A program made the position numbers and the translations under genes. A DNA stretch of 64,000 nt from Cellulophaga sp. F20128 (lineage in GTDB: Bacteria; Bacteroidota; Bacteroidia; Flavobacteriales; Flavobacteriaceae), in contig NZ_JALKBA010000012.1 of NCBI RefSeq assembly GCF_023015805.1, positions 1-64,000 on the forward strand, read 5' to 3'. Under the pieces are notes generated by a model that made no database searches, was not told where the DNA came from, and saw only the letters and a program-made list of their open reading frames with translations. Positions 1 to 64,000 of this stretch are shown piece by piece; position 1 is the first letter of the stretch, and the number at the start of each line of letters is the position of its first letter.

Positions 1-35
1 ACTTTTAAAACCCTGCGTTTTCCTGTTAGCGGGTG

Positions 36-65
36 CAAATATACACCCCTTTTTGTTTCTAACAA
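36..65 (-). promoter_or_regulatory. Bacteroidota promoter reading out of the left edge
   Basis: On the minus strand a TTG (complement of 63-65) is followed after exactly 19 nt by TATATTTG (complement of 36-43). This matches the Bacteroidota consensus TTG-N19..21-TAnnTTTG. It would start a transcript near position 30 reading leftwards, so the driven gene lies outside the window. A short GGGTG/CACCC inverted repeat brackets the -7 box. Confidence 0.6.
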
Positions 66-338
66 CCCTTTTTAAATCTTTTTTGAAATTAATTTCTAGC
101 GGCTTATTTACCACCCTATTTATCAGTCACTTAAAACGGATCTTTTTTGTTGATTTTTGATACCTCAACCGAAGCTGTGAACTATATCATAGCTTTCGCT
201 TGCCTTGTATCTCTTTTAGAGCGTACTTCTACCCCTAAAAAAATTACTAAGCTACCCTATATATATACCTAATATATATACCTATTGAATAGAAAAGGGT
301 GTTGAATTAGACGCAACCTCTATAATACAGCCTAGCAG
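66..338. other. Intergenic stretch, no gene seen
   Basis: AT-rich sequence between the leftward promoter and the 3' end of the porin gene. No open frame, RNA gene or convincing terminator was recognised. The only pattern is a short duplicated TA-rich element (about 257-283, ATATATACCTA repeated). Confidence 0.4.
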
Positions 339-2297
339 TTAGGAAAAGAAGTTCCATACAAGTCCAAAACGGATTACAAAATCACGATAGGGGTAATTTG
401 GCGCCGCGTAATAGTTGTAGCCCGTAAATGAAGAATTAAAATGTTCTGCCTTTAGATATATGCGAGTTTGCTTTACCTTACCATTGATAAAGAAATCGAA
501 CATTGGATACCCTCCCAACTTTTCTTTATCCTGTGCATAAAACTCGCCTAATGCAGGGTTATACGCATTCATATGATAGGCAGTAAAGTACTTAAAGGTA
601 ACGCCAGTTTGCAGAAACATAGCTCCTTTAAAAATAGTTTTTGAAAAATACAAGGTATTTCTCGTTACAAACTGTGGCACATTGAGTACATTATTTGTTT
701 GGGAAACATCTTGATACATGATCGTATTATCTAATGCAAAGGCCCCTTTTTTAAACTCTTTGTTATACTTTAACTTCATATATCCAACAGCATCCCCTTC
801 TTGATAAGGTTTAATAAATGCATTTTCTTGTCCCGCATCTATTTGTTCTTGCGTGGCTTCAGAAGCAAAATAGGTGTACTTACCTAAACTTGTATACTTT
901 AAAGACAAACCTCCAATAAGGTCAGAACGATATTGAAACATCAAACTATTTACAGTTTGCTTTTTAAAGGCAGCTGTTGTATTCCAATTGTAGTTTTCAT
1001 AATTACTCTGATGCAACAAATAATTAAAGTTTGGCATCTTGGACTCGTTATGGATTGCAAACGTAAAATTGTGCTTATTCCTAAATTGATAACTCGCTTC
1101 TGCATTCACCAAACTACCCCCCAAATCTCCAGACAGATTATAAGCCGCTTCACCTGCCAAGTTAAAAGCTCCTATTCTTTTCTTATAGGTTGCCCCCAAA
1201 GAAATCTCATTGCCGCTCAACTGATTGCCAATTGTTCCTGTTGGCGTAATTAATACACTATTAAAATAATAGTGATACTTATAAAAGCCGATATACCCCT
1301 TTAAAGTACCCAGTAGGGTATTGTCAAAGGTTGCATTTAATTGATTGTAGGTAGTTTTTAAGTTCGCCTTATCATGTGTTTCTGATAAAAAAGAATTTCC
1401 AAAATAAGCATTCTCCGATGCCTGTCTAAATTGGGAATACTTAGTCTCATACGTAAACTGATGCCCTAATACTATAGAGGTAGCAATAATACTGGCAGAA
1501 TCTTTTGCTTTTCCCACGAGTTCATAGTGGTGATCTAAAAAATATCGTTTCCCTGATACAACCGTACTAGCATCTTGAAACATCAAATCTATGCGATCTC
1601 TATTTTTAAACTCAGGGTCACCCAATTCAAATTGCTCTTCTTTATTAGACAAGCCTCCATTCTCTTCAAACGTAATATCTTGAGATGCAATATGCCCCAT
1701 CATTTGATATTTAGCATTCTTAGTTTTGTAATTGGTTGAAACTATAAAATTACCCGACTCCGCCTGGTCATAGTTGTATTTACCCAAAGACCGAAACCCC
1801 TTATAGCCAATTGCAAAGTTAAGTTGGCGCGATGTATTAAAAGTTAATAAAGCATCTAACAACTGCCCCTTACCCATTGTTGTTTTAAACATTAATTCCG
1901 TTAGCGGCGTAGGCACATTATAATACCTCATATCCTGCAATTCTTTGTAATTGGCATGCAATGCCTTTGCTCCAATGGATGGATACATACTTACTGCATT
2001 AAAATCTACACCCAAATTATTGACAGGTTTACCTATGTTGGCAAATGGCATTGTTTCAAAACCATCAGTTCTCAGGTAATTATAGTTGTATTCCTTTTTA
2101 AGACTTAGTGTTGTATCTAAAAAAACAGTATCCCTTTTGTATGAAATTATTTTATAATCTTCAATACGAACACTATCCTTTGTTTTACCACCCTGTAACT
2201 TTTGCTTAACAGGCTTCATAGGCTTTATTGGCGGAATGGAATCTTGTGCAAAGACAACAGAGTTCCATACTAAAAAAACAACTAAAATATATCTCAT
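339..2297 (-). CDS. Putative outer-membrane porin (Porin_10-type)
   Basis: 652-residue protein with a Sec signal peptide (hydrophobic core, cleavage after VVFAQ at about residue 18). A Lys/Asp-rich linker follows, then alternating amphipathic strands rich in Tyr, Phe and Asn up to a C-terminal barrel-closing strand ending in Trp-Asn-Phe-Phe-Ser. Length and architecture match the Bacteroidota 'putative porin' family (about 600-680 residues). It should be a beta-barrel in the outer membrane; the solute is unknown. It is monocistronic, with a possible -7 box just upstream of the ATG and no minus-strand partner nearby. Family assignment rests on recognition of the overall pattern, not on a catalytic motif. 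Confidence 0.85.
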   Translation of the reverse strand: MRYILVVFLVWNSVVFAQDSIPPIKPMKPVKQKLQGGKTKDSVRIEDYKIISYKRDTVFLDTTLSLKKEYNYNYLRTDGFETMPFANIGKPVNNLGVDFNAVSMYPSIGAKALHANYKELQDMRYYNVPTPLTELMFKTTMGKGQLLDALLTFNTSRQLNFAIGYKGFRSLGKYNYDQAESGNFIVSTNYKTKNAKYQMMGHIASQDITFEENGGLSNKEEQFELGDPEFKNRDRIDLMFQDASTVVSGKRYFLDHHYELVGKAKDSASIIATSIVLGHQFTYETKYSQFRQASENAYFGNSFLSETHDKANLKTTYNQLNATFDNTLLGTLKGYIGFYKYHYYFNSVLITPTGTIGNQLSGNEISLGATYKKRIGAFNLAGEAAYNLSGDLGGSLVNAEASYQFRNKHNFTFAIHNESKMPNFNYLLHQSNYENYNWNTTAAFKKQTVNSLMFQYRSDLIGGLSLKYTSLGKYTYFASEATQEQIDAGQENAFIKPYQEGDAVGYMKLKYNKEFKKGAFALDNTIMYQDVSQTNNVLNVPQFVTRNTLYFSKTIFKGAMFLQTGVTFKYFTAYHMNAYNPALGEFYAQDKEKLGGYPMFDFFINGKVKQTRIYLKAEHFNSSFTGYNYYAAPNYPYRDFVIRFGLVWNFFS

Positions 2298-2314
2298 TTA
2301 AAACAAATCTAAGA

Positions 2315-2322
2315 CAAAGGTA
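2315..2322 (-). promoter_or_regulatory. Candidate -7 box for the porin gene
   Basis: The minus strand reads TACCTTTG (TAnnTTTG consensus), 17 nt before the porin ATG. No TTG is present at the expected 19-21 nt spacing, so only half the promoter is supported. Confidence 0.4.
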
Positions 2323-2600
2323 ATTTTTTGCGTTTAATTATTCTGTGAAAGTTTTGTTAGGTTTATTATAAAGGCTTTTAAATTCAGGCTGAATGGAACA
2401 ACTGAACATCTAGACAACCAGCTCCATCACTTAAATATAACTACTATATCTATACCCATATCTATAAATTTAATTCTTATAAGCGAAACATTTCAGATGA
2501 AGTTCGTATTTTTATCAAATAAAAATTGTGTTAAATTTAACATTGAACTTTTATATCGTTACATTTTTACGCAAACAATAACGCGATTAACATATCCTGA
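2323..2600. other. Divergent intergenic region, no gene seen
   Basis: AT-rich spacer between the minus-strand porin and the plus-strand T9SS gene. No small open frame or RNA was recognised, and no full TTG/TAnnTTTG pair was found for the rightward gene. Confidence 0.4.
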
Positions 2601-5600
2601 ATGACAAAAAAATTACTTTTATTTTTCATATTGGCAACGACATTCTCCTACGCTCAATTTAATGAATCTGCTCCTTGGATGAGCAGCCTAGCAAAGGAAA
2701 CGAACAAGTCAACTTCTAAAACTTCGGAAAACGCCTACTCTATTGAAGACATCACTGCATCTTTTGACAACTATTGGAAAAACAGAGATAAAAACGCAAA
2801 AGGTAGCGGACACAAGCCTTTTATGAGGTGGCGTAATTATTGGATACACTTTACAAATGAGAATGGTATCATACCCTCTTCAAAAGAATTATGGCAAGCA
2901 TGGAAGGACAAGGAAAATAGAGCAGGAAAAACAGTAAACCCTACTAGTTCATGGTCTACCGTTGGTCCATCTACTAGCAATGCCTACCCTGGCAGACTCC
3001 CTGGGGCAGGGAGAATTAATGCCATTACCGTAGATCCAAACAACGAAAACACCTGGTATGCAGGGCCACCAGCAGGAGGTTTATGGAAATCTACAAACGC
3101 AGGAATGAATTGGGTAAATCTCTTTTCAAATTTTCCACAGACCGGAGTTTCGGGCATCGCTATAGACCCAAATAATTCCAATATAATCTATATCTCTACA
3201 GGGGATGATGATGCCGCAGATTCTTACAGTATTGGAGTTTTTAAATCCCTTGACGGCGGTAACACTTGGAATGAAACCGGTCTCAATCCCAATAGCCCAA
3301 GTGTAAACAACAGTTTTTTAACCAATGAAATCACTATAGACCCAGCCAACAGCAATACCATTTGGGTAGGATCTAACAAAGGGCTATACCGCTCTTTGGA
3401 TGCAGGAGATACATGGGAAATTAAACAAACAGGAAATATTACAGATTTTAAATTAAAACCAGGAAATAGCGCAATAGTATATGCTGTTTCTTCAAACAAC
3501 TTTTACAAATCTACCGATAGTGGAAATTCATTTTTATCTACAAGCACTGGTTTACCAGCTTCTTCAGGCAGACTTGTTATAGGGGTTACTCCTGCCGACC
3601 CAGAAATGATTTATATACTAAGTGCCGCAACAAATTACTCGTACCAAGGGATATACAAGTCTACCGATAGCGGCCTTACTTTTGAAAGAACTTCTAATGA
3701 AACAGATATTTTAGAATCGGACCAAGCTTGGTTCGACTTAGCTATTGAGATTTCTACAACGGACCCAAATGTCGTCTTTGTGGGATGTTTAAATATTTGG
3801 AAAAGCACCAATGGAGGTAAAGCCTTTAGCAGACGAAACAATTGGAATCAGAAAACAAATGCATATACCCATGCAGATATACACACCTTAAAAATGTTTA
3901 ATGGTAAGTTATTCTGTGGTAGTGATGGCGGACTTTATGTATCCTCTGATAATGGTTTTACTTTTGAGGATGTAAGTAATGGGATGTCTATTGGGCAATT
4001 TTACAGAATATCTGTTGCAGAAGATGACGCATCTAAAATGATTGGGGGCTTACAAGATAATGGAGGAAATGTTTTTAACAACAACCAATGGAATAATTAC
4101 CATGGGGGTGACGGTATGGACAATGTGATAGATCCAAACAACAACAATTTAGTTTACGGATTTACTCAATATGGAGGATCTTTAAACATTTCTACAAACT
4201 CAGGTGAAACTATTGGGCAACTTGGTCCTCCGAAAAATTCTTCAGACGAAAACATCCAAGGCAATTGGATCACTCCGCTTGCCATTAACAGTGAGGGAGA
4301 AGTTTTTGCTGGCTTTGATGCTCTCTATAAACTAGAAGGCACCAAATGGACCAAATTATCGGAAAACATTGGGTCAGGAAACATCGATGACCTAGAGATT
4401 GACCCTAATAATTCTAATATAATCTTTGCCGTAAATGGAACTTCAATTTACAAGAGTACGGATGGCGGTGTCTCTTTTTTTGACTACCAAACCTTATCTT
4501 CTGTGATTTCTGATCTCGCTATAAATGTTTCAGACAGCAATATTGTGTATGTTACTACATCCAATAGGGTTGGAACCTCCTTAAATCAGCAGCCAACCTC
4601 ACGGGGCATTTTTAAAATTACATCAGATGGCAGCAATATAACCCAAGAAGATATCACTTTAAACCTCCCTACAAATCAAGCCTTTTTTAGCATAGCACAC
4701 CAAGGACTCCACGAAGACAATCCCATTTATGTGGGCACCAGTTTGGGCGTTTATAGATTGGACGACACCCTAACCGAATGGGAAGAGTATTACACGAATT
4801 TGCCTAGTGTGGCAATTGGGGACCTCGATATTAATCTAAATAGCAACGTAATTACGGCGGCCACATACGGCAGAAGTGTTTGGCAATCTCCAATTCCTAC
4901 AAAAGAAATCGCAAATGAGATTAGCTTAAACTCCATATCTCCAAAGGTAAATTCTATTGTTTGCGGGGAGTTAAGTCCGGTAGCAGAGGTTAAAAATTTA
5001 GGCACAAATCCTATTACCGAAATCACCCTGAACTACGGCTTAAACAATACAAACGAAAGCTTTGTTTGGAATGGAACACTCAATTCAAATGAGACTATTT
5101 CCATTATTTTACCCAACCTAATTACTACAGTTTTTGGTAAAGCAACTCTAAATGTAGAGGCAAACATAATGAATGATACATTTAGCAACAACAATAATGA
5201 ATCTACTCTTGTATACATAAACAAAGAAGGTCCAGGAGGCCTTGTAAATACTTTTGAAGCCAATGAAGACGAATTACTCACTTTTAATGAGTCTAGTCAG
5301 GAATTATTGTGGGAAAAAGGAACCCCTTCCGGAACACTTTTAAATACTACCGCCACTGGAACACAAGCATATGCCACCAATCTTTCAGGTGAACACCCAA
5401 ATAATACGAAAGCGTTCTTAATTAGTCATTGTTACAATTTATCTACGATTACCAATCCAATATTAAAATTTAAAATGGCCTATGACCTGGAAGCCAATTG
5501 GGATATTACCTATGTTGAATACTCTACTAATGAGGGAACGGATTGGACAGTGTTGGGTAATATAGATAGTCAACCCAATTGGTATACTAGCAACAGGACC

Positions 5601-6869
5601 AATGCAAGCTCTGGAGCTGATGATGATTGCCAAAATTGCCCTGGAGCACAATGGACGGGAACCAATACCACACTTGCAGAATACGCTTATGATTTTATAG
5701 CCAATGCGGCGGCAGGAGAACCTAATTTAGCCATTGAAACTAGTGTTGTTTTTAGGATTGTATTTCATTCAGACGCGGCTGTGACTCAAGAAGGAATCGT
5801 TATTGACGATTTTGTTATTCAAGGAGAACAAGATGATGAAGATGATGACAACGATGGCATTTTAGATGTTGATGATAACTGCCCTACCATTGCAAATGCG
5901 GATCAGTTAGATACGGACGGAGATGGTATAGGTGATGTTTGTGATACAGATGATGACAACGATGGTGTTTTAGATACAATTGACAATTGCAGCCTTATCC
6001 CTAATACGGACCAAGCTGATGATGACAATGATGGGATTGGGAATGTATGTGATAATGACGGTGACAATGACGGGGTTCTAAATGATGTCGATTTATGTCT
6101 AAATACCGAGTCTAATGCTGTTGTTGATGTAAATGGATGTGCTGTTTTCTCTCTTCCCGTTTCTAATTTTAGGATTTTAACAACCGACGAAACTTGTATT
6201 TCTAGTAACAATGGAAGCATACAAATTACAGCGGAGGCCACCACCTATAATTACACGGCTACTATGAGCGGACCAAAAGTTGAAACAAAAGCATTTACAA
6301 CCAACACTTCTTTTGACAATTTAGCTTTTGGAACATATACCGTTTGTATAACAGTTGAAGGAGAAAATGATTACGAAAACTGTACCACCATATCAATTTC
6401 AGAACCCGAGGCACTATCTGTTTCTTCTAAAGTAAATTCTGTTGCCAACAAAGTAACCTATAGCCTATCCGGAGGAAACTCATATACGATCCAAGTAAAT
6501 GACAAAATATTTACCACAACAAGGAATGAATTTACTGTTCCACTCGAAAAAATAGAAAACAACATCCTTATAACAACAGATAAAGACTGCCAAGGTTTAT
6601 ACGAGGAAACAATTATCTCTAGTTCAGACATATTTATTTACCCCAATCCTGTTTCTAGTGGTGATTTAACGATTCAATTAGGGAAATTAGCCAATGATAA
6701 AGTTGAAATTTCCTTATTTACTGTACAAGGTTCCCGGGTTTTTAGAAAAGATTTCCCGACACCTAATGGAGTCGTTCAATTTAATGTGGATTCCTTATCC
6801 AAAGGCATTTATATCTTGAATATCAAGACAAAGCAAACATTACTAACCTACAAGATCATTAGAAAATAA
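2601..6869 (+). CDS. T9SS-secreted sortilin-like beta-propeller protein with TSP3 repeats
   Basis: 1422 residues. A signal peptide (cleavage about residue 18, FSYAQ) is followed by a long VPS10/BNR-type propeller (about 110-770) with repeated Asp-box motifs such as KSTDGG and SLDGGNTW. A CARDB-like Ig domain (about 780-880) and a MAM/jelly-roll-like domain (about 890-1075) come next. Then come thrombospondin type 3 calcium-binding repeats (about 1078-1175; DDDNDG and DNC motifs) and a Cys-containing Ig-like segment. A type IX sorting domain closes the protein (about 1342-1422, starting IYPNPVSSG and ending in Lys). It should be exported by T9SS and released or anchored at the surface, perhaps for adhesion or as a glycan/protein-binding scaffold. 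No catalytic motif is visible. The next gene starts 6 nt downstream and is likely cotranscribed. Confidence 0.88.
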   Translation: MTKKLLLFFILATTFSYAQFNESAPWMSSLAKETNKSTSKTSENAYSIEDITASFDNYWKNRDKNAKGSGHKPFMRWRNYWIHFTNENGIIPSSKELWQAWKDKENRAGKTVNPTSSWSTVGPSTSNAYPGRLPGAGRINAITVDPNNENTWYAGPPAGGLWKSTNAGMNWVNLFSNFPQTGVSGIAIDPNNSNIIYISTGDDDAADSYSIGVFKSLDGGNTWNETGLNPNSPSVNNSFLTNEITIDPANSNTIWVGSNKGLYRSLDAGDTWEIKQTGNITDFKLKPGNSAIVYAVSSNNFYKSTDSGNSFLSTSTGLPASSGRLVIGVTPADPEMIYILSAATNYSYQGIYKSTDSGLTFERTSNETDILESDQAWFDLAIEISTTDPNVVFVGCLNIWKSTNGGKAFSRRNNWNQKTNAYTHADIHTLKMFNGKLFCGSDGGLYVSSDNGFTFEDVSNGMSIGQFYRISVAEDDASKMIGGLQDNGGNVFNNNQWNNYHGGDGMDNVIDPNNNNLVYGFTQYGGSLNISTNSGETIGQLGPPKNSSDENIQGNWITPLAINSEGEVFAGFDALYKLEGTKWTKLSENIGSGNIDDLEIDPNNSNIIFAVNGTSIYKSTDGGVSFFDYQTLSSVISDLAINVSDSNIVYVTTSNRVGTSLNQQPTSRGIFKITSDGSNITQEDITLNLPTNQAFFSIAHQGLHEDNPIYVGTSLGVYRLDDTLTEWEEYYTNLPSVAIGDLDINLNSNVITAATYGRSVWQSPIPTKEIANEISLNSISPKVNSIVCGELSPVAEVKNLGTNPITEITLNYGLNNTNESFVWNGTLNSNETISIILPNLITTVFGKATLNVEANIMNDTFSNNNNESTLVYINKEGPGGLVNTFEANEDELLTFNESSQELLWEKGTPSGTLLNTTATGTQAYATNLSGEHPNNTKAFLISHCYNLSTITNPILKFKMAYDLEANWDITYVEYSTNEGTDWTVLGNIDSQPNWYTSNRTNASSGADDDCQNCPGAQWTGTNTTLAEYAYDFIANAAAGEPNLAIETSVVFRIVFHSDAAVTQEGIVIDDFVIQGEQDDEDDDNDGILDVDDNCPTIANADQLDTDGDGIGDVCDTDDDNDGVLDTIDNCSLIPNTDQADDDNDGIGNVCDNDGDNDGVLNDVDLCLNTESNAVVDVNGCAVFSLPVSNFRILTTDETCISSNNGSIQITAEATTYNYTATMSGPKVETKAFTTNTSFDNLAFGTYTVCITVEGENDYENCTTISISEPEALSVSSKVNSVANKVTYSLSGGNSYTIQVNDKIFTTTRNEFTVPLEKIENNILITTDKDCQGLYEETIISSSDIFIYPNPVSSGDLTIQLGKLANDKVEISLFTVQGSRVFRKDFPTPNGVVQFNVDSLSKGIYILNIKTKQTLLTYKIIRK

Positions 6870-6875
6870 TAAAAA

Positions 6876-7589
6876 ATGAAGACCATTCTATATAACCTAA
6901 TAGGTATCAGCGCATTTTTATTAACATCTTGCGGAGGCGGAGGTGATGATACTAGCGGAGAAACCCCTACTCCAACGCCAGTTACCTCGCCAAAAGCAAC
7001 CACACTTGTGTTTCCGAACAACAACAGTGAATGTACTGAAGGCACTGTTATAAGTACTTCTGAGAGCACAGTTGAATTCCGTTGGAATACATCTGAAAAC
7101 ACAGATACCTATGAAGTAAACCTAAAAAACCTAGCTACAGGAGGTGTCCAAAGAAAAACAGTGACAACTACAAACGAAAGTTTTACCATAGAGCGGGGAA
7201 CTCCCTTTGAGTGGTTTGTCATCTCTAAAGGAAACGGAACATCAGAAACAGCATCAAGTAGTATTTGGAAATTTTACAACCAGGGATCTGGGGTAACTAA
7301 CTACGCTCCATTTCCTGCTGATGTATTAAGCCCCCTTCGGGGATCAACAATTGCCAATGCTACTACGGTTTCTTTAAGGTGGACAGGTAGTGATGTGGAC
7401 AATGATATTACGGAATATGAAGTGTTTTTTGGAACTTCAAAAACAACGCTTACAAGCATAGGCCAAACGACAGAAACTTCTATAGAAGCAACAATATCAT
7501 CTGGTGTTATCTACTATTGGAAAGTAATTACAATTGACAGTAAAAACAATACATCTTCATCAGAAACTTTTGAATTTAAAGTAGGTTAA
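6876..7589 (+). CDS. Surface-type lipoprotein with two Fn3-like domains
   Basis: 237 residues. The N-terminus is a lipoprotein signal (lipobox LLTSC, Cys about residue 19) followed by a Gly/Asp and Pro/Thr-rich linker. Two repeats with the fibronectin type III look follow: VEFRWNTSENTDTYEV, then VSLRWTGSDVDNDITEYEV and YYWKV near the end. The GGGGDD after the Cys resembles a Bacteroidota lipoprotein surface-export signal. Only 6 nt separate it from the upstream T9SS gene, so the two probably act together at the cell surface. No enzymatic function is visible. Confidence 0.8.
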   Translation: MKTILYNLIGISAFLLTSCGGGGDDTSGETPTPTPVTSPKATTLVFPNNNSECTEGTVISTSESTVEFRWNTSENTDTYEVNLKNLATGGVQRKTVTTTNESFTIERGTPFEWFVISKGNGTSETASSSIWKFYNQGSGVTNYAPFPADVLSPLRGSTIANATTVSLRWTGSDVDNDITEYEVFFGTSKTTLTSIGQTTETSIEATISSGVIYYWKVITIDSKNNTSSSETFEFKVG

Positions 7590-7641
7590 CCCAATTAACT
7601 GTCGATATTGACTTAGATTTAATAATATTCCAAAATTACAC

Positions 7642-8238
7642 GTGCTCACAAACTATCTCAACTGTATAAATGAAGCCGGCACTGATGAAGCCGGAAGAGG
7701 GTGTCTTGCAGGCCCGGTAACTGCTGCTGCCATTATATTACCCGAAAATTTTAAAAACAATATTCTCAACGATTCCAAACAGCTTTCAGAAAAAAAACGA
7801 GACCTATTAAAACCCATTCTAGAAAGTGTCGCTATTTGCTTTGGTGTTGCCCATGTATACCCTACTAAAATAGATGAAATAAATATTTTAAATGCGTCCA
7901 TACTCGCCATGCATAAAAGTATCGCAAAACTAGAATTCACTCCAGAATTTATCATAGTAGACGGCAACAAATTTAAGCCCTATAAAGACATTTCACACGA
8001 GTGTATTATAAAAGGGGATTCTAAATTTATGAGTATTGCTGCTGCCTCTATTTTAGCCAAAACCTCAAGGGATGCTTATATGGAAAAGATTCATTTGGAA
8101 TTCCCCATGTACAACTGGAAAAAGAACAAGGGGTACCCAACTAAAGAGCACCGAGAGGCTATTCGGAAATATGGAATTACCAAATACCACAGAAAAAGCT
8201 TTAGGCTACTCCCTGAACAATTAAAATTGAGCATATAA
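7642..8238 (+). CDS. rnhB: Ribonuclease HII
   Basis: 198 residues, the normal length for RNase HII, which cleaves the RNA strand of RNA-DNA hybrids and excises misincorporated ribonucleotides. The start is a GTG. The catalytic signature [14 protein letters not shown] (Asp15, Glu16) is followed by NDSKQLS and by the metal-binding Asp in IIVDGNKF. The family motif [14 protein letters not shown] and the basic [11 protein letters not shown] tail are present. It is a cytoplasmic housekeeping enzyme. The 52-nt gap from the upstream lipoprotein and the unrelated role suggest it is not part of that operon. Confidence 0.95.
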
Positions 8239-8260
8239 TTAATAAAATACTATAACTTTG
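8227..8260 (+). promoter_or_regulatory. Candidate promoter for the 8279 lipoprotein gene
   Basis: TAACTTTG at 8253-8260 fits the TAnnTTTG -7 box and lies 18 nt before the ATG. The nearest upstream TTG (8227-8229, inside the rnhB end) is 23 nt away, slightly longer than the 19-21 nt norm. Confidence 0.45.
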
Positions 8261-8278
8261 TAAGTAAAGTTAACCTTT

Positions 8279-10732
8279 ATGAAATTAAGAATTGTAACAG
8301 GTATCCTGTCTTTATTGGCCGTAGCTTGTGCTCCGGATATAAAAACGGAATCCTCCTTATTAGACTACCTTCCTAAAAACACGACCGCATTACTGAAAAT
8401 TAATGATTTTAATAGTGTACAAAGTGAAATTAAAAACAATGCTTTTCTAAGTAGCTTTAAAGCAACTAAGGCGTATGAGGAAATAAAAACGAAAACCAAC
8501 ATTCTTAAACACATCGCTCCTGCTTCTAAAAGCATTTTAGCGTTTAGCACCACAGACAGTACGGCATTAGACCTATACTTTATCACCAAAGACTCCTTGC
8601 TTTTTAACACTAGATTAGACAGTATTACAACCGAAAAGAAACAAATCACCTATAACAATACTTCCTTTTATGAATTAACAGTAGACAACACCATTTACTA
8701 TTGTACAGCTATAGACAACCACTTTATAATTAGCACTTCTAAAATTTTAATTGCAGCCGTTTTAGGTACTGAAAAACATGAGGAAGATTGGGTCCTTAAA
8801 AAATTATACAATACAGCCAACACTTCTAAATCTGGAACGCTTTTTATAAACACTACTAAGAGCAAACTTTTATCTAACAGCTATAGTTCAAATGATTCTA
8901 TCAATACAAATTTTATAAGTAATTGGGTATCCCTAGACTTAAATACCAAACAATCTCAGTTAAACCTAACAGGTATTAGTCTGGTTAATGACTCTTTACC
9001 AAGCGTTATAAATCTATTTAAAAATACAACGGCAATAACCAATACCATTCAAGAATATGCGCCTGATACTGCTGAAGGCATACTTTCGTATACCTTTAAT
9101 GATTATTCAATTTTTGCAAAAAATAGAAAAAAGCTACTTCAATCAAACCAGGCGTTAGACACTATTTTTAATACGGTTGAAGAAATTGGAATTATATACC
9201 TCGAGGATAAAAGGGCCGTAATGTTACAAACGTACGGATCTGACAATATCTATGAATACTTGAATACCCACTCAAAATCTGAAACCAATTTCAATGGAAA
9301 TCAAATTACAACCCTCGCAAAGAACGACCTCTTAACTGAAAAATTTAGTCCAATCCTAAACAATTTTGAATCGAACCATTACACCATCATAGGCAACGCC
9401 TTTCTCTTTTCTGAAGATATAGAAACGCTTCAAAAAATTATTAGCAGCTACAAAAACGACACCACCTTTAACAAAACGGCAATCTATACCTCTGCAAAAG
9501 AAACTATTGCCAACGAATCTTCAGTGCTTTACATTAATTCAAAGCAACTAAAAAACGATTTAAGCAGAAGCCTGCCAGAAAATTTTTCCAGTGATTTTAA
9601 ATCCGTTTCCGTTTCTGATTATTTCATTGCGGGTCAAATGGTGGCCGACAACAATTTCTATCACACTGCACTAACTATTCAAAAAACGAAGAAAGAAAAC
9701 AAAAGCAATACCACCTCTTCTATCTTTACAGTACAGTTAGATAACGACCTTGCTACAAATCCGCAGTTTGTACTAAACCACAGAACCAACAAAAAAGAAA
9801 TTGTAGTTCAGGATACTGAAAATCAGCTCTATTTAATATCAACAACTGGAAAAGTAATTTGGAAAAAGCAGTTGGAAGGCAGAGTTCAAGGCGACATAGC
9901 CCAGGTAGATATTTATAAAAATGGAAAGTTACAATTGGCTTTTACCACCAACAATCAGTTTTTAATTCTAGATAGAAATGGTGAAAAAGTTGAACCTTTT
10001 ACACTAAAATATGATGGCGGAAACTTAAACCCCCTTGCCGTCTTTGATTACGAAAATAACAAAGATTATAGGTTTGTAATTACTCAAGGGCAAAAAATTT
10101 ACATGTACAACAACAAGGCTAAAATTGTAACAGGATTTACCTACACCCAAGCAAATAGCGCAGTGATTCAGAAACCAGAACATTTTAGAACCAACAATAA
10201 AGATTATATCACATTTGTTTTAGAAAATGGAGACCTAAAGATTTTAAACCGAACGGGTAAAGACCGTATAAAAACAACTAAAAAAATAGATTTCTCTACC
10301 AATGAAGTCAAGCTTTATAAAAACAAATTTTCCATAACGGATAAAGAGGGTACTTTGCATCAAATTGCATTAAACGGAAAAACCACGCAAACAAAATTTA
10401 ACAGCAATAAAGACCATGGATTTGATGCCACAAGCAATACTTTGGTTTTAATGAATGAAAACAGTTTAACAATAAAAGGTGAAAAAGTAACACTTGAGGT
10501 GGGTGTCTATACCAAACCTCGAATATTTTACATTAATGACAAAATTTACATAAGCGTTACTGACCTACAAAATCAGAAAATTTATTTATTTGACAGCAAC
10601 GCCAAACCCATTCAGAATTTCCCAGTATTTGGTAGCTCCATCATTAATCTTTCGGATATGGACAACGATAAAAAATTAGAATTGGTATCAAAAGATTTAG
10701 ACAATTCCATTATTGTTTATAGATTGTATTAA
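8279..10732 (+). CDS. Large lipoprotein with C-terminal propeller-like repeats, unknown function
   Basis: 817 residues. The signal peptide ends in a lipobox (LLAVAC, Cys about residue 17). Residues about 20-470 hold a repeated alpha/beta pattern reminiscent of DUF3352 proteins (DYLPKNTTALLKINDF and recurring FINTTKSKL / YINSKQL segments). From about 480 to the end there are short beta repeats of PQQ/WD-like propeller type (LYLISTTGKVIWKKQLEG, FLILDRNGEKV, KIYMYNNKAKIV). It should be a membrane-anchored periplasmic protein and has no visible active site. It is often a neighbour of rnhB in flavobacteria as I recall, but no role is established from that. Confidence 0.8.
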   Translation: MKLRIVTGILSLLAVACAPDIKTESSLLDYLPKNTTALLKINDFNSVQSEIKNNAFLSSFKATKAYEEIKTKTNILKHIAPASKSILAFSTTDSTALDLYFITKDSLLFNTRLDSITTEKKQITYNNTSFYELTVDNTIYYCTAIDNHFIISTSKILIAAVLGTEKHEEDWVLKKLYNTANTSKSGTLFINTTKSKLLSNSYSSNDSINTNFISNWVSLDLNTKQSQLNLTGISLVNDSLPSVINLFKNTTAITNTIQEYAPDTAEGILSYTFNDYSIFAKNRKKLLQSNQALDTIFNTVEEIGIIYLEDKRAVMLQTYGSDNIYEYLNTHSKSETNFNGNQITTLAKNDLLTEKFSPILNNFESNHYTIIGNAFLFSEDIETLQKIISSYKNDTTFNKTAIYTSAKETIANESSVLYINSKQLKNDLSRSLPENFSSDFKSVSVSDYFIAGQMVADNNFYHTALTIQKTKKENKSNTTSSIFTVQLDNDLATNPQFVLNHRTNKKEIVVQDTENQLYLISTTGKVIWKKQLEGRVQGDIAQVDIYKNGKLQLAFTTNNQFLILDRNGEKVEPFTLKYDGGNLNPLAVFDYENNKDYRFVITQGQKIYMYNNKAKIVTGFTYTQANSAVIQKPEHFRTNNKDYITFVLENGDLKILNRTGKDRIKTTKKIDFSTNEVKLYKNKFSITDKEGTLHQIALNGKTTQTKFNSNKDHGFDATSNTLVLMNENSLTIKGEKVTLEVGVYTKPRIFYINDKIYISVTDLQNQKIYLFDSNAKPIQNFPVFGSSIINLSDMDNDKKLELVSKDLDNSIIVYRLY

Positions 10733-10819
10733 ACCATTAACACATCATTTTCAACCTTTTACACACACTTACTTCTGAAGTACGTTTTTTTATGTATATT
10801 TATTTTCACACTATGACCA

Positions 10820-11326
10820 ATGAAAATGATTGTAAAAAACCACTCCTTATTTCTAGTTGTACCCACCTCAAAAAAAAGCATGTTAACCATGTTTTGCCTC
10901 TGTGTTTGTCTCCTAATTTCATCCGTACAGCTAAATGCACAAACCAAGAAAATAAACAGACCAAAAAGTACTTTAGGGATTTCTAGTGTCGACAATTTTG
11001 TAGGCGAATCTTTTAATTTATACGACAAGGTATACAAGTATGATGCCTATGCCAAAACAGAAACTCCACTAGAGGATGAAGATGTAGATATCTTAGAAGA
11101 TGCCTTAACTAATATCACCAATTTAAGTGAAAGTGCACCAGATATACTTGCTGATTTGGATGGTTTAAGTGTATTAAAGCAAGCCAAGGCAACACTTCAG
11201 ATAAACAGAGCTAAAAAGGCCTTAAAGTACAGTATAAAAACCACCAAGGAATTGCTATTAGGCACTACAGAAAAAGAAGAAGATAATTCATCTGAAAAAG
11301 AAAAACCAATAGAAAACGAACAATAA
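10820..11326 (+). CDS. Small secreted protein of unknown function
   Basis: 168 residues. A signal peptide core (LTMFCLCVCLLISSVQLNAQ) lies at about residues 22-41 with an unusually long n-region. The true start may therefore be Met21 at 10880 rather than 10820. The mature part is acidic and helical (EDEDVDILEDALTNITNL), with a lysine-rich helix and a charged Glu/Lys tail. No family was recognised. The next gene's ATG lies 30 nt downstream, so cotranscription is likely. A 13-nt dyad (TACTTC-T-GAAGTA, 10770-10782) precedes it. Confidence 0.65.
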   Translation: MKMIVKNHSLFLVVPTSKKSMLTMFCLCVCLLISSVQLNAQTKKINRPKSTLGISSVDNFVGESFNLYDKVYKYDAYAKTETPLEDEDVDILEDALTNITNLSESAPDILADLDGLSVLKQAKATLQINRAKKALKYSIKTTKELLLGTTEKEEDNSSEKEKPIENEQ

Positions 11327-11356
11327 TTGCGCTATATAATCTTAAAATATATCCTT

Positions 11357-12034
11357 ATGAAAAAATACGCTTTCGGTTTTTTACTTTTAATCTTTACTTC
11401 AAATTCTCTAATGGCACAAGGAGATTGCAGCAGCTATTACCCCTTTAAAGCTGACGTAAAATCTGAAATAACTATTTATGACAAAAAAGATAAAAAGGAA
11501 GTCGTTGTAAATTATACGGTCACTGAGGTTTCAGAAAATAAAGCGACCTTAACCTCTGAAGTGTATGATAATAAAGGAGACTTTGTTCTCAATAGCGAAT
11601 ATGATGTACTGTGCAATGGAGATGGTGTTAGCATCGATTTTAAATCCATGATAGACAGCCAAATGTTAGAGCAGTACAAGGATATGGAACTTGAAATAAC
11701 TGGAACTAATATAGACTTGCCCAATCATTTAACCACAGGTCAAACTTTACCAGATGCATCTATGGATATGGTTATAAATTCTGGACCAATAAAAATGAAG
11801 TTATTTGTAAAAATGATGAATAGGAAGGTAGTAGGCAAAGAAAAAATTACAACCCCAGCAGGCACTTTTGACTGTATTATCCTAACCTATGATACCGAGT
11901 TAAAAATGGGTATGAAAAAAACAATCAATCACAAACAATGGCTGGCAAAAGGTGTTGGAATGGTAAAAAGCGAGGATTACAATAAATCTGGAAAACGCAT
12001 CAACAAAAGCATTCTCACCAAATTTGAAAATTAG
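11357..12034 (+). CDS. Secreted DUF3108/TapB-like protein
   Basis: About 225 residues from the ATG at 11357. An in-frame TTG ten codons upstream is a poorer start because it would put a charged stretch before the signal peptide. The signal peptide is MKKYAFGFLLLIFTSNSLMAQ. The mature part is an all-beta domain with the pattern GKEKITTPAGTFDCIILTY, then MKKTINHKQWLAKGVGMVKS, typical of DUF3108-like/TapB-type periplasmic proteins. Function is unknown. Its stop overlaps the convergent lipB stop by a few bases. Confidence 0.75.
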   Translation: MKKYAFGFLLLIFTSNSLMAQGDCSSYYPFKADVKSEITIYDKKDKKEVVVNYTVTEVSENKATLTSEVYDNKGDFVLNSEYDVLCNGDGVSIDFKSMIDSQMLEQYKDMELEITGTNIDLPNHLTTGQTLPDASMDMVINSGPIKMKLFVKMMNRKVVGKEKITTPAGTFDCIILTYDTELKMGMKKTINHKQWLAKGVGMVKSEDYNKSGKRINKSILTKFEN

Positions 12035-12747
12035 TCCTTAGTCTGTTTTACCACAATTGAAGCTTTAAACAGTGTACTAAAATGCTTGACTAGTCGTTCC
12101 TGCACTTCACTTTCGTTTACTTCTTTTTTACCTAGCTCTACATTTAAAGAGGTAACGGCTTTGTCTTTAATACCACATGGGATCATTAAATCAAAATACC
12201 CTAAATCTGTATTCACATTTAGTGCAAAACCATGCATGGTAACCCACCTACTTGCCCGAACGCCGAGTGCGCATATTTTGCGTGCAAAGGGGGTGCCAAC
12301 ATCTAACCAAACCCCGGTTTCTCCTTTAGATCGTTCTGCTTTTAAACCGTAATCGGCCAAGGTAAGAATCACCATTTCTTCAAGTAGCCGTAGGTACTTA
12401 TGAATATCTGTGAAAAAATTATCCAAATCTAAAATTGGGTACCCTACAATTTGCCCAGGTCCATGATAGGTAATGTCCCCTCCTCTATTTATCTTATAGA
12501 ATGTTGCCCCTTTCTTAGAAAGTTGAACCTCATCTATAAGCAAATTAGACATATCACCGCTTTTACCCAAGGTATAGACGTGCGGATGTTCCACAAAAAG
12601 AAAATGATTTGGTGTTTTTAACCCGGTATCCTCTCTCCTATTCTTAATTTTAATGGCTACGGTATCCTTAAAAAGAAGTTCTTGGTAATCCCAAGTTTCT
12701 TTATAATCCCTTAGTCCTAAATTTTCCAGAATTACTTCTTTATTCAT
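12031..12747 (-). CDS. lipB: Octanoyltransferase (lipoate biosynthesis)
   Basis: 238 residues from the ATG at 12747. LipB transfers octanoyl from acyl carrier protein to lipoyl domains of 2-oxoacid dehydrogenases and the glycine cleavage H protein. The signature RGGDITYHGPGQIVGYP, the ARKICALGVR segment carrying the catalytic Lys and the acyl-acceptor Cys (Cys191 in MIPCGI) are all present. A start five codons further upstream (12762) is possible, but a perfect -7 box sits inside those codons, which favours 12747. The 3' end converges on the DUF3108-like gene. yqaE lies 15 nt upstream on the same strand. Confidence 0.93.
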   Translation of the reverse strand: MNKEVILENLGLRDYKETWDYQELLFKDTVAIKIKNRREDTGLKTPNHFLFVEHPHVYTLGKSGDMSNLLIDEVQLSKKGATFYKINRGGDITYHGPGQIVGYPILDLDNFFTDIHKYLRLLEEMVILTLADYGLKAERSKGETGVWLDVGTPFARKICALGVRASRWVTMHGFALNVNTDLGYFDLMIPCGIKDKAVTSLNVELGKKEVNESEVQERLVKHFSTLFKASIVVKQTKD

Positions 12748-12751
12748 TCTG

Positions 12752-12783
12752 CAAAGATACAATTATCTGTCTGGATTATTCAA
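12752..12783 (-). promoter_or_regulatory. lipB promoter abutting its start codon
   Basis: Minus strand: TTG (complement of 12781-12783), 21 nt, then TATCTTTG (complement of 12752-12759). The box ends only 4 nt before the lipB ATG, so the transcript would be leaderless or nearly so. The -33 element lies inside the end of yqaE. Confidence 0.6.
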
Positions 12784-12921
12784 TATGATCAACGCTGCAA
12801 TTGTACCAGGAACCCAACCACATAGCCATAACAGAAAAACTATAAATATAGACCCACAACCCTTACCAATTACTGCCAACGGGGGACAAAATATAGCTAA
12901 AACTACTCTCCAAAAACTCAT
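12763..12921 (-). CDS. YqaE/Pmp3-family small membrane protein
   Basis: A 52-residue frame starting MSFWRVVLAIFCPPLAVIGK and ending ILNNPDR. It has the two-helix hairpin of the Pmp3/UPF0057 family: a first helix with a Cys-Pro-Pro-Leu-Ala-Val turn, then a second helix containing LLWLCGWVPGTIAALIIL. The family modulates membrane potential or stress tolerance and sits in the cytoplasmic membrane. The usual length is about 50-55 residues, so the gene is intact. It is followed 15 nt later by lipB on the same strand, although lipB seems to have its own promoter. Confidence 0.9.
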   Translation of the reverse strand: MSFWRVVLAIFCPPLAVIGKGCGSIFIVFLLWLCGWVPGTIAALIILNNPDR

Positions 12922-13045
12922 ATTTGATTGATTAATTATTTAATTGATGTGCTCATAAGACGCTTCAACTAGGACTTTGTTACTACTTTAAGTTAATTTT
13001 TTTTATCTTTTAGAACCCACACGCATCTATTTGCGTAAATAGTAT

Positions 13046-13837
13046 ATGAAATCAAAACAAATGATCACTTCCTATTCGCTAGCACTATTCTATTTCTTTG
13101 TTTCTTGCAGCACGCAAGATCAGATGGAAAACAAGCTGTTTGAGAATCAGGTCACAAACAATGGGCCTCAAAGCGAGCCATACAATCCTCCAAATACAAA
13201 CAATACTACAACAGCCAACTATCCCAATTATATATCCTTTAATTATTTGGCATTGGGAGATAGCTATACCATTGGCACTAGTGTTACCTATGAAGAGAGT
13301 TATCCCTATCAATTAGCCAAAAAATTGAAGATAGCACTTACCACAGAAGTAAACCTAACCACCATTGCCACCAATGGATGGCGGACCGATGATTTACAAA
13401 GAGCCGTAAATTTAAATACCACTTTACCTACTTATGATTTGGTGACCTTGCTTATTGGCGTAAACAATCAATTTCAAGGAAGGCCTTTTTCACAATACGA
13501 AAAAGAATTTCCTGAACTATTGAATACTGCATTAAAATTAGCCAACAACAATACCAGCCATGTAGTTGTTATTTCCATACCAGACTATGCCTATACTCCC
13601 TTTGGCAGCAGCCAAAACAGAGAAATCATATCAAAAGAATTGGATGCGTACAACGCCTTTGCCAAAGAAATAGCGACACAGCAAGGAGTTACTTTTATAA
13701 ATATAACCGACATAACACGTAGGGGGTTAAGCGAAAAAGACTTGGTTGCCAACGATGGTTTGCACCCATCTGGTCTTGCCTATAAAAAATTTGTGGAACG
13801 TTTAACTCCAATTATCCTTTCACAGTTGAAAGATTAG
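13046..13837 (+). CDS. SGNH/GDSL-type esterase lipoprotein
   Basis: 263 residues. A lipoprotein signal (FFVSC, Cys about residue 21) is followed by an Asn/Thr/Pro-rich linker and an SGNH hydrolase domain from about residue 65. Block I is YLALGDSYTIG (nucleophile Ser), block II contains ATNGWRTDDL, block III is LLIGVNNQF and block V is NDGLHPSGLAY, with the Asp and His of the catalytic triad. It probably de-esterifies a carbohydrate or lipid at the periplasmic or outer face; the substrate is not evident. A dyad (ACGCA-N6-TGCGT, 13021-13036) lies just upstream. It ends shortly before lysS, whose promoter overlaps its last codons. Confidence 0.88.
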   Translation: MKSKQMITSYSLALFYFFVSCSTQDQMENKLFENQVTNNGPQSEPYNPPNTNNTTTANYPNYISFNYLALGDSYTIGTSVTYEESYPYQLAKKLKIALTTEVNLTTIATNGWRTDDLQRAVNLNTTLPTYDLVTLLIGVNNQFQGRPFSQYEKEFPELLNTALKLANNNTSHVVVISIPDYAYTPFGSSQNREIISKELDAYNAFAKEIATQQGVTFINITDITRRGLSEKDLVANDGLHPSGLAYKKFVERLTPIILSQLKD

Positions 13838-13856
13838 CACATTGTAACTATATTTG
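13826..13856 (+). promoter_or_regulatory. lysS promoter
   Basis: TTG at 13826-13828, 20 nt, then TATATTTG at 13849-13856: a full match to the Bacteroidota consensus. The -33 element lies inside the end of the preceding esterase gene. The ATG of lysS is 18 nt after the -7 box. Confidence 0.7.
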
Positions 13857-13874
13857 CAGCCTTAATATAGATTT

Positions 13875-15569
13875 ATGCAGCTTTCGGAACAAGAAATCAT
13901 CAGAAGGGAAAAATTAGGCAAGCTAAGAGAAATGGGAATAAACCCATATCCAGCAGACCTTTATCCAGTAAATACAACCTCAAAACAAGTTAAGGAGAAT
14001 TATGAGGAGGGGAAACAGGTGGTTATTTCTGGACGATTAATGTCGCGCAGAATTCAAGGAAAAGCATCCTTTGCTGAACTACAAGATAGTGAAGGTAGAA
14101 TTCAAGTTTACTTTAACCGTGATGAAATATGTACGGAAGAAGATAAAACATTGTACAATGATGTGTACAAAAAGTTATTAGATATAGGTGATATTATTGG
14201 TATTGAAGGCCAATTGTTTACCACACAGGTGGGTGAAAAAACAGTAATGGTAAAAAACTTTACCTTATTGAGTAAATCGCTACGCCCTTTACCTTTACCA
14301 AAGGTTGATGCCGATGGCAAAGTGTTTGATGAATTTAACGATCCAGAGATGCGTTACCGTCGTAGGTATGCAGATTTAGTGGTAAACCCGCATGTAAAAG
14401 AGGTGTTTGTAAAACGAACTAAGTTGTTTAATGCCATGCGAGACTTTTTCAATAACGCTGGTTATTTTGAAGTTGAAACACCCATTTTACAACCAATTCC
14501 GGGTGGTGCCGCAGCCAGACCGTTTATTACGCATCACAATAGTTTGGATATTCCCTTGTACATGAGAATTGCAAACGAATTGTATTTAAAGCGTTTAATT
14601 GTTGGTGGGTTTGATGGTGTATATGAGTTTTCTAAGAACTTTAGAAACGAAGGGATGGACAAAACGCACAATCCAGAGTTTACAGCGATGGAAATCTATG
14701 TGGCCTACAAAGATTACAATTGGATGATGGATTTCTGTGAGCATTTACTAGAACATTGTGCTATTGCTGTTAACGGAACAAGTGAAGCAACTTTTGGGGA
14801 ACATACAATTAGTTTTAAGCCTCCTTATGCTCGGGTAACTATGGCAGATTCTATTCAGCATTTCACTGGATTTGATATTGCAGGAAAAACGGAAGCTGAA
14901 ATAAGAGATGCCGCTAAAGGTATGGGCATAGAAGTTGACGAAACAATGGGGAAAGGCAAGCTTATTGATGAGATTTTTGGTGAAAAATGTGAAGGAAACT
15001 ATATACAACCTACCTTTATTACAGATTATCCAAAAGAAATGAGTCCGCTTTGTAAAGAACATAGAGATAATCCTGAATTAACAGAACGCTTTGAATTGAT
15101 GGTTTGCGGAAAAGAAATTGCAAATGCATATTCTGAACTCAACGACCCTATTGACCAAAGAGAACGTTTTGAGCACCAATTAAAATTAGCTCAAAAAGGA
15201 GATGATGAAGCCACCGAATTTATCGATAACGATTTTTTACGTGCGCTAGAATACGGAATGCCTCCAACCTCTGGAATGGGGATTGGAATGGACCGATTAA
15301 TTATGTTCTTAACAAACAACCAATCGATTCAAGAAGTGCTTTTCTTCCCACAAATGAGACCAGAGCGCAAGGCGGCTGCCTTAAGTGAAGAGGGCAAAGC
15401 TGTACTAGATATTTTAAAAACATCTGGAAAATTGGATTTAAACGATTTAAAATTGAAGTCGGGCTTAAGCAATAAAAAATGGGATAAAACCATTAAGGAG
15501 CTAACTAAAAATAATGCAGCCAAAGTTTACAAAACCGAAGAAGGGTTATTTGTTGAACTACTATCCTAA
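13875..15569 (+). CDS. lysS: Lysyl-tRNA synthetase, class II
   Basis: 564 residues. The N-terminal OB-fold anticodon-binding domain (about 55-160, with SGRLMSRRIQGKASFAELQD) is followed by the class II catalytic core. Motif 1 is around RRRYADLVVN, motif 2 is FRNEGMDKTHNPEFT and motif 3 is GMGIGMDRLIMF. The enzyme charges tRNA-Lys in the cytoplasm. It is about 60 residues longer than E. coli LysS because of a C-terminal extension after FFPQMRPE that ends in a predicted small helical domain. Such a tail is usual in flavobacterial LysS. The gene is monocistronic with its own promoter and a strong terminator. Confidence 0.97.
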   Translation: MQLSEQEIIRREKLGKLREMGINPYPADLYPVNTTSKQVKENYEEGKQVVISGRLMSRRIQGKASFAELQDSEGRIQVYFNRDEICTEEDKTLYNDVYKKLLDIGDIIGIEGQLFTTQVGEKTVMVKNFTLLSKSLRPLPLPKVDADGKVFDEFNDPEMRYRRRYADLVVNPHVKEVFVKRTKLFNAMRDFFNNAGYFEVETPILQPIPGGAAARPFITHHNSLDIPLYMRIANELYLKRLIVGGFDGVYEFSKNFRNEGMDKTHNPEFTAMEIYVAYKDYNWMMDFCEHLLEHCAIAVNGTSEATFGEHTISFKPPYARVTMADSIQHFTGFDIAGKTEAEIRDAAKGMGIEVDETMGKGKLIDEIFGEKCEGNYIQPTFITDYPKEMSPLCKEHRDNPELTERFELMVCGKEIANAYSELNDPIDQRERFEHQLKLAQKGDDEATEFIDNDFLRALEYGMPPTSGMGIGMDRLIMFLTNNQSIQEVLFFPQMRPERKAAALSEEGKAVLDILKTSGKLDLNDLKLKSGLSNKKWDKTIKELTKNNAAKVYKTEEGLFVELLS

Positions 15570-15587
15570 CTAGAATTGGGAACCTAT

Positions 15588-15628
15588 TAAAAAAGGAGGT
15601 GACATGAAAATGTCACCTCCTTTTTTTT
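15588..15628 (+). terminator. Rho-independent terminator after lysS
   Basis: Perfect hairpin GGAGGTGACAT-GAAA-ATGTCACCTCC preceded by an A-run and followed by eight or more T residues. One of the strongest terminators in the window. Confidence 0.92.
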
Positions 15629-15679
15629 GGTGCTATTTTATTAAAAAAAATGTTGCACTAAAGTTGCATTAAAGTTCGT

Positions 15680-15709
15680 TTGTATCTCTATACAATTATC
15701 ATATCTTTA
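15680..15709 (+). promoter_or_regulatory. Promoter of the DUF1553-DUF1501 operon
   Basis: TTG at 15680-15682, 19 nt, then TATCTTTA at 15702-15709, one mismatch from TAnnTTTG. It places the transcript start about 35-40 nt before the ATG at 15752. Confidence 0.5.
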
Positions 15710-15751
15710 GAACTTAATACATCTATTTTTAGATATAATGAAGTGTATAAA

Positions 15752-18487
15752 ATGAAAAAAAAGGCAATTACGGCTTCGCTCTTGTTACTCGCTATTATTT
15801 TAATAGCAGCTGTATGGCAATCCCTTAAACCAGAAGAAAAAGTAGATTATAGTCTCCAAATTAAACCCATCTTAAACAAGCATTGTATTACCTGTCACGG
15901 GGGGGTTAAAAAGAGTGCCGGTTTAAGTTTTTTGTTTGAAGAAGAAGCATTTGCCAATACAGAATCTGGCCACCCCGCCATAATCCCTGGCAATGCAGAG
16001 AAAAGTTCTTTTATTCAGCGGCTAAAAGAGAAAGATCCAGAACTTAGAATGCCCTATGAAAAAGCAAAACTCTCAGACGAAGAAATAGATTTGCTAACAC
16101 GTTGGGTAGACCAAGGTGCACAATGGGGCAAACATTGGGCCTACAGTTTACCAGAAAAAGTAAAAGTACCTAATACCACAGAAGAAGCTGGGTTTTCATC
16201 ATCAAGTGAGTCTTCATTTATTAAAAATGATATCGACAAATTTATTTTAGAAAAATTAGAAGCCAACAACCTACAACCAAACAAACAAGCAGAGAAAGAG
16301 GTCCTAATACGCCGACTAGCTTTAGATATTACCGGCCTACCACCAAGCGAAAACCTTTTTAATACTTGGATGCAAGGTGCAATATCTTATGAAGCCATGG
16401 TAGACACTTTGTTATCTAAGGAATCATACGGTGAAAAATGGGCAACATGGTGGTTAGATTTAGCCCGTTATGCAGACACCAAAGGGTATGAGAAAGATGG
16501 CTCTAGATCTATGTGGAAATATCGAGATTGGGTGATTCAATCTTTAAATAAAGACATGCCCTATGACCAATTTACTATAGAGCAATTGGCAGGCGATTTA
16601 TTGCCAGATCCATCTATAGATCAACTCATTGCGACAGCCTTTCACAGAAATACAATGAACAATGATGAGGGAGGCACAGATGATGAAGAGTTTAGGGTAG
16701 CCACTGTGATAGACCGGGTAAATACCACCTTTGAAGTTTGGCAGAGTACAACCATTGGGTGTGTGCAATGTCATAGCCATACGTACGACCCCTTTAAAAA
16801 TGAAGAATACTATAAATTAATGGCATTCTTTAACAATTCCATGGATGAAGATACTCCAGATGAAGTGCCTGTGCTAAAATTTTACACAGAAAAGCAACAA
16901 AAAGAGGTTGACAAAATAAACGCTTGGGTCGCAAAATACGGCGATAAAAAGCTCGCCAAGGAGTATCATGATTTTCTGCTGTACTCACATCCAATGTACC
17001 AAACTCATAGGGCTTCTAATTTCAAAAATGGACAGTTAGCAGATGGCAAATATTTAGCCTTGTGGAATAATGGCTCTTGTGTAATTAAGGATATCACAAC
17101 CAATGAAGCAAGTTCTATTTATCTAAAATATTGGGCTTCCTATGATGGCACAAAAATGACCATAAAAGAAGATAATGAAAATGGTGAGCTATTATCTGAA
17201 TTTACCATCAATAAAAGCGGCAATACAATACACAAGTTTCCTTTCAAAAAAACCAAGGAAAAGGTGAATTTATACTTTGAAGCCAAGAATGATAAACTAC
17301 CACCACAAGCAAATACGAGTAGCATTAGCTTACTAGGTTTTATAAGAGATTTACCAGGAAAAGATGCCCCTGGTTATGAGGAAATAAACACGGCTTTCCT
17401 CACCATGATTAACTCGCCAACAACCACGGTTCCTATCATGGTTGAAAATCCCGATTACATGGAGCGTACCACACAAGTTTTTGAACGTGGCAATTGGCTA
17501 ATGAAAGCAGATACAGTTCAACCAGCAACACCGGTTGTATTAAATCCTTGGAAAAAAGAATGGCCAAAAGACCGGTTGGGATTAGCGAAATGGATGGTAA
17601 GTAAAGAAAATCCATTAACAGCAAGAACAGTTGTAAATAGAGTATGGCACCAGATTTACGGAGTTGGCATAGTTGCTTCTTTAGAAGATATGGGGTCACA
17701 ATCAGATGCACCATCGCACCCAGAATTATTAGATTGGTTATCCCTACGCCTCATGAACGAACACAATTGGAGTATAAAAAAACTAGTTAAAGATATCGTG
17801 TTATCGGGTACTTATAGACAAAGTTCATTAAGTAGTCCGGAATTAAATGAATTGGATCCTCATAACGAATTGTATGCAAGAGGTCCGAGAATACGACTTG
17901 GCGCTGAACAAATTAGAGATCAGGCCTTAGCCATTTCTGGTTTATTGAGTGCTAAAATGTATGGTCCTGGTGTTATGCCTCCACAGCCTACTGGCGTATG
18001 GCAAACTGTATATAGCGGTGAAAGTTGGACTACTAGTAAAGGTGAAGACAAATTTAGAAGAGGTATTTATACCTTTTTAAAAAGAACAAGTCCATACCCT
18101 TCATTTATTACTTTTGATGCAGGAAGCCGAGAAGTTTCCACGGTTAGAAGAACCATTACCAACACACCGTTACAAGCCTTGGTTACCCTAAATGACCCTG
18201 TATATTTAGAAACGGCCTATCATTTGGCCAAGTATATGGATACTGAGAACAACACTTCCAAGGGTATCACAATTGGATATCACAAAGCCTTGTATTCAAA
18301 TATTAGACCAACGACCTTACAAATTTTAGAAGAATTATACACTGATGCCTTTACAGAATTCAGCAATGATGCAACGGCTACAAAGAAATTCCTCCCTTTT
18401 GAAAAAGATCCGAATGCAAATCTAGCAGCCCTTACGGTTGTTGCAAATGCTATTATGAATTTAGATGAGTTTTTAACCAAATCATAG
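15752..18487 (+). CDS. Planctomycete-type cytochrome protein (PSCyt1-DUF1549-DUF1553)
   Basis: About 911 residues from the ATG at 15752; an upstream in-frame ATG at 15680 would overlap the promoter. A single N-terminal membrane anchor (TASLLLLAIILIAAVW) is followed by a PSCyt1 domain with a heme-binding CITCH (Cys45, Cys48, His49). The DUF1549 domain carries a second Cys-x-x-Cys-His (CVQCH, Cys337-His341), then a beta-rich insert and the DUF1553 domain (AKWMVSKENPLTARTVVNR onward). The family is abundant in Planctomycetes and in marine Bacteroidota, near glycan and sulfatase genes. Its reaction is not established, and a periplasmic redox role is inferred. First gene of a tight operon; DUF1501 follows after 2 nt. 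Confidence 0.88.
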   Translation: MKKKAITASLLLLAIILIAAVWQSLKPEEKVDYSLQIKPILNKHCITCHGGVKKSAGLSFLFEEEAFANTESGHPAIIPGNAEKSSFIQRLKEKDPELRMPYEKAKLSDEEIDLLTRWVDQGAQWGKHWAYSLPEKVKVPNTTEEAGFSSSSESSFIKNDIDKFILEKLEANNLQPNKQAEKEVLIRRLALDITGLPPSENLFNTWMQGAISYEAMVDTLLSKESYGEKWATWWLDLARYADTKGYEKDGSRSMWKYRDWVIQSLNKDMPYDQFTIEQLAGDLLPDPSIDQLIATAFHRNTMNNDEGGTDDEEFRVATVIDRVNTTFEVWQSTTIGCVQCHSHTYDPFKNEEYYKLMAFFNNSMDEDTPDEVPVLKFYTEKQQKEVDKINAWVAKYGDKKLAKEYHDFLLYSHPMYQTHRASNFKNGQLADGKYLALWNNGSCVIKDITTNEASSIYLKYWASYDGTKMTIKEDNENGELLSEFTINKSGNTIHKFPFKKTKEKVNLYFEAKNDKLPPQANTSSISLLGFIRDLPGKDAPGYEEINTAFLTMINSPTTTVPIMVENPDYMERTTQVFERGNWLMKADTVQPATPVVLNPWKKEWPKDRLGLAKWMVSKENPLTARTVVNRVWHQIYGVGIVASLEDMGSQSDAPSHPELLDWLSLRLMNEHNWSIKKLVKDIVLSGTYRQSSLSSPELNELDPHNELYARGPRIRLGAEQIRDQALAISGLLSAKMYGPGVMPPQPTGVWQTVYSGESWTTSKGEDKFRRGIYTFLKRTSPYPSFITFDAGSREVSTVRRTITNTPLQALVTLNDPVYLETAYHLAKYMDTENNTSKGITIGYHKALYSNIRPTTLQILEELYTDAFTEFSNDATATKKFLPFEKDPNANLAALTVVANAIMNLDEFLTKS

Positions 18488-18489
18488 CT

Positions 18490-19995
18490 ATGGACAATAT
18501 AGAAAAACTGATAAAAGAAAAGCTAGACAAGGAAATACAAACAAAAACACGACGGCACTTTATAAAAAACTGTGTTACCGGGATGGGCGGCTTGGCCTTA
18601 GGTTCTCTATTTATGGGCTGTGATCCTTTTGGCAAAAGTGTTGCGCCTAATTTAGGCATGAACAATAGGAGTTTAAATCCTTTGGCTCCGTTGGCGCCAC
18701 CATTTTCACCCAAGGCTAAATCTGTGATACATATACACATGGCGGGTGCACCGTCTCAATTGGAGTTATTTGATTACAAACCTCAGCTCACAAAATTACA
18801 CAATCAGGCTGTTCCTCAATCTTTTATTGAAGGTAAAAAATTTGCTTTTATTCGCGGCACTCCCAAACTTTTAGGGCAACAAGCAAATTTTAAAAGAGAA
18901 GGTCAGTCTGGACAATGGGTTTCAGATTACATTCCTCATTTTAAAAAAATTGTGGATGATGTTGCACTCCTTAAGGCCGTACATACAGATCAATTTAATC
19001 ACGGTCCTGCTCAATTATTTATGCATACCGGATCTCCTAGATTAGGAAGACCAAGTGTTGGTGCTTGGGCAACTTATGGGTTAGGTTCTGAAAATCAAAA
19101 CTTACCTGGTTTTGTGGTCTTAACATCAGGTGGCAAAACCCCGGATGCTGGAAAGAGTGTATGGGGAAGCGGATTTTTACCCTCCGTATACCAAGGTGTA
19201 CAATGTAGATCTAAAGGAGACCCTGTACTTTACCTAGACGATCCAGATGGGGCAACTAGAGACATCAAAAAGAAAACCATTGATGCTATTAACAATATCA
19301 ATAAAGAAGAATATACAAAATATACCGATCCTGAAATTCTAGCTAGGATTAACCAGTATGAAATGGCATACCGCATGCAAATTGCTGTTCCAGAAGTAAT
19401 GAATATCAATGACGAACCGGAACATATCAAAGAAATGTACGGTGTAGAACCCGGGAAGGAGTCCCTTGCCAACAACTGCCTTTTGGCGCGTAAATTGGTA
19501 GAAGATGGCGTTCGTTATGTACAGCTTTTTGATTGGGGTTGGGACAGCCATGGCACAGGACACCAAACTGCGATTGATTTAGGCTTTAGAAATAAATGTA
19601 AAGAAATGGATAGACCCGTAACCGCCTTAATTTTAGATTTAAAACAAAGAGGATTGTTAGAAGATACCTTGGTGGTTTGGGGAGGCGAATTTGGAAGAAC
19701 TCCGATGCAAGAAAACAGAGAAGGAAAAGAAATGGCATTTAAGGGGCGCGATCACCACGGTGATGCATTTACAATGTGGATGGCCGGAGGCGGAGTTAAA
19801 GGTGGTGTTTCTTACGGACAAACAGATGAAATTGGTTTCAATCCCGTAGAAGGCAGGGTCTCTGTACATGATGTACATGCTACAATGATGCATTTATTAG
19901 GCTTTAACCATGAGCAATTTACCTATGATTTTCAAGGTAGGCCGTTTCGATTAACAGATGTTGAAGGGGAAGTAATTAGAGAAATATTAGCTTAA
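18490..19995 (+). CDS. DUF1501 protein with Tat lipoprotein signal
   Basis: 501 residues. The N-terminus carries a twin-arginine motif (TRRHFIKN, about residues 20-27) and then a hydrophobic stretch ending LFMGC, a possible lipobox. It should therefore be exported folded by Tat and lipidated. The body is DUF1501, an alkaline-phosphatase/sulfatase-like fold, with metal-ligand-like residues in HIHMAGAPSQLELFD, DWGWDSHGTGH, WGGEFGRTPM and GRDHHGDAF. DUF1501 genes almost always accompany DUF1549/DUF1553 genes and are thought to be a functional pair. The substrate is unknown. The next gene follows after 13 nt. Confidence 0.88.
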   Translation: MDNIEKLIKEKLDKEIQTKTRRHFIKNCVTGMGGLALGSLFMGCDPFGKSVAPNLGMNNRSLNPLAPLAPPFSPKAKSVIHIHMAGAPSQLELFDYKPQLTKLHNQAVPQSFIEGKKFAFIRGTPKLLGQQANFKREGQSGQWVSDYIPHFKKIVDDVALLKAVHTDQFNHGPAQLFMHTGSPRLGRPSVGAWATYGLGSENQNLPGFVVLTSGGKTPDAGKSVWGSGFLPSVYQGVQCRSKGDPVLYLDDPDGATRDIKKKTIDAINNINKEEYTKYTDPEILARINQYEMAYRMQIAVPEVMNINDEPEHIKEMYGVEPGKESLANNCLLARKLVEDGVRYVQLFDWGWDSHGTGHQTAIDLGFRNKCKEMDRPVTALILDLKQRGLLEDTLVVWGGEFGRTPMQENREGKEMAFKGRDHHGDAFTMWMAGGGVKGGVSYGQTDEIGFNPVEGRVSVHDVHATMMHLLGFNHEQFTYDFQGRPFRLTDVEGEVIREILA

Positions 19996-20008
19996 ACAAA
20001 AATTTAGA

Positions 20009-20887
20009 ATGAGATTATATACGTTAGTGTTTATTATTTTTATTGCAGTAATTACCCCTGCAAAATCACAGAACAAAGTACAGTTTTTTCAAACCAATTG
20101 GGGTAGCTCATTAGGCTGGGATCAATTTTGCCAAAAAGCAAAAGCATCTGGTTATGACGGTATTGAAGTTTGGATGCCCAATGGAGCGGATAGTCAAAAT
20201 GAATTAAAAAATGCCCTTGAAAAACACAAACTGGCCATCATTTTTTTACACGGCACCTCTAAAGGCACAACCTTCAACGAAAGTCTCAAAAATTATTCAC
20301 AGAAACTAGAAGCTATATTGGAATGGAAACCTGTAGCTGTAAATTGCCATACAGGGAGTGATTTTTTTACTACAGCACAAAACAAGGCTTTTATAGACGC
20401 TGCAAATAAAATCAGTAAAAAGCACGGAATTCCAGTATATCATGAAACGCATCGGGGTCGCTTTAGCTATAGCTTGCCCGAAACTCAAAAATACCTATCC
20501 TTAATTCCTGATTTAAAATTAACCTTAGACATTAGTCACTGGATGGTGGTCCATGAATCTCTATTGCAAGGAAAAGAAAAAGAATTACAAGAAGTAATAC
20601 ACAGATCTGAGCACATACACGCTAGGGTTGGTCATGCAGAAAGCCCCCAAGTAAATGATCCTGAAGCCCCTGAATGGAAAGGTGCTTTAGATAGACATTT
20701 AGACATTTGGGAGGAAATAATCTTAAAAAAATGGAAAGAAGGGCATGCCGTTTATACAATTACGACAGAATTTGGCCCACCCAATTATATGCCAACCTTA
20801 CCGTACACAAAAGTACCCGTTGCAGACCAATGGAAGGCCAATGTATTTATTATGAATGCCATTAAAGAGCGCCTAAAAATTCAGTAA
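20009..20887 (+). CDS. Secreted sugar phosphate isomerase/epimerase-like TIM barrel
   Basis: 292 residues with a Sec signal peptide (ending TPAKSQN). The xylose-isomerase-like TIM barrel (AP_endonuc_2 family) shows GYDGIEVWMPNGAD, VNCHTGSDFF, PVYHETHRGRFSY, LDISHWMVVHES and HIHARVGHAESPQ, each carrying Glu/His/Asp residues that would bind a divalent metal. A periplasmic sugar isomerase or epimerase is likely, but the substrate is unknown. Operon position between DUF1501 and a cytochrome suggests carbohydrate-linked redox metabolism (inference). Confidence 0.85.
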   Translation: MRLYTLVFIIFIAVITPAKSQNKVQFFQTNWGSSLGWDQFCQKAKASGYDGIEVWMPNGADSQNELKNALEKHKLAIIFLHGTSKGTTFNESLKNYSQKLEAILEWKPVAVNCHTGSDFFTTAQNKAFIDAANKISKKHGIPVYHETHRGRFSYSLPETQKYLSLIPDLKLTLDISHWMVVHESLLQGKEKELQEVIHRSEHIHARVGHAESPQVNDPEAPEWKGALDRHLDIWEEIILKKWKEGHAVYTITTEFGPPNYMPTLPYTKVPVADQWKANVFIMNAIKERLKIQ

Positions 20888-20895
20888 AAATTCAT

Positions 20896-22290
20896 ATGGA
20901 AGTCATTACGCAATTACTAGGTCGTTTGCATCCCTTGCTCGTACATTTACCAATAGGTTTTATTATTTTCGGGTTGCTTTTTTTGTTTCTTGATCGCAAG
21001 CAAAAAGACTATACAAAACCCATTTCCTTCGCTTTTTTATGGGGTGGTATTATCGGTGTTTTCACTTGTATTAGTGGTTACTTGCTTTACCTCAATGAAG
21101 GGTATGCTTTTGATACCATTAAATTTCATTTATGGATCGGAATAACCACTACTGTTTTCTCATTTTTGGTTTACTTAAAACTACAAGACAAGTTTACGAT
21201 TGCATTTTTTAAGCGGGTACCTACCATGGTATTTTCTATTCTAATGTTTGCGCTAATTTCAGCAACCGGTCATTTGGGCGGCAATATTACTCATGGCGAG
21301 GATTTCTTAACCGAACCCTTGCCTAACGGACTCAAAGCAGCACTAGGGATTGCAACCAATGAAAAGAAGGAGATTGTCTTGGATGAAGAAAATTGGCAAG
21401 ACACTAAACTCTATGCCGATGTTGTTCAACCCATACTCAATAACAAATGTGTAAGCTGCCATGGCTCCAAAAAAGCAAAGGGAGAACTGCGTTTACACAC
21501 ACCGGAAGCTATTTTAGCTGGGGGAGAAAATGGTGAAATTATTAAAGCAAACAATCCAATTGAAAGTGATTTATTGGTTCGCTTGCATCTCCCCAAAGAA
21601 AATGAAGATCACATGCCACCCAAAGACAAAACGCAACTTAGCAAAGAAGAAATAGCCCTATTGGATTTTTGGGTAACCCATGGCAGTGATTTTGAAAAAA
21701 CAGCAAAAGAATTACAGCTTAAAAAAAGTCTATTATCAGCCTTCTTTCCTGTGCATACAACCAATGATTTTCCTGATATTGAGGTTGCTGAAGTAACAGA
21801 TAACATCCTACAAGGAATTCGCAACAAAGGCTTTTATGTAGAAAAAATAAGCGAAAACACCAATTACCTTAGAGTAACTTGCATTAACCTACCCTCCTTT
21901 AATGATGAAGATTTTATAGTATTATCCGATATAAAAGAACAAATAGCCATCCTAGATTTAGGAAATACAGCCATTACAGATGCTAGTTATGCCGCCGTGG
22001 CGGGCTTCCCAAATGTTACCGTCTTAAAACTAGACAATAACAATATTAGTGGTACTGAAATTGAAATCCTCGCCAATTGCAAGCATTTAAAATCTATAAA
22101 TTTGGTGAAAACGCAATTTACCGATGTTAATCTTGAAAAGTTAAATTTAATTCCTAGCTTACAGACGGTATATTTGTACGATTCTAAAGTTAGTACAGAA
22201 GCCATAAAGAAATTAGACCCAAACAAAATTTCTGTTGAATACGGCAATTATAAAATGCCCATAATAGCATCAGATAGTATACTATATTAA
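20896..22290 (+). CDS. Membrane cytochrome-like protein: DUF2231, PSCyt1, leucine-rich repeats
   Basis: 464 residues. The N-terminal DUF2231 domain has four membrane helices (LHPLLVHLPIGFIIFGLLF onward, about 10-135). A periplasmic PSCyt1 cytochrome domain with Cys185-Val-Ser-Cys188-His189 follows; the MPP motif (DHMPPKDKTQL) could supply the distal Met. The C-terminal third has leucine-rich-repeat-like strands (LDLGNTAITDASYAAVAG, VTVLKLDNNNISG, LKSINLVKTQFTD). It could pass electrons from the DUF1549/1553 partner to the inner membrane (inference). Spacing of 8 nt on each side places it in the operon. Confidence 0.87.
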   Translation: MEVITQLLGRLHPLLVHLPIGFIIFGLLFLFLDRKQKDYTKPISFAFLWGGIIGVFTCISGYLLYLNEGYAFDTIKFHLWIGITTTVFSFLVYLKLQDKFTIAFFKRVPTMVFSILMFALISATGHLGGNITHGEDFLTEPLPNGLKAALGIATNEKKEIVLDEENWQDTKLYADVVQPILNNKCVSCHGSKKAKGELRLHTPEAILAGGENGEIIKANNPIESDLLVRLHLPKENEDHMPPKDKTQLSKEEIALLDFWVTHGSDFEKTAKELQLKKSLLSAFFPVHTTNDFPDIEVAEVTDNILQGIRNKGFYVEKISENTNYLRVTCINLPSFNDEDFIVLSDIKEQIAILDLGNTAITDASYAAVAGFPNVTVLKLDNNNISGTEIEILANCKHLKSINLVKTQFTDVNLEKLNLIPSLQTVYLYDSKVSTEAIKKLDPNKISVEYGNYKMPIIASDSILY

Positions 22291-22298
22291 TTACAACG

Positions 22299-23729
22299 AT
22301 GGCATTAAGCAAAAAAATAGGATTAATCTTAGGGCCTCTAGCTTTCTTTGCAGTGCTATTTTTTCCGGTTACACTTCTTTCAACCAAGGGCGATGCGGTC
22401 ATCGCCGTGGCCCTATGGATGGTTATTTGGTGGATTTTTGAGGCTGTATCTATATCAGTTAGCGCTTTATTACCTCTTATTCTATTCCCTCTGCTCAACG
22501 TAATGCCCATAGACGATGTGGGCGCCAATTACGGCAGTAAAATTATTTTCCTATTTTTTGGTGGTTTTGTATTGGCATTGGCTCTCGAAAAAGTAAACTT
22601 ACACAAACGAATTGCCTTAAACATCATAAAAATTACGGGTACAACCCCTAACAAAGTGGTCTTGGGTTTTATGATTGCAACCGCTTCCCTAAGTATGTGG
22701 ATTAGCAACACGGCTAGTACAGTGGTTATGCTTCCTATTGCGGTATCCGTTATAAAACTATTGCAACATGATGAAGACGGCTTTACCAAAAGTGACAAAA
22801 ACTTTGCACTTAGTGTTATGCTTGGCATCGCTTTTTCTGCCAATGCCGGTGGAATCGCAACCATTATTGGAACACCACCCAATTCTGTTTTAATTGGTTT
22901 ATTGGAAAAGCAATACCATATCGAAATATCATTTTTAAAATGGATGACGATTGGGCTGCCAATTTCCATACTCTTACTTATCATTATTTATTTTGTGCTG
23001 GTAAAGTGGATGTTTCCCAACAAGCAATTAGAGTTTTCTGCATCCAAAGAGATCATAGCACAGGAACTCCACAAACTAGGAGCTATTAACAAAAGAGAAA
23101 AGATGGTATTGACCATTTTTGGAATTACTGTATTTCTATGGATTTTCAGAACATTGATCAATTCAATTTTTCCAAATCTAGGATTGTCCGACACCGTAAT
23201 TAGTATGATAGCAGCTATTTCTTTGTTTGCAGTTCCCTATAATTTAAAAAAAGGAGATTTTATATTACAGTGGCAAGACACAGAAAAATTGGCATGGGGT
23301 ATTTTAATTCTTTTTGGTGGCGGCTTGGCATTAGCCAATGGTATGGCTACTACCGGTATTGTCAATAAGGTCGCTGAAATCATTTCTACTAGCAATCTAC
23401 CGATACTTTTCACAGTTTCGCTCTTACTATTCCTGGTACTTTTTATGACAGAATTAATGAGCAATGTGGCTTTAATTACTATAGTAGCTCCTATTGTGGC
23501 TGGGATTGCTATTGGCTTAGAAATACCCATGTTATATGTATTAATACCGGTAACTATTGCTAGTAGCTGTGCCTTTATGCTTCCAATGGCCACGCCACCC
23601 AATGCCATCGTTTTTGCTAGTGGTTTTATTAAAATAAGTGAAATGGCCAAAGTAGGTGTCCTACTAAATCTAATCTCTGTAGGCTTGCTTATTCTAATGT
23701 ATCAATTTATAATGCCTTTATTCTTTTAG
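22299..23729 (+). CDS. SLC13-family sodium:anion symporter
   Basis: 476 residues with about 12 membrane helices. Both pseudo-symmetric SLC13/DASS signatures are visible: SMWISNTASTVVMLPIAVSV (about 145-165) and MSNVALITIVAPI with MLPMATPPNAIVFASG in the second half. The family imports dicarboxylates, citrate or sulfate with sodium. As the last gene of the DUF1553 operon it probably handles a product released by the upstream enzymes. It is not preceded by its own promoter. Confidence 0.9.
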   Translation: MALSKKIGLILGPLAFFAVLFFPVTLLSTKGDAVIAVALWMVIWWIFEAVSISVSALLPLILFPLLNVMPIDDVGANYGSKIIFLFFGGFVLALALEKVNLHKRIALNIIKITGTTPNKVVLGFMIATASLSMWISNTASTVVMLPIAVSVIKLLQHDEDGFTKSDKNFALSVMLGIAFSANAGGIATIIGTPPNSVLIGLLEKQYHIEISFLKWMTIGLPISILLLIIIYFVLVKWMFPNKQLEFSASKEIIAQELHKLGAINKREKMVLTIFGITVFLWIFRTLINSIFPNLGLSDTVISMIAAISLFAVPYNLKKGDFILQWQDTEKLAWGILILFGGGLALANGMATTGIVNKVAEIISTSNLPILFTVSLLLFLVLFMTELMSNVALITIVAPIVAGIAIGLEIPMLYVLIPVTIASSCAFMLPMATPPNAIVFASGFIKISEMAKVGVLLNLISVGLLILMYQFIMPLFF

Positions 23730-24117
23730 CCCCAACCAAACCACACCAGAGCTTCTAAAAAGTGGATGGTTTATAAAAAAGAATAGCCACTGCATTGCAG
23801 CGGCCATTCGATTGACTAATCCAAAAAACACAAAAGACGTATTGTTAAGCTGTTCGCATTGATTGTTATTATAAAGGACGCTTAAAAACCCACTTTTGTT
23901 ACAAAAAAATTAAGGTTTAACAAAAACAAAATAAATAGCATGATTTTGTGACCCAAATGTTAATTTATGTTAAAATTACAGTAATGTACTGAATTTAAGC
24001 AGCTTAAAAAATACCGCCTTTTGGCTTATGGCATCGCTCTTATGATTTTGTTAACATATATTTATGTTTTTTTCCAGTTATTTGTGGAACACTTTAAAAA
24101 AAATAAACCAAACACAA
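23730..24117. other. Intergenic region with one imperfect hairpin
   Basis: About 390 bp between the SLC13 gene and the metalloprotease ATG, rich in A/T with no coding frame recognised. It contains the hairpin listed at 23781-23809. No complete TTG/TAnnTTTG promoter for the downstream gene was found by eye. Confidence 0.4.
23781..23809. terminator. Hairpin after the SLC13 gene, possible terminator
   Basis: GAATaGCCaCTGC-ATT-GCAGcGGCcATTC forms a 13-bp stem with two mismatches and a three-base loop. An A-run precedes it and no T-run follows. It therefore looks like an intrinsic terminator only for leftward transcription and would be a weak, U-poor one for the operon it follows. Confidence 0.4.
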
Positions 24118-26574
24118 ATGATTAGAAATTTACTTACCAAATTATTATTGGTCGTTTTCCTTGTCGCTTCCTTTACTACGGTGGAAGCACAATCTAAAAA
24201 GAAGAAAAAAAATAGTAAGAAAGACGAAAAAACGGCTGAAGCAGCTGCTGCTCCAAAGCCAAAAAAAGGTGATATTTTACCGTATGACAAAGTAATCACC
24301 AAAGACGCAAAAACAGATGAAGGTCTATTTAATGTGCACGAAGTAGAAGACAAGCGCTATTATGAGATTCCTGATTCCTTGTTCAACAAAGAAATGTTGA
24401 TGGTTAGTAGAATTTCTAAAACTGCTTCCGGTTTAGGATTTGGCGGTGGCAAAATTAACACACAAATGTTGCGTTGGGAAAAGAAAGACAAAAAAGTACT
24501 TTTGCGTATCATTTCCACGAGTATCGTTGCCGATGAAGAATTACCGGTATATGAAGCGGTAGTAAATTCTAATTTAGAACCTGTTTTATATTCTTTTGAT
24601 ATTGCTGCCTTTAAAAAGGATTCGCTTGCACCTGCAACGGTCATTGAAATTGGTGATTTTTTTGAAAAAGATGTAAAAACAATTGGTTTACCGGAACGTG
24701 CTAGAACACAATATAAAGCAACGCGCTTGGATGAAAGCAGAAGTTATATTGAAAGCATAAAGAGTTACCCTTTAAATATTGAAGCCAGGCATATAAAAAC
24801 CTATTTTGCAGGGAACCCTCCTTCCAATTCGGCTTTAGGGTCTATTACCATAGAAATTAACAATTCTATGATCTTACTACCCAAAGAGCCCATGAAACGA
24901 CGTTATTTTGACGAGCGTGTAGGTTGGTTTGCTCGGAATCAGGTAGATTACGGTTTAAGTGCACAAAAAAGTAAATCGGTTACTTATTTAGATCGATGGA
25001 GATTAGAAGTAAAGGAAGAAGACATCGAAAAATTTAATAATGGTGAGCTTGTAGAGCCTAAAAAACAAATTGTTTACTATGTAGATAGAGCAACTCCAGA
25101 AGAGTGGGTTCCGTATATTAAGCAAGGTATTGAAGATTGGCAAGTTGCCTTTGAAGCCGCTGGTTTTAAAAATGCAATAGTTGCAAAAACACCACCGACA
25201 AAAGAGGAAGATCCAGATTGGTCTCCAGAAGATGTTCGTTATTCGGTTGTTCGTTATTTAGCTTCTCCAATTCCAAATGCAAACGGTCCTCATGTAAGTG
25301 ACCCAAGGTCTGGAGAAATTTTAGAATCGGATATTAACTGGTATCACAATGTTATGACCCTATTGCGCAACTGGTTCTTTGTGCAAACTGCTGCTATTAA
25401 CCCAGAAGCAAGAGGTGTTGAATTTAAGACTGAAATAATGGGCCGCTTAATTCGTTTTGTTTCTTCGCATGAAGTAGGCCACACCTTAGGTTTACCTCAC
25501 AATATGGGGAGTAGTCCTGCTTATCCTGTAGATTCTTTACGATCAAAATCTTTTACTGCAAAGTATGGCACGGCACCTTCCATTATGGATTATGCACGTT
25601 TTAACTATATTGCTCAACCTGGAGATGAAGGTGTTGCTCTTATGCCAAATATTGGAATATATGACAAGTATTCTGTGAATTGGGGATACCGTCCTATACT
25701 AGACAAATCTGCAAAAGATGAAAAAGAAACTTTAGACAGCTGGATTTTAAAACATGCTGGAGATCCATTGTACCGTTTTGGAAGACAACAAGGAAGGGTT
25801 ATTGATCCTAGTTCGCAAACTGAAGATTTGGGAGACGATGCAATGAAGGCAAGTGCCTATGGTATTGCTAACCTAAAAAGAATAGTGCCAAACCTAATAG
25901 AATGGACTGCGGAAGACGGAAAATCTTATGAAGATTTGGATGAATTATACGGTGAAGTTCTGAGCCAATTTAACAGGTATATGGGACACGTTGCCAATAA
26001 TATTGGTGGGGTCTATGAAAATTACAAAACATACGACCAAGAAGGAGCAGTGTATACCCATGTGGCTAAAGAGAAACAAAAAAGAGCCATTGAATTCCTA
26101 TCCGACGAATTGTTTGATACGCCAGAATGGTTAATAGACACCAACATCTTCAACAAAATAGAAAGCTCAGGTGCCATAGCACGAATTAGAAGCACACAAT
26201 CGAGAACTTTGAGTACTATTTTTGACACGACTAAAATGGCTCGCCTTATAGAAAGTGAAGCCTTATATGGTAATGATGCCTATTCGTTATCTACTATGAT
26301 GTCTGATGTTAGAAAGGCTGTCTGGAAAGAATTAAGTACAGGGCGTTCTATTGACACCTACAGACGTAATTTACAACGTACTTATATTGACCAAATGGAG
26401 TCTTTAATGACCAACGACGATGCCAGTCAATCTGATATTACAGCAGTTGTTAGAGCAGAATTAAAAACGCTACAACGATTAGTACGATCTGCCTCTTCCA
26501 ATGCATCAGGAATAAAAAGAGCGCACTTACAAGATATCTTAGAAAGAATTAATCTTATTCTTGACCCTAAGTAA
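24118..26574 (+). CDS. Secreted zinc-dependent metalloprotease (DUF5117/DUF4953-type)
   Basis: About 818 residues from the ATG at 24118. An upstream in-frame ATG at 24064 precedes an implausible n-region. The signal peptide ends TTVEAQ and is followed by a Lys-rich stretch. A DUF5117-like N-terminal domain (about 60-280) precedes the peptidase domain. The zinc motif is SSHEVGHTLGLPHN with His451, Glu452, His455 and His461, the extended HExxHxxGxxH of metzincins, and a downstream SIMDYARFNY resembles the Met-turn. The family is common in Bacteroidota as a roughly 800-850-residue secreted protein. Substrates are unknown. The gene stands alone, bounded by a strong terminator. Confidence 0.9.
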   Translation: MIRNLLTKLLLVVFLVASFTTVEAQSKKKKKNSKKDEKTAEAAAAPKPKKGDILPYDKVITKDAKTDEGLFNVHEVEDKRYYEIPDSLFNKEMLMVSRISKTASGLGFGGGKINTQMLRWEKKDKKVLLRIISTSIVADEELPVYEAVVNSNLEPVLYSFDIAAFKKDSLAPATVIEIGDFFEKDVKTIGLPERARTQYKATRLDESRSYIESIKSYPLNIEARHIKTYFAGNPPSNSALGSITIEINNSMILLPKEPMKRRYFDERVGWFARNQVDYGLSAQKSKSVTYLDRWRLEVKEEDIEKFNNGELVEPKKQIVYYVDRATPEEWVPYIKQGIEDWQVAFEAAGFKNAIVAKTPPTKEEDPDWSPEDVRYSVVRYLASPIPNANGPHVSDPRSGEILESDINWYHNVMTLLRNWFFVQTAAINPEARGVEFKTEIMGRLIRFVSSHEVGHTLGLPHNMGSSPAYPVDSLRSKSFTAKYGTAPSIMDYARFNYIAQPGDEGVALMPNIGIYDKYSVNWGYRPILDKSAKDEKETLDSWILKHAGDPLYRFGRQQGRVIDPSSQTEDLGDDAMKASAYGIANLKRIVPNLIEWTAEDGKSYEDLDELYGEVLSQFNRYMGHVANNIGGVYENYKTYDQEGAVYTHVAKEKQKRAIEFLSDELFDTPEWLIDTNIFNKIESSGAIARIRSTQSRTLSTIFDTTKMARLIESEALYGNDAYSLSTMMSDVRKAVWKELSTGRSIDTYRRNLQRTYIDQMESLMTNDDASQSDITAVVRAELKTLQRLVRSASSNASGIKRAHLQDILERINLILDPK

Positions 26575-26597
26575 TTAGAAGTCACTATTCTAAATTT

Positions 26598-26639
26598 AAA
26601 AGCCGTGTTGTACACTTAAGTACAACACGGCTTTTTTTT
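26598..26639 (+). terminator. Rho-independent terminator after the metalloprotease
   Basis: Perfect inverted repeat GCCGTGTTGTAC / GTACAACACGGC around a short CTTAA centre, followed by eight T residues. Confidence 0.92.
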
Positions 26640-26664
26640 CAACCTAAATTTAACAACAAAAGAC

Positions 26665-26683
26665 TTTGTAGTACAACTACAAA
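26665..26683. promoter_or_regulatory. Dyad TTTGTAGT-ACA-ACTACAAA
   Basis: Perfect 8-bp inverted repeat with a 3-bp centre in the 330-bp gap before the 58-residue peptide gene. No T-run follows, so it is more operator-like than terminator-like. The binding protein is unknown. Confidence 0.35.
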
Positions 26684-26803
26684 ATAATGAAGATAATCCC
26701 TTCATTTTGTTAAAAACAGTGTATTTCATCGATAAAATATGTCTTTTATCTTGTTTTTCTAAAGAAAGTTTCTATATTGCATACATCAAACAACACAATT
26801 GGC

Positions 26804-26837
26804 TGTTTACACAACTATATTGTAGTGTTTACACAAC
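26804..26837 (+). repeat. Two 12-bp direct repeats, two helical turns apart
   Basis: TGTTTACACAAC occurs at 26804-26815 and again, identical, at 26826-26837. The 22-bp offset puts both copies on about the same DNA face. They sit just upstream of where a -33 element would lie for the -7 box at 26868, the usual place for activator sites. Confidence 0.6.
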
Positions 26838-26867
26838 ATGAATAGAATACAAAATAAAATTACTGTC

Positions 26868-26875
26868 TATCTTTG
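26868..26875 (+). promoter_or_regulatory. -7 box TATCTTTG for the 58-residue peptide gene
   Basis: TATCTTTG fits TAnnTTTG and lies 27 nt before the ATG. No TTG is found 19-21 nt upstream, which would fit an activator-dependent promoter using the direct repeats (inference). Confidence 0.5.
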
Positions 26876-26902
26876 TTAAAGATATAAAAAAAACCAAATC
26901 TT

Positions 26903-27079
26903 ATGTCCTATAAAATTAAAAGCTTAATTTATTTTTCTTGTCTAGTTGTTGCGATTTTTGCCTATAACGAAATTGAAACAGAACAAGTAGCTCAAAATGC
27001 AACGGTTGTTGAATTAAATGATATGGATGTTAAAACCAGCCATAACGATCAATTGGTTCAATTATCGGAAGAAGAGTAA
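26903..27079 (+). CDS. 58-residue exported or membrane-anchored peptide, unknown
   Basis: Frame beginning MSYKIKSLIYFSCLVVAIFA and ending in a Glu-rich SEEE. An N-terminal hydrophobic segment (about residues 7-20) serves as signal or anchor. The remainder is acidic (ETEQVAQNATVVELND and so on). Support comes from its own -7 box upstream, a strong terminator 20 nt after the stop and a clean start. No family was recognised. Confidence 0.65.
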   Translation: MSYKIKSLIYFSCLVVAIFAYNEIETEQVAQNATVVELNDMDVKTSHNDQLVQLSEEE

Positions 27080-27099
27080 ACCGCAGAAAAAAATAGTAT

Positions 27100-27136
27100 A
27101 AAGTGTGAAACCATAACGGTTTCACACTTTTTTTTT
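27100..27136 (+). terminator. Rho-independent terminator after the 58-residue gene
   Basis: AAAGTGTGAAACC-ATAAC-GGTTTCACACTTT hairpin with 13 perfect pairs followed by a T-run. Confidence 0.92.
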
Positions 27137-27244
27137 GCCCAAAAAGTAAGTTTGGCTAATGTTAAAATTCTACCAAAACAACAAACTTGTTTAAACTTTT
27201 AACACAATTGCGTGTCCAAGAACTGTAACATTTAAAAAAACAAA

Positions 27245-27766
27245 ATGAAAAAGATCACTTTTATAATGGCAGTAATGCTAGGGATATTCATGAGTTCTGC
27301 GCAAGAACACAGTAAAGAATACAAAGAACGCAACCAAAAAGAACATCGGAAATCGAATCCCGATGGCTTAAAGATGAGAAAGGCTCACATGGCAAACTTC
27401 TCTCCTGAACAGCTTGCCACCTTGCAAACTAAAAAAATGACATTGGCCTTAGACCTAACGGCCGCCCAGCAGTCTAAAGTTCAAAAACTGAACGAGGCTA
27501 ATGCGAAATTACGTCAAGAAAAAATAAAGGAATTTAAAGCCAAAAAAGAGGATACTCAATTATCATCTGAAGAACGCTATAAACGAGCTTCTTCTATTTT
27601 AGATCATAAAATTGCTCAGAAACAAGAAATGAAAAAAATTCTTTCTGAGGATCAATATGATACCTGGTTAAAACAAAATAAAGGTAGAGAACATGGTGCA
27701 AAAAAAAGAATAGGTAAAAGAGGTTCTGAAACGAGGCAAGACCGAAAATCAAGACATAAAGAATAA
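27245..27766 (+). CDS. Small basic periplasmic protein, Spy/DUF4890-like
   Basis: 173 residues with a Sec signal peptide (MAVMLGIFMSSAQ). The mature part is highly charged and helical. The segment LTAAQQSKVQKLNEANAKLR followed by SEDQYDTWLKQ is similar to the LTxxQ repeats of Spy/CpxP and to Bacteroidota DUF4890 proteins. The C-terminus is very Lys/Arg-rich. A periplasmic chaperone-like or stress-sensing role is possible but not shown. It converges on hemL, with a shared terminator between them. Confidence 0.75.
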   Translation: MKKITFIMAVMLGIFMSSAQEHSKEYKERNQKEHRKSNPDGLKMRKAHMANFSPEQLATLQTKKMTLALDLTAAQQSKVQKLNEANAKLRQEKIKEFKAKKEDTQLSSEERYKRASSILDHKIAQKQEMKKILSEDQYDTWLKQNKGREHGAKKRIGKRGSETRQDRKSRHKE

Positions 27767-27767
27767 T

Positions 27768-27799
27768 AAAAAGGGGAGATTTTAAAATCTCCCCTTTTT
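27768..27799. terminator. Bidirectional terminator between 27245 gene and hemL
   Basis: Palindrome AAAAAGGGGAGATTTT / AAAATCTCCCCTTTTT. Flanking A- and T-runs let it work for both the rightward gene and the leftward hemL operon. Confidence 0.92.
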
Positions 27800-27804
27800 G
27801 TTTA

Positions 27805-29085
27805 TTAAAGCGCTACCTCTTCCAAGGCGGTAATGGTGTCGTCTAGATCTTTATAGGACAAAGCATCATTTAAAAAGTAACTTTCAAAAGCACTGGGTGG
27901 TAAGTAAACACCCTTGTTTAACATGCCGTGAAAATACCTTTTAAAGGTTTCGTTATTTCCGGTGGCAGCAGAAGCAAAATCTACGACAGGGGTATCGGTA
28001 AAATGAACAGAAATCATACTTCCAAATCTATTTATTTGGTAGGGTATTCCCTTTTTATCCAATGCTTTTTCAAAGCCCTTGTGCAAATACTCTGTTTTTT
28101 CGGCTAGGCTTCTAAAAATTTCAGGCTTGGCATTTAGAGCTGTTAACATTGCCAAACCAGCACTCATCGCTAAGGGATTTCCACTTAAGGTCCCTGCCTG
28201 ATACACCGGTCCAACAGGTGCTAAATAATCCATTATTTCATTTCTGGCAGCAAATGCCCCCACAGGCAATCCGCCTCCAATTACCTTTCCGAAGGTTACA
28301 ATATCTGCAGCGACACCCAATACTTCTTGAGCTCCTCCCCTAGCCAAACGGAAGCCCGTCATGACCTCATCAAAAATTAACAAAATACCTTCTTGGGTAC
28401 ACAGTTCGCGTAGTCCTTTTATAAATTCTTCGGTAGGTATAATACATCCCATATTGCCGGCTACTGGTTCTACAATAATAGCAGCAATTTCTCTTTTATT
28501 GGCTTCAACCAATGTTTTTACACTCTCTAAATCATTATAATTAGCAAGTAAAGTATCCTTGGCTGTTCCTGCTGTCACTCCCGGACTATTAGGGCTACCA
28601 AAAGTTACGGCTCCACTACCGGCTTCAATTAAAAAAGAATCTGAATGGCCGTGGTAGCAGCCTGAAAATTTGATGATTTTATCTTTGGCGGTAAAACCTC
28701 TTGCCAAACGAACAGCACTCATACAAGCTTCGGTACCACTGTTTACAAATCTGATTTTATCAATATTAGGCACCATTGAAACCGCTAATTTTGCCAATTC
28801 AGTTTCTATTTCTGTTGGCATCCCAAAGGAAGTCCCTTTTTTTGCTTTTTCTATGACTGCATTGATAACCGGGTCATAGGCGTGGCCTAAAATTAACGGC
28901 CCCCAAGAGGCGATATAATCTATAATTTTATTGCCATCTTCGTCATAGAGGTAGGCCCCTTTTGCTTCTTTTACAAAAATAGGATCTCCGCCAACAGCAT
29001 TAAAGGCGCGTACGGGAGAATTCACTCCGCCCGGTATATACTTTTTTGCCTCTCTAAAGAGTGCACTGCTTCTTTGATAAATCAT
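27805..29085 (-). CDS. hemL: Glutamate-1-semialdehyde 2,1-aminomutase
   Basis: 426 residues, the normal length. The enzyme converts glutamate-1-semialdehyde to 5-aminolevulinate, the C5 route to haem. PLP-binding features are present: [16 protein letters not shown] for the cofactor phosphate, FDEVMTGFR for the Asp contacting the pyridine nitrogen, and Lys267 in [11 protein letters not shown] forming the Schiff base. It is the last gene of a minus-strand operon, 9 nt after the glucosaminidase gene, and ends at a strong terminator. Confidence 0.96.
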
Positions 29086-29094
29086 TCCTTCTGA

Positions 29095-29949
29095 TTAATT
29101 TTTTATAGATTTCACAATTAATTCTTGCCCAATAGACAAGCTTGTGCTTTTTAGGTTATTGAGTTCCATTAAATCTGGAACCGCCATAAAATACATCCTA
29201 GATATGGCGTATAAGGTTTCTCCTGCCTCTACGGTATGTCTTTGAACCACATATTGTTTGGGTGGTTTTGGATAGGTTTTAGGTACGGAACTATCGTATT
29301 TGTCCAATCCATATTTTTCTATCAAATAAATTAACTTCTGTGGGTATTTGGGATCCGTGGCATAGCCTGCTTTTCGTAATCCTTTGGCCCACCCTTTATA
29401 ATCTTCTGAATCTAAATCGAATAAAAAAGCATAGCGGGCTCTTGTAGTTAAAAAAACACTGTGATCTCTAAAAGAGTACATGGGATGGTTGTATTTTCTA
29501 AAGCACTCTCCTTTTTCATCATCATCGTGAAAATCGTATTCACCCTCCCAACCCGTATGGCATTTAATACCAAAGTGATTGTTGGTTTTACGTGCTAAAT
29601 TCCCTTTTCCAGAACCGCTTTCTAAGATCCCTTGCGCTATGGTAATACTAGCAGGTACGGCATACGCCTTCATTTCATCCTGTGCCAAACCCGCAAAGGT
29701 TTCAATATACTCGGCTGTATTTTCAATGGGGAAATTCACAAATACCCCATCATCTTTGGGCAAGGCATACATTTGCCCATTGGTATCATAGGTCGCTTTT
29801 TGGGGAGAAACGGTAGTAATTTTAGTATGTTTTCTGCCTTTATCGGCAACACTTCTTTTGGCCTTACAACTGGCAAATACAGTTATTAAAAGTACAACGC
29901 CAAGTCTAACAAACGTTTTTTTATAGGGTTTCAATGGTATACTAATCAT
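29095..29949 (-). CDS. Lipoprotein N-acetylglucosaminidase with LysM
   Basis: 284 residues. A lipoprotein signal (VFASC, Cys about residue 28) leads to a glucosaminidase domain of family GH73 (about 85-230), with the catalytic-type Glu in AQGILESGSGKG and the motifs NNHFGIKCH and YATDPKYPQKLI. A C-terminal LysM domain (about 237-282, HTVEAGETLYAISRMY) should bind peptidoglycan. It probably hydrolyses peptidoglycan during growth or division. The start codon overlaps the stop of the upstream ACC-deaminase-like gene by 8 nt, indicating translational coupling. Confidence 0.9.
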   Translation of the reverse strand: MISIPLKPYKKTFVRLGVVLLITVFASCKAKRSVADKGRKHTKITTVSPQKATYDTNGQMYALPKDDGVFVNFPIENTAEYIETFAGLAQDEMKAYAVPASITIAQGILESGSGKGNLARKTNNHFGIKCHTGWEGEYDFHDDDEKGECFRKYNHPMYSFRDHSVFLTTRARYAFLFDLDSEDYKGWAKGLRKAGYATDPKYPQKLIYLIEKYGLDKYDSSVPKTYPKPPKQYVVQRHTVEAGETLYAISRMYFMAVPDLMELNNLKSTSLSIGQELIVKSIKN

Positions 29950-30847
29950 GAATTAATGGTAAATTTTTCTTTTTCAACAAATTATTCATTCCTTCTATTC
30001 CTTGCAAGCCTCCTGTATGAATGGCAAGAATTTTAGTGCCCGGTTTAAAATAATCATTCCGGATCAAATCTAACACTCCAAACATCATTTTACCCGTGTA
30101 CACAGGATCTAATTGTACATTGGTTTGTTTTTTAAATGTATTTATAAAGGTAATCAACTCGGTTGTTACCTTTGCATACCCTCCAAAATTAAACTGATTG
30201 TTCAGGTCCCAATTTTTATTTTGTGCAAATTTACAAATATCTTCTTTTAAAAAATCACCTTTTAAGGCAGGAAAACCTAAAACCCTTTGCTGTGGTTCTG
30301 CAGAATTAATAATCCCTGCAATTGTACCTCCTGTTCCAACAGCACAACAAATTACATCAAAATCCCGATCGGCCGCTGTTAAAATTTCTTCACACCCTTT
30401 AATAGCCAAGGCATTTGCGCCACCTTCAGGTAAAATATAACATCCTTTATAGGCTGCTTTGAGTTGATTTATAAATGCTACCTCATGCTTTTTTTTATAC
30501 ACCTCTCTAGAGACAAACACCAACTCCATTCCTTGGGCTTTGGCAAAAACCAAAGTTGGATTTTGTTCCCATTTAGCCTCCAGTTCTTCCCCCCTAATAA
30601 TTCCAATTGTTTTTATGTTGTTTTCTCTACCTGCGTAGGCCGTAGCCGCAATATGGTTCGAAAATGCACCGCCAAAGGTGAGCAGGCAACGCGACTTACT
30701 GTCTATTGCTTGTTGCAGGTTGTATTTTAGCTTTCTGTATTTATTCCCCGATATAAAAGGGTGTATCATATCTTCTCGTTTGATAGCGAGCGATACCTTC
30801 TTTTGCGTTATTATAGGAAGTTCAATAGACTGATTTAAAACATTCAC
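29942..30847 (-). CDS. 1-aminocyclopropane-1-carboxylate deaminase/D-cysteine desulfhydrase family
   Basis: 301 residues, fold type II PLP enzyme. The PLP Lys is expected at Lys36 in FISGNKYRKLKYN. A phosphate-binding glycine loop (CCAVGTGGTIAG) and the final IHTGGLQG segment agree. Family members deaminate ACC or desulfurate D-cysteine; the sequence alone does not separate the two, and D-cysteine or another small D-amino acid is more usual in flavobacteria (inference). Second gene of the four-gene minus-strand operon. Confidence 0.88.
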   Translation of the reverse strand: MNVLNQSIELPIITQKKVSLAIKREDMIHPFISGNKYRKLKYNLQQAIDSKSRCLLTFGGAFSNHIAATAYAGRENNIKTIGIIRGEELEAKWEQNPTLVFAKAQGMELVFVSREVYKKKHEVAFINQLKAAYKGCYILPEGGANALAIKGCEEILTAADRDFDVICCAVGTGGTIAGIINSAEPQQRVLGFPALKGDFLKEDICKFAQNKNWDLNNQFNFGGYAKVTTELITFINTFKKQTNVQLDPVYTGKMMFGVLDLIRNDYFKPGTKILAIHTGGLQGIEGMNNLLKKKNLPLIHD

Positions 30848-30859
30848 GCCTTACAATTT

Positions 30860-31189
30860 TCAGCGCCAAAGATATTTAATAAAACTGAAGGGTTTACGTT
30901 CGTTTAAATAATTAGGATTATCTTCATTATAATACGCTTCTCTCTCAAAACTAAGATTCTGATACGCTTTATAACTATCCCAATAACACAAACATCGCAC
31001 AGCAAACTCTAAGAGGTAAAACACATAAAAAGGTAGTACCAAAAGTTCTAATTGTTGTTTTAAATGTATTTTTTCGTGATTAATTAAGGCCTCGTCTGCC
31101 TTGAGATCATCATTTTTAAGAATGATAAAAGGCCATAAGGAGAGCCCTACATAGTTCTTTCTAAAAAAAAGTTTTGAAACTAAAATCAT
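30860..31189 (-). CDS. Small membrane-associated HExxH protein, unknown
   Basis: 109 residues with a hydrophobic N-terminal half and one clear membrane-like helix (LLVLPFYVFYLLEFAV, about 49-64). INHEKIHLKQQLE gives a perfect HExxH zinc motif, and FEREAYYNE 40 residues later could provide the third ligand Glu, as in M56/gluzincin peptidases. The protein is far shorter than known M56 peptidases. It may be a minimal membrane peptidase or a degenerate zinc-binding relative. It lies 12 nt upstream of the ACC-deaminase-like gene and probably starts the operon. Confidence 0.7.
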   Translation of the reverse strand: MILVSKLFFRKNYVGLSLWPFIILKNDDLKADEALINHEKIHLKQQLELLVLPFYVFYLLEFAVRCLCYWDSYKAYQNLSFEREAYYNEDNPNYLNERKPFSFIKYLWR

Positions 31190-31319
31190 TCAAACGGATT
31201 AATTAATAAGGTCAAATTTAATACGTTAGCGCACAAGTTATGCCAGTTTTGCTTCTAAAACCGTTTAGAAACGCAAATATTCGATTAGCAACGAGAAACC
31301 AGATTTTAATCCTTTGAAA

Positions 31320-31518
<199 letters not shown>

Positions 31519-31575
31519 ATTTTATAAGGACGGCACAGTTTTTGTGATTATAATAGTAACTAAAACTTCAAAAAT

Positions 31576-32127
31576 ATGAAAGCAATAAAATTAGCGATAG
31601 TACCCATACTAGCCTTGTTCCTTTTTAGTTCTTGTACTTCAGTACGAGTCTTATCTGATTATGATAAAGAAGCAAATTTTGGAACCTATAAATCGTATGC
31701 TTTTTATAAAACGGGTATAGACAAAGCTCAAATATCTGATTTAGACAAGAAGAGAATTCTAAGAGCTATAGAATCAGAAATGAGTACTAGAGGCTTTGTA
31801 AAATCAAATACGCCAGATGTATTGGTTAGTATCTTTACTAAAGAAAAAGAACGTGTTGATATTTACAACAACTATTGGGGTGGACACTACGGTTGGGGAT
31901 GGAACCCTTATTACTGGGGTGGTATGCGTGGCAGCAATGTATCTACAAGTACCGAAGGGTCTTTATACATTGATCTTATAGACGCAAAAAGTAAAGAATT
32001 GGTATGGCAAGGAAGAGGTGTAGGTACTTTAAACAATACGCGTAATATTGAAAAGAAAGAACAACGTATACAAGAGTTTGTTTCCGAAATTCTTGAAGCC
32101 TATCCTCCTGAGATGGCTTCCAAGTAA
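31576..32127 (+). CDS. DUF4136 lipoprotein
   Basis: 183 residues. The lipobox is LFSSC (Cys about residue 20). The DUF4136 pattern is visible: DYDKEANFGTYKSYAFY near the start, DVLVSIFTKEKERV in the middle and LYIDLIDAKSKELVWQGRG at the end, plus an inserted Gly/Trp/Tyr-rich loop (YNNYWGGHYGWGWNPYYWGG). It is anchored in the envelope; the biochemical role is unknown. A strong terminator follows. Confidence 0.9.
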   Translation: MKAIKLAIVPILALFLFSSCTSVRVLSDYDKEANFGTYKSYAFYKTGIDKAQISDLDKKRILRAIESEMSTRGFVKSNTPDVLVSIFTKEKERVDIYNNYWGGHYGWGWNPYYWGGMRGSNVSTSTEGSLYIDLIDAKSKELVWQGRGVGTLNNTRNIEKKEQRIQEFVSEILEAYPPEMASK

Positions 32128-32136
32128 AAGACAATT

Positions 32137-32164
32137 AAAACCGCTATCAGTAGCGGTTTTTTTT
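32137..32164 (+). terminator. Rho-independent terminator after DUF4136
   Basis: AAAACCGCTA-TCAG-TAGCGGTTTT stem followed by further T residues. Confidence 0.88.
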
Positions 32165-32283
32165 ATGCTTTCTACGAAACAGCCTTGTGTTTGAGCAGTG
32201 ATATTCCCCCAATAAGTATAAAAAATCAAAGGATGTTTTTTGTACTTTTATACACTTAAACATTTAAAACAGCGCAACTTGCT

Positions 32284-34035
32284 ATGTCTTACGAAAGCAA
32301 TTACATCCTTGACAAACTACCAAAGCACCTGAAGCAGTATATTAAGGCGCAAAATTATGAGGATTACACCCCCATAAATCAGGCGGTTTGGCGGTATGTA
32401 ATGCGTAAAAATGTAGATTACCTCAGTAAGGTTGCCCACGTTTCTTATTTAGAGGGCTTAAAAAAAACAGGCATCTCTATTGAGCAGATTCCCAACATGT
32501 ATGGGATGAACCGTATTTTACAAGCTATTGGCTGGGCTGCTGTTGCGGTAGATGGTTTTATTCCGCCCTCTGCATTTATGGAATTCCAAGCCTATAACAT
32601 CTTGGTCATTGCTTCAGACATCAGACAACTAGAACATATAGAATATACCCCGGCTCCCGATATTATCCACGAAGGTGCTGGTCACGCCCCAATCATAGCA
32701 AATCCGGAATATGCAGAATACCTAAGGCGTTTTGGGGAAATTGGCTGCAAGGCCATCTCTAGCGGCAAGGATTATGAATTGTATGAGGCCGTAAGGCATT
32801 TGTCCATTATAAAAGAAGCGGCTGGCATTGATCAAAAAGAAATTGAGAGTGCCGAAAAACTGGTAGAAGATTTGCAAAATAATATGGGAGAACCCAGTGA
32901 AATGGCTTTGATTCGCAATTTACATTGGTGGACCGTAGAATACGGTTTAATTGGCAGTCTTGATAACCCTAAAATTTATGGAGCAGGATTACTCTCATCC
33001 ATTGGGGAGAGTGCTTGGTGCATGACAGATCAGGTAAAAAAACTAGCCTACTCTAGTGAGGCGGCACATACGTCTTTTGATATTACCAAACCACAACCAC
33101 AGTTGTTTGTTACCCCTGATTTCGCTTTCTTAAGTCAGGTTTTGGAAGAATTTGCCAATACCATGGCCTTACGTACCGGTGGCTTAGATGGGATTCAAAA
33201 GCTTATCACCTCCAAGGCATTGGGAACCGTAGAGCTCAGCACAGGATTACAAATATCTGGCATATTCGCTAGCGTAATCACATACAAAGGAAGGCCCGCC
33301 TACCTACAAACTACGGGGGAAACAGCATTATCTTACCGGGAAAAAGAATTGGTAGGCCATAGCACAAAACACCATGCCCATGGTTTTGGCTCGCCTATTG
33401 GCAAGCTTAAAGGCATTAATTTAGCCATAGAAGATATGAGTCCGCGCGACTTAAAAGCCTATAATATATTTGAATCTGAAAACGTTTCCTTGGAGTTTGA
33501 GGGAGGTATTACCGTTACTGGAGATATCGTTACGGGTACTCGCAACCTAAAAGGAGAAATTGTACTGATAACCTTTGATAATTGTACGGTAACCCATGGC
33601 GAAAAAATACTGTTTTCACCCCATTGGGGATTATACCACATGGCCGTTGGTGAACATATTGTCTCCGCTTTTAATGGCCCGGCAGATTTAAACAGTTTCA
33701 ACTTAATAACACATAGCATTACCGTAGCAACGATAAAACAAAAGCAAACGGAAGCAAACCACCAATTGGAGCTACTCTACAAGCAAATTCGTGAATTTAG
33801 GGAAGGAATAAATACCACCATTTCTAGAAATAAGGTTTTTCAAGAGCTTAAAAAGAAGTTTCCCACAGATTGGTTACTCGCCGTAGAATTGTATGAATTG
33901 GCAAAAACTAATGCTGATGACGATTTTGCCGAAGAAATCCTGACCCATCTCGAAACCGTAAAACAAAACAATCCTAGGCTGGGGCATTTGATTGATGATG
34001 GCATTGCCTTGGTGGCAAAGCACTTGGTCGTTTAA
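32284..34035 (+). CDS. Aromatic amino acid hydroxylase (phenylalanine 4-monooxygenase family), enlarged form
   Basis: 583 residues, about twice the size of the compact bacterial phenylalanine hydroxylase. The iron-binding facial triad is present: His129 and His134 in DIIHEGAGHAPII, and Glu219 in HWWTVEYGLIG. The pterin-dependent enzyme hydroxylates Phe to Tyr. The distance from the second His to the Glu is 85 residues rather than about 41, because of a helical insertion (about 180-205). There is also an extra domain of about 280 residues after the catalytic core that contains HSTKHHAHGFGSP. No N-terminal ACT domain is seen. Long forms like this are found in Bacteroidota; the function of the tail is not known to me. 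Confidence 0.88.
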   Translation: MSYESNYILDKLPKHLKQYIKAQNYEDYTPINQAVWRYVMRKNVDYLSKVAHVSYLEGLKKTGISIEQIPNMYGMNRILQAIGWAAVAVDGFIPPSAFMEFQAYNILVIASDIRQLEHIEYTPAPDIIHEGAGHAPIIANPEYAEYLRRFGEIGCKAISSGKDYELYEAVRHLSIIKEAAGIDQKEIESAEKLVEDLQNNMGEPSEMALIRNLHWWTVEYGLIGSLDNPKIYGAGLLSSIGESAWCMTDQVKKLAYSSEAAHTSFDITKPQPQLFVTPDFAFLSQVLEEFANTMALRTGGLDGIQKLITSKALGTVELSTGLQISGIFASVITYKGRPAYLQTTGETALSYREKELVGHSTKHHAHGFGSPIGKLKGINLAIEDMSPRDLKAYNIFESENVSLEFEGGITVTGDIVTGTRNLKGEIVLITFDNCTVTHGEKILFSPHWGLYHMAVGEHIVSAFNGPADLNSFNLITHSITVATIKQKQTEANHQLELLYKQIREFREGINTTISRNKVFQELKKKFPTDWLLAVELYELAKTNADDDFAEEILTHLETVKQNNPRLGHLIDDGIALVAKHLVV

Positions 34036-34170
34036 AAAGGTGTTGGGTTTTGGGTAAATGGTTGATGGATAAATACAAAAAAAACAGTGCTTAGTGAATG
34101 AAATTGGAGCATTTAAATAATCCCATGGGCTCTTTTTTATTAGAATCCAAGGAACATATAAGCACCAACG

Positions 34171-34797
34171 CTATTGCAGTTCCAATGCTTCCATCTGTTT
34201 AAAGTCCTCCAAACTCTCAATGGGTTTTTCCTCATACTGCAAGGTCCACCCCAGGGAATTGGTTAAAATATAAAACTTCGAAAGTTCGCTCATCAACCTA
34301 TTTTTTGCATTCTTCTTTAGGGAGGAAGCGGCTATCTTTTTTTGAAGCGAAGCCGTGACATTCTTCTTAATCTTATTGTAATCTTCTGCCCCAAACTCTG
34401 AAAAATAGTCGGCCGTAACATCATAATATTCAAAATCGGGATGCATCTGTATTTCAGGTTCTGGAATACTGAGTATGTGCAAAATTTTATGTTCTTCATC
34501 TACCTTAAAGACAATCTTCTCCAGATCATAAACCACATTTACATCGGCATTAACTACGACCAATGCCTTTTTTGAGGCGGTAAACAAACTCCCAAATACC
34601 AACTGTGAATCTCGGTAATTGTACACCTCTGCAAAATGACCTTCAGTAACAATCAGTTTGGAAACATTTTGTATTTGCTTCTGAATAAGCATGGAACTCT
34701 CTTGCAGTATACTTTTTTGTTCTTTTTTATCAGAACAGGTTTTAAACACCAATAGCGCAACCAATACAATGATAATACCGATAAGGATTCTCTTCAT
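34171..34797 (-). CDS. DUF4230 membrane-anchored protein
   Basis: 208 residues with one N-terminal membrane helix (ILIGIIIVLVALLVFKTC). The rest is an alpha/beta domain in the periplasm or cytoplasm. The pattern SKLIVTEGHFAEVYNY, then ALVVVNADVNVVYDLEKI, then VTASLQKKIAAS matches DUF4230. No catalytic residue is known. Last gene of the alaS-GSCFA-DUF4230 operon; its start lies 2 nt from the preceding stop. Confidence 0.85.
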   Translation of the reverse strand: MKRILIGIIIVLVALLVFKTCSDKKEQKSILQESSMLIQKQIQNVSKLIVTEGHFAEVYNYRDSQLVFGSLFTASKKALVVVNADVNVVYDLEKIVFKVDEEHKILHILSIPEPEIQMHPDFEYYDVTADYFSEFGAEDYNKIKKNVTASLQKKIAASSLKKNAKNRLMSELSKFYILTNSLGWTLQYEEKPIESLEDFKQMEALELQ

Positions 34798-34799
34798 AA

Positions 34800-35756
34800 T
34801 TAAAAGGTCATAAAAGGATATTCTTTTTGAAGATACGCAATTTTTTCTTCTAAGGCTTTTACAAACTTCTGATGGCTATCCGATGCTACATTAAAGGGTC
34901 TGTGTTGTAATCCTCTTTGTACAACCGCCACCTTCTCCATAGTTGTTCTAGCCCCCTCAGCGATCCAAACCGCTGCAAATTTCTCCCAAATATAATCCAC
35001 AGCCAAGGGGTTAGGGTGCAGCATATCGGTAGTGTAAAAACGATAATCGCGCAACTCATCCATCACAATTTCATAACTCGGAAAATAAGAAGCCACCGCT
35101 TTTATACGGTCTTTATTTAAAACGGTGTGGAGTGCTGTTATTAAGTGCGACTTACTCCTTTGGTTTTCTACAAAACCATCTTTTATATGGCGTACTGGCG
35201 AAACGGTAAAAATAAACTTAGCCTTAGTATTTACAGTCTGCACCAAAGCGATCATCTGTTCTATGCTCGCTTCAATTTCCGATACAGTTAGTATTTTTTT
35301 CGTGAATTCTTTTTGAGGTACCTTATGGCAATTGGCAACAATGCTATTTAAACGATTGTGCTGATACACCCAAGCCGTACCCAAGGTAATCACAATATGG
35401 GTTGCAACCTGCAACTGTTCTTGGGTTTGCGCTACCGCTTCCTTTAAATTCTGAAGCAATTGAACCTTAGAGGCAGCGCTTAGACTAGAATGTGCATTAA
35501 AACTATGCCAACGTTGCTCTAGTTCAAAAACATCCTTATCTGTATCTATTGTGCCTTGCACTGCATTTTCCAGTACGGTTTCAATGGCTTTGGGATGAAA
35601 CAATATCCCAAAAGGATTGGTGCCGGATTGAAACTTAAAACACGAAAATTTATCGCCTATATTTTCCGCAAAACAAGAACCCAAAAGGACTACCGTACTC
35701 TTATAATCAATCTGAAACGCAGACGCTTCCAATGGAATTTTAGTTTGCAGTTTCAT
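34800..35756 (-). CDS. GSCFA-domain protein (SGNH-like hydrolase)
   Basis: 318 residues. The family-defining LLGSCFAENIGDKF motif is at about residues 30-43. ITLGTAWVY and TVSPVRH segments and the final DMLHPNPLAVDYIWEKF follow the GSCFA layout, which resembles GDSL/SGNH hydrolases with Ser/Cys and His near the ends. There is no signal peptide, so it is likely cytoplasmic. Substrate is unknown. It lies 7 nt downstream of alaS. Confidence 0.9.
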   Translation of the reverse strand: MKLQTKIPLEASAFQIDYKSTVVLLGSCFAENIGDKFSCFKFQSGTNPFGILFHPKAIETVLENAVQGTIDTDKDVFELEQRWHSFNAHSSLSAASKVQLLQNLKEAVAQTQEQLQVATHIVITLGTAWVYQHNRLNSIVANCHKVPQKEFTKKILTVSEIEASIEQMIALVQTVNTKAKFIFTVSPVRHIKDGFVENQRSKSHLITALHTVLNKDRIKAVASYFPSYEIVMDELRDYRFYTTDMLHPNPLAVDYIWEKFAAVWIAEGARTTMEKVAVVQRGLQHRPFNVASDSHQKFVKALEEKIAYLQKEYPFMTF

Positions 35757-35763
35757 CTTCTGT

Positions 35764-38379
35764 TTATTTTATATAAGCCATTGCCTTTTCCAAAGCTTCT
35801 GGAATGCCCGCTGGGTTTTTACCCCCTGCTGTTGCAAAAAATGGCTGTCCGCCACCGCCACCTTGGATATACTTGCCCAATTCGCGAACAATAGTACCTG
35901 CATTTAAGCCTTTCTCTGCTGCCAACTCCTTGGAAATATAACAAGAGAGTGTGGCTTTGCCGTCGTTTTCTGCTGCAAAAAGCAAAAACATATCAGTAGT
36001 ATTGGCTCCCATTTCAAAAGACAAATCTTTTATTCCTGCAGGATCTAAATCTATTTTTTTTGCTAGAAACTGTACCCCATTTATGGCTGTTAGCTCCCCT
36101 AGCAAATCGCCTTTTAAGTTTTTAGCCTTGGCTTTTAGCAATTGCTCTACTTCTTTCTTTAGCTTGCTATTTTCTTCCTGCAAGGACAAGACAGCCTTTA
36201 CGGGATCTTTAGCATTGTTCAGCAGATCTTTTATCTCGTACAAACTGCGATTGTTATCAAAGTAAAAACCTTTGACTGCATCTGAGGTAATGGCTTCAAT
36301 TCTTCGTATTCCGGACGCCACAGCACCCTCAGATTTTATTTTAAAATGCCATATTTCGCCAGTGTTTTGTACATGAGTACCGCCACAGAGTTCTATAGAC
36401 TGTCCAAAGCGAATGGCACGTACAGCATCGCCATATTTTTCTCCAAACAGTGCCATTGCCCCTTCATCTAAGGCTTGTTGCATGGGGATGTTACGTTTTT
36501 CTTCTAGCGGCAAATTGCCTTCAATTCTAGCATTGACAAAATCTTCTACTTCCCGCAATTGGTCTGTTGTTAATTTGGCAAAGTGAGAAAAATCGAAGCG
36601 CAAATATTTAGAGTGTACCGCAGAACCTTTCTGTTCTACATGGGGTCCTAATATTTCACGTAATGCTTGGTGTAGCAAGTGGGTTGCCGTATGGTTACAG
36701 GCAGTTCTTTGACGTTGTTTTTTATCTACAACAGCCTTAAATGCATCCTTCGTATTGCGAGGTAAGTTCTTGGCTAAATGATAAATTTCATTGTTCTCTT
36801 TCTTGGTATCCAAGATATAAATTACATCGCCGTTTGAAGATTCCAAATATCCTTTATCCCCTACTTGTCCGCCTCCTTCTGGATAAAACGGAGTCATGTT
36901 AAATACAAGCTGATACTGCTCCCCTTCTTTTTTAGAAGTAACCTTTCTATACTTTACCAATCTTACATCGACCTCTAAAATATCATAGCCTACAAATTCT
37001 TGTTCCGCATCGTCTAGTAAAACCTCCCAGTCTTCCTTAGAAACTTCAGAAGCAGACCTAGATCGGTTCTTTTGCTCCTGCATGGCTTTTTCAAATCCGG
37101 CCTCATCCAAATCATAACCACGTTCACTTAAGATTAAGGCGGTTAAATCTATAGGAAAACCATAGGTATCGTACAATTCAAAAGCTTTTTTACCATTGAT
37201 TGTCTTGGTGGTTGCATTACTGATAACGCTATCTAACAACACCAAGCCTTGGTCTAAGGTCTTTAAAAAAGAATGCTCTTCTTCTTTTACTACATTTTCT
37301 ATCAGTTGCTTTTGTTCTTTCAATTCAGGGAAAGCATCGCCCATGGTCTTGGTTAATATTTGCACCAACCTGTACATAAAAGGCTCCTTGGTATCTAAAA
37401 AGGTAAATCCGTAACGAATGGCCCGTCTTAAAATTCGTCGTATCACATAGCCAGCACCTGTATTGCTCGGTAACTGTCCGTCTGCAATAGAAAAGGATAC
37501 GGCTCTAATATGATCTGCAATAACGCGAATTGCAATATTTGTCTCTTCGTTTTTATTGTAGGTAGCATTGGTAATGGTTTCTATCTCGCGAATAATGGGT
37601 GTAAAAACATCGGTATCGTAATTAGATTGCACTCCTTGTAACACCATACAAAGTCGCTCAAAGCCCATCCCAGTATCCACGTGTTTTGCCGGTAAGGATT
37701 CTAGATTTCCATTGGCTTTACGGTTGTACTGCATAAAAACCAAGTTCCAGATTTCTACCACCTGCGGATGATCCATATTGATCAGCGTTGCCCCAGAAAC
37801 TTTCTTTTTTTCTTCATCAGAACGGATATCCACATGTATTTCAGAACAAGGTCCGCAAGGTCCTTGATCTCCCATCTCCCAAAAGTTATCCTTTTTATTT
37901 CCAAAAAGTATCTGTGATTCTGGTACAATGTTTTTCCAAATATCCAAGGCTTCCTGATCCATACTCAGTTTATCCTTGTCCTCGCTGCCTTCAAAAACAG
38001 TGACATACAAGCTTTCTTTATCGATCTTAAGCACATCTACCAAAAGTTCCCATGCCCAAGCAATAGCCTCTTCTTTAAAATAATCGCCAAAACTCCAGTT
38101 CCCCAGCATCTCAAACATAGTATGGTGGTAGGTATCCTTACCCACTTCTTCCAAATCGTTATGTTTTCCACTTACTCTAAGGCACTTTTGGGAATCTGTA
38201 ACCCGATTGTTTTTTATTTCACTATTTCCAAGAAAGAATTCTTTAAACTGATTCATTCCTGCATTGGTAAACATTAAAGTAGGATCATCTTTAATAACCA
38301 TAGGGGCAGAAGCAACAATTTTATGGGATTTGTTCTTAAAAAATTCTAAAAATTGAGCTCTTATTTCTTGAGATTTCAT
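35764..38379 (-). CDS. alaS: Alanyl-tRNA synthetase
   Basis: 871 residues, normal length. The class II catalytic core (about 1-240, starting [20 protein letters not shown]) is followed by a tRNA-recognition domain. The editing domain carries the zinc ligands HTATHLLH (about 558) and [12 protein letters not shown] (about 664). A C-Ala domain with the glycine-rich [14 protein letters not shown] ends the protein. It charges tRNA-Ala in the cytoplasm and clears mischarged Ser and Gly. First gene of a minus-strand operon with GSCFA and DUF4230; divergent from the M23 peptidase. Confidence 0.97.
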
Positions 38380-38430
38380 AGTAAATTGGTAAGCTTTTAA
38401 TAAATTTAACTATTTCTGCAAAACAATTTT

Positions 38431-38438
38431 TATATTTG
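38431..38438 (+). promoter_or_regulatory. Candidate -7 box in the alaS/M23 divergent region
   Basis: TATATTTG matches TAnnTTTG, 46 nt before the M23 ATG, but lacks a well-placed TTG. A minus-strand TATTTTTG (complement of 38463-38470) is the only candidate for alaS and is also without a TTG. Confidence 0.3.
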
Positions 38439-38484
38439 TTTGTTTTGATACTATAGAAGTGCAAAAATAGGATAAATTCCCTTT

Positions 38485-39462
38485 ATGTCTAAAGTTAAAT
38501 ATTATTATGATCCAGACACTCTATCTTACAGAAAGGTAGAGTATAAAAAGTCTAAAAAATACAGGAATGTAGCCTTGCTTATTTTAGGGGCAGCCATCCT
38601 TGGTTTTTTAGGCCTTATCTTGCTTTTAAATACCAGTATTATAAATACACCCAAAGAACTATCCCTACAACGAGAATTACACAACTACGAGTTTCAGTTT
38701 GAGTTATTAAACAAAAAAATGGAACAAATGGAACATGTATTGGCCAATATCGAAGATCGAGACAACAATATTTACCGTTTGTATTTTGAGGCAAACCCTA
38801 TTCCTGAAGAACAACGGCATGCTGGTTTTGGCGGTATAAATCGCTATAACTCTTTAGAGGGGTTCAACAATTCTGAAATGATTATTGGCGCTACCCAACG
38901 CTTGGAGATTATCCAAAAACAAATGGTAATCCAATCCAAGTCTTTGGATGAAATAACAAAACTAGCGGAGGAAAAAGAAAAATTCTTAGAAGCCATCCCA
39001 GCGATACAGCCTATCGCCAATGAAGATTTAAAGCGCATGGCATCGGGATACGGTTGGCGTTCAGACCCATTTACCAAAGTGCGTAAAATGCATTGGGGAA
39101 TGGATTTTACAGCACCTAGGGGCACACCCATTTACGCTTCAGGCAATGGAACAGTTACCCGTGCCGACGCAAGTTCTACGGGTTACGGAAAGCACATCCG
39201 TATAGAACATGGCTACGGTTATCTTACGCTTTATGCACATTTAAGCAAGTACAATGTCACCAAAGGTCAAAAAGTAAATCGCGGTGACCTTATTGGCTTT
39301 GTAGGCAGCACAGGAAGATCTGAAGCCCCACATTTACATTATGAGGTATGGAAAGATGACGATCGAATTAACCCGATTAATTTCTATTACGGCAACCTTT
39401 CTGCTCTAGAGTTTGAAAATTTACTAAAACACGCATCACAAGAAAACCAATCATTGGATTAA
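38485..39462 (+). CDS. M23-family metallopeptidase, membrane-anchored
   Basis: 325 residues. A cytoplasmic N-terminus is followed by one membrane helix (VALLILGAAILGFLGLILLL, about 29-48) and a coiled-coil region (about 60-170). The LytM/M23 domain shows the zinc ligands HWGMDF and HLHYEV plus GWRSDPF and YAHLSKY. All catalytic residues appear intact, so it could cleave peptidoglycan crosslinks. A role in cell-shape or division is possible. The stop codon overlaps the start of the MerR gene by one base, so the two are translationally coupled. Confidence 0.92.
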   Translation: MSKVKYYYDPDTLSYRKVEYKKSKKYRNVALLILGAAILGFLGLILLLNTSIINTPKELSLQRELHNYEFQFELLNKKMEQMEHVLANIEDRDNNIYRLYFEANPIPEEQRHAGFGGINRYNSLEGFNNSEMIIGATQRLEIIQKQMVIQSKSLDEITKLAEEKEKFLEAIPAIQPIANEDLKRMASGYGWRSDPFTKVRKMHWGMDFTAPRGTPIYASGNGTVTRADASSTGYGKHIRIEHGYGYLTLYAHLSKYNVTKGQKVNRGDLIGFVGSTGRSEAPHLHYEVWKDDDRINPINFYYGNLSALEFENLLKHASQENQSLD

Positions 39463-39791
39463 TGCATATAGACCTTCCAGAAAAAAGATATTATGGTATT
39501 GGCGAAGTAGCCAAGGCATTTAACGTGAACACCTCGTTGATACGCTTTTGGGAAAAAGAATTTGATGTTTTAAAACCCAAAAAGAATGCGAAGGGCAACC
39601 GGAAATTTACGCCCCAAGACATTAAAAACCTGCAATTAATTTATCATTTGGTAAAAGAAAGAGGTTTTACGCTAGACGGTGCAAAAACGCATTTAAAAGA
39701 GGAGAAGCAAAAAACACTTACTAATTTTGATATCATTCAAAAACTAGAAAATGTAAAAACGGAACTCCAAAAAATAAAAGAACAACTCTAA
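39462..39791 (+). CDS. MerR-family transcriptional regulator, minimal form
   Basis: 109 residues. A winged helix-turn-helix of MerR type (YYGIGEVAKAFNVNTSLIRFWEKEF with the wing RKFTPQDIKNL) is followed by a dimerisation helix. No C-terminal effector domain or metal-binding Cys residues are present, as in the small flavobacterial MerR group linked to M23 peptidases. Targets are unknown. It lies in an operon between M23 and LemA. Confidence 0.9.
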   Translation: MHIDLPEKRYYGIGEVAKAFNVNTSLIRFWEKEFDVLKPKKNAKGNRKFTPQDIKNLQLIYHLVKERGFTLDGAKTHLKEEKQKTLTNFDIIQKLENVKTELQKIKEQL

Positions 39792-39826
39792 TTAACGCTA
39801 CAAACACAAATTAAACACACACTATT

Positions 39827-40429
39827 ATGAAAAAATGGTTACTTCCTATACTTATTATTGGCGGACTTGCGCTCCTGTTTGGCGCTTGGTACGTAAATAC
39901 AAACAATTCTTTGGTTGAAATGAAAGGCCAGGCTACCAAGCAATGGGCTAATGTAGAAAGCTCTTACCAACGTAGAAGCGATCTTATTGGCAACTTGGTA
40001 AAAACGGTACAAGGAGCGGCAGATTTTGAAAGAGGAACGCTTACCGATGTTATTGAAGCCAGAGCAAAAGCAACCGCAATTACTATAGACCCATCAAACA
40101 TAACACCAGCGCAATTGGAACAGTTTAATCAAGCGCAAAGTGGATTAAGTGGGGCACTTAGCAAACTATTAGTATCTGTAGAACGCTACCCAGAGCTAAA
40201 AGCCAATCAGAACTTCTTAGAACTACAATCGCAATTGGAAGGTACTGAAAATAGAATCAACGTAGAACGCAATAGGTTTAATGACCTGGCGGGGGAATAC
40301 AATATAAAAATTGCTAAAATACCGACCAATATCATTGCTAGTATTGCCAATTTTGATCCTTTGGCCTTGTTTTCTTCTAAGGCTGGGGCTGAAGATGCGC
40401 CAGACGTAAATTTTGAATTCAGCAACTAA
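39827..40429 (+). CDS. LemA family protein
   Basis: 200 residues. An N-terminal membrane helix (LLPILIIGGLALLFGAWYV) is followed by a long helical bundle. The core contains VEMKGQATKQWANVESSYQRRSDLIGNLV and LEGTENRINVERNRFNDL, both diagnostic of LemA. The function of the family is not settled. TPM-domain proteins follow at 3 nt, the usual LemA-TPM arrangement. Confidence 0.94.
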   Translation: MKKWLLPILIIGGLALLFGAWYVNTNNSLVEMKGQATKQWANVESSYQRRSDLIGNLVKTVQGAADFERGTLTDVIEARAKATAITIDPSNITPAQLEQFNQAQSGLSGALSKLLVSVERYPELKANQNFLELQSQLEGTENRINVERNRFNDLAGEYNIKIAKIPTNIIASIANFDPLALFSSKAGAEDAPDVNFEFSN

Positions 40430-40432
40430 ACT

Positions 40433-40870
40433 ATGTCAAAGGTTGAAGATTTTTTAAGTGCTAGCGAGGAGCAAGAGATTGTTGCAGCCATCCTAAAAGC
40501 AGAAAAAAATACTTCTGGTGAGATTCGGGTTCATATTGAATCCCAGAGTAAAATAGAACACTTTAAAAGGGCGCAAGCCGTTTTTCATTTGCTGAAAATG
40601 GACAATACCAAAGCAGAAAATGGAGTGTTGATCTATGTGGCTGTAGCAGACAAAAAGTTTGTCATCTATGGTGACAAAGGTATTGACAAGGTGGTGCCTC
40701 CCGGATTTTGGGATACCACCAAAGATACTATGCAAGCTGAATTTAAGGCGGGCAATTTTAAACAAGGAATTATTAATGGTGTCCTAATGGCGGGCAAGGA
40801 ACTGGAAACCCATTTCCCCTGGCTACACACTGACACCAATGAATTGAGCAATGAAATATCTAAAGGGTAG
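40433..40870 (+). CDS. TPM-domain protein without membrane anchor
   Basis: 145 residues with no signal peptide. The TPM fold is shown by GEIRVHIESQSK, then ENGVLIYVAVADKKFVIYGD and MQAEFKAGNFKQGIINGV. TPM domains (Psb32 and MOLO-1 relatives) are linked to acid phosphatase activity or membrane-protein assembly. Its last 20 nt overlap the next TPM gene in a different frame, suggesting coupling. Confidence 0.9.
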   Translation: MSKVEDFLSASEEQEIVAAILKAEKNTSGEIRVHIESQSKIEHFKRAQAVFHLLKMDNTKAENGVLIYVAVADKKFVIYGDKGIDKVVPPGFWDTTKDTMQAEFKAGNFKQGIINGVLMAGKELETHFPWLHTDTNELSNEISKG

Positions 40871-41666
40871 TATTTTTATAGGGTTGTTATGTTGTGTTAC
40901 ACTGAGCACAGCACAATACAACATCCCAGAAAAGCCTGCAATAGAAACAAGTGTCTACGATTATATTAAGCTATTATCAGCTACTGAAAAAACCACACTC
41001 GAACAAAAACTTATTCGGTATTCAGACAGTACTTCCACCCAAATTGTAGTGGCGATAATCGCGAACACTCAAGGCGAAGAAATAAAATATTTAGGCGCCC
41101 AATGGGGTCAAAAATGGGGTATTGGACAGGAAGGTAAAGACAATGGTATTTTAGTACTCCTAGCCAATGACGATCGGCAGATAGCCATCAATACGGGTTA
41201 TGGTGTTGAAGGGGGATTAACCGATGCCCTGTCTCGTAGAATTATTGAATCTGTGATTATTCCTCGCTTTAAACAAGGGGATTTCTACGGCGGACTCAGC
41301 AATGGATCTGATGCTATTTTTAAGGCATTAAACGGGGAGTTTACAGAAGACCGATCGTTTTCTGAAAATGACTTCTCTATAAAATCTCTCTTACCCTTCC
41401 TTATCTTTTTTGTCATTTTTCTTATCCTTTCCAATAGAAAGAATAGAAACGGTGATGGAAAGGGCGGCAATGGTGGAAAAAACAGTACTGGAATCGATTT
41501 ATTAGACATCATTATCCTAAGCAGCTTAGGACGTGGCGGATCATCTAGAGGTGGTGGTTTCGGCGGCGGCGGCTTTGGAGGCGGCGGCTTTGGAGGCGGT
41601 GGTGGCTTTGGAGGCGGATTTGGTGGTGGCGGCTTTGGCGGCGGCGGCGCTTCCGGAGGTTGGTAA
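40851..41666 (+). CDS. TPM-domain membrane protein with glycine-rich tail
   Basis: 271 residues. The signal peptide (LLCCVTLSTAQ) and TPM domain (about 28-165: QIVVAIIANTQGEE, DNGILVLLANDDRQIAINTGYG) are followed by a membrane helix (LLPFLIFFVIFLILS). The tail has about 50 residues composed almost only of Gly, Phe and Ser (GGFGGGG repeats). The topology puts the TPM domain outside and the tail in the cytoplasm. The Gly-rich tail is typical of TPM proteins. Ends at a strong terminator. Confidence 0.93.
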   Translation: MKYLKGSIFIGLLCCVTLSTAQYNIPEKPAIETSVYDYIKLLSATEKTTLEQKLIRYSDSTSTQIVVAIIANTQGEEIKYLGAQWGQKWGIGQEGKDNGILVLLANDDRQIAINTGYGVEGGLTDALSRRIIESVIIPRFKQGDFYGGLSNGSDAIFKALNGEFTEDRSFSENDFSIKSLLPFLIFFVIFLILSNRKNRNGDGKGGNGGKNSTGIDLLDIIILSSLGRGGSSRGGGFGGGGFGGGGFGGGGGFGGGFGGGGFGGGGASGGW

Positions 41667-41680
41667 TACGATAACACATA

Positions 41681-41724
41681 AAAAAACACCCTTGCTATTT
41701 TAAAATAGCAAGGGTGTTTTTTTT
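41681..41724. terminator. Bidirectional terminator between TPM gene and barrel receptor
   Basis: A 32-nt perfect palindrome of ACACCCTTGCTATTTT and its complement, flanked by an A-run on the left and a T-run on the right. It serves both converging genes. Confidence 0.93.
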
Positions 41725-41740
41725 AGCTCAAAAGTTACCT

Positions 41741-44509
41741 CTATGGCGTTCCTCTTCTGTAGTGTCTAGACCCACGATCATCAACTTCACCAGCCTGACC
41801 TAAGCTATTAAATTTCCAACTGAAACTCAGCATAAAGTACCGTTGCAGTACCGTACTCTGCGAATCTTGAATATAGTTCCCTGAAGCAATACGCCTTGCA
41901 TTTGTATTCTGATTGAGTAAATCGTAGGCTTTTAAAGAAAGCATACCATTGTTGTCTATAATAGAATACGACAAGGTAGCATTCCAAAACCAGGCACTTT
42001 TTTGAAAGTCGTCTGCAATGTTTGGATTGTAATTGTAATTGATATCATTACGCCATTCAAAGTTTTCAGGCAAAAAGGTAGCGGTGTTTATTCCCAAATT
42101 ATGGTATTTAAACTCTTGGGTATTAAACTGCTCTAAATCGAATTTATTCTTCGTAAAAGAAACGGAGTAGCGCGGTGTAATTTCCATCACATCTTTCCAA
42201 GTAAAGGTCACGTTTAAAGAAGGACTTAGCGATGTATTTGTTGAAGCGTACTCCACATCGTTGTTAAAGTTGATGGATTTATTTAAGTTTCCAAAAAGTC
42301 CCACTCCCACTTTTATGGTCTTTACGGTATCAATCCGTTTTGTTCTACTTAATTCTCCTCCTCCACGAAGGCTATAAGTACCATCTACATTGGCATAGGT
42401 GGTATTCCGTACAAAGTTTTCATCTATGGTTGTCTTTGAAACCACTTGATTGTTATCTATATCCGCTCTAATGTAGGTGAAAAAATTCACCCCTTTTTGA
42501 TAATCGTGATTGTTGGCATACAGACTAAAATCATGTGAATTTCGCGGTTTTAGGTTTGGATTACCTACTACGGTATTCAAGGGATCGGATACATCTACAA
42601 AAGGTTGTAGTTGACGAACACTTGGCGGACTATTATCTAGGGAATACCGAAAAGACAAGCTGGCTTTAGGACTAAACCTGTAGCGAAAACGTGCATAGGC
42701 TTCCACCGCTTTAAACTCTCTTTTTAAACTGAGTTCTGGCCGCAATTCATCACTATTCTCTAAGGTTCTAAACAAATAATCTCCACCCCCACTTACACTA
42801 ATCTTATCCTTTCTATAGCTTAAACGCAAACCGGGTACACTTCTATTGTTCTTGTATTCATAATCAGTACTCAAGGCTGTGTTAAAATCGTTGAACTCCT
42901 GTGTAGCATCATCAAAATCATAGGTGCTCTCTGTATTGTTTTGTCGTTCTGCAAAGTAAGTATACCTAATATCCAAGGACAACTCTTCTCCTTTTAAGGG
43001 CACTCGATACGTTAAATTGGTCGTTAGCTTATTCATTTCCTCTACACCATCTGTATATTGGTTTCGGGTAACAGACTCCGGCGAATTTCCATAGACTTCT
43101 GTTTGAGAATTTAGAAAATCATCGGAAGTGGTTTTGCTAATTTCATTATCGATCCCCACTCTAAGAAATGCCCCTTTGTTACCGATCCTTTTGGTGATAT
43201 CAAACTCATTTCTAAAATTGTTTCCAATATTTTCCACAAAGGATTCAGAATTAGATTCGTTGGTCACTACCCCATCATCATCTCTAGATTCTTCATCACG
43301 CGCATAGGAGCGACTGTTTTTAGAGGATGAAAACGAAGGTTCAATATCGATACGCAGGGTGGTATCTAGCTCTACCTCTAATTCTACATTGGCTCTATGG
43401 CTGTAAGTATCGTTAAAAGAACTGGAATTTGAATCTGTAAAATAGCGATTGTCGGGAATGATATTCTCTCTTTGTGTGGAATTTTTATCTTCAGAATGGC
43501 TATTGCTATAAAAATAATCGGCAGATATTTCTACCTTCTTACTTAAGTCATCCGCATAGTTAAATCCGGCATTTTTTGAGGTTGTTATTCCTGAACCGCC
43601 ACCAAAGGAGCGCGAATTCAAACCACCACTACCGCCAAACATTTTTTCTATCTCTCCAAAGCTAAAACCAACAGAATTGGTATTGTTACCACCGGCCAAA
43701 ATACTGATGCGTTGGTCGTTATCAAACAAATTAAGCATTCCTGCACCTTCATAGCGGCCATCTGTACCACCACCAGCTGAGACTCTTCCAAAAACACCCT
43801 TGTTTTTATCTTCTCGAATGGTTAGGTTGATGGTTTTATTTTCAGAATCGGACTCTTCACCCGTAAATGCTTGTGCCTTGGTTTTAGTATCGGTGATTTG
43901 CACCTTTTCAATCATTTCTTTGGTAAGACTACGCGTCGTAATGGTAGGATCATCACCAAAAAACGGCTTCCCATTGACATAGATATTACTTACATCCTTG
44001 CCATTGGCTGTTATTTTACCGTTCTCATCTATTTCTACCCCTGGTAATTTTTTAAGCAAGTCCTCAACATTGGCATCTTTTTTTGTGGTAAAGGACGCCA
44101 CATTAAATTCTAAGGTATCTTTTTTTACGGTGATGGGTGCTGTAGCTTTTACAATAACTTCATCCAATAGATTGTCATCTACTAGCAAATTAATCTGCCC
44201 CAATTGCTGTATTGGTTCTTCCAAACTGATGCTTTGGGTATAGGTTTGGTAACCGATATAGGAAATAAACAGGTTTAGTGCTGAATCAAACGAACTGCCT
44301 TCTAGGGTAAACGCTCCTTTTTGATCGGTAATGGTATAGGTCACTAAAGCGCTATCTTTTACCCGCTGTAAATAAACGGTTGCCGCTTCTAATGGCACGT
44401 TATCATCTGCCGTGATCAGGGTTCCCGATACTTCAAATTGTTGTTGTTTGGATTGGGAAAAACCAGCAATGGAAGTAACTAAAATTGCTAGTGCTACTAA
44501 TTTTTTCAT
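41741..44509 (-). CDS. Outer-membrane beta-barrel receptor with CarboxypepD_reg domain (TonB-receptor-like)
   Basis: 922 residues. The signal peptide ends SIAGFSQ. A CarboxypepD_reg-like domain (about 25-110; GTLITADDNVPLEAATVYL) is followed by a plug-like region (about 115-230; VEDLLKKLPGVEIDENGKI, then NGKPFFGDDP). The large barrel (about 240-905) has Asn/Asp/Ser-rich strands and is of the OMP_b-brl_3 type. The short SFSWKFNSLG strand near the C-terminus is consistent with a barrel end, followed by an unusual Arg/Gly tail. The substrate is unknown. The gene lies downstream of der but has its own intergenic region with a dyad. Confidence 0.88.
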   Translation of the reverse strand: MKKLVALAILVTSIAGFSQSKQQQFEVSGTLITADDNVPLEAATVYLQRVKDSALVTYTITDQKGAFTLEGSSFDSALNLFISYIGYQTYTQSISLEEPIQQLGQINLLVDDNLLDEVIVKATAPITVKKDTLEFNVASFTTKKDANVEDLLKKLPGVEIDENGKITANGKDVSNIYVNGKPFFGDDPTITTRSLTKEMIEKVQITDTKTKAQAFTGEESDSENKTINLTIREDKNKGVFGRVSAGGGTDGRYEGAGMLNLFDNDQRISILAGGNNTNSVGFSFGEIEKMFGGSGGLNSRSFGGGSGITTSKNAGFNYADDLSKKVEISADYFYSNSHSEDKNSTQRENIIPDNRYFTDSNSSSFNDTYSHRANVELEVELDTTLRIDIEPSFSSSKNSRSYARDEESRDDDGVVTNESNSESFVENIGNNFRNEFDITKRIGNKGAFLRVGIDNEISKTTSDDFLNSQTEVYGNSPESVTRNQYTDGVEEMNKLTTNLTYRVPLKGEELSLDIRYTYFAERQNNTESTYDFDDATQEFNDFNTALSTDYEYKNNRSVPGLRLSYRKDKISVSGGGDYLFRTLENSDELRPELSLKREFKAVEAYARFRYRFSPKASLSFRYSLDNSPPSVRQLQPFVDVSDPLNTVVGNPNLKPRNSHDFSLYANNHDYQKGVNFFTYIRADIDNNQVVSKTTIDENFVRNTTYANVDGTYSLRGGGELSRTKRIDTVKTIKVGVGLFGNLNKSINFNNDVEYASTNTSLSPSLNVTFTWKDVMEITPRYSVSFTKNKFDLEQFNTQEFKYHNLGINTATFLPENFEWRNDINYNYNPNIADDFQKSAWFWNATLSYSIIDNNGMLSLKAYDLLNQNTNARRIASGNYIQDSQSTVLQRYFMLSFSWKFNSLGQAGEVDDRGSRHYRRGTP

Positions 44510-44520
44510 AAAACTTAAAA

Positions 44521-44560
44521 CTGTGTGTTAAGGAAATACGAATATACCGCTAACACACAG
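44521..44560. promoter_or_regulatory. 10-bp inverted repeat in the receptor promoter region
   Basis: CTGTGTGTTA (44521-44530) and TAACACACAG (44551-44560) are perfect inverted copies separated by 20 nt. On the minus strand the spacer contains TATATTCG, one base from the TAnnTTTG -7 box, about 30 nt before the receptor ATG. A regulator binding both arms would straddle the promoter. Confidence 0.45.
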
Positions 44561-44615
44561 CTTACATCCTTAAATAAAACTTAAAACTTAAGGGATGTTC
44601 TTAAAAAAATCTTAA

Positions 44616-45920
44616 TTATTTTTTACGCATGAATACCGAAATTGGTACTCCTTCAAAATTAAAGTTCTCGCGTAATTTATTTTCTAGGAAACGTTTGTAC
44701 GGATCGCGCACATATTGCGGCAGGTTACAGAAAAATGCAAACTGCGGATAAGGCGTAGGCAATTGGGTACAAAACTTAATTTTTACGTATTTTCCTTTGT
44801 ATGCTGGTGGCGGATTGTTCTCTATAATAGGCAACATAACGTCGTTAAACTTACGGGTCTGTATTTTTCGTGCTCTGTTGTTGTACACCTCAACGGCAGT
44901 TTCAATGGCTTTAAAAATACGTTGCTTGGTGAGTACCGATACAAAAATAATAGGCACATCAGTAAAAGGCTCAATGGCTTGTTTAATTCTAGTAGTGTAT
45001 TCTTTAATGGTATTGGTTTCTTTGTCTTCTACCAAATCCCATTTGTTTACCAAGATTACAATTCCCTTATTGTTACGTTGTGCCAGCCAGAAAATATTTT
45101 CTACCTGCCCATCAAACCCACGGGTTGCATCTAAGAGTAAAATACATACATCAGAATGCTCTATAGCTCTAACTGAACGCATTACCGAATAAAATTCCAG
45201 GTCTTCTTTTACCTTGGCTTTTCTACGAATCCCCGCAGTATCTACCAAATTAAATTCGAATCCAAAACGATTGTATTTGGTATCAATACTATCTCTAGTA
45301 GTACCGGCAACATCGGTTACAATATAGCGTTCTTGCCCAATTAGGGCATTTATAAAGGAAGATTTCCCAGCATTTGGTCTTCCTACTACGGCAAACCTTG
45401 GCAAATCATCGTTTTCTTTTTCTTTCTCTGGCAATACTTTTACAACAGCATCAAGCAAATCTCCGGTACCACTACCATTGATACTAGCAATAGTAAAATA
45501 CTCACCCAAACCAAGGGAATAGAATTCCACGGCATCTTCGGCACGCTTTCCATTATCCACCTTATTTACTACTAAAAAAATAGGCTTGTCTACCTTGCGC
45601 AATAGTTTGGCAACGTCTTCATCCATTCCGGTTACCCCAGATTCTACATCGACCATAAAAATAATGGCATCGGCTTCATCAATAGCTAATTCTACCTGCT
45701 TGTCTATCTCAGCTTCAAAAACATCATCAGATCCCAAGACGTAACCACCGGTGTCAATTAATGAAAATTCTACACCATTCCAATCGCTCTTTCCGTAGTG
45801 ACGATCTCTGGTAACACCACTTATTGCATCTACAATAGCTTCCCTACGCTGAATTAATCTATTAAAAAAAGTAGATTTCCCTACATTCGGTCTTCCAACA
45901 ATAGCAACAATAGCACTCAT
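44616..45920 (-). CDS. der: Ribosome biogenesis GTPase Der (EngA)
   Basis: 434 residues with two tandem GTPase domains. The first P-loop is [14 protein letters not shown] (about 8-21) and the second [14 protein letters not shown] (about 180-193). Both have DTGG/DTAG switch motifs and NKVD/NKWD specificity motifs. A KH-like C-terminal domain (about 350-434) is present. Der acts in 50S subunit assembly in the cytoplasm. A possible -7 box lies at 45935-45942. It is separated from the downstream receptor by 106 nt. Confidence 0.97.
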
Positions 45921-45934
45921 TCTTTTATTTTTTG

Positions 45935-45942
45935 CAAAAGTA
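45935..45942 (-). promoter_or_regulatory. Candidate -7 box for der
   Basis: The minus strand reads TACTTTTG (TAnnTTTG), 14 nt before the der ATG. No TTG is seen at the expected spacing. Confidence 0.35.
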
Positions 45943-45995
45943 CTACTAATATCTGAAGAAAAACAGTATCTTTTTGTTTACTATCTGTTTACACT

Positions 45996-46484
45996 ATGAA
46001 AACGCTTCCGAATGACATTGTTTTGCGACCTAGATTCCATCTAGAATTGCAGCAATCTAGCCATCAAATTCTTGCCAAATTTAAACAAACCACTAGTGAA
46101 GGTATTGTTTGCAACTGTTTGGACGAACATGTGTTTTTAAAAATTAGACCCCAACATCTTCATTTTTGGTCACCACAGCTGCACTTAGAGATCGATGCTA
46201 TTGACGAGGAGTCTTGCCAATTGCAAGGTATTTTTGGGCCCAACCCCTCGCTATGGACATTTTTTATGTTTATCCACTTTGCCATTGCCCTCTTTTTTAT
46301 CGTTTTTGGCGTATGGGGGTATTCCAATTGGGCACTACAGAAACCCTATACCCTACAAATAATGACGATGGTATTGATGACGCTTGTTTGGGTTTCCTTG
46401 TATCTATTTGGTAGAATAGGCAAACAGAAAGGCAGGCCACAAATGCAAGAACTCCATGCTTTTGTGCAACAAACTATTGGCTGA
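45996..46484 (+). CDS. Two-helix membrane protein of unknown function
   Basis: 162 residues. A soluble N-terminal beta-type segment (about 1-80; RPRFHLELQQSSHQILAKF, then FLKIRPQHLHFWSPQLHLE) is followed by two membrane helices (FFMFIHFAIALFFIVFGVWG and IMTMVLMTLVWVSLYLFG) and a short tail. Similar genes often sit beside der/era in flavobacteria, and some entries call them GTP-binding. No P-loop is present here, so that name would be wrong. It is the only rightward gene between two leftward GTPase genes. Confidence 0.75.
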   Translation: MKTLPNDIVLRPRFHLELQQSSHQILAKFKQTTSEGIVCNCLDEHVFLKIRPQHLHFWSPQLHLEIDAIDEESCQLQGIFGPNPSLWTFFMFIHFAIALFFIVFGVWGYSNWALQKPYTLQIMTMVLMTLVWVSLYLFGRIGKQKGRPQMQELHAFVQQTIG

Positions 46485-46507
46485 TGCCCCGATAAGAAAA
46501 GATAGAT

Positions 46508-47395
46508 TTAGCCTTTGTTGTAACCAAAGCGTTTTAACTGATTGGCATTACTACGCCAATTCTTATTCACCTTTACATACAACTCTAGATGTACTTGTTT
46601 GTCAAAGAATTTCTCCAAGTCTTTCCGTGCTTCTACACCCACTCGTTTTAGAGCAGCTCCTTTATGGCCAATGATGATTCCTTTTTGAGAATCTCTTTCT
46701 ACCATAATTACAGAACGCATTCTAATAATTTCATCGTCTTCAAAAAACTCTTCCGTATCTATTTCTACGGCATAAGGCACTTCTTTTTTATAGAACTGCA
46801 ATATTTTCTCGCGAATGGTTTCGTTTACAAAGAAGCGTTCGGGCTTATCTGTTAATTGGTCTTTAGGATAGTATGGGTGAGAAATGGGAAGCAATTCTAT
46901 AATCCGAAGAAAAACTTCTTTTACATTAAAATTCATCAAGGCAGAAATAGGGTGTATTTCTGCTGTTGGCAATTGTTCATGCCAATAGGCCACTTGTTCC
47001 TCTAAAACCCCTTGTTCTGAGGCATCAATTTTATTCAATAATAAAAGTACAGGGATTTTGGTATTTTTCAATTTATTAAAGAAGGCTTCATCTTTAAGGG
47101 CCTTCTCTCCTATCTCTACCATATAGATAAGGATATCTGCATCTTCAAAAGCTGTTTTTACAAAATCCATCATGGAACTTTGCAACTCATAGGCGGGTTT
47201 TATAATCCCCGGGGTATCAGACAGAATGACTTGAAAATCATCACCATTCACAATCCCTAAAATACGGTGTCTTGTAGTTTGTGCTTTGGAAGTGATAATG
47301 GATAATTTTTCACCCACAAAGGCATTCATCAAGGTAGACTTCCCCACATTGGGGTTTCCTATAATATTTACAAATCCTGCTTTATGCTCTGTCAT
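46508..47395 (-). CDS. era: GTPase Era
   Basis: 295 residues. The G domain has a P-loop GNPNVGKSTLMNAF, DTPG switch II (LSDTPGIIKP) and NKID. The C-terminal KH domain has the sequence GIIIGHKGAALKRVGVEARK, used to bind the 3' end of 16S rRNA. Era is needed for 30S maturation. The first 14 nt overlap the end of the upstream symporter gene, implying translational coupling. Confidence 0.97.
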   Translation of the reverse strand: MTEHKAGFVNIIGNPNVGKSTLMNAFVGEKLSIITSKAQTTRHRILGIVNGDDFQVILSDTPGIIKPAYELQSSMMDFVKTAFEDADILIYMVEIGEKALKDEAFFNKLKNTKIPVLLLLNKIDASEQGVLEEQVAYWHEQLPTAEIHPISALMNFNVKEVFLRIIELLPISHPYYPKDQLTDKPERFFVNETIREKILQFYKKEVPYAVEIDTEEFFEDDEIIRMRSVIMVERDSQKGIIIGHKGAALKRVGVEARKDLEKFFDKQVHLELYVKVNKNWRSNANQLKRFGYNKG

Positions 47396-48746
47396 TTTTT
47401 ACTTTTACAAAATAGGTTTTCATGGCTTTGTTTACTCTTGGCGCCAAATACAATACGGCAATCATGTTCGGGATTACCATAAGGGCAAAGGATAAATCGA
47501 TTAAATTAATTACCAAATCTACCGATGCCACCGCTGCAAAGGTAATACTCCCAACGTAAATGAAATTATAAAACTTCCCAATTTTAGCATTGGTGATAAA
47601 AGATAAGCATTTTGTACCGTAATAAGAGTAGGTAAATAAGGTAGACAAGGCAAAGGCACTAACAACCACCATTAATAAAACGCCACCGTAGGGAATAGAG
47701 CTCTTAAAGGCATTTAGGGTCATGGCGATACCATTGGTTTCTGTATCTAGATGCGCACCACTGATGATAATCACAATAGCGGTAAGGCTACATACAATAA
47801 TAGTATCTATAAAGGGGCCTAACATGGCCACCAAACCTTCTTGAATGGGTTCCTTGGTTTTTGATTGTCCGTGAAACATAGGTGCGGTACCTACACCCGA
47901 CTCATTAGAGAAAACGGCTCTACGAATCCCGATTATAATTAAGCCCCACAAGCCACCGGTGACTACCGTTTTAAAATTAAAGGCTTCGGTAAATATCAAT
48001 TCTATGGAAGGAAAAATATTAGCAGCGTTCGTAAAAAGAATATAGACTACAGCCAGGAGATACACGAGCACCATAAAAGGCACTATAGCGGTTGCTACTC
48101 TGGCAATTTTTTGAAGGCCTCCAAAAATCACAAAGGAAGTAATGATAGAAAGGACGATACCGATACCGAGTTTCCAATTAAAATCACCCAAGACCATGAA
48201 GGCTTCGTCTGGTTGTATCACTGTCATTAGGGTCTGGGTAAACTGGTTGGTAGTAAAAGCGGGCAGTACACCAAAGAGGCCGGCGATACAAAAGAAGACC
48301 GCTAGGGGTTTTGCTTTGGGGCCAATACCTTTGGTGATATAATACATAGGACCACCTTGCAGCTTGCCGTCTGAATCTTCACCTCTATATAAGATGGAAA
48401 GGCTACAGGAATAAAATTTTATACACATGCCAATGATGGCGGTTACCCAAATCCAAAACACAACACCGGGGCCACCCATATAAATGGCGATGGCTACTCC
48501 GGCAATATTTCCCATGCCTACGGTAGCGGCTACGGCAGAAGAAAGGGCTTGTAGGTGACTAACTTCACCTGGATCGTTAGGATTATCATACTTCCCACGG
48601 GTAATATTTAGAGCATGTCTAAAATACCGATAGGGTAATAATTTGGAATAAAAAACAAGGAACAGCCCCCCACCGATAATCAAAAAAAGCATAACCCACT
48701 CAGTATAAGGTAGTATGCTTGATAAAAACTTATTTACAACTTCCAT
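47382..48746 (-). CDS. Sodium:alanine symporter family (AGCS)
   Basis: 454 residues with about 11 membrane helices. The AGCS signature lies near HLQALSSAVAATVGMGNIAG and in the substrate/sodium sites GGPGVVFWIWVTAIIGM and RRAVFSNESGVGTAP. It imports Ala, Gly or a related amino acid with sodium. Start MEVVNKF agrees with the spacing of the first helix. It overlaps era by 14 nt. A small hairpin (AGCATT-N9-AATGCT, 48781-48801) lies in its upstream region. Confidence 0.92.
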   Translation of the reverse strand: MEVVNKFLSSILPYTEWVMLFLIIGGGLFLVFYSKLLPYRYFRHALNITRGKYDNPNDPGEVSHLQALSSAVAATVGMGNIAGVAIAIYMGGPGVVFWIWVTAIIGMCIKFYSCSLSILYRGEDSDGKLQGGPMYYITKGIGPKAKPLAVFFCIAGLFGVLPAFTTNQFTQTLMTVIQPDEAFMVLGDFNWKLGIGIVLSIITSFVIFGGLQKIARVATAIVPFMVLVYLLAVVYILFTNAANIFPSIELIFTEAFNFKTVVTGGLWGLIIIGIRRAVFSNESGVGTAPMFHGQSKTKEPIQEGLVAMLGPFIDTIIVCSLTAIVIIISGAHLDTETNGIAMTLNAFKSSIPYGGVLLMVVVSAFALSTLFTYSYYGTKCLSFITNAKIGKFYNFIYVGSITFAAVASVDLVINLIDLSFALMVIPNMIAVLYLAPRVNKAMKTYFVKVKNDRA

Positions 48747-48827
48747 TTAATTTTAAATAATGTAATGAGCGAGTAATTTAAGCATTTTAAAAAAGAATGC
48801 TGTGAAAAATATTTATCAATTTATGTT

Positions 48828-48858
48828 TTGATAGTATGAAAAAAGCTTCGTATATTTG
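48828..48858 (+). promoter_or_regulatory. Promoter of the initiator tRNA gene
   Basis: TTG at 48828-48830, exactly 20 nt, then TATATTTG at 48851-48858: a perfect match to the Bacteroidota consensus. The transcript would carry a leader of about 70 nt that must be trimmed. Confidence 0.75.
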
Positions 48859-48932
48859 CAGTCCAAAATAAATCAGTCGGCATTATGAACCGAGGAGTTA
48901 AAAGCTAGGATGATTGTTTTGGAAACCCATAT

Positions 48933-49005
<73 letters not shown>

Positions 49006-49014
49006 CTAGTAAAG

Positions 49015-49047
49015 AAAAGGCTTTGCAGAAATGTGAGGCCTTTTTTT
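49015..49047 (+). terminator. Terminator after the initiator tRNA
   Basis: AAAAGGC pairs with GCCTTTT across an imperfect inner stem, followed by seven T residues. Shorter and less perfect than the other terminators in the window. Confidence 0.65.
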
Positions 49048-49056
49048 ATTTCCAAT

Positions 49057-49078
49057 AGTACAGAATAAGTACAGAATA
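49057..49078 (+). repeat. Tandem duplicate of an 11-bp element beside the tRNA
   Basis: AGTACAGAATA occurs twice back to back (49057-49067 and 49068-49078) without a spacer, about 50 nt after the tRNA 3' end. The placement fits recombinase arm-type sites at an island edge, but no integrase gene is visible to support that. Confidence 0.5.
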
Positions 49079-49187
49079 TTCCTATTTTCAAAATTCAATT
49101 CTATTTATGCTCATTTGCCTTCTATTGATAATAAGTAGTATCAAATATCTAAATAGTGTTTGGATATAAAGGTGAACATTCTTTCTT

Positions 49188-49202
49188 TGCACAACCTGTG
49201 CA
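49188..49202. promoter_or_regulatory. Dyad TGCACA-ACC-TGTGCA upstream of the first island gene
   Basis: Perfect 6-bp inverted repeat with a 3-bp centre, 12 nt upstream of the -7 box at 49215. This position suits a repressor operator for metal-responsive control. A second dyad (TTGATA-N8-TATCAA, 49125-49144) lies further upstream. Confidence 0.45.
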
Positions 49203-49214
49203 TCCATTATTTTG

Positions 49215-49222
49215 TATCTTTG
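49215..49222 (+). promoter_or_regulatory. -7 box of the first island gene
   Basis: TATCTTTG fits TAnnTTTG. The nearest TTG is 25 nt upstream, longer than usual. The ATG follows 9 nt later, so the leader is very short. Confidence 0.5.
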
Positions 49223-49231
49223 TCAAACTTT

Positions 49232-49627
49232 ATGAAAATATTCGTTTCCATATCAATGTCGTTCCTATTCCTTTTTCAAGGAATAGCGGCCAATATGGAA
49301 GTTTGTGAGCAGATTGAAGAAATATCGCATTTTATTGCGCATTATCAAGACCACAAGGAAGATGATGGATATTCTTTTTTTGAATATGTTTATGAAGATT
49401 ATATAAACGACGATGGAAAAGTGGACAACCACCATCCAGATTCGGAACACGATGATGCACCCGTACATATAAACCACCAATGTTGTCAACACTTTGTGTT
49501 CTTTACACCTTTTCAACCTACGTTAATAAATACGATTTCCCCCGAGGCTAAAAATCAGTATAATCATTACACTTTCCAATTAAATTCCAGATATCTGGAA
49601 TCCCCATTCCAACCCCCAAAAGTATAA
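49232..49627 (+). CDS. Secreted His/Asp/Cys-rich protein, CzcI-like in layout
   Basis: 131 residues from the ATG at 49232. A start at 49160 would precede the signal peptide by 24 residues and overlap the promoter elements. The signal peptide is MKIFVSISMSFLFLFQGIAA. The mature part has possible metal ligands in EVCEQIEEISHFIAHYQDHKED and in a cluster containing HHPDSEHDD and then HINHQCCQH. The layout (small periplasmic protein, early Cys, His clusters, first in an RND efflux locus) resembles CzcI of Cupriavidus. Homology is not proven. A role as periplasmic metal buffer or regulator of the pump is inferred. Confidence 0.75.
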   Translation: MKIFVSISMSFLFLFQGIAANMEVCEQIEEISHFIAHYQDHKEDDGYSFFEYVYEDYINDDGKVDNHHPDSEHDDAPVHINHQCCQHFVFFTPFQPTLINTISPEAKNQYNHYTFQLNSRYLESPFQPPKV

Positions 49628-49744
49628 TTCAGTTTTTTTAAGGACAGCTATGTCCTAACGTGATGCTTTTCAAAGTAGGCATTGCTTTATAAATACGTTG
49701 CACCTATACGCATCGTAAGTTTTCAACTGAATTAATACATATTT

Positions 49745-52700
49745 ATGATTAATAAAATCATCTCATTTTCCATTAATAATAAATTTATTATTGGGCTCTT
49801 TATAGTGGTACTTATAGGTACTGGTATTTGGTCTATGGCCACTATAAACTTGGGTTCTGTACCCGATATTACCAACAATCAAGTTCAAGTTATAACAACT
49901 GCTCCCAATTTGGGAACTGAGGATATTGAACAATTTGTAACTTTTCCCGTAGAATTGGCAATGGCGAACCTCCCCGACGTTATCGAGCTGCGCTCGATCT
50001 CTCGTTTTGGTCTGTCTGTAGTAACCATTGTTTTTAAAGACAAAGCAGGCACTTACCTTCCCCGGCAACTGGTACAAGAAAAGTTAACTGAAGTAGCCGG
50101 AGAAATTCCTGAAGGTTTTGGTACACCATTTATGGCTCCAATTACCACGGGTTTAGGGGAAATCTACCAATACACCCTAAAAGTAAAGGAAGGTTATGAA
50201 GAAAAATATGATGCAACGGAGCTCCGTACCATACAGGATTGGATCGTAAAACGTCAAATGGCATTAGTCCCCGGAGTTGTTGAAGTAAATGCTTTTGGTG
50301 GTTTTGTAAAACAATATGAAGTTGCTCTTAATCCGGATAAACTTAAAAGCTTCGGCCTCACTATGAGCCAGGTTTTTGAAGCATTAAAGGTTAATAACGC
50401 AAATACTGGAGGCGCTTATATTGAAAAAAACCATCAGGCCAATTTTATACGTGGCGAAGGCTTGGCGCGTAGCATTTCAGATTTGGAAAATACAGTGGTC
50501 ACTACACAAAATGGAAGCCCTGTTTTAATCCGGGATGTGGCTGAAAAAGTAGGATATGGCAGTCAAGTGCGTTATGGTGCTTTTACACAGGATGGCCACG
50601 AAACTGTAGGCGGACAAATATTAATGCTGAAAGGCGAAAGTCCAAGCACCGTTATAGACAATGTTGAAAAGCGTATAACGGAAATTCAAAAATCCCTGCC
50701 TGAAGGCGTGTATATCGATACGTTTTTAAGCCAAAGCGAGCTTATTGAGAGAACTACAAGTACCGTAAAAACAAATCTAATTGAAGGGGCGCTTATCGTC
50801 ATATTCGTTTTGGTGCTCCTTTTGGGAAGCTTTCGTGGTGGATTGATTGCTGCTTCGATAATACCCTTATGCTTATTATTTGCATTTATTTTGATGAAAC
50901 AATTTGGCATTTGGGCGAATTTAATGTCCTTGGGAGCAATAGATTTCGGAATTATTGTAGATGGTGCTGTGATTATTGTGGAAGGAACGGTTTTTCAGAT
51001 TCATCAACGGATGAAAAAATCCAATGCTATCATAGGACAATCCGAGATGGATGAAATCGCCTATGACTCTTCAAGTAAAATGATGAATTCTGCCTTCTTC
51101 GGTCAACTAATTGTTCTTATAGTTTTTACGCCTATTCTGTTTTTGACCGGTGTGGAAGGGAAAATGTTCCGACCAATGGCGTTTACATTTGGTTTTGCCG
51201 TTTTAGGGGCAATTATCCTTTGTCTTACCTACGTACCGGTGATGTCGTCATTATTTTTAAAACCTGCCAAAAACCAAAATAGTTGGTTTGCTAAATTTGA
51301 AAATAAGATTGATAGAATCAGTAATAAAATTATGGGTGCTTTGAATCGTGCCTATCTTCCCATATTAAATTTTGCACTTCGTTTTAAAGCAGGAGTCGTT
51401 ATAGGGGCGGTTGCGCTATTCTTGATTGCAGGATTTCTTTTCAGTAATATGGGAGCAGAATTTGTCCCGAAATTTGATGAAGGCGATATTGCCTTTCAAG
51501 CATTGATAAAACCGGGGAGCAGTCTTACAGAATCGATTGAAGCTTCAGAGAAACTTCAGAATTTAATCAATGAATTTCCGGAAGTAAAAACGGTAGTTTC
51601 AAGAATTGGTGTGGCAGAAATACCGACAGACCCAATGCCTATGGATATTGCAGATAGTTACATTATTCTTGAAAAGGACAAGAGTAAATGGACATCCGCA
51701 GAAAGTAAAGAAGAACTCATAGAAAAGATTCAAGAAAAAATTTCAGTAGTTCCCGGCGTAAATTTCGTGTTTACCCAACCTGTGGAACTTCGTTTTAATG
51801 AATTGCTGACTGGCGTTCGTGAGGACGTGGCTATCAAATTGTACGGAGAAGATTTGGACGTGTTGGCAGACAAGATACAGGAAATCGCTGCGGTAATACG
51901 TAAAGTTCCGGGTGCAGCAGACCTTAATGTAGAGGCTACAAGTGGTTTACCCCAAATGACCGTGGTTTACAACCGTGCAAAAATGGCACAATACGGTGTT
52001 ACTGTCAATAAACTGAATGATTATGTAAGTGCTGCATTTGCTGGAGAAAAGGCAGGTGTCATATTTGAAGGGGAAAAGCGCTTTGATGTGGTCATTCGTT
52101 TGGCAGAAGAATATCGACAAGATATCAACAGCTTAAAAGATCTTTATATTGATTTGCCAAACGGTGCACAAGTACCCTTAAAGGAAGTGGCTGATATTAG
52201 CTACAAACCTGGGCCAATGCAGATTTCAAGGGATAATACCTCGCGGCGTATTTCGGTAGGGGTCAATGTTCGTGGACGCGATGTAAAATCGATGGTCGAG
52301 GAAATTCAGCAAAAACTGGAAACGGAAGTAAAACTGCCCCCAGGTTATTATGTTACTTACGGAGGGTCATTTGAAAACCTGCAACGAGCATCAGACCGAT
52401 TGATGATTGTAGTCCCAATCGTTCTATTAACAATATTTGTTCTGCTCTACTTTGCTTTGAATTCATTTAAACAAGCTATGATGATCTATATGGCAGTGCC
52501 TTTGGCGGCCATTGGTGGCGTGTTCGTCTTGTTGATTCGAGGAATGCCATTCAGTATTTCCGCAGGAGTCGGGTTTATCGTACTCTTCGGAGTTGCCGTA
52601 TTAAACGGACTCATACTCATAAACAAATTCAATGAACTAAAAGACAGTGGAATGACAGATTTAAAAAAGCGGATATACGAAGCTACGCACGAACGTTTAC

Positions 52701-54160
52701 GTCCAATTTTATTAACAGCCATTACAACAATTATGGGTTTTATCCCAATGGCGATTTCCACCTCTGGAGGTGCAGAAGTACAACGCCCTTTGGCAACAGT
52801 AGTCATTGGAGGAATGATTACGGCAACATTTCTGACTTTGGTGGTTATACCTATTCTTTATTATTGGCTTGAATCGAGAAAGGAACGAAACAATGCTGGT
52901 GGAGATGTAAGCTATATCAACAAATCAACGAACATTGTAACCGTACTATTGATGGTTGGTGGTTTGATGGCTTCTGGAACTGCGTTTGCCCAAAACACCA
53001 GTCCAAATGGCACAATTCCAAAAACCTTGACCGTAGATGAGGCTATTGCGATGGCAAAGCAGAATTATCCATCGCTTAAGGAGAGTCAGGCATTTATTGA
53101 ACGGGAAAAGGCACTAAAGGGAACGAGTTTTGACCTTGGTAGCACACAAGTTTTCACGGGCAAAGAAGAATATGGCAATAATCTTCCTGGCGTACAGACA
53201 ACCGTTGGTGTGCAACAAGGCAACATTGATTTGCTTTCAGGATTTTCAAAATCCAAGTTTTACAAAGAGCGTATTGTCTTGGGAGAAAAGTTTTATGTAG
53301 CCAATGAACAACAGTTGGTGCGCAATGTGATGCAAGCCTACGATCAAATTAATTATTACAAGGCACAGTTGCGTTTTGCAGACCAATTGGACAGTATTTA
53401 TGCCAATTTTAAGTCCGCTGCCCAACTTCGGTATGACACTGGAGAAACAGGCAAGTTGGAATTTATTTCAGCCTCTTCCGAATTTCAACAGATTCAAGTG
53501 TTGAGGCAACAAGCTTTTGATGATATTGAAATTGCCAAACGTGCCTTAAAACAATATTTGGGAACGGATGAAACCATCGAGACGGTAGATGGTTTTTACG
53601 AGCCATTGGATTTTATGGCGACATTGGATTCAACTTCGGTTGCCAATAACCCAATGTTGCAATATGCCTTGCAAAATGCCGAAGTAAGTAAAGCAAATGT
53701 GGGCGTTGAAAAATCGCAATTCCTACCGAAATTCAGTTTATCATATGGCAGGCAGGTTGTGGATGATGTTTCAGGGTTTAATACCTATCAGGCAGGTATT
53801 AGTATTCCGTTATGGTTTTTTCCGCAGAAGTCAAGGGTTAAGGCAGCCAAGGCAGACGCAATGGTAGCAGAGAATCAATATTTGGAGCAAAAAGCGGTTA
53901 CAGAAAGTCGTGTTTCACAATTGACCAAATCACTCGAAAAAACAAAGAAGATTTTGCAATATTACGAAGAAGGCGCACTATTGTTGGCAGAAGAACAAAT
54001 TACCACAGCGCAGTTGGCTTCTAAAGAAGGCGAAATAGATTACGTCAATTATATCACCATTCTTAATAGTGCCATCCGTATTAAACAAAACCATTTACAA
54101 TACATCAATCAGTATAACCAGCAGACCATTGATATGCAATATCAATTGGGCAATTTATAA
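49745..54160 (+). CDS. CzcA/CusA-type RND metal efflux pump fused to a TolC-like outer-membrane factor
   Basis: 1471 residues; ordinary CzcA proteins have about 1040. Residues 1-1050 form a heavy-metal RND pump with 12 membrane helices and two large periplasmic loops. The family signature GAIDFGIIVDGAVIIVEG gives Asp400, Asp406 and Glu413, matching the proton-relay triad of CzcA. Residues about 1060-1082 (VTVLLMVGGLMASGTAFAQ) look like a complete Sec signal peptide. Residues about 1090-1471 are a TolC-family domain (LTVDEAIAMAKQNYPSLKES, then long coiled-coil helices). Inner-membrane pump and outer-membrane channel are thus translated together and may be separated by signal peptidase. The adaptor gene follows after 16 nt. 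Divalent cations (Zn, Cd, Co, Ni) or Cu are likely substrates. Confidence 0.93.
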   Translation: MINKIISFSINNKFIIGLFIVVLIGTGIWSMATINLGSVPDITNNQVQVITTAPNLGTEDIEQFVTFPVELAMANLPDVIELRSISRFGLSVVTIVFKDKAGTYLPRQLVQEKLTEVAGEIPEGFGTPFMAPITTGLGEIYQYTLKVKEGYEEKYDATELRTIQDWIVKRQMALVPGVVEVNAFGGFVKQYEVALNPDKLKSFGLTMSQVFEALKVNNANTGGAYIEKNHQANFIRGEGLARSISDLENTVVTTQNGSPVLIRDVAEKVGYGSQVRYGAFTQDGHETVGGQILMLKGESPSTVIDNVEKRITEIQKSLPEGVYIDTFLSQSELIERTTSTVKTNLIEGALIVIFVLVLLLGSFRGGLIAASIIPLCLLFAFILMKQFGIWANLMSLGAIDFGIIVDGAVIIVEGTVFQIHQRMKKSNAIIGQSEMDEIAYDSSSKMMNSAFFGQLIVLIVFTPILFLTGVEGKMFRPMAFTFGFAVLGAIILCLTYVPVMSSLFLKPAKNQNSWFAKFENKIDRISNKIMGALNRAYLPILNFALRFKAGVVIGAVALFLIAGFLFSNMGAEFVPKFDEGDIAFQALIKPGSSLTESIEASEKLQNLINEFPEVKTVVSRIGVAEIPTDPMPMDIADSYIILEKDKSKWTSAESKEELIEKIQEKISVVPGVNFVFTQPVELRFNELLTGVREDVAIKLYGEDLDVLADKIQEIAAVIRKVPGAADLNVEATSGLPQMTVVYNRAKMAQYGVTVNKLNDYVSAAFAGEKAGVIFEGEKRFDVVIRLAEEYRQDINSLKDLYIDLPNGAQVPLKEVADISYKPGPMQISRDNTSRRISVGVNVRGRDVKSMVEEIQQKLETEVKLPPGYYVTYGGSFENLQRASDRLMIVVPIVLLTIFVLLYFALNSFKQAMMIYMAVPLAAIGGVFVLLIRGMPFSISAGVGFIVLFGVAVLNGLILINKFNELKDSGMTDLKKRIYEATHERLRPILLTAITTIMGFIPMAISTSGGAEVQRPLATVVIGGMITATFLTLVVIPILYYWLESRKERNNAGGDVSYINKSTNIVTVLLMVGGLMASGTAFAQNTSPNGTIPKTLTVDEAIAMAKQNYPSLKESQAFIEREKALKGTSFDLGSTQVFTGKEEYGNNLPGVQTTVGVQQGNIDLLSGFSKSKFYKERIVLGEKFYVANEQQLVRNVMQAYDQINYYKAQLRFADQLDSIYANFKSAAQLRYDTGETGKLEFISASSEFQQIQVLRQQAFDDIEIAKRALKQYLGTDETIETVDGFYEPLDFMATLDSTSVANNPMLQYALQNAEVSKANVGVEKSQFLPKFSLSYGRQVVDDVSGFNTYQAGISIPLWFFPQKSRVKAAKADAMVAENQYLEQKAVTESRVSQLTKSLEKTKKILQYYEEGALLLAEEQITTAQLASKEGEIDYVNYITILNSAIRIKQNHLQYINQYNQQTIDMQYQLGNL

Positions 54161-54176
54161 CCTTAAAAAAAGAGAA

Positions 54177-55436
54177 ATGAAGAATATACTATTAGTTAGT
54201 ACCGTATTATTTACACTTATGTTTATGAGTTGTAATGATGCCCAAAAATCTGAACTTGGACATAATGAAGCCGAAGGTGTATCAAAGACCAATGAAGTTG
54301 GAGAAGATGCACACGGCGAAGAAGGCCACGTTGAAGGAGAGGAAGAAGGTGGTCACAGCGAGGAAGAAGGCGTTGTAGAACTTACAAAGCAACAAGCTGA
54401 AACCATCGGTTTGGAAATGAAATCTTTGGAGGAACGGAATTTAGGGAACAACATTAAGGTAACAGGTACGCTGGAACTTTTCCCACAGGATAAGGCGAAT
54501 ATCAGTCCGTTTGTTGGTGGAAATGTGAGTTCCATAAAAGTAATACCTGGAGATAATGTAAGTAAAGGACAGGTATTGGCATATATAGAACACCCAGATA
54601 TCATTGCAATGCAACAGGAATATCAGGAAAAAAATGACGAACTGGTCTTTTTGAAACAGGATTTTGAGCGCAAGCAGACTCTTTATGACAAAGGTGTTTC
54701 TTCTGGAAAGGAATTTCAGATGGCGCAGTCAAAATTTCGTTCCACAACATCCAGCGTCAATGGTTTGCGGTCCCAATTGAGACTGTTGGGCATTAATCCG
54801 GACAAAGTGGCTGAAGGCCAAATATATTCCGCTGTTCCCATTACCACACCCATAAGTGGCTATGTGGATGAAGTAATGATTAGCCTTGGCGATTACGTGG
54901 CGCAACAATCCAAAATGTTCTCAATAAGCGATAATTCAAAGATTTATGTCAACTTCAAAATATATGAGAAGGACATAAAGCAAATCAAGAAAGGACAACA
55001 GATATATTTTTCTACGGCCTCTCGTCCAGATGAACTGCTTAAAGCAACCGTTCGGTCTGTGGGTAAAACATTTAACACCGACCCAAAAGCTTTGGAAGTT
55101 CTGGCAGATATTGAAAACGAGGATAAAAACCTATTGCCGGGTATGTACGTGGAAGGGCGAATAGTGCAAGGTGAGAAAAAAGGTTTCGCCGTACCGGAAG
55201 CCGCCGTTATAAAAGAAGGCGAGCAATCCTTTATTTTTATTCTGGATGAAGATGGAGAAATGGAAGCGAACAAAATGAAATTTAAAATGATACCCGTAAC
55301 GGTTGGTATTACTGATTTAGGCTTTGTTGAAGTCAATCTGCCTGCCGAAGTTTCAAAGGACGCCAAAGTTGTCATAAACGGAGCTTATAATCTCTCTTCG
55401 GAAATGGTTAAAGGCGAACTGGAACACGGACATTAA
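54177..55436 (+). CDS. CzcB/CusB-type periplasmic adaptor lipoprotein
   Basis: 419 residues from the ATG at 54177; an in-frame ATG at 54069 lies inside the pump gene. The lipobox is LMFMSC (Cys19). Residues about 28-65 are a His/Glu/Gly-rich segment (GEDAHGEEGHVEGEEEGGH) likely to bind metal. The membrane-fusion core follows: a barrel-sandwich hybrid half (GNVSSIKVIPGDNVSKGQVL), a coiled-coil hairpin (about 145-195), the second half (ITTPISGYVDEVMISLGDYV) and a beta-barrel domain. It bridges the RND pump and the channel and can pass metal to the pump. Confidence 0.92.
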   Translation: MKNILLVSTVLFTLMFMSCNDAQKSELGHNEAEGVSKTNEVGEDAHGEEGHVEGEEEGGHSEEEGVVELTKQQAETIGLEMKSLEERNLGNNIKVTGTLELFPQDKANISPFVGGNVSSIKVIPGDNVSKGQVLAYIEHPDIIAMQQEYQEKNDELVFLKQDFERKQTLYDKGVSSGKEFQMAQSKFRSTTSSVNGLRSQLRLLGINPDKVAEGQIYSAVPITTPISGYVDEVMISLGDYVAQQSKMFSISDNSKIYVNFKIYEKDIKQIKKGQQIYFSTASRPDELLKATVRSVGKTFNTDPKALEVLADIENEDKNLLPGMYVEGRIVQGEKKGFAVPEAAVIKEGEQSFIFILDEDGEMEANKMKFKMIPVTVGITDLGFVEVNLPAEVSKDAKVVINGAYNLSSEMVKGELEHGH

Positions 55437-55445
55437 TTCAATAAT

Positions 55446-55462
55446 AATCAAAGATTTTGATT
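55446..55462. promoter_or_regulatory. Dyad AATCAAA-GAT-TTTGATT before the P-II gene
   Basis: Perfect 7-bp inverted repeat with a 3-bp centre in the 108-nt gap between the adaptor and P-II genes. AT-rich and of the size of a Fur-type box, so it may be an operator for one of the Fur proteins encoded nearby. No T-run follows. Confidence 0.4.
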
Positions 55463-55544
55463 CCGGGTTTGTTTATCGTCTTAATTAGTTAGTTAAAAAT
55501 TAGAAAACAGGCTCGGTTCAAAATTGATTTAAAATATTCATAAT

Positions 55545-55883
55545 ATGAAGGAAATAAAAGCATTTATAAAACCGAACCGAATCCAAAGAGTCATTGAAGC
55601 ACTATCAGATAATGGATTTAAAAGTATGACCCTTTCACAAGCAGAAGGAACTGGCGCCTTTAAGTCAAAAGGTGCAAGACCGTCGTTGGATTTTCACGTG
55701 ACAGATAGTCCAGTGGTTAAGTTGGAACTGGTCTGCCAAAATGAGGAAGCCCAAGTGGCCATTGAAACAATTATAGCCAACGCCAAAACCGACGGACCTG
55801 GAGATGGTATTATTTATATAGCAAATATTGAAGATGCCTTTCAGATTAAATCTGGAGATTCCTTAAAACGGTACGACCTATAA
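55545..55883 (+). CDS. P-II-like signalling protein linked to metal efflux
   Basis: 112 residues, P-II length. The fold is shown by KEIKAFIKPNRIQRVIEAL at the start and the B-loop TDGPGDGIIYI, and the final KRYDL matches the C-terminal strand. The T-loop region (about 35-55, GTGAFKSKGARPSLDF) is short and lacks the Tyr51 that GlnB/GlnK use for uridylylation. It therefore cannot be controlled in the classical way. A divergent P-II group near CzcA-type pumps is known to me from the literature. Ligand and target are unknown. It probably binds a nucleotide or metal and touches the pump or the Fur genes. Confidence 0.88.
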   Translation: MKEIKAFIKPNRIQRVIEALSDNGFKSMTLSQAEGTGAFKSKGARPSLDFHVTDSPVVKLELVCQNEEAQVAIETIIANAKTDGPGDGIIYIANIEDAFQIKSGDSLKRYDL

Positions 55884-55898
55884 AACACTTTGTTGCAA

Positions 55899-56321
55899 AT
55901 GGAAAAAATAGTCCAACTACTTGAAAGCAAAGGGATACGACCTACGGCTATGCGCCTAATGACTTATAAACGTTTGGTGGAATTAAAGGTAGCCATCAGT
56001 CTTGGCGATTTGGAAAAGGATTTTAAGGTCAGTGAAAGAAGCACCCTATTTAGGACTATGAAAGCGTTTGAAGAAAAAGGTATTGTGCATCAAATTGAGG
56101 ATGGGACAGGTGTTATAAAATACGCCCTTTGCGAAGAAAATTGTGAGTGCGAGGTCGGCAACGACCTTCATTTACACTTTCATTGCAACAATTGTAATGA
56201 AACTGTCTGTTTAACAGAGCATAAAATCCCTCATATCAACTTACCTGATGGCTATATTACCGAGGATATCAACTTGGTGGTAAAGGGCATTTGCGAAAAA
56301 TGCAGCGACAATCTGGATTAA
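55899..56321 (+). CDS. Fur-family metalloregulator 1
   Basis: 140 residues from the ATG at 55899. Two in-frame TTG codons just upstream are less likely. The N-terminal winged helix (GIRPTAMRLMTYKRLVEL, recognition helix SERSTLFRTMKAFEEKGI) is followed by the dimer/metal domain with HLHFHCNNCNETVCL and the second pair CEKC. Both Cys-x-x-Cys structural zinc sites and the His-rich regulatory region are intact. Its place between P-II and SpoIIAA-like genes suggests local control by zinc or a similar metal. It starts 15 nt after P-II. Confidence 0.88.
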   Translation: MEKIVQLLESKGIRPTAMRLMTYKRLVELKVAISLGDLEKDFKVSERSTLFRTMKAFEEKGIVHQIEDGTGVIKYALCEENCECEVGNDLHLHFHCNNCNETVCLTEHKIPHINLPDGYITEDINLVVKGICEKCSDNLD

Positions 56322-56365
56322 ACGTTTGGTTTTTAAATTCAATTATCATTTATAAATAGTGAGCA

Positions 56366-56728
56366 ATGATAACAATCTATAAAAAAGAGGCTACTGTATA
56401 TATGGTGGCAGAGAATAAGCTGGATGCCAAGGATTATGAAAACTTGATACCGGTCTTAACAGAACATATAACTGCATATCAGGAAGTTTCCTGGTACATT
56501 GAAATGCAAAATTTTGAAGGCTGGACGGTAAGTGCCTATTGGAAGGGCATTGAATTAAATCTTCCGAATGAAACGCATTTAAAGCGTGTTGCTTTAGTGG
56601 GTAGCGTTAAATGGCAGGAGCAATTTACCGAGGCATTGCTTCCTTTTTCAGAAGCTCATATAAAATTTTATAAGCCAGAAGAAAAAGACGATGCCAAAGA
56701 ATGGATAAAAAAAAATAGTAAAAAATGA
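56366..56728 (+). CDS. SpoIIAA-like (STAS-fold) protein 1
   Basis: 120 residues of the SpoIIAA-like family (PF11964 type). The pattern is a short beta start, ENKLDAKDYENLIPVLTEHI, SWYIEMQNFEGWTVSAYWKG, then RVALVGSVKWQEQF and AKEWI near the end. It lacks the phosphoserine context of true anti-anti-sigma SpoIIAA. The stop overlaps the start of the P1B-4 ATPase gene by 4 nt (ATGA), so the pair is translationally coupled. A paralogue occupies the same place before the second ATPase, implying an accessory role in metal ATPase function or membrane association. Confidence 0.85.
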   Translation: MITIYKKEATVYMVAENKLDAKDYENLIPVLTEHITAYQEVSWYIEMQNFEGWTVSAYWKGIELNLPNETHLKRVALVGSVKWQEQFTEALLPFSEAHIKFYKPEEKDDAKEWIKKNSKK

Positions 56729-59253
56729 AAAAAATACAACTAAAAATTCCAGTTATCCTTCCGCAAGTTCCAAACGAAAAAGATACTTGTGTTGAGCGGC
56801 TTATAAAAGAATTACAGGCTAAAGAGGGCATCGAAAAAGTACACGTTGCCGATACAAAGGAAGATGACACACCACAGCTCTGTTTTCATTATGACCCCGA
56901 TATCATTTCTATAGACCGCATTCAATCCCTCGCCGAACGGACTGGTGCTGAAATTACCGAAAAATACGGGCATTTGCTCATTGAGGTTAAAGGAATCAGA
57001 CATACAAGACAGGCACGTTCCATAGAGAAAAGTCTTTTGGCAATCAATGGGGTTTTGGAGGCTTCCGTTTCGGCCTCTGGAATGGTGCGCCTTGAGTTTG
57101 ATAAAAAGCAAACAAATTTTGATGAAATAAGTAAACAGATTGAAAAGGAAGACCTTCAGGTTAAGCGGAGTTCTTCAAACGAAAATAATTACACCGAAGC
57201 ATCCAAAAAAAAACAGGAACGTTCAAAGAAGGAAGATACTAAAGAGCAAACTTCCACAGAGGGCCACGAGCACAAGGAGGGCGAGACCCACGAGGAAGGA
57301 GAAGAGCACGCCCACGGTGGGGTTTTCGGTAAAAATACGGAGCTTATTTTTTCCATTATCTGTGGGGCACTTCTCGGGATAGGTTTCGGGCTTTCTTATG
57401 TGGAATCCATCCCGGATTGGGTCAGTCTTACTTTGTACATTGGCGCGTACTTTTTCGGTGGTTTCTTTACGGCCAAGGAAGCGGTTCAAACTGTGGCCAA
57501 GGGTGGTTTTGAAATTGATTTTTTAATGCTGGTCGCTGCCATTGGTGCCGCCATTCTGGGAGAATGGGCAGAAGGTGCACTGTTGTTGTTTTTATTTAGC
57601 CTTGGGCACGCCTTGGAACATTACGCAATGAACAAAGCAAGAAAAAGCATTGCCGCGCTTGCAGACCTTGCACCAAAAACAGCCTTGCTTAAAAAAGATG
57701 GTAAGACTGTAGAAGTTGGGATTGAGAAATTGAGTATTGGCGATATTATAGTGGTCAAGCCCAATAGTAAAATATCCGCAGATGGCGTCGTGGTCAACGG
57801 AAAAAGTAGTGTAAACCAAGCACCAATTACTGGGGAAAGTGTACCTGTGGACAAAATCCCTGTGGAAGATAAGGACAGAAACTATTCGGCAGACGATGAT
57901 ATCAAGGATGAAAACCGTGTGTTTGCTGGAACTATCAACGGTAATAGTATGTTGGAAATTAAGGTAATCAAAGAAGCCAAAGACTCTACCCTGTCCCGAT
58001 TGGTTAAACTGGTCAACGAGGCGCAGACCCAAAAGTCCCCCACACAGCTGTTGACCGATAAGTTTGAAAAATACTTTGTGCCATCCGTACTGATATTGGT
58101 TGGTGTCTTGCTCTTTGCCTTTCTGGTCATTGATGAACCGTTTAGTGCCAGCTTTTACCGTGCAATGGCGGTATTGGTAGCTGCAAGTCCCTGTGCTCTG
58201 GCCATTTCAACACCAAGTGCCGTATTGAGCGGTGTGGCGCGAGCAGCGCGTGGTGGTGTACTCATTAAAGGTGGGAGACCGCTGGAAGATTTGGGCGAAT
58301 TGACCGCTTTGGCTTTTGATAAAACAGGCACGCTTACCGAAGGCAAGCCCAAACTTACCGAAGTAGTACCATTGGGGGATATTGAAGAAAATGAACTGTT
58401 AAAGATAGCCGTTGCCGTTGAAAACTTGAGCGACCACCCTTTGGCCAAAGCCGTCGTAAGGGATGGGAAAGAGCGTCTGAAAGGTACTGATATTATCGAT
58501 GCGTCAGATTTGGAAGCAGTTCTCGGAAAAGGTATCAAAGCTTCTTTGGGCAAGGATAAAATCTATATTGGAAACCTTGACTTGTACGAAGACCTCGATG
58601 AAGCAAAACCATCCGAAGATATATCGAATAAAGTAAAAGAACTTGAAGGTGGTGGAAATACTACGATGCTCATAAGAAGGAACAAAGAATATATAGGTAT
58701 CATCGCCCTGATGGACACCCCACGGGAAGCGGCCAAGGAAACACTGAAAAAATTAAAGGAAATCGGTATCAAGCGGATGATAATGCTAACCGGGGATAAT
58801 CAAAAGGTTGCCGATGCCGTTGCTAAAGAAATTGGGTTGACCGATGCCTGGGGAAGCCTGTTGCCAGAGGAAAAAGTAGATGCCATTAAAAAATTAAAAG
58901 AACAGGAATCCAAAGTCGCAATGGTAGGCGACGGTGTGAACGATGCCCCTGCAATGGCAAACAGCACCGTAGGTATCGCAATGGGTGCAGCGGGCAGTGA
59001 TGTGGCCTTGGAAACTGCGGACATTGCCCTAATGGCTGATAAACTGGAAACACTGCCCTTTGCCATAGGTTTGAGCAGGAAGGCAAAGGCCATTATCAAG
59101 CAAAACCTTTGGGTCAGCCTCGGTATTGTGGCATTGCTTATCCCATCGACCATTATGGGTTGGGCCAATATCGGTATTGCAGTGGTCATCCACGAAGGCT
59201 CAACATTACTTGTGGTTTTTAATGCGTTAAGGCTTTTGGCTTATAAGAAATAA
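56725..59253 (+). CDS. P1B-type metal ATPase, P1B-4 signature (SPC, HEGST)
   Basis: 842 residues, all catalytic parts intact: TGES (369-372), SPC in the metal-transport helix (Ser488-Pro489-Cys490), DKTGT with Asp532 phosphorylated, SDHPLA, and GDGVNDAP. The last helix has HEGST (823-827). SPC plus HEGxT defines the P1B-4 subgroup (Co and sometimes Zn, Cd, Fe or Cu) rather than the CPC Cu or Zn types. The N-terminus carries two ferredoxin-like HMA-type domains (about 1-75 and 80-150) that have lost Cys-x-x-Cys. A His/Glu-rich linker (about 170-195, GHEHKEGETHEEGEEHAHGG) follows. It exports metal from cytoplasm to periplasm and lies directly after SpoIIAA-like 1. Confidence 0.93.
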   Translation: MKKIQLKIPVILPQVPNEKDTCVERLIKELQAKEGIEKVHVADTKEDDTPQLCFHYDPDIISIDRIQSLAERTGAEITEKYGHLLIEVKGIRHTRQARSIEKSLLAINGVLEASVSASGMVRLEFDKKQTNFDEISKQIEKEDLQVKRSSSNENNYTEASKKKQERSKKEDTKEQTSTEGHEHKEGETHEEGEEHAHGGVFGKNTELIFSIICGALLGIGFGLSYVESIPDWVSLTLYIGAYFFGGFFTAKEAVQTVAKGGFEIDFLMLVAAIGAAILGEWAEGALLLFLFSLGHALEHYAMNKARKSIAALADLAPKTALLKKDGKTVEVGIEKLSIGDIIVVKPNSKISADGVVVNGKSSVNQAPITGESVPVDKIPVEDKDRNYSADDDIKDENRVFAGTINGNSMLEIKVIKEAKDSTLSRLVKLVNEAQTQKSPTQLLTDKFEKYFVPSVLILVGVLLFAFLVIDEPFSASFYRAMAVLVAASPCALAISTPSAVLSGVARAARGGVLIKGGRPLEDLGELTALAFDKTGTLTEGKPKLTEVVPLGDIEENELLKIAVAVENLSDHPLAKAVVRDGKERLKGTDIIDASDLEAVLGKGIKASLGKDKIYIGNLDLYEDLDEAKPSEDISNKVKELEGGGNTTMLIRRNKEYIGIIALMDTPREAAKETLKKLKEIGIKRMIMLTGDNQKVADAVAKEIGLTDAWGSLLPEEKVDAIKKLKEQESKVAMVGDGVNDAPAMANSTVGIAMGAAGSDVALETADIALMADKLETLPFAIGLSRKAKAIIKQNLWVSLGIVALLIPSTIMGWANIGIAVVIHEGSTLLVVFNALRLLAYKK

Positions 59254-59290
59254 ATTTAATAAAAAGGGTTGCTTTTGAATCAAGGTTAAA

Positions 59291-59725
59291 ATGACCAAAA
59301 CGGAAAAAATATTATCATATCACGGTATTCGCCCTACTAAAATGAGGTCGAAGATATACAAGTTCCTGAAAAGGAAACAAAGTGCCGTGTCCTTTTCCGA
59401 TTTGAAAAAGGCTTTTGTTCAAAAGAGCGAAACCAATAAAACAGCAAACAGAACTACCTTTTATCGCAACCTCAAAATTTTTGAGGATAAAAGGCTAATT
59501 CATCAGATTAATGATGGGGTCGGAGTGGCAAAATATGCGATTTCTGATGAAAACGCCAAAGTTAAATATGGTATAGATTTACATATGCACTTTCATTGCA
59601 CCGATTGTAGGAGAACAATCTGTTTACCGAATAAGATATCGGAAGAAAGCTTGCCAGACGATTATGAAGTGAGCGATGTGAATCTGGTATTAAAGGGAAT
59701 ATGTGAAAAATGCAGGCAAAAATAA
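59291..59725 (+). CDS. Fur-family metalloregulator 2
   Basis: 144 residues, a second Fur-type winged-helix regulator (GIRPTKMRSKIYKFLKRK, then NRTTFYRNLKIFEDKRLIHQ). The metal domain has HMHFHCTDCRRTICL and CEKC. It is recognisably paralogous to regulator 1 (same INDGVGVAKY / IEDGTGVIKY block) but clearly diverged, so the two may sense different metals or bind different sites. It starts 37 nt after the P1B-4 ATPase. A structured intergenic region follows before the permease gene. Confidence 0.88.
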   Translation: MTKTEKILSYHGIRPTKMRSKIYKFLKRKQSAVSFSDLKKAFVQKSETNKTANRTTFYRNLKIFEDKRLIHQINDGVGVAKYAISDENAKVKYGIDLHMHFHCTDCRRTICLPNKISEESLPDDYEVSDVNLVLKGICEKCRQK

Positions 59726-59726
59726 C

Positions 59727-59789
59727 AGGTGGGAGTTCCAGAACTCTGAACCCTTGCGCCCAATGGTCAGGTTCAGGTTTCTTCCACCT
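59727..59789 (+). ncRNA. Nested inverted repeats, possible structured leader of the permease gene
   Basis: Outer arms AGGTGG (59727-59732) and CCACCT (59784-59789) enclose CTGAACC (59746-59752) and GGTTCAG (59770-59776), with a third dyad GAGTTC-CA-GAACTC (59733-59746) inside. The pairs are consistent with a folded RNA of about 63 nt starting just after the fur2 stop and ending 20 nt before the permease ATG. It matches no riboswitch class I can name. A DNA operator or mobile-element remnant is also possible. Confidence 0.4.
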
Positions 59790-59809
59790 TCTCTAACTTA
59801 AAAAATATT

Positions 59810-61126
59810 ATGGTAGAACTAAAAAAATCCTTGGGTACGCTTCGACTTACGTTTTATGGTGTTGGCACAATTGTGGGCGCAGGAATCTATACCGTGATTG
59901 GCGCGGCAGCTGGACAGGCAGGAACCGATATTTGGTTGAGCTTTATTTTTGCGGCAGTTGCAGCCAGTATTTCTGCAATGTCTTATGCAGAATTATCATC
60001 TACCTACCCCAATGCAGGCGCAGAATTTATATTTGTAAGGAAAGCATTTCCAAAAATCGACATTCCTTCCTTTCTTACGGGTTGGACCGTTGCCTTCCAT
60101 AGTTCGGCAACAATTGCAGCCGTACTATTGGCATTTTCGGGATATTTCAATACCTTTTTTGAAGTACCGGGATTATTGATAAGCTATGGTGTACTGCTGC
60201 TGCTTGCCCTGATAAGTGTTACAGGAATCAAGAAATCATCTACTGCTAATATTATAATGGTCAGTATTCAATTGTTAGGTTTGCTCATTCTTATCTTTAT
60301 AGGCCTTAAAGAAACAGGCCTGCCAAAAGCTGAAATTTTTCAAATCAACTCATTCTCTGGAACACTTGCGGCTACGGCAACTTTGTTTTTTGTCTATACT
60401 GGCTTTGAACATATGGCATCTTTGGGTTCAGAAGTTAAAAATCCAGGAAAAACAATTCCTCGTGCCTTTTTGCTGACAATGGTAATTACCACTATCTTTT
60501 ATTTACTCATTTCTTTTACGGTACTTAACATAGCTGACCCTTTAGCTATTTCAAAGGTAGATTCGCCATTGTCCTTGGCAGCATCGAATCTTAACTCTTG
60601 GCTACCAGTAGTTTTAGCAGTTGCAGCATTATTTGCTACAGCCAATGCTGCGTTTAGCGGTATCATTTCCATAAGTAGGTTATTATTCGGAATGGCAAGC
60701 GTGGGCGAACTTCCAAAATTTATGACTAAAGTAAATGCACAAAAAGTACCTTGGGTAACCACATTTGTGGTTATGGCTGCGGTCGCTTGTTTTTTACTGT
60801 TGGGCGATATTAAAATTGTAGCGGGTATGTCCTCTTTAGGCGCACTGCTTGTGTTTGTCGCCGTAAATATTGCACTCATTGTTTTACGTTTTAAAGAACC
60901 AACGCAGAACAGACCTTTCAGAGTGCCATTGTCCATTGGCAAAGTTCCAGTACTGCCCATTTTGGCCATATTAGTTAGCCTAACTCTAATTATTCAGTAT
61001 GATGGATTGGTTTACGCTGCCTTTGTAGGAGCGATAATAGTGGGAATAATACTCGATTATTTTTTGGATAAAAGAGAAAAAAAAGATATAGACCCCAAAG
61101 AAGAAAATGAATTGTTTAAACACTAA
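59810..61126 (+). CDS. APC-family amino acid permease
   Basis: 438 residues with about 12 membrane helices. The helix 1 unwound motif is GVGTIVGAGIYTVIGAAAG and the helix 6 region is TLFFVYTGFEHMASLGSEVKNPGKTIPRA, both diagnostic of APC transporters. It imports or exchanges an amino acid or related amine. Presence inside a metal island is unusual. It might move histidine, cysteine or another metal-chelating compound (speculation). A short charged C-terminal tail ends the protein. The next gene follows after 9 nt. Confidence 0.9.
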   Translation: MVELKKSLGTLRLTFYGVGTIVGAGIYTVIGAAAGQAGTDIWLSFIFAAVAASISAMSYAELSSTYPNAGAEFIFVRKAFPKIDIPSFLTGWTVAFHSSATIAAVLLAFSGYFNTFFEVPGLLISYGVLLLLALISVTGIKKSSTANIIMVSIQLLGLLILIFIGLKETGLPKAEIFQINSFSGTLAATATLFFVYTGFEHMASLGSEVKNPGKTIPRAFLLTMVITTIFYLLISFTVLNIADPLAISKVDSPLSLAASNLNSWLPVVLAVAALFATANAAFSGIISISRLLFGMASVGELPKFMTKVNAQKVPWVTTFVVMAAVACFLLLGDIKIVAGMSSLGALLVFVAVNIALIVLRFKEPTQNRPFRVPLSIGKVPVLPILAILVSLTLIIQYDGLVYAAFVGAIIVGIILDYFLDKREKKDIDPKEENELFKH

Positions 61127-61135
61127 TACATTTTT

Positions 61136-61312
61136 ATGGACTGGACATTTGAAGAATTTAGAACAGAGCTTGACACCCTTAATCCAGCGGTACGAAAAAA
61201 GGCAATCGAAATTGCGAATGACTTAATAGAAAAGGAAGGTCTTTCACAAGATTTAGCCATCAAAAAAGCAATTGTTATGGCTGAAGAATGGTTTTATGAT
61301 TTGGAAGGTTAA
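61136..61312 (+). CDS. 58-residue acidic helical protein, unknown
   Basis: Frame starting MDWTFEEFRTELDTLNPAVR and ending EEWFYDLEG. It is predicted to be mainly helical with conserved-looking Trp and aromatic residues and no signal peptide. It lies 9 nt after the permease and 36 nt before the next small gene. No family was recognised. It may be an accessory factor of the permease or of the ATPase. Confidence 0.6.
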   Translation: MDWTFEEFRTELDTLNPAVRKKAIEIANDLIEKEGLSQDLAIKKAIVMAEEWFYDLEG

Positions 61313-61348
61313 TCTTTAAAATTTTGGACTCCTTTAATTTTAAAATAG

Positions 61349-61618
61349 ATGATAAAAATTAAGAAATTATCAATTCCCATACTAGTAGGGTTCGCCATAG
61401 GTGTATTTATTATTCAACCCTTGGGAATCACTATTTTTAACTATGGAAATCAAGCTAATGAAATTAATTGGCTGCAATATTTGAAAAGTAATTTAGTCGA
61501 AATTTTGAATATAAACGGGAATCAAATTGTCGAGAATATTCTGTTTGGACTGTTAGGTGCAAGTGTTGCATTGATTTTTTATTTAGGTAAAATGGAAAAG
61601 AATATCGATAATAAGTGA
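61349..61618 (+). CDS. 89-residue membrane protein, unknown
   Basis: Two membrane helices (IPILVGFAIGVFIIQPLGI, about 8-26, and NILFGLLGASVALIFYLG, about 63-80) with a soluble connector and a basic tail. No Cys or His ligands are seen in the helices, so metal transport is not indicated. It lies in the island between the permease and SpoIIAA-like 2. No family was recognised. Confidence 0.6.
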   Translation: MIKIKKLSIPILVGFAIGVFIIQPLGITIFNYGNQANEINWLQYLKSNLVEILNINGNQIVENILFGLLGASVALIFYLGKMEKNIDNK

Positions 61619-61654
61619 CAATTATATTTTAAAATTAAATAATCTGCGATATAT

Positions 61655-61677
61655 GAAGTGGCCAATAAATGCACTTC
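61655..61677. promoter_or_regulatory. Dyad GAAGTG-N11-CACTTC before SpoIIAA-like 2
   Basis: Perfect 6-bp inverted repeat with an 11-nt centre in the 102-nt gap. It may be the operator of the SpoIIAA-like 2/ATPase 2 unit. No T-run follows, so it is not a terminator. Confidence 0.35.
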
Positions 61678-61720
61678 CATAGCACTATATATTTCATTAA
61701 ATTGATAAAAAAATAAAATT

Positions 61721-62077
61721 ATGATACAGTTTGTAAATTCTAAAAACGAAAATTTAATTGCCGCAAAATTGGAAGGCAAAATATCTACAAGCGATGTAGA
61801 ACTGATACATTCCCGAATTGATGAAATCCTGAACAGCAACCAGAAGGTTGATTTCTATTTTGAAATGCACGATTTCCACGGTTACGACCTGCAAGGTCTT
61901 TGGGCAGATATTAAAGTAGACAACTCCCATCTTTCCGATTATGGCAAAATGGCATTTGTGGGCGAAAGGAAATGGCAAGAATGGGCTGCCAAGGCAACCG
62001 ATTTCTTTACCGGTTCAGAGGTAAGATATTTTGATTTAAAAGATAAGGAACAAGCCAAGCAATGGATAAATTTATAA
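61721..62077 (+). CDS. SpoIIAA-like (STAS-fold) protein 2
   Basis: 118 residues. The family pattern is MIQFVNSKNENLIAAKLEGK, DFYFEMHDFHGYDLQGLWAD, then KMAFVGERKWQEWAAKATDFF and AKQWI. It has the same block order as SpoIIAA-like 1 (EM..F.G, VG..KWQE, A..WI) but differs in most residues. The gene ends 9 nt before the ATPase 2 start, so it is again directly upstream of a metal ATPase. Confidence 0.85.
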   Translation: MIQFVNSKNENLIAAKLEGKISTSDVELIHSRIDEILNSNQKVDFYFEMHDFHGYDLQGLWADIKVDNSHLSDYGKMAFVGERKWQEWAAKATDFFTGSEVRYFDLKDKEQAKQWINL

Positions 62078-62086
62078 TAAAATAAA

Positions 62087-64000
62087 ATGAGCAAGAAAAA
62101 ACAAAATCTTCGTGATATCAATACCGAAGAACATAAAGGAGAACACGCACACGACGATGGCCACAACCATAGCGACCCGGAAAGTGTAGGAAAATTTAAA
62201 ACCTATCTACCAGCAATTTTCAGTTTTGTGATGCTGATTATCGGTATCGCTATGGACTATTTTGATGTTGCATTTTTTAAGGATTGGGTACGTATCGTTT
62301 GGTATGTAATAGCATACCTTCCAGTAGGTTTTCCCGTGATAAAAGAAGGCTGGAACAGCATCATAAAAGGCGATTTCTTTACGGAATTTCTTTTGATGTC
62401 CATTGCTACCATTGGAGCATTCGCCATTGGCGAATATCCCGAAGGTGTGGCAGTAATGCTTTTTTACGCAGTGGGCGAATTGTTCCAAAACGCAGCGGTC
62501 AATCGAGCCAAAAGCAATATTAAAGCCTTGCTCGATGTAAGACCTAATGAAGCTTTGGTTTATCGAAACAACGATTACATTTCTGTAAATCCTGAAACCG
62601 TTGAAATTGGCGAAAAAGTACAGGTTCGTGTGGGCGAAAAAATTCCTTTGGATGGGGTGTTGCTATCAAAAAAAGGCTCGTTCAATACAGCAGCCTTGAC
62701 AGGGGAAAGTAAACCTGATACTATTGCAAAAGGCGAAAAGGTGTTTGCCGGAAGTATCAATCTGGATGGTGTGATTGAAATTGAGACCACCAAAGAATTT
62801 AAGGACAGTTCCATTGCCCGAATTCTCGATATGGTGCAGAATGCAACAGCTCGTAAATCGAAAACCGAATTGTTCATTAGAAAGTTCGCAAGAATCTATA
62901 CACCTATTGTTGTCTTTCTTGCGATTGGATTGACGTTTATACCCTACTTTTTTGTGGACGATTATATCTTTAGCGATTGGTTATACAGAGCCTTAATTTT
63001 TCTTGTGATTTCTTGTCCTTGTGCTTTGGTTATTTCTATTCCTTTAGGTTATTTCGGAGGATTGGGAGCAGCTTCAAAAAATGGCATTCTGTTTAAAGGA
63101 GCATCGTATTTGGATGAAATGACAAAGGTTAATACCGTTGTTATGGACAAAACCGGAACCGTGACCAAAGGTGTGTTCAAAATCAAGGAAATAAAAGCCA
63201 TTGATTGGAATGAGCCTGAATTTATGAAATACCTAATGGCGATGGAAGAACAATCTACCCATCCCATTGCCAAGGCAATTATGGAATATAAAGCCGATGG
63301 CGAAGATTTTCAAGCTTCCGAAGTAACTGAAATAGCAGGAAAAGGTCTAAAGGGAACAGTAAACGGTAAAACCGTATTGGTAGGTAACAAACCATTGATG
63401 ACGTCAAACAACATCGAAGTTCCATCTGAAACCGACAACATAGTAGAATCTATCGTGATGGTTTCCATTGAGGGCAAATTTGCTGGTTATGTAATTATTG
63501 CAGACGAGTTGAAGGATGATGCTCACGAAGCCATCAAACAAATCCGTGAATCAGGAATTACCAAAATAATAATGCTTTCGGGCGATAAGGATTCTATTAC
63601 GCAACAAGTCGCAAAAGAAATGGGTGTAGATTGGGCAAAAGGGGGTTTGCTTCCAGAAGATAAATTGAAAGAAGTCGAAAAGCTGATGTCCGAAAACAAC
63701 AACAAAGTAGCTTTTATTGGAGATGGCATCAATGATGCACCCGTATTGGCGGTTAGCGATGTAGGTATTGCAATGGGTGGATTGGGTAGTGATGTGGCAA
63801 TAGAAACTGCAGACGTTATCATCCAAACAGACCAACCGAGCAAAATTGCAAAGGCTATAAAAATTGGTAAATCCACACGTCGCATCGTTTGGCAGAACAT
63901 TATTTTAGCATTCGGAGTAAAAGCAGTTGTTTTAGTATTGGGTGCAGGAGGTCTGGCAACGATGTGGGAGGCGGTTTTCGCAGATGTGGGCGTGGCTTTA
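62087..64000 (+). CDS. P1B-type Zn/Cd-class metal ATPase, cut by the window end
   Basis: 638 residues visible from the ATG; the frame is open to the last base, so the 3' end is missing. The N-terminus has a His/Asp-rich segment (EEHKGEHAHDDGHNHSDPES) and no HMA domain. TGES is followed by Cys310-Pro311-Cys312 in the transport helix, DKTGT with Asp354, and GDGINDAP. The last visible residues FADVGVAL carry Asp633, matching the helix-8 Asp that defines the P1B-2 (ZntA/CadA) group. It should export Zn, Cd or Pb to the periplasm. Probably only about 15-25 residues are missing. Confidence 0.93.
   Translation, partial: MSKKKQNLRDINTEEHKGEHAHDDGHNHSDPESVGKFKTYLPAIFSFVMLIIGIAMDYFDVAFFKDWVRIVWYVIAYLPVGFPVIKEGWNSIIKGDFFTEFLLMSIATIGAFAIGEYPEGVAVMLFYAVGELFQNAAVNRAKSNIKALLDVRPNEALVYRNNDYISVNPETVEIGEKVQVRVGEKIPLDGVLLSKKGSFNTAALTGESKPDTIAKGEKVFAGSINLDGVIEIETTKEFKDSSIARILDMVQNATARKSKTELFIRKFARIYTPIVVFLAIGLTFIPYFFVDDYIFSDWLYRALIFLVISCPCALVISIPLGYFGGLGAASKNGILFKGASYLDEMTKVNTVVMDKTGTVTKGVFKIKEIKAIDWNEPEFMKYLMAMEEQSTHPIAKAIMEYKADGEDFQASEVTEIAGKGLKGTVNGKTVLVGNKPLMTSNNIEVPSETDNIVESIVMVSIEGKFAGYVIIADELKDDAHEAIKQIRESGITKIIMLSGDKDSITQQVAKEMGVDWAKGGLLPEDKLKEVEKLMSENNNKVAFIGDGINDAPVLAVSDVGIAMGGLGSDVAIETADVIIQTDQPSKIAKAIKIGKSTRRIVWQNIILAFGVKAVVLVLGAGGLATMWEAVFADVGVAL

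Follow-up and report, generated by a model that had tools for sequence, protein, structure and literature searches.

The window (the whole 64,000-nucleotide stretch of Cellulophaga sp. F20128 DNA analysed here) carries a fused gene at 49745..54160 (+) that joins an RND metal pump, a predicted internal signal peptide and an outer-membrane factor (OMF). The ORF reads from an ATG start to a TAA stop and encodes 1471 aa; the coordinates and length given in the earlier note were exact. In profile searches the fused protein scored 1167 bits against TIGR00914 (CusA/CzcA; cut-off 701 bits) and matched Pfam ACR_tran at full length over residues 5-1042, which confirmed the full CzcA pump claimed for this single ORF. 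Residues 1-1044 (49745..52876, +) were assigned to a CusA/CzcA-type RND pump, for which the top-scoring solved structures in the PDB were ZneA (4k0e, the best) and CusA. Transport of metal ions is predicted from the TIGR00914 family and from ZneA as best-scoring solved relative. The charged TM4 residues Asp400, Asp406 and Glu413 (50942..50983, +) are present at the positions previously reported; by analogy with CzcA, they presumably form the proton relay.

The C-terminal part, residues 1083-1471 (52991..54157, +), corresponds to a predicted mature OMF of 389 aa with a TolC/CusC fold. Pfam OEP matched two stretches of the fused protein, the better one at 1295-1469. Structure prediction (mean pLDDT 87.5) gave a complete two-repeat OMF fold with the four beta strands (88-96, 105-117, 284-294, and 297-308 in model numbering) and two very long helices (120-186 and 314-382) characteristic of TolC and OprM, and the predicted fold matched TolC, SilC, CusC and OprM in the PDB. 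The earlier claim of a full TolC-like domain in the same ORF was thus borne out. A separate periplasmic adaptor gene follows at 54177..55436 (+), with an RND_mfp match above cut-off and a lipoprotein-like start. A ZntA-like ATPase gene and weak Fur/PerR-like matches were also seen near the fused gene.

The same genome holds a second fused copy (56% identity). Among the best 80 of 127 related loci, a set retrieved with query peptides from both halves and therefore favouring fused forms, the fusion is uninterrupted in 78; the other two, L081 (in its pump half) and L085, carry frameshifts, and L085 was set aside as a candidate natural split. An assembly artefact (stop or frameshift) in the window was ruled out by these 78 relatives fused in one frame. 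Within the sampled phylum (Bacteroidota), fused forms turned up under 21 family codes.

Between the two halves lies a short element with the layout of a signal peptide. The loop after TM12 (residues 1045-1063; 52877..52933, +) would also serve as its n-region, as judged from the sequence and its relatives. Its net charge is +2, mostly adjoining TM12, and the last 12 residues before the hydrophobic stretch sum to 0, so the n-region of the window protein is weakly positive; the median over 88 fused relatives is +4. Comparison of junctions placed the h-region at residues 1064-1076 (about Ile1064 to Ala1076; 52934..52972, +). The c-region (52973..52993, +) reads SGTAFA and is followed by Gln1083, giving small residues at -3 and -1, Gln at +1 and a predicted signal peptidase I (SPI) site at Ala1082/Gln1083 (TAFA/QNT, cut between 52990 and 52991). 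This assignment follows the Bacteroidetes Q-rule, Gln directly after the cleavage site, for which the available part of PMC5837995 gives an average Q-value of 71% across species. The element departs from a Sec/SPI signal peptide in its location, at about residues 1060-1082 of 1471 instead of the N-terminus. The hydrophobic stretch ending ASGTAFAQ had been described before as signal-peptide-like, and its short length and conservation in relatives agree with that description. The accompanying proposal of a mature N-terminus at the Asn after FAQ is probably wrong, as the Q-rule puts the cut before Gln (AFA/QNTS). A search for an Asn terminus would miss the product, because the expected N-terminus is Gln1083 converted to pyroglutamate. 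The genome encodes both signal peptidase I and glutaminyl cyclase. A lipoprotein site for the channel half was ruled out, there being no Cys at the site.

Signal peptides were judged by motif rules, a loose one (an x-x-small-Q site after a hydrophobic stretch) and a narrower, strict version. In the 36 ORFs of at least 150 aa in the window, a strict site followed 2 of 70 internal hydrophobic stretches. One is the junction; the other (ORF 24064-26574, position 27) resembles an N-terminal signal peptide in an ORF whose start is set too far upstream. Of the window's 19 N-terminal stretches the strict rule recovered only 6, which makes it a detector of low sensitivity.

We then compared the site among relatives. 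Gln1083 is present in 49/49 distinct close junctions. At -1, 48 of these have Ala and one has Ser; at -3, 48 have one of Ala, Ser, Val and Thr, and one has Leu (the count excludes L002, misaligned at the site, whose own motif is VQA/Q). Close homologues without the Ala-x-Ala site had been named as evidence against cleavage; the site is kept. In the close junctions, some of the highest variability is found directly after the cut, with mean identities to the window of 0.70 (1064-1083), 0.43 (1084-1095) and 0.89 (1096-1471). In an alignment of 51 of the 88 available C-terminal halves, with identity down to 13%, only three columns are invariant, Gln1083 among them. The 174 fused ORFs were thinned by 5-mer overlap to 89 divergent proteins, 86 of which have an x-x-small-Q motif; the motif choice in this count was automatic and did not always take the best site (e.g., GFSQ rather than AKAQ in L091). 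Q is missing in L186, L188 and L192, the last of which retains AHA/D. An unanchored count (51 strict and 60 loose of 89) was superseded since its window fell on TM12 in many proteins. With a uniform anchored rule (L136, without the anchor motif, was dropped), the junction gave 85/88 loose and 74/88 strict sites, 14 failing the strict rule, vs. 85/1251 and 31/1251 for control hydrophobic stretches of the pump parts. These comparisons indicate a selected signal peptide at the junction rather than leftover sequence. Such conservation argues that the site matters; completeness of cutting does not follow from it.

Split relatives point in the same direction. In 13 of them the channel gene begins with a signal peptide of the junction type, and separate OMF genes have a junction-like site in 19/21 (loose) or 14/21 (strict) cases; the split relatives L199 and L200 have no Q site. 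Two trees place split forms within the clade of fused proteins; the second was built after dropping 26 of the 122 rows. The survey of fused and split forms scored two candidates in most genomes, among the matches listed, and its numbers do not translate into a fused-to-split ratio. The fusion likely originated by stop loss between adjacent genes, and neighbouring split pump and channel genes do occur among the relatives. The same origin could suggest that the signal peptide persists passively as a remnant of the fusion, with the C-terminal half degraded or unused. We consider this the least probable explanation, and a highly improbable one, given that the site is kept across the 21 family codes with channel-half identity down to 13%, that the channel half of close relatives is well preserved (see above), and that the adaptor gene is retained in 79 of the best 80 of 127 loci.

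The hydrophobic stretch might instead be an uncut 13th membrane helix that tethers the channel to the pump as a single chain across the envelope. The orientation would be the same as with cleavage, fused RND-type parts occur in nature (SecD + SecF in Thermus, according to the available part of PMC8277102), and the lengths of junction stretches overlap those of pump helices. However, the junction stretch is short for a helix (median 11 vs. 17 for pump stretches). It is also a little longer than the stretches of the 13 split signal peptides (median 9; p about 1e-4), which counts against the signal-peptide reading. A helix needs neither the Ala at -1 nor the Gln at +1, yet both are conserved, and the split relatives also speak against a tether. 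The geometry is a further difficulty. The predicted fold does not include residues 1046-1085, and its first ordered strand is at 1093, leaving about 10 residues (about 36 Å at most) between the cut and this strand, whereas the first OMF helix lies in the equatorial domain, at mid-height of a 100-Å barrel (available part of PMC8277102). On the predicted model, a tether of this length would not extend as far as the equatorial domain of a channel in the outer membrane. An uncut helix is therefore regarded as unlikely.

Separate synthesis of the channel from an internal translation start, with the fused protein as a by-product, was also considered. A Met is found in the pre-stretch loop of 27 of 88 fused relatives, and some of these resemble an old start codon (L110, L115, L131). 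Within residues 1040-1089 of the window protein, however, ATG, GTG or TTG occurs only at 1069, 1070, 1074 and 1075, codons that all fall within the hydrophobic stretch, so that an internal start would leave no working signal peptide; for the window itself it was ruled out on this ground. Met1070 and Met1075 are present in 23 and 24 of the 49 close junctions, respectively. Internal initiation may make some contribution in other species, but as the general explanation it is very unlikely.

Cleavage at the junction accounts best for these observations. Very probably, the gene encodes the pump and channel of one tripartite metal efflux system as a polyprotein of two parts, split by SPI at the internal signal peptide. 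On the topology of the family, residues 1-1044 would form a 12-helix RND pump in the membrane whose C-terminus lies in the cytoplasm. The loop and hydrophobic stretch would serve as a Sec signal peptide inside the chain, opening the translocon a second time and letting residues 1083-1471 pass into the periplasm. SPI would cut Ala1082/Gln1083 and free the channel, glutaminyl cyclase would turn the new N-terminal Gln1083 into pyroglutamate, and the channel, as a trimer, would move to the outer membrane. The signal peptide would stay on the pump as a 13th helix with its end facing the periplasm. Pump and channel would be produced in equal numbers at one place, the adaptor coming from the next gene. 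The re-export and cleavage idea of the earlier note is thus favoured by the conserved SPI residues, signal-peptide-like length, natural splits and model geometry. We give roughly even chances to a wider proposal, a Bacteroidota-wide class of metal efflux machines made as inner-/outer-membrane polyproteins, in which one internal signal peptide routes the halves, SPI separates them, the leftover forms a stable 13th helix with a periplasmic pump C-terminus, and the fusion dates from an ancestor close to the group's root and has been retained for equal supply and local assembly.

If the cleavage model is true, annotation solely as a CusA/CzcA transporter hides the channel half; that label stands on 33 of 38 plasmid records (match to at least 80% of the query), and the other five are without a feature name. 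Proteomics of these bacteria should then show two products per gene, and the system would offer a ready test of SPI action on internal signal peptides and of the value of a fixed pump-to-channel ratio.

Well-studied tripartite pumps consist of three separately made proteins, whereas this gene encodes two of them in a single chain, which would need a cut to reach two membranes. The model systems CzcCBA, CusCBA and ZneCBA share with this locus the pump family (TIGR00914), the channel fold and the adjacent adaptor gene, but their pump and OMF are separate proteins. FbcH of Bradyrhizobium japonicum, the cytochrome b/c1 precursor, is likewise a polytopic membrane protein fused to an exported partner, and it is cut at an internal signal sequence; two mature products are predicted here. 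Both FbcH products remain in one inner-membrane complex, whereas one product of the window gene is expected in the outer membrane; further differences are the phylum and the Q-rule site. We found no description of RND-OMF fusions or of internal signal peptides between such domains in the literature searched, which lay largely outside subscription journals and included the available parts of PMC8277102, PMC4446572 and PMC13082787. The same literature yielded no papers on the FbcH precedent. The Q-rule substrates in the available part of PMC5837995 carry N-terminal signal peptides, whereas the site in the window protein lies 1082 residues inside the chain.

The ORF at 49745-54160 (+ strand) encodes a protein of 1471 residues in which an RND pump and an outer-membrane channel are joined. 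Residues 1-1044 form a full CusA/CzcA-type pump (Pfam ACR_tran at 5-1042; TIGR00914, 1167 bits), with ZneA and CusA as the top-scoring solved structures and with Asp400, Asp406 and Glu413 all present at the expected places. The C-terminal part matches Pfam OEP (outer-membrane factor), and a profile built from 51 C-terminal halves retrieved OprM, SilC, CusC and TolC. The AlphaFold2 model of the channel half (mean pLDDT 87.5) gave a predicted fold in which both repeats are present, with four strands and a pair of very long helices; its PDB matches were TolC, SilC, CusC and OprM. The complete CzcA and TolC-like domains proposed in the earlier note are both borne out. The adaptor is encoded by a separate gene (54177-55436, + strand), 16 bases downstream of the fused ORF.

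At the junction, TM12 is followed by a charged loop, the hydrophobic stretch IVTVLLMVGGLMA, SGTAFA and Gln1083. The loop (residues 1045-1063) carries a net charge of +2 by our own count, and the net charge is nil over the 12 residues directly before the hydrophobic stretch. Despite this local neutrality, the junction contains the elements of a Sec signal peptide. The relatives of the window place it in the Bacteroidetes. Because signal peptidase I of this phylum typically cuts just before a Gln, and this new N-terminal residue is converted to pyroglutamate (accessible text of PMC5837995 and PMC10653852; the Gln-first share averages 71% across Bacteroidetes species in the former), the cut is predicted at Ala1082|Gln1083, before the Gln and not after it as had been suggested. 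With this one detail corrected, the reading of the junction as a cleavable signal peptide is well supported. Signal peptidase I (two matches within one 565-codon frame) and glutaminyl cyclase (282.6 bits) are both encoded in the same genome.

The arrangement is real and conserved. The close set consisted of the best 80 of 127 loci in genome_contigs and was collected with query peptides from both halves, which favours fused forms; residues 1-1471 were matched by all 80, and a single uninterrupted frame was present in 78/80. These loci and the window, with the paralogue L002 excluded, gave 49 distinct junction sequences. Gln1083 was found in 49/49 and Ala1082 in 48/49 (Ser in the remaining one), and position -3 was occupied by Ala (31), Ser (11), Val (4), Thr (2) or Leu (1). 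The positions immediately past the predicted cut ranked among the most variable.

Sampling was widened by two further searches. At the order level, 152 of 196 genomes gave some kind of match; at the phylum level, 142 of 198 genomes matched at 1e-150, whether the protein was fused or split. Among 216 loci examined there were 174 fused ORFs, which were thinned to 89, and x-x-small-Q followed the hydrophobic stretch in 86/89. Under a uniform rule, the loose site (x-x-small-Q) was detected at the junction of 85/88 fused proteins vs. 85/1251 other hydrophobic stretches in their pump parts, and the strict site (small-x-small-Q, Ile also allowed at -3) at 74/88 vs. 31/1251. Gln1083 is one of only three invariant columns in an alignment of the 51 C-terminal halves (13-84% identity to the window protein). 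The three fused relatives without Gln have LYG|K, AEA|C and AHA|D, the last of which is, by its residues, still a standard site. The junction ending in AEAC could be a lipoprotein-type site; a lipid anchor is described on some channels of other bacteria, e.g., OprM (accessible text of PMC8277102).

The median hydrophobic length was 11 at the junction (n = 88) vs. 17 for the pump stretches (n = 1251), with overlapping ranges, and 9 in signal peptides of split channel genes (n = 13), slightly below that of the junction. The loop before the junction stretch had a median net charge of +4 in the 88 proteins (lowest, -5). Among the 36 larger ORFs of the window, a strict site was found behind 2/70 internal hydrophobic stretches, one being the pump-channel junction and the other reading as a start-codon error, and behind just 6/19 N-terminal stretches.

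In some relatives the pump stops after TM12 and the channel is encoded by a distinct gene that has a separate start codon and signal peptide. The x-x-small-Q site was present in the channel signal peptides of 13/13 split pairs inside the fused clade; across all separate channel genes examined (n = 21), the loose and strict sites occurred in 19/21 and 14/21, close to the fused-junction rates. In a pump-part tree of 122 rows, 89/89 fused rows (21 family codes) and 14 split rows formed one clade with full local support, and the all-split groups fell outside it. A second tree built by a different method (96 rows; 70 fused, 12 split) gave the same picture. The fused/split labels imply a minimum of 7 or 8 changes, 6 of them forced by strongly supported branches. 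Given an outside root, the simplest reading would be a single ancient fusion and several later splits. Since the tree, rooted at its midpoint, leaves many forks open, there may instead have been several fusions. One split row had no channel gene within the stretch examined. Four split loci of one genus code (L138-L141) carry unusual repeat-like sequence (e.g., FANFA..LRTLRL) in the channel N-terminus or the preceding gap, as though the fused gene had been broken up by a small repeat element. At two other loci (L199 and L200), pump and channel share a frame with a single TAA between them, and the channel is without the Gln site.

In the most likely mechanism, the RND pump would insert first, the internal signal peptide would re-open the Sec channel, and the second half would then be exported. 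Signal peptidase I would cut at Ala1082|Gln1083, and the freed channel would be capped and move to the outer membrane. The signal peptide would remain attached to the pump, forming a 13th helix. A 1:1 supply would fit because both pump and channel act as trimers in 3:6:3 models (accessible text of PMC4446572). In the AlphaFold2 model, residues 1046-1085 lie outside the predicted fold and the first strand begins at 1093, so the span from the cut to the folded channel would be about 10 residues, or at most ~36 Å. The periplasmic part of the pump is located below the equatorial domain of the channel. The first helix of known channels lies in that domain, halfway up the 100-Å periplasmic barrel (accessible text of PMC8277102). 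Judging from related structures, the reach of a channel chain tethered to the inner membrane would be insufficient.

Our guess for the transported ion is zinc or a similar divalent metal, because ZneA is the top-scoring solved relative and a ZntA-like ATPase is encoded nearby, together with weak Fur/PerR-like matches. Upstream of the pump gene, 49232-49627 (+ strand) encodes a small protein rich in His and Asp, whose N-terminus resembles a signal peptide. It had no hit in Pfam or NCBIfam and may bind or sense metal in the periplasm; a similar ORF was seen in 59/80 related loci (best 80 of 127). The adaptor gene is followed on the + strand by genes for a P-II-like protein (55545-55883; Pfam P-II) and a weakly Fur/PerR-like regulator (55890-56321; match below cut-off), each seen in 77/80 of the same best 80 of 127. 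Next are the ZntA-like P-type ATPase (56725-59253) and an ORF at 59291-59725 that by eye resembles the Fur/PerR-like regulator.

In the plasmid collection, 38 records matched ≥80% of the query, all of which we take to be Bacteroidota from their genus names; 33 were labeled as of CusA/CzcA kind, 5 had no feature name, and a fusion label was found on 0/38. Among the matches listed, beyond which there were 3635 weaker records, four proteobacterial (~70% coverage) and three Hymenobacter (68-70%) plasmid records correspond to the pump alone. Fused proteins 94-98% identical to that of the window (best segment) occur in different genera, namely Aequorivita, Gelidibacter, Nonlabens, Arenibacter and Tenacibaculum (loci L009-L025, L061, L065, L068, L080 and others), a distribution suggestive of horizontal spread of the operon.

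A literature search, with most subscription journals outside its coverage, did not find the fusion or its internal signal peptide described. To our knowledge, the nearest known mechanism is that of the cytochrome b/c1 precursor FbcH of Bradyrhizobium. The parts are known; what appears to be new is the arrangement, in which one chain, predicted to be cut, would serve two membranes.
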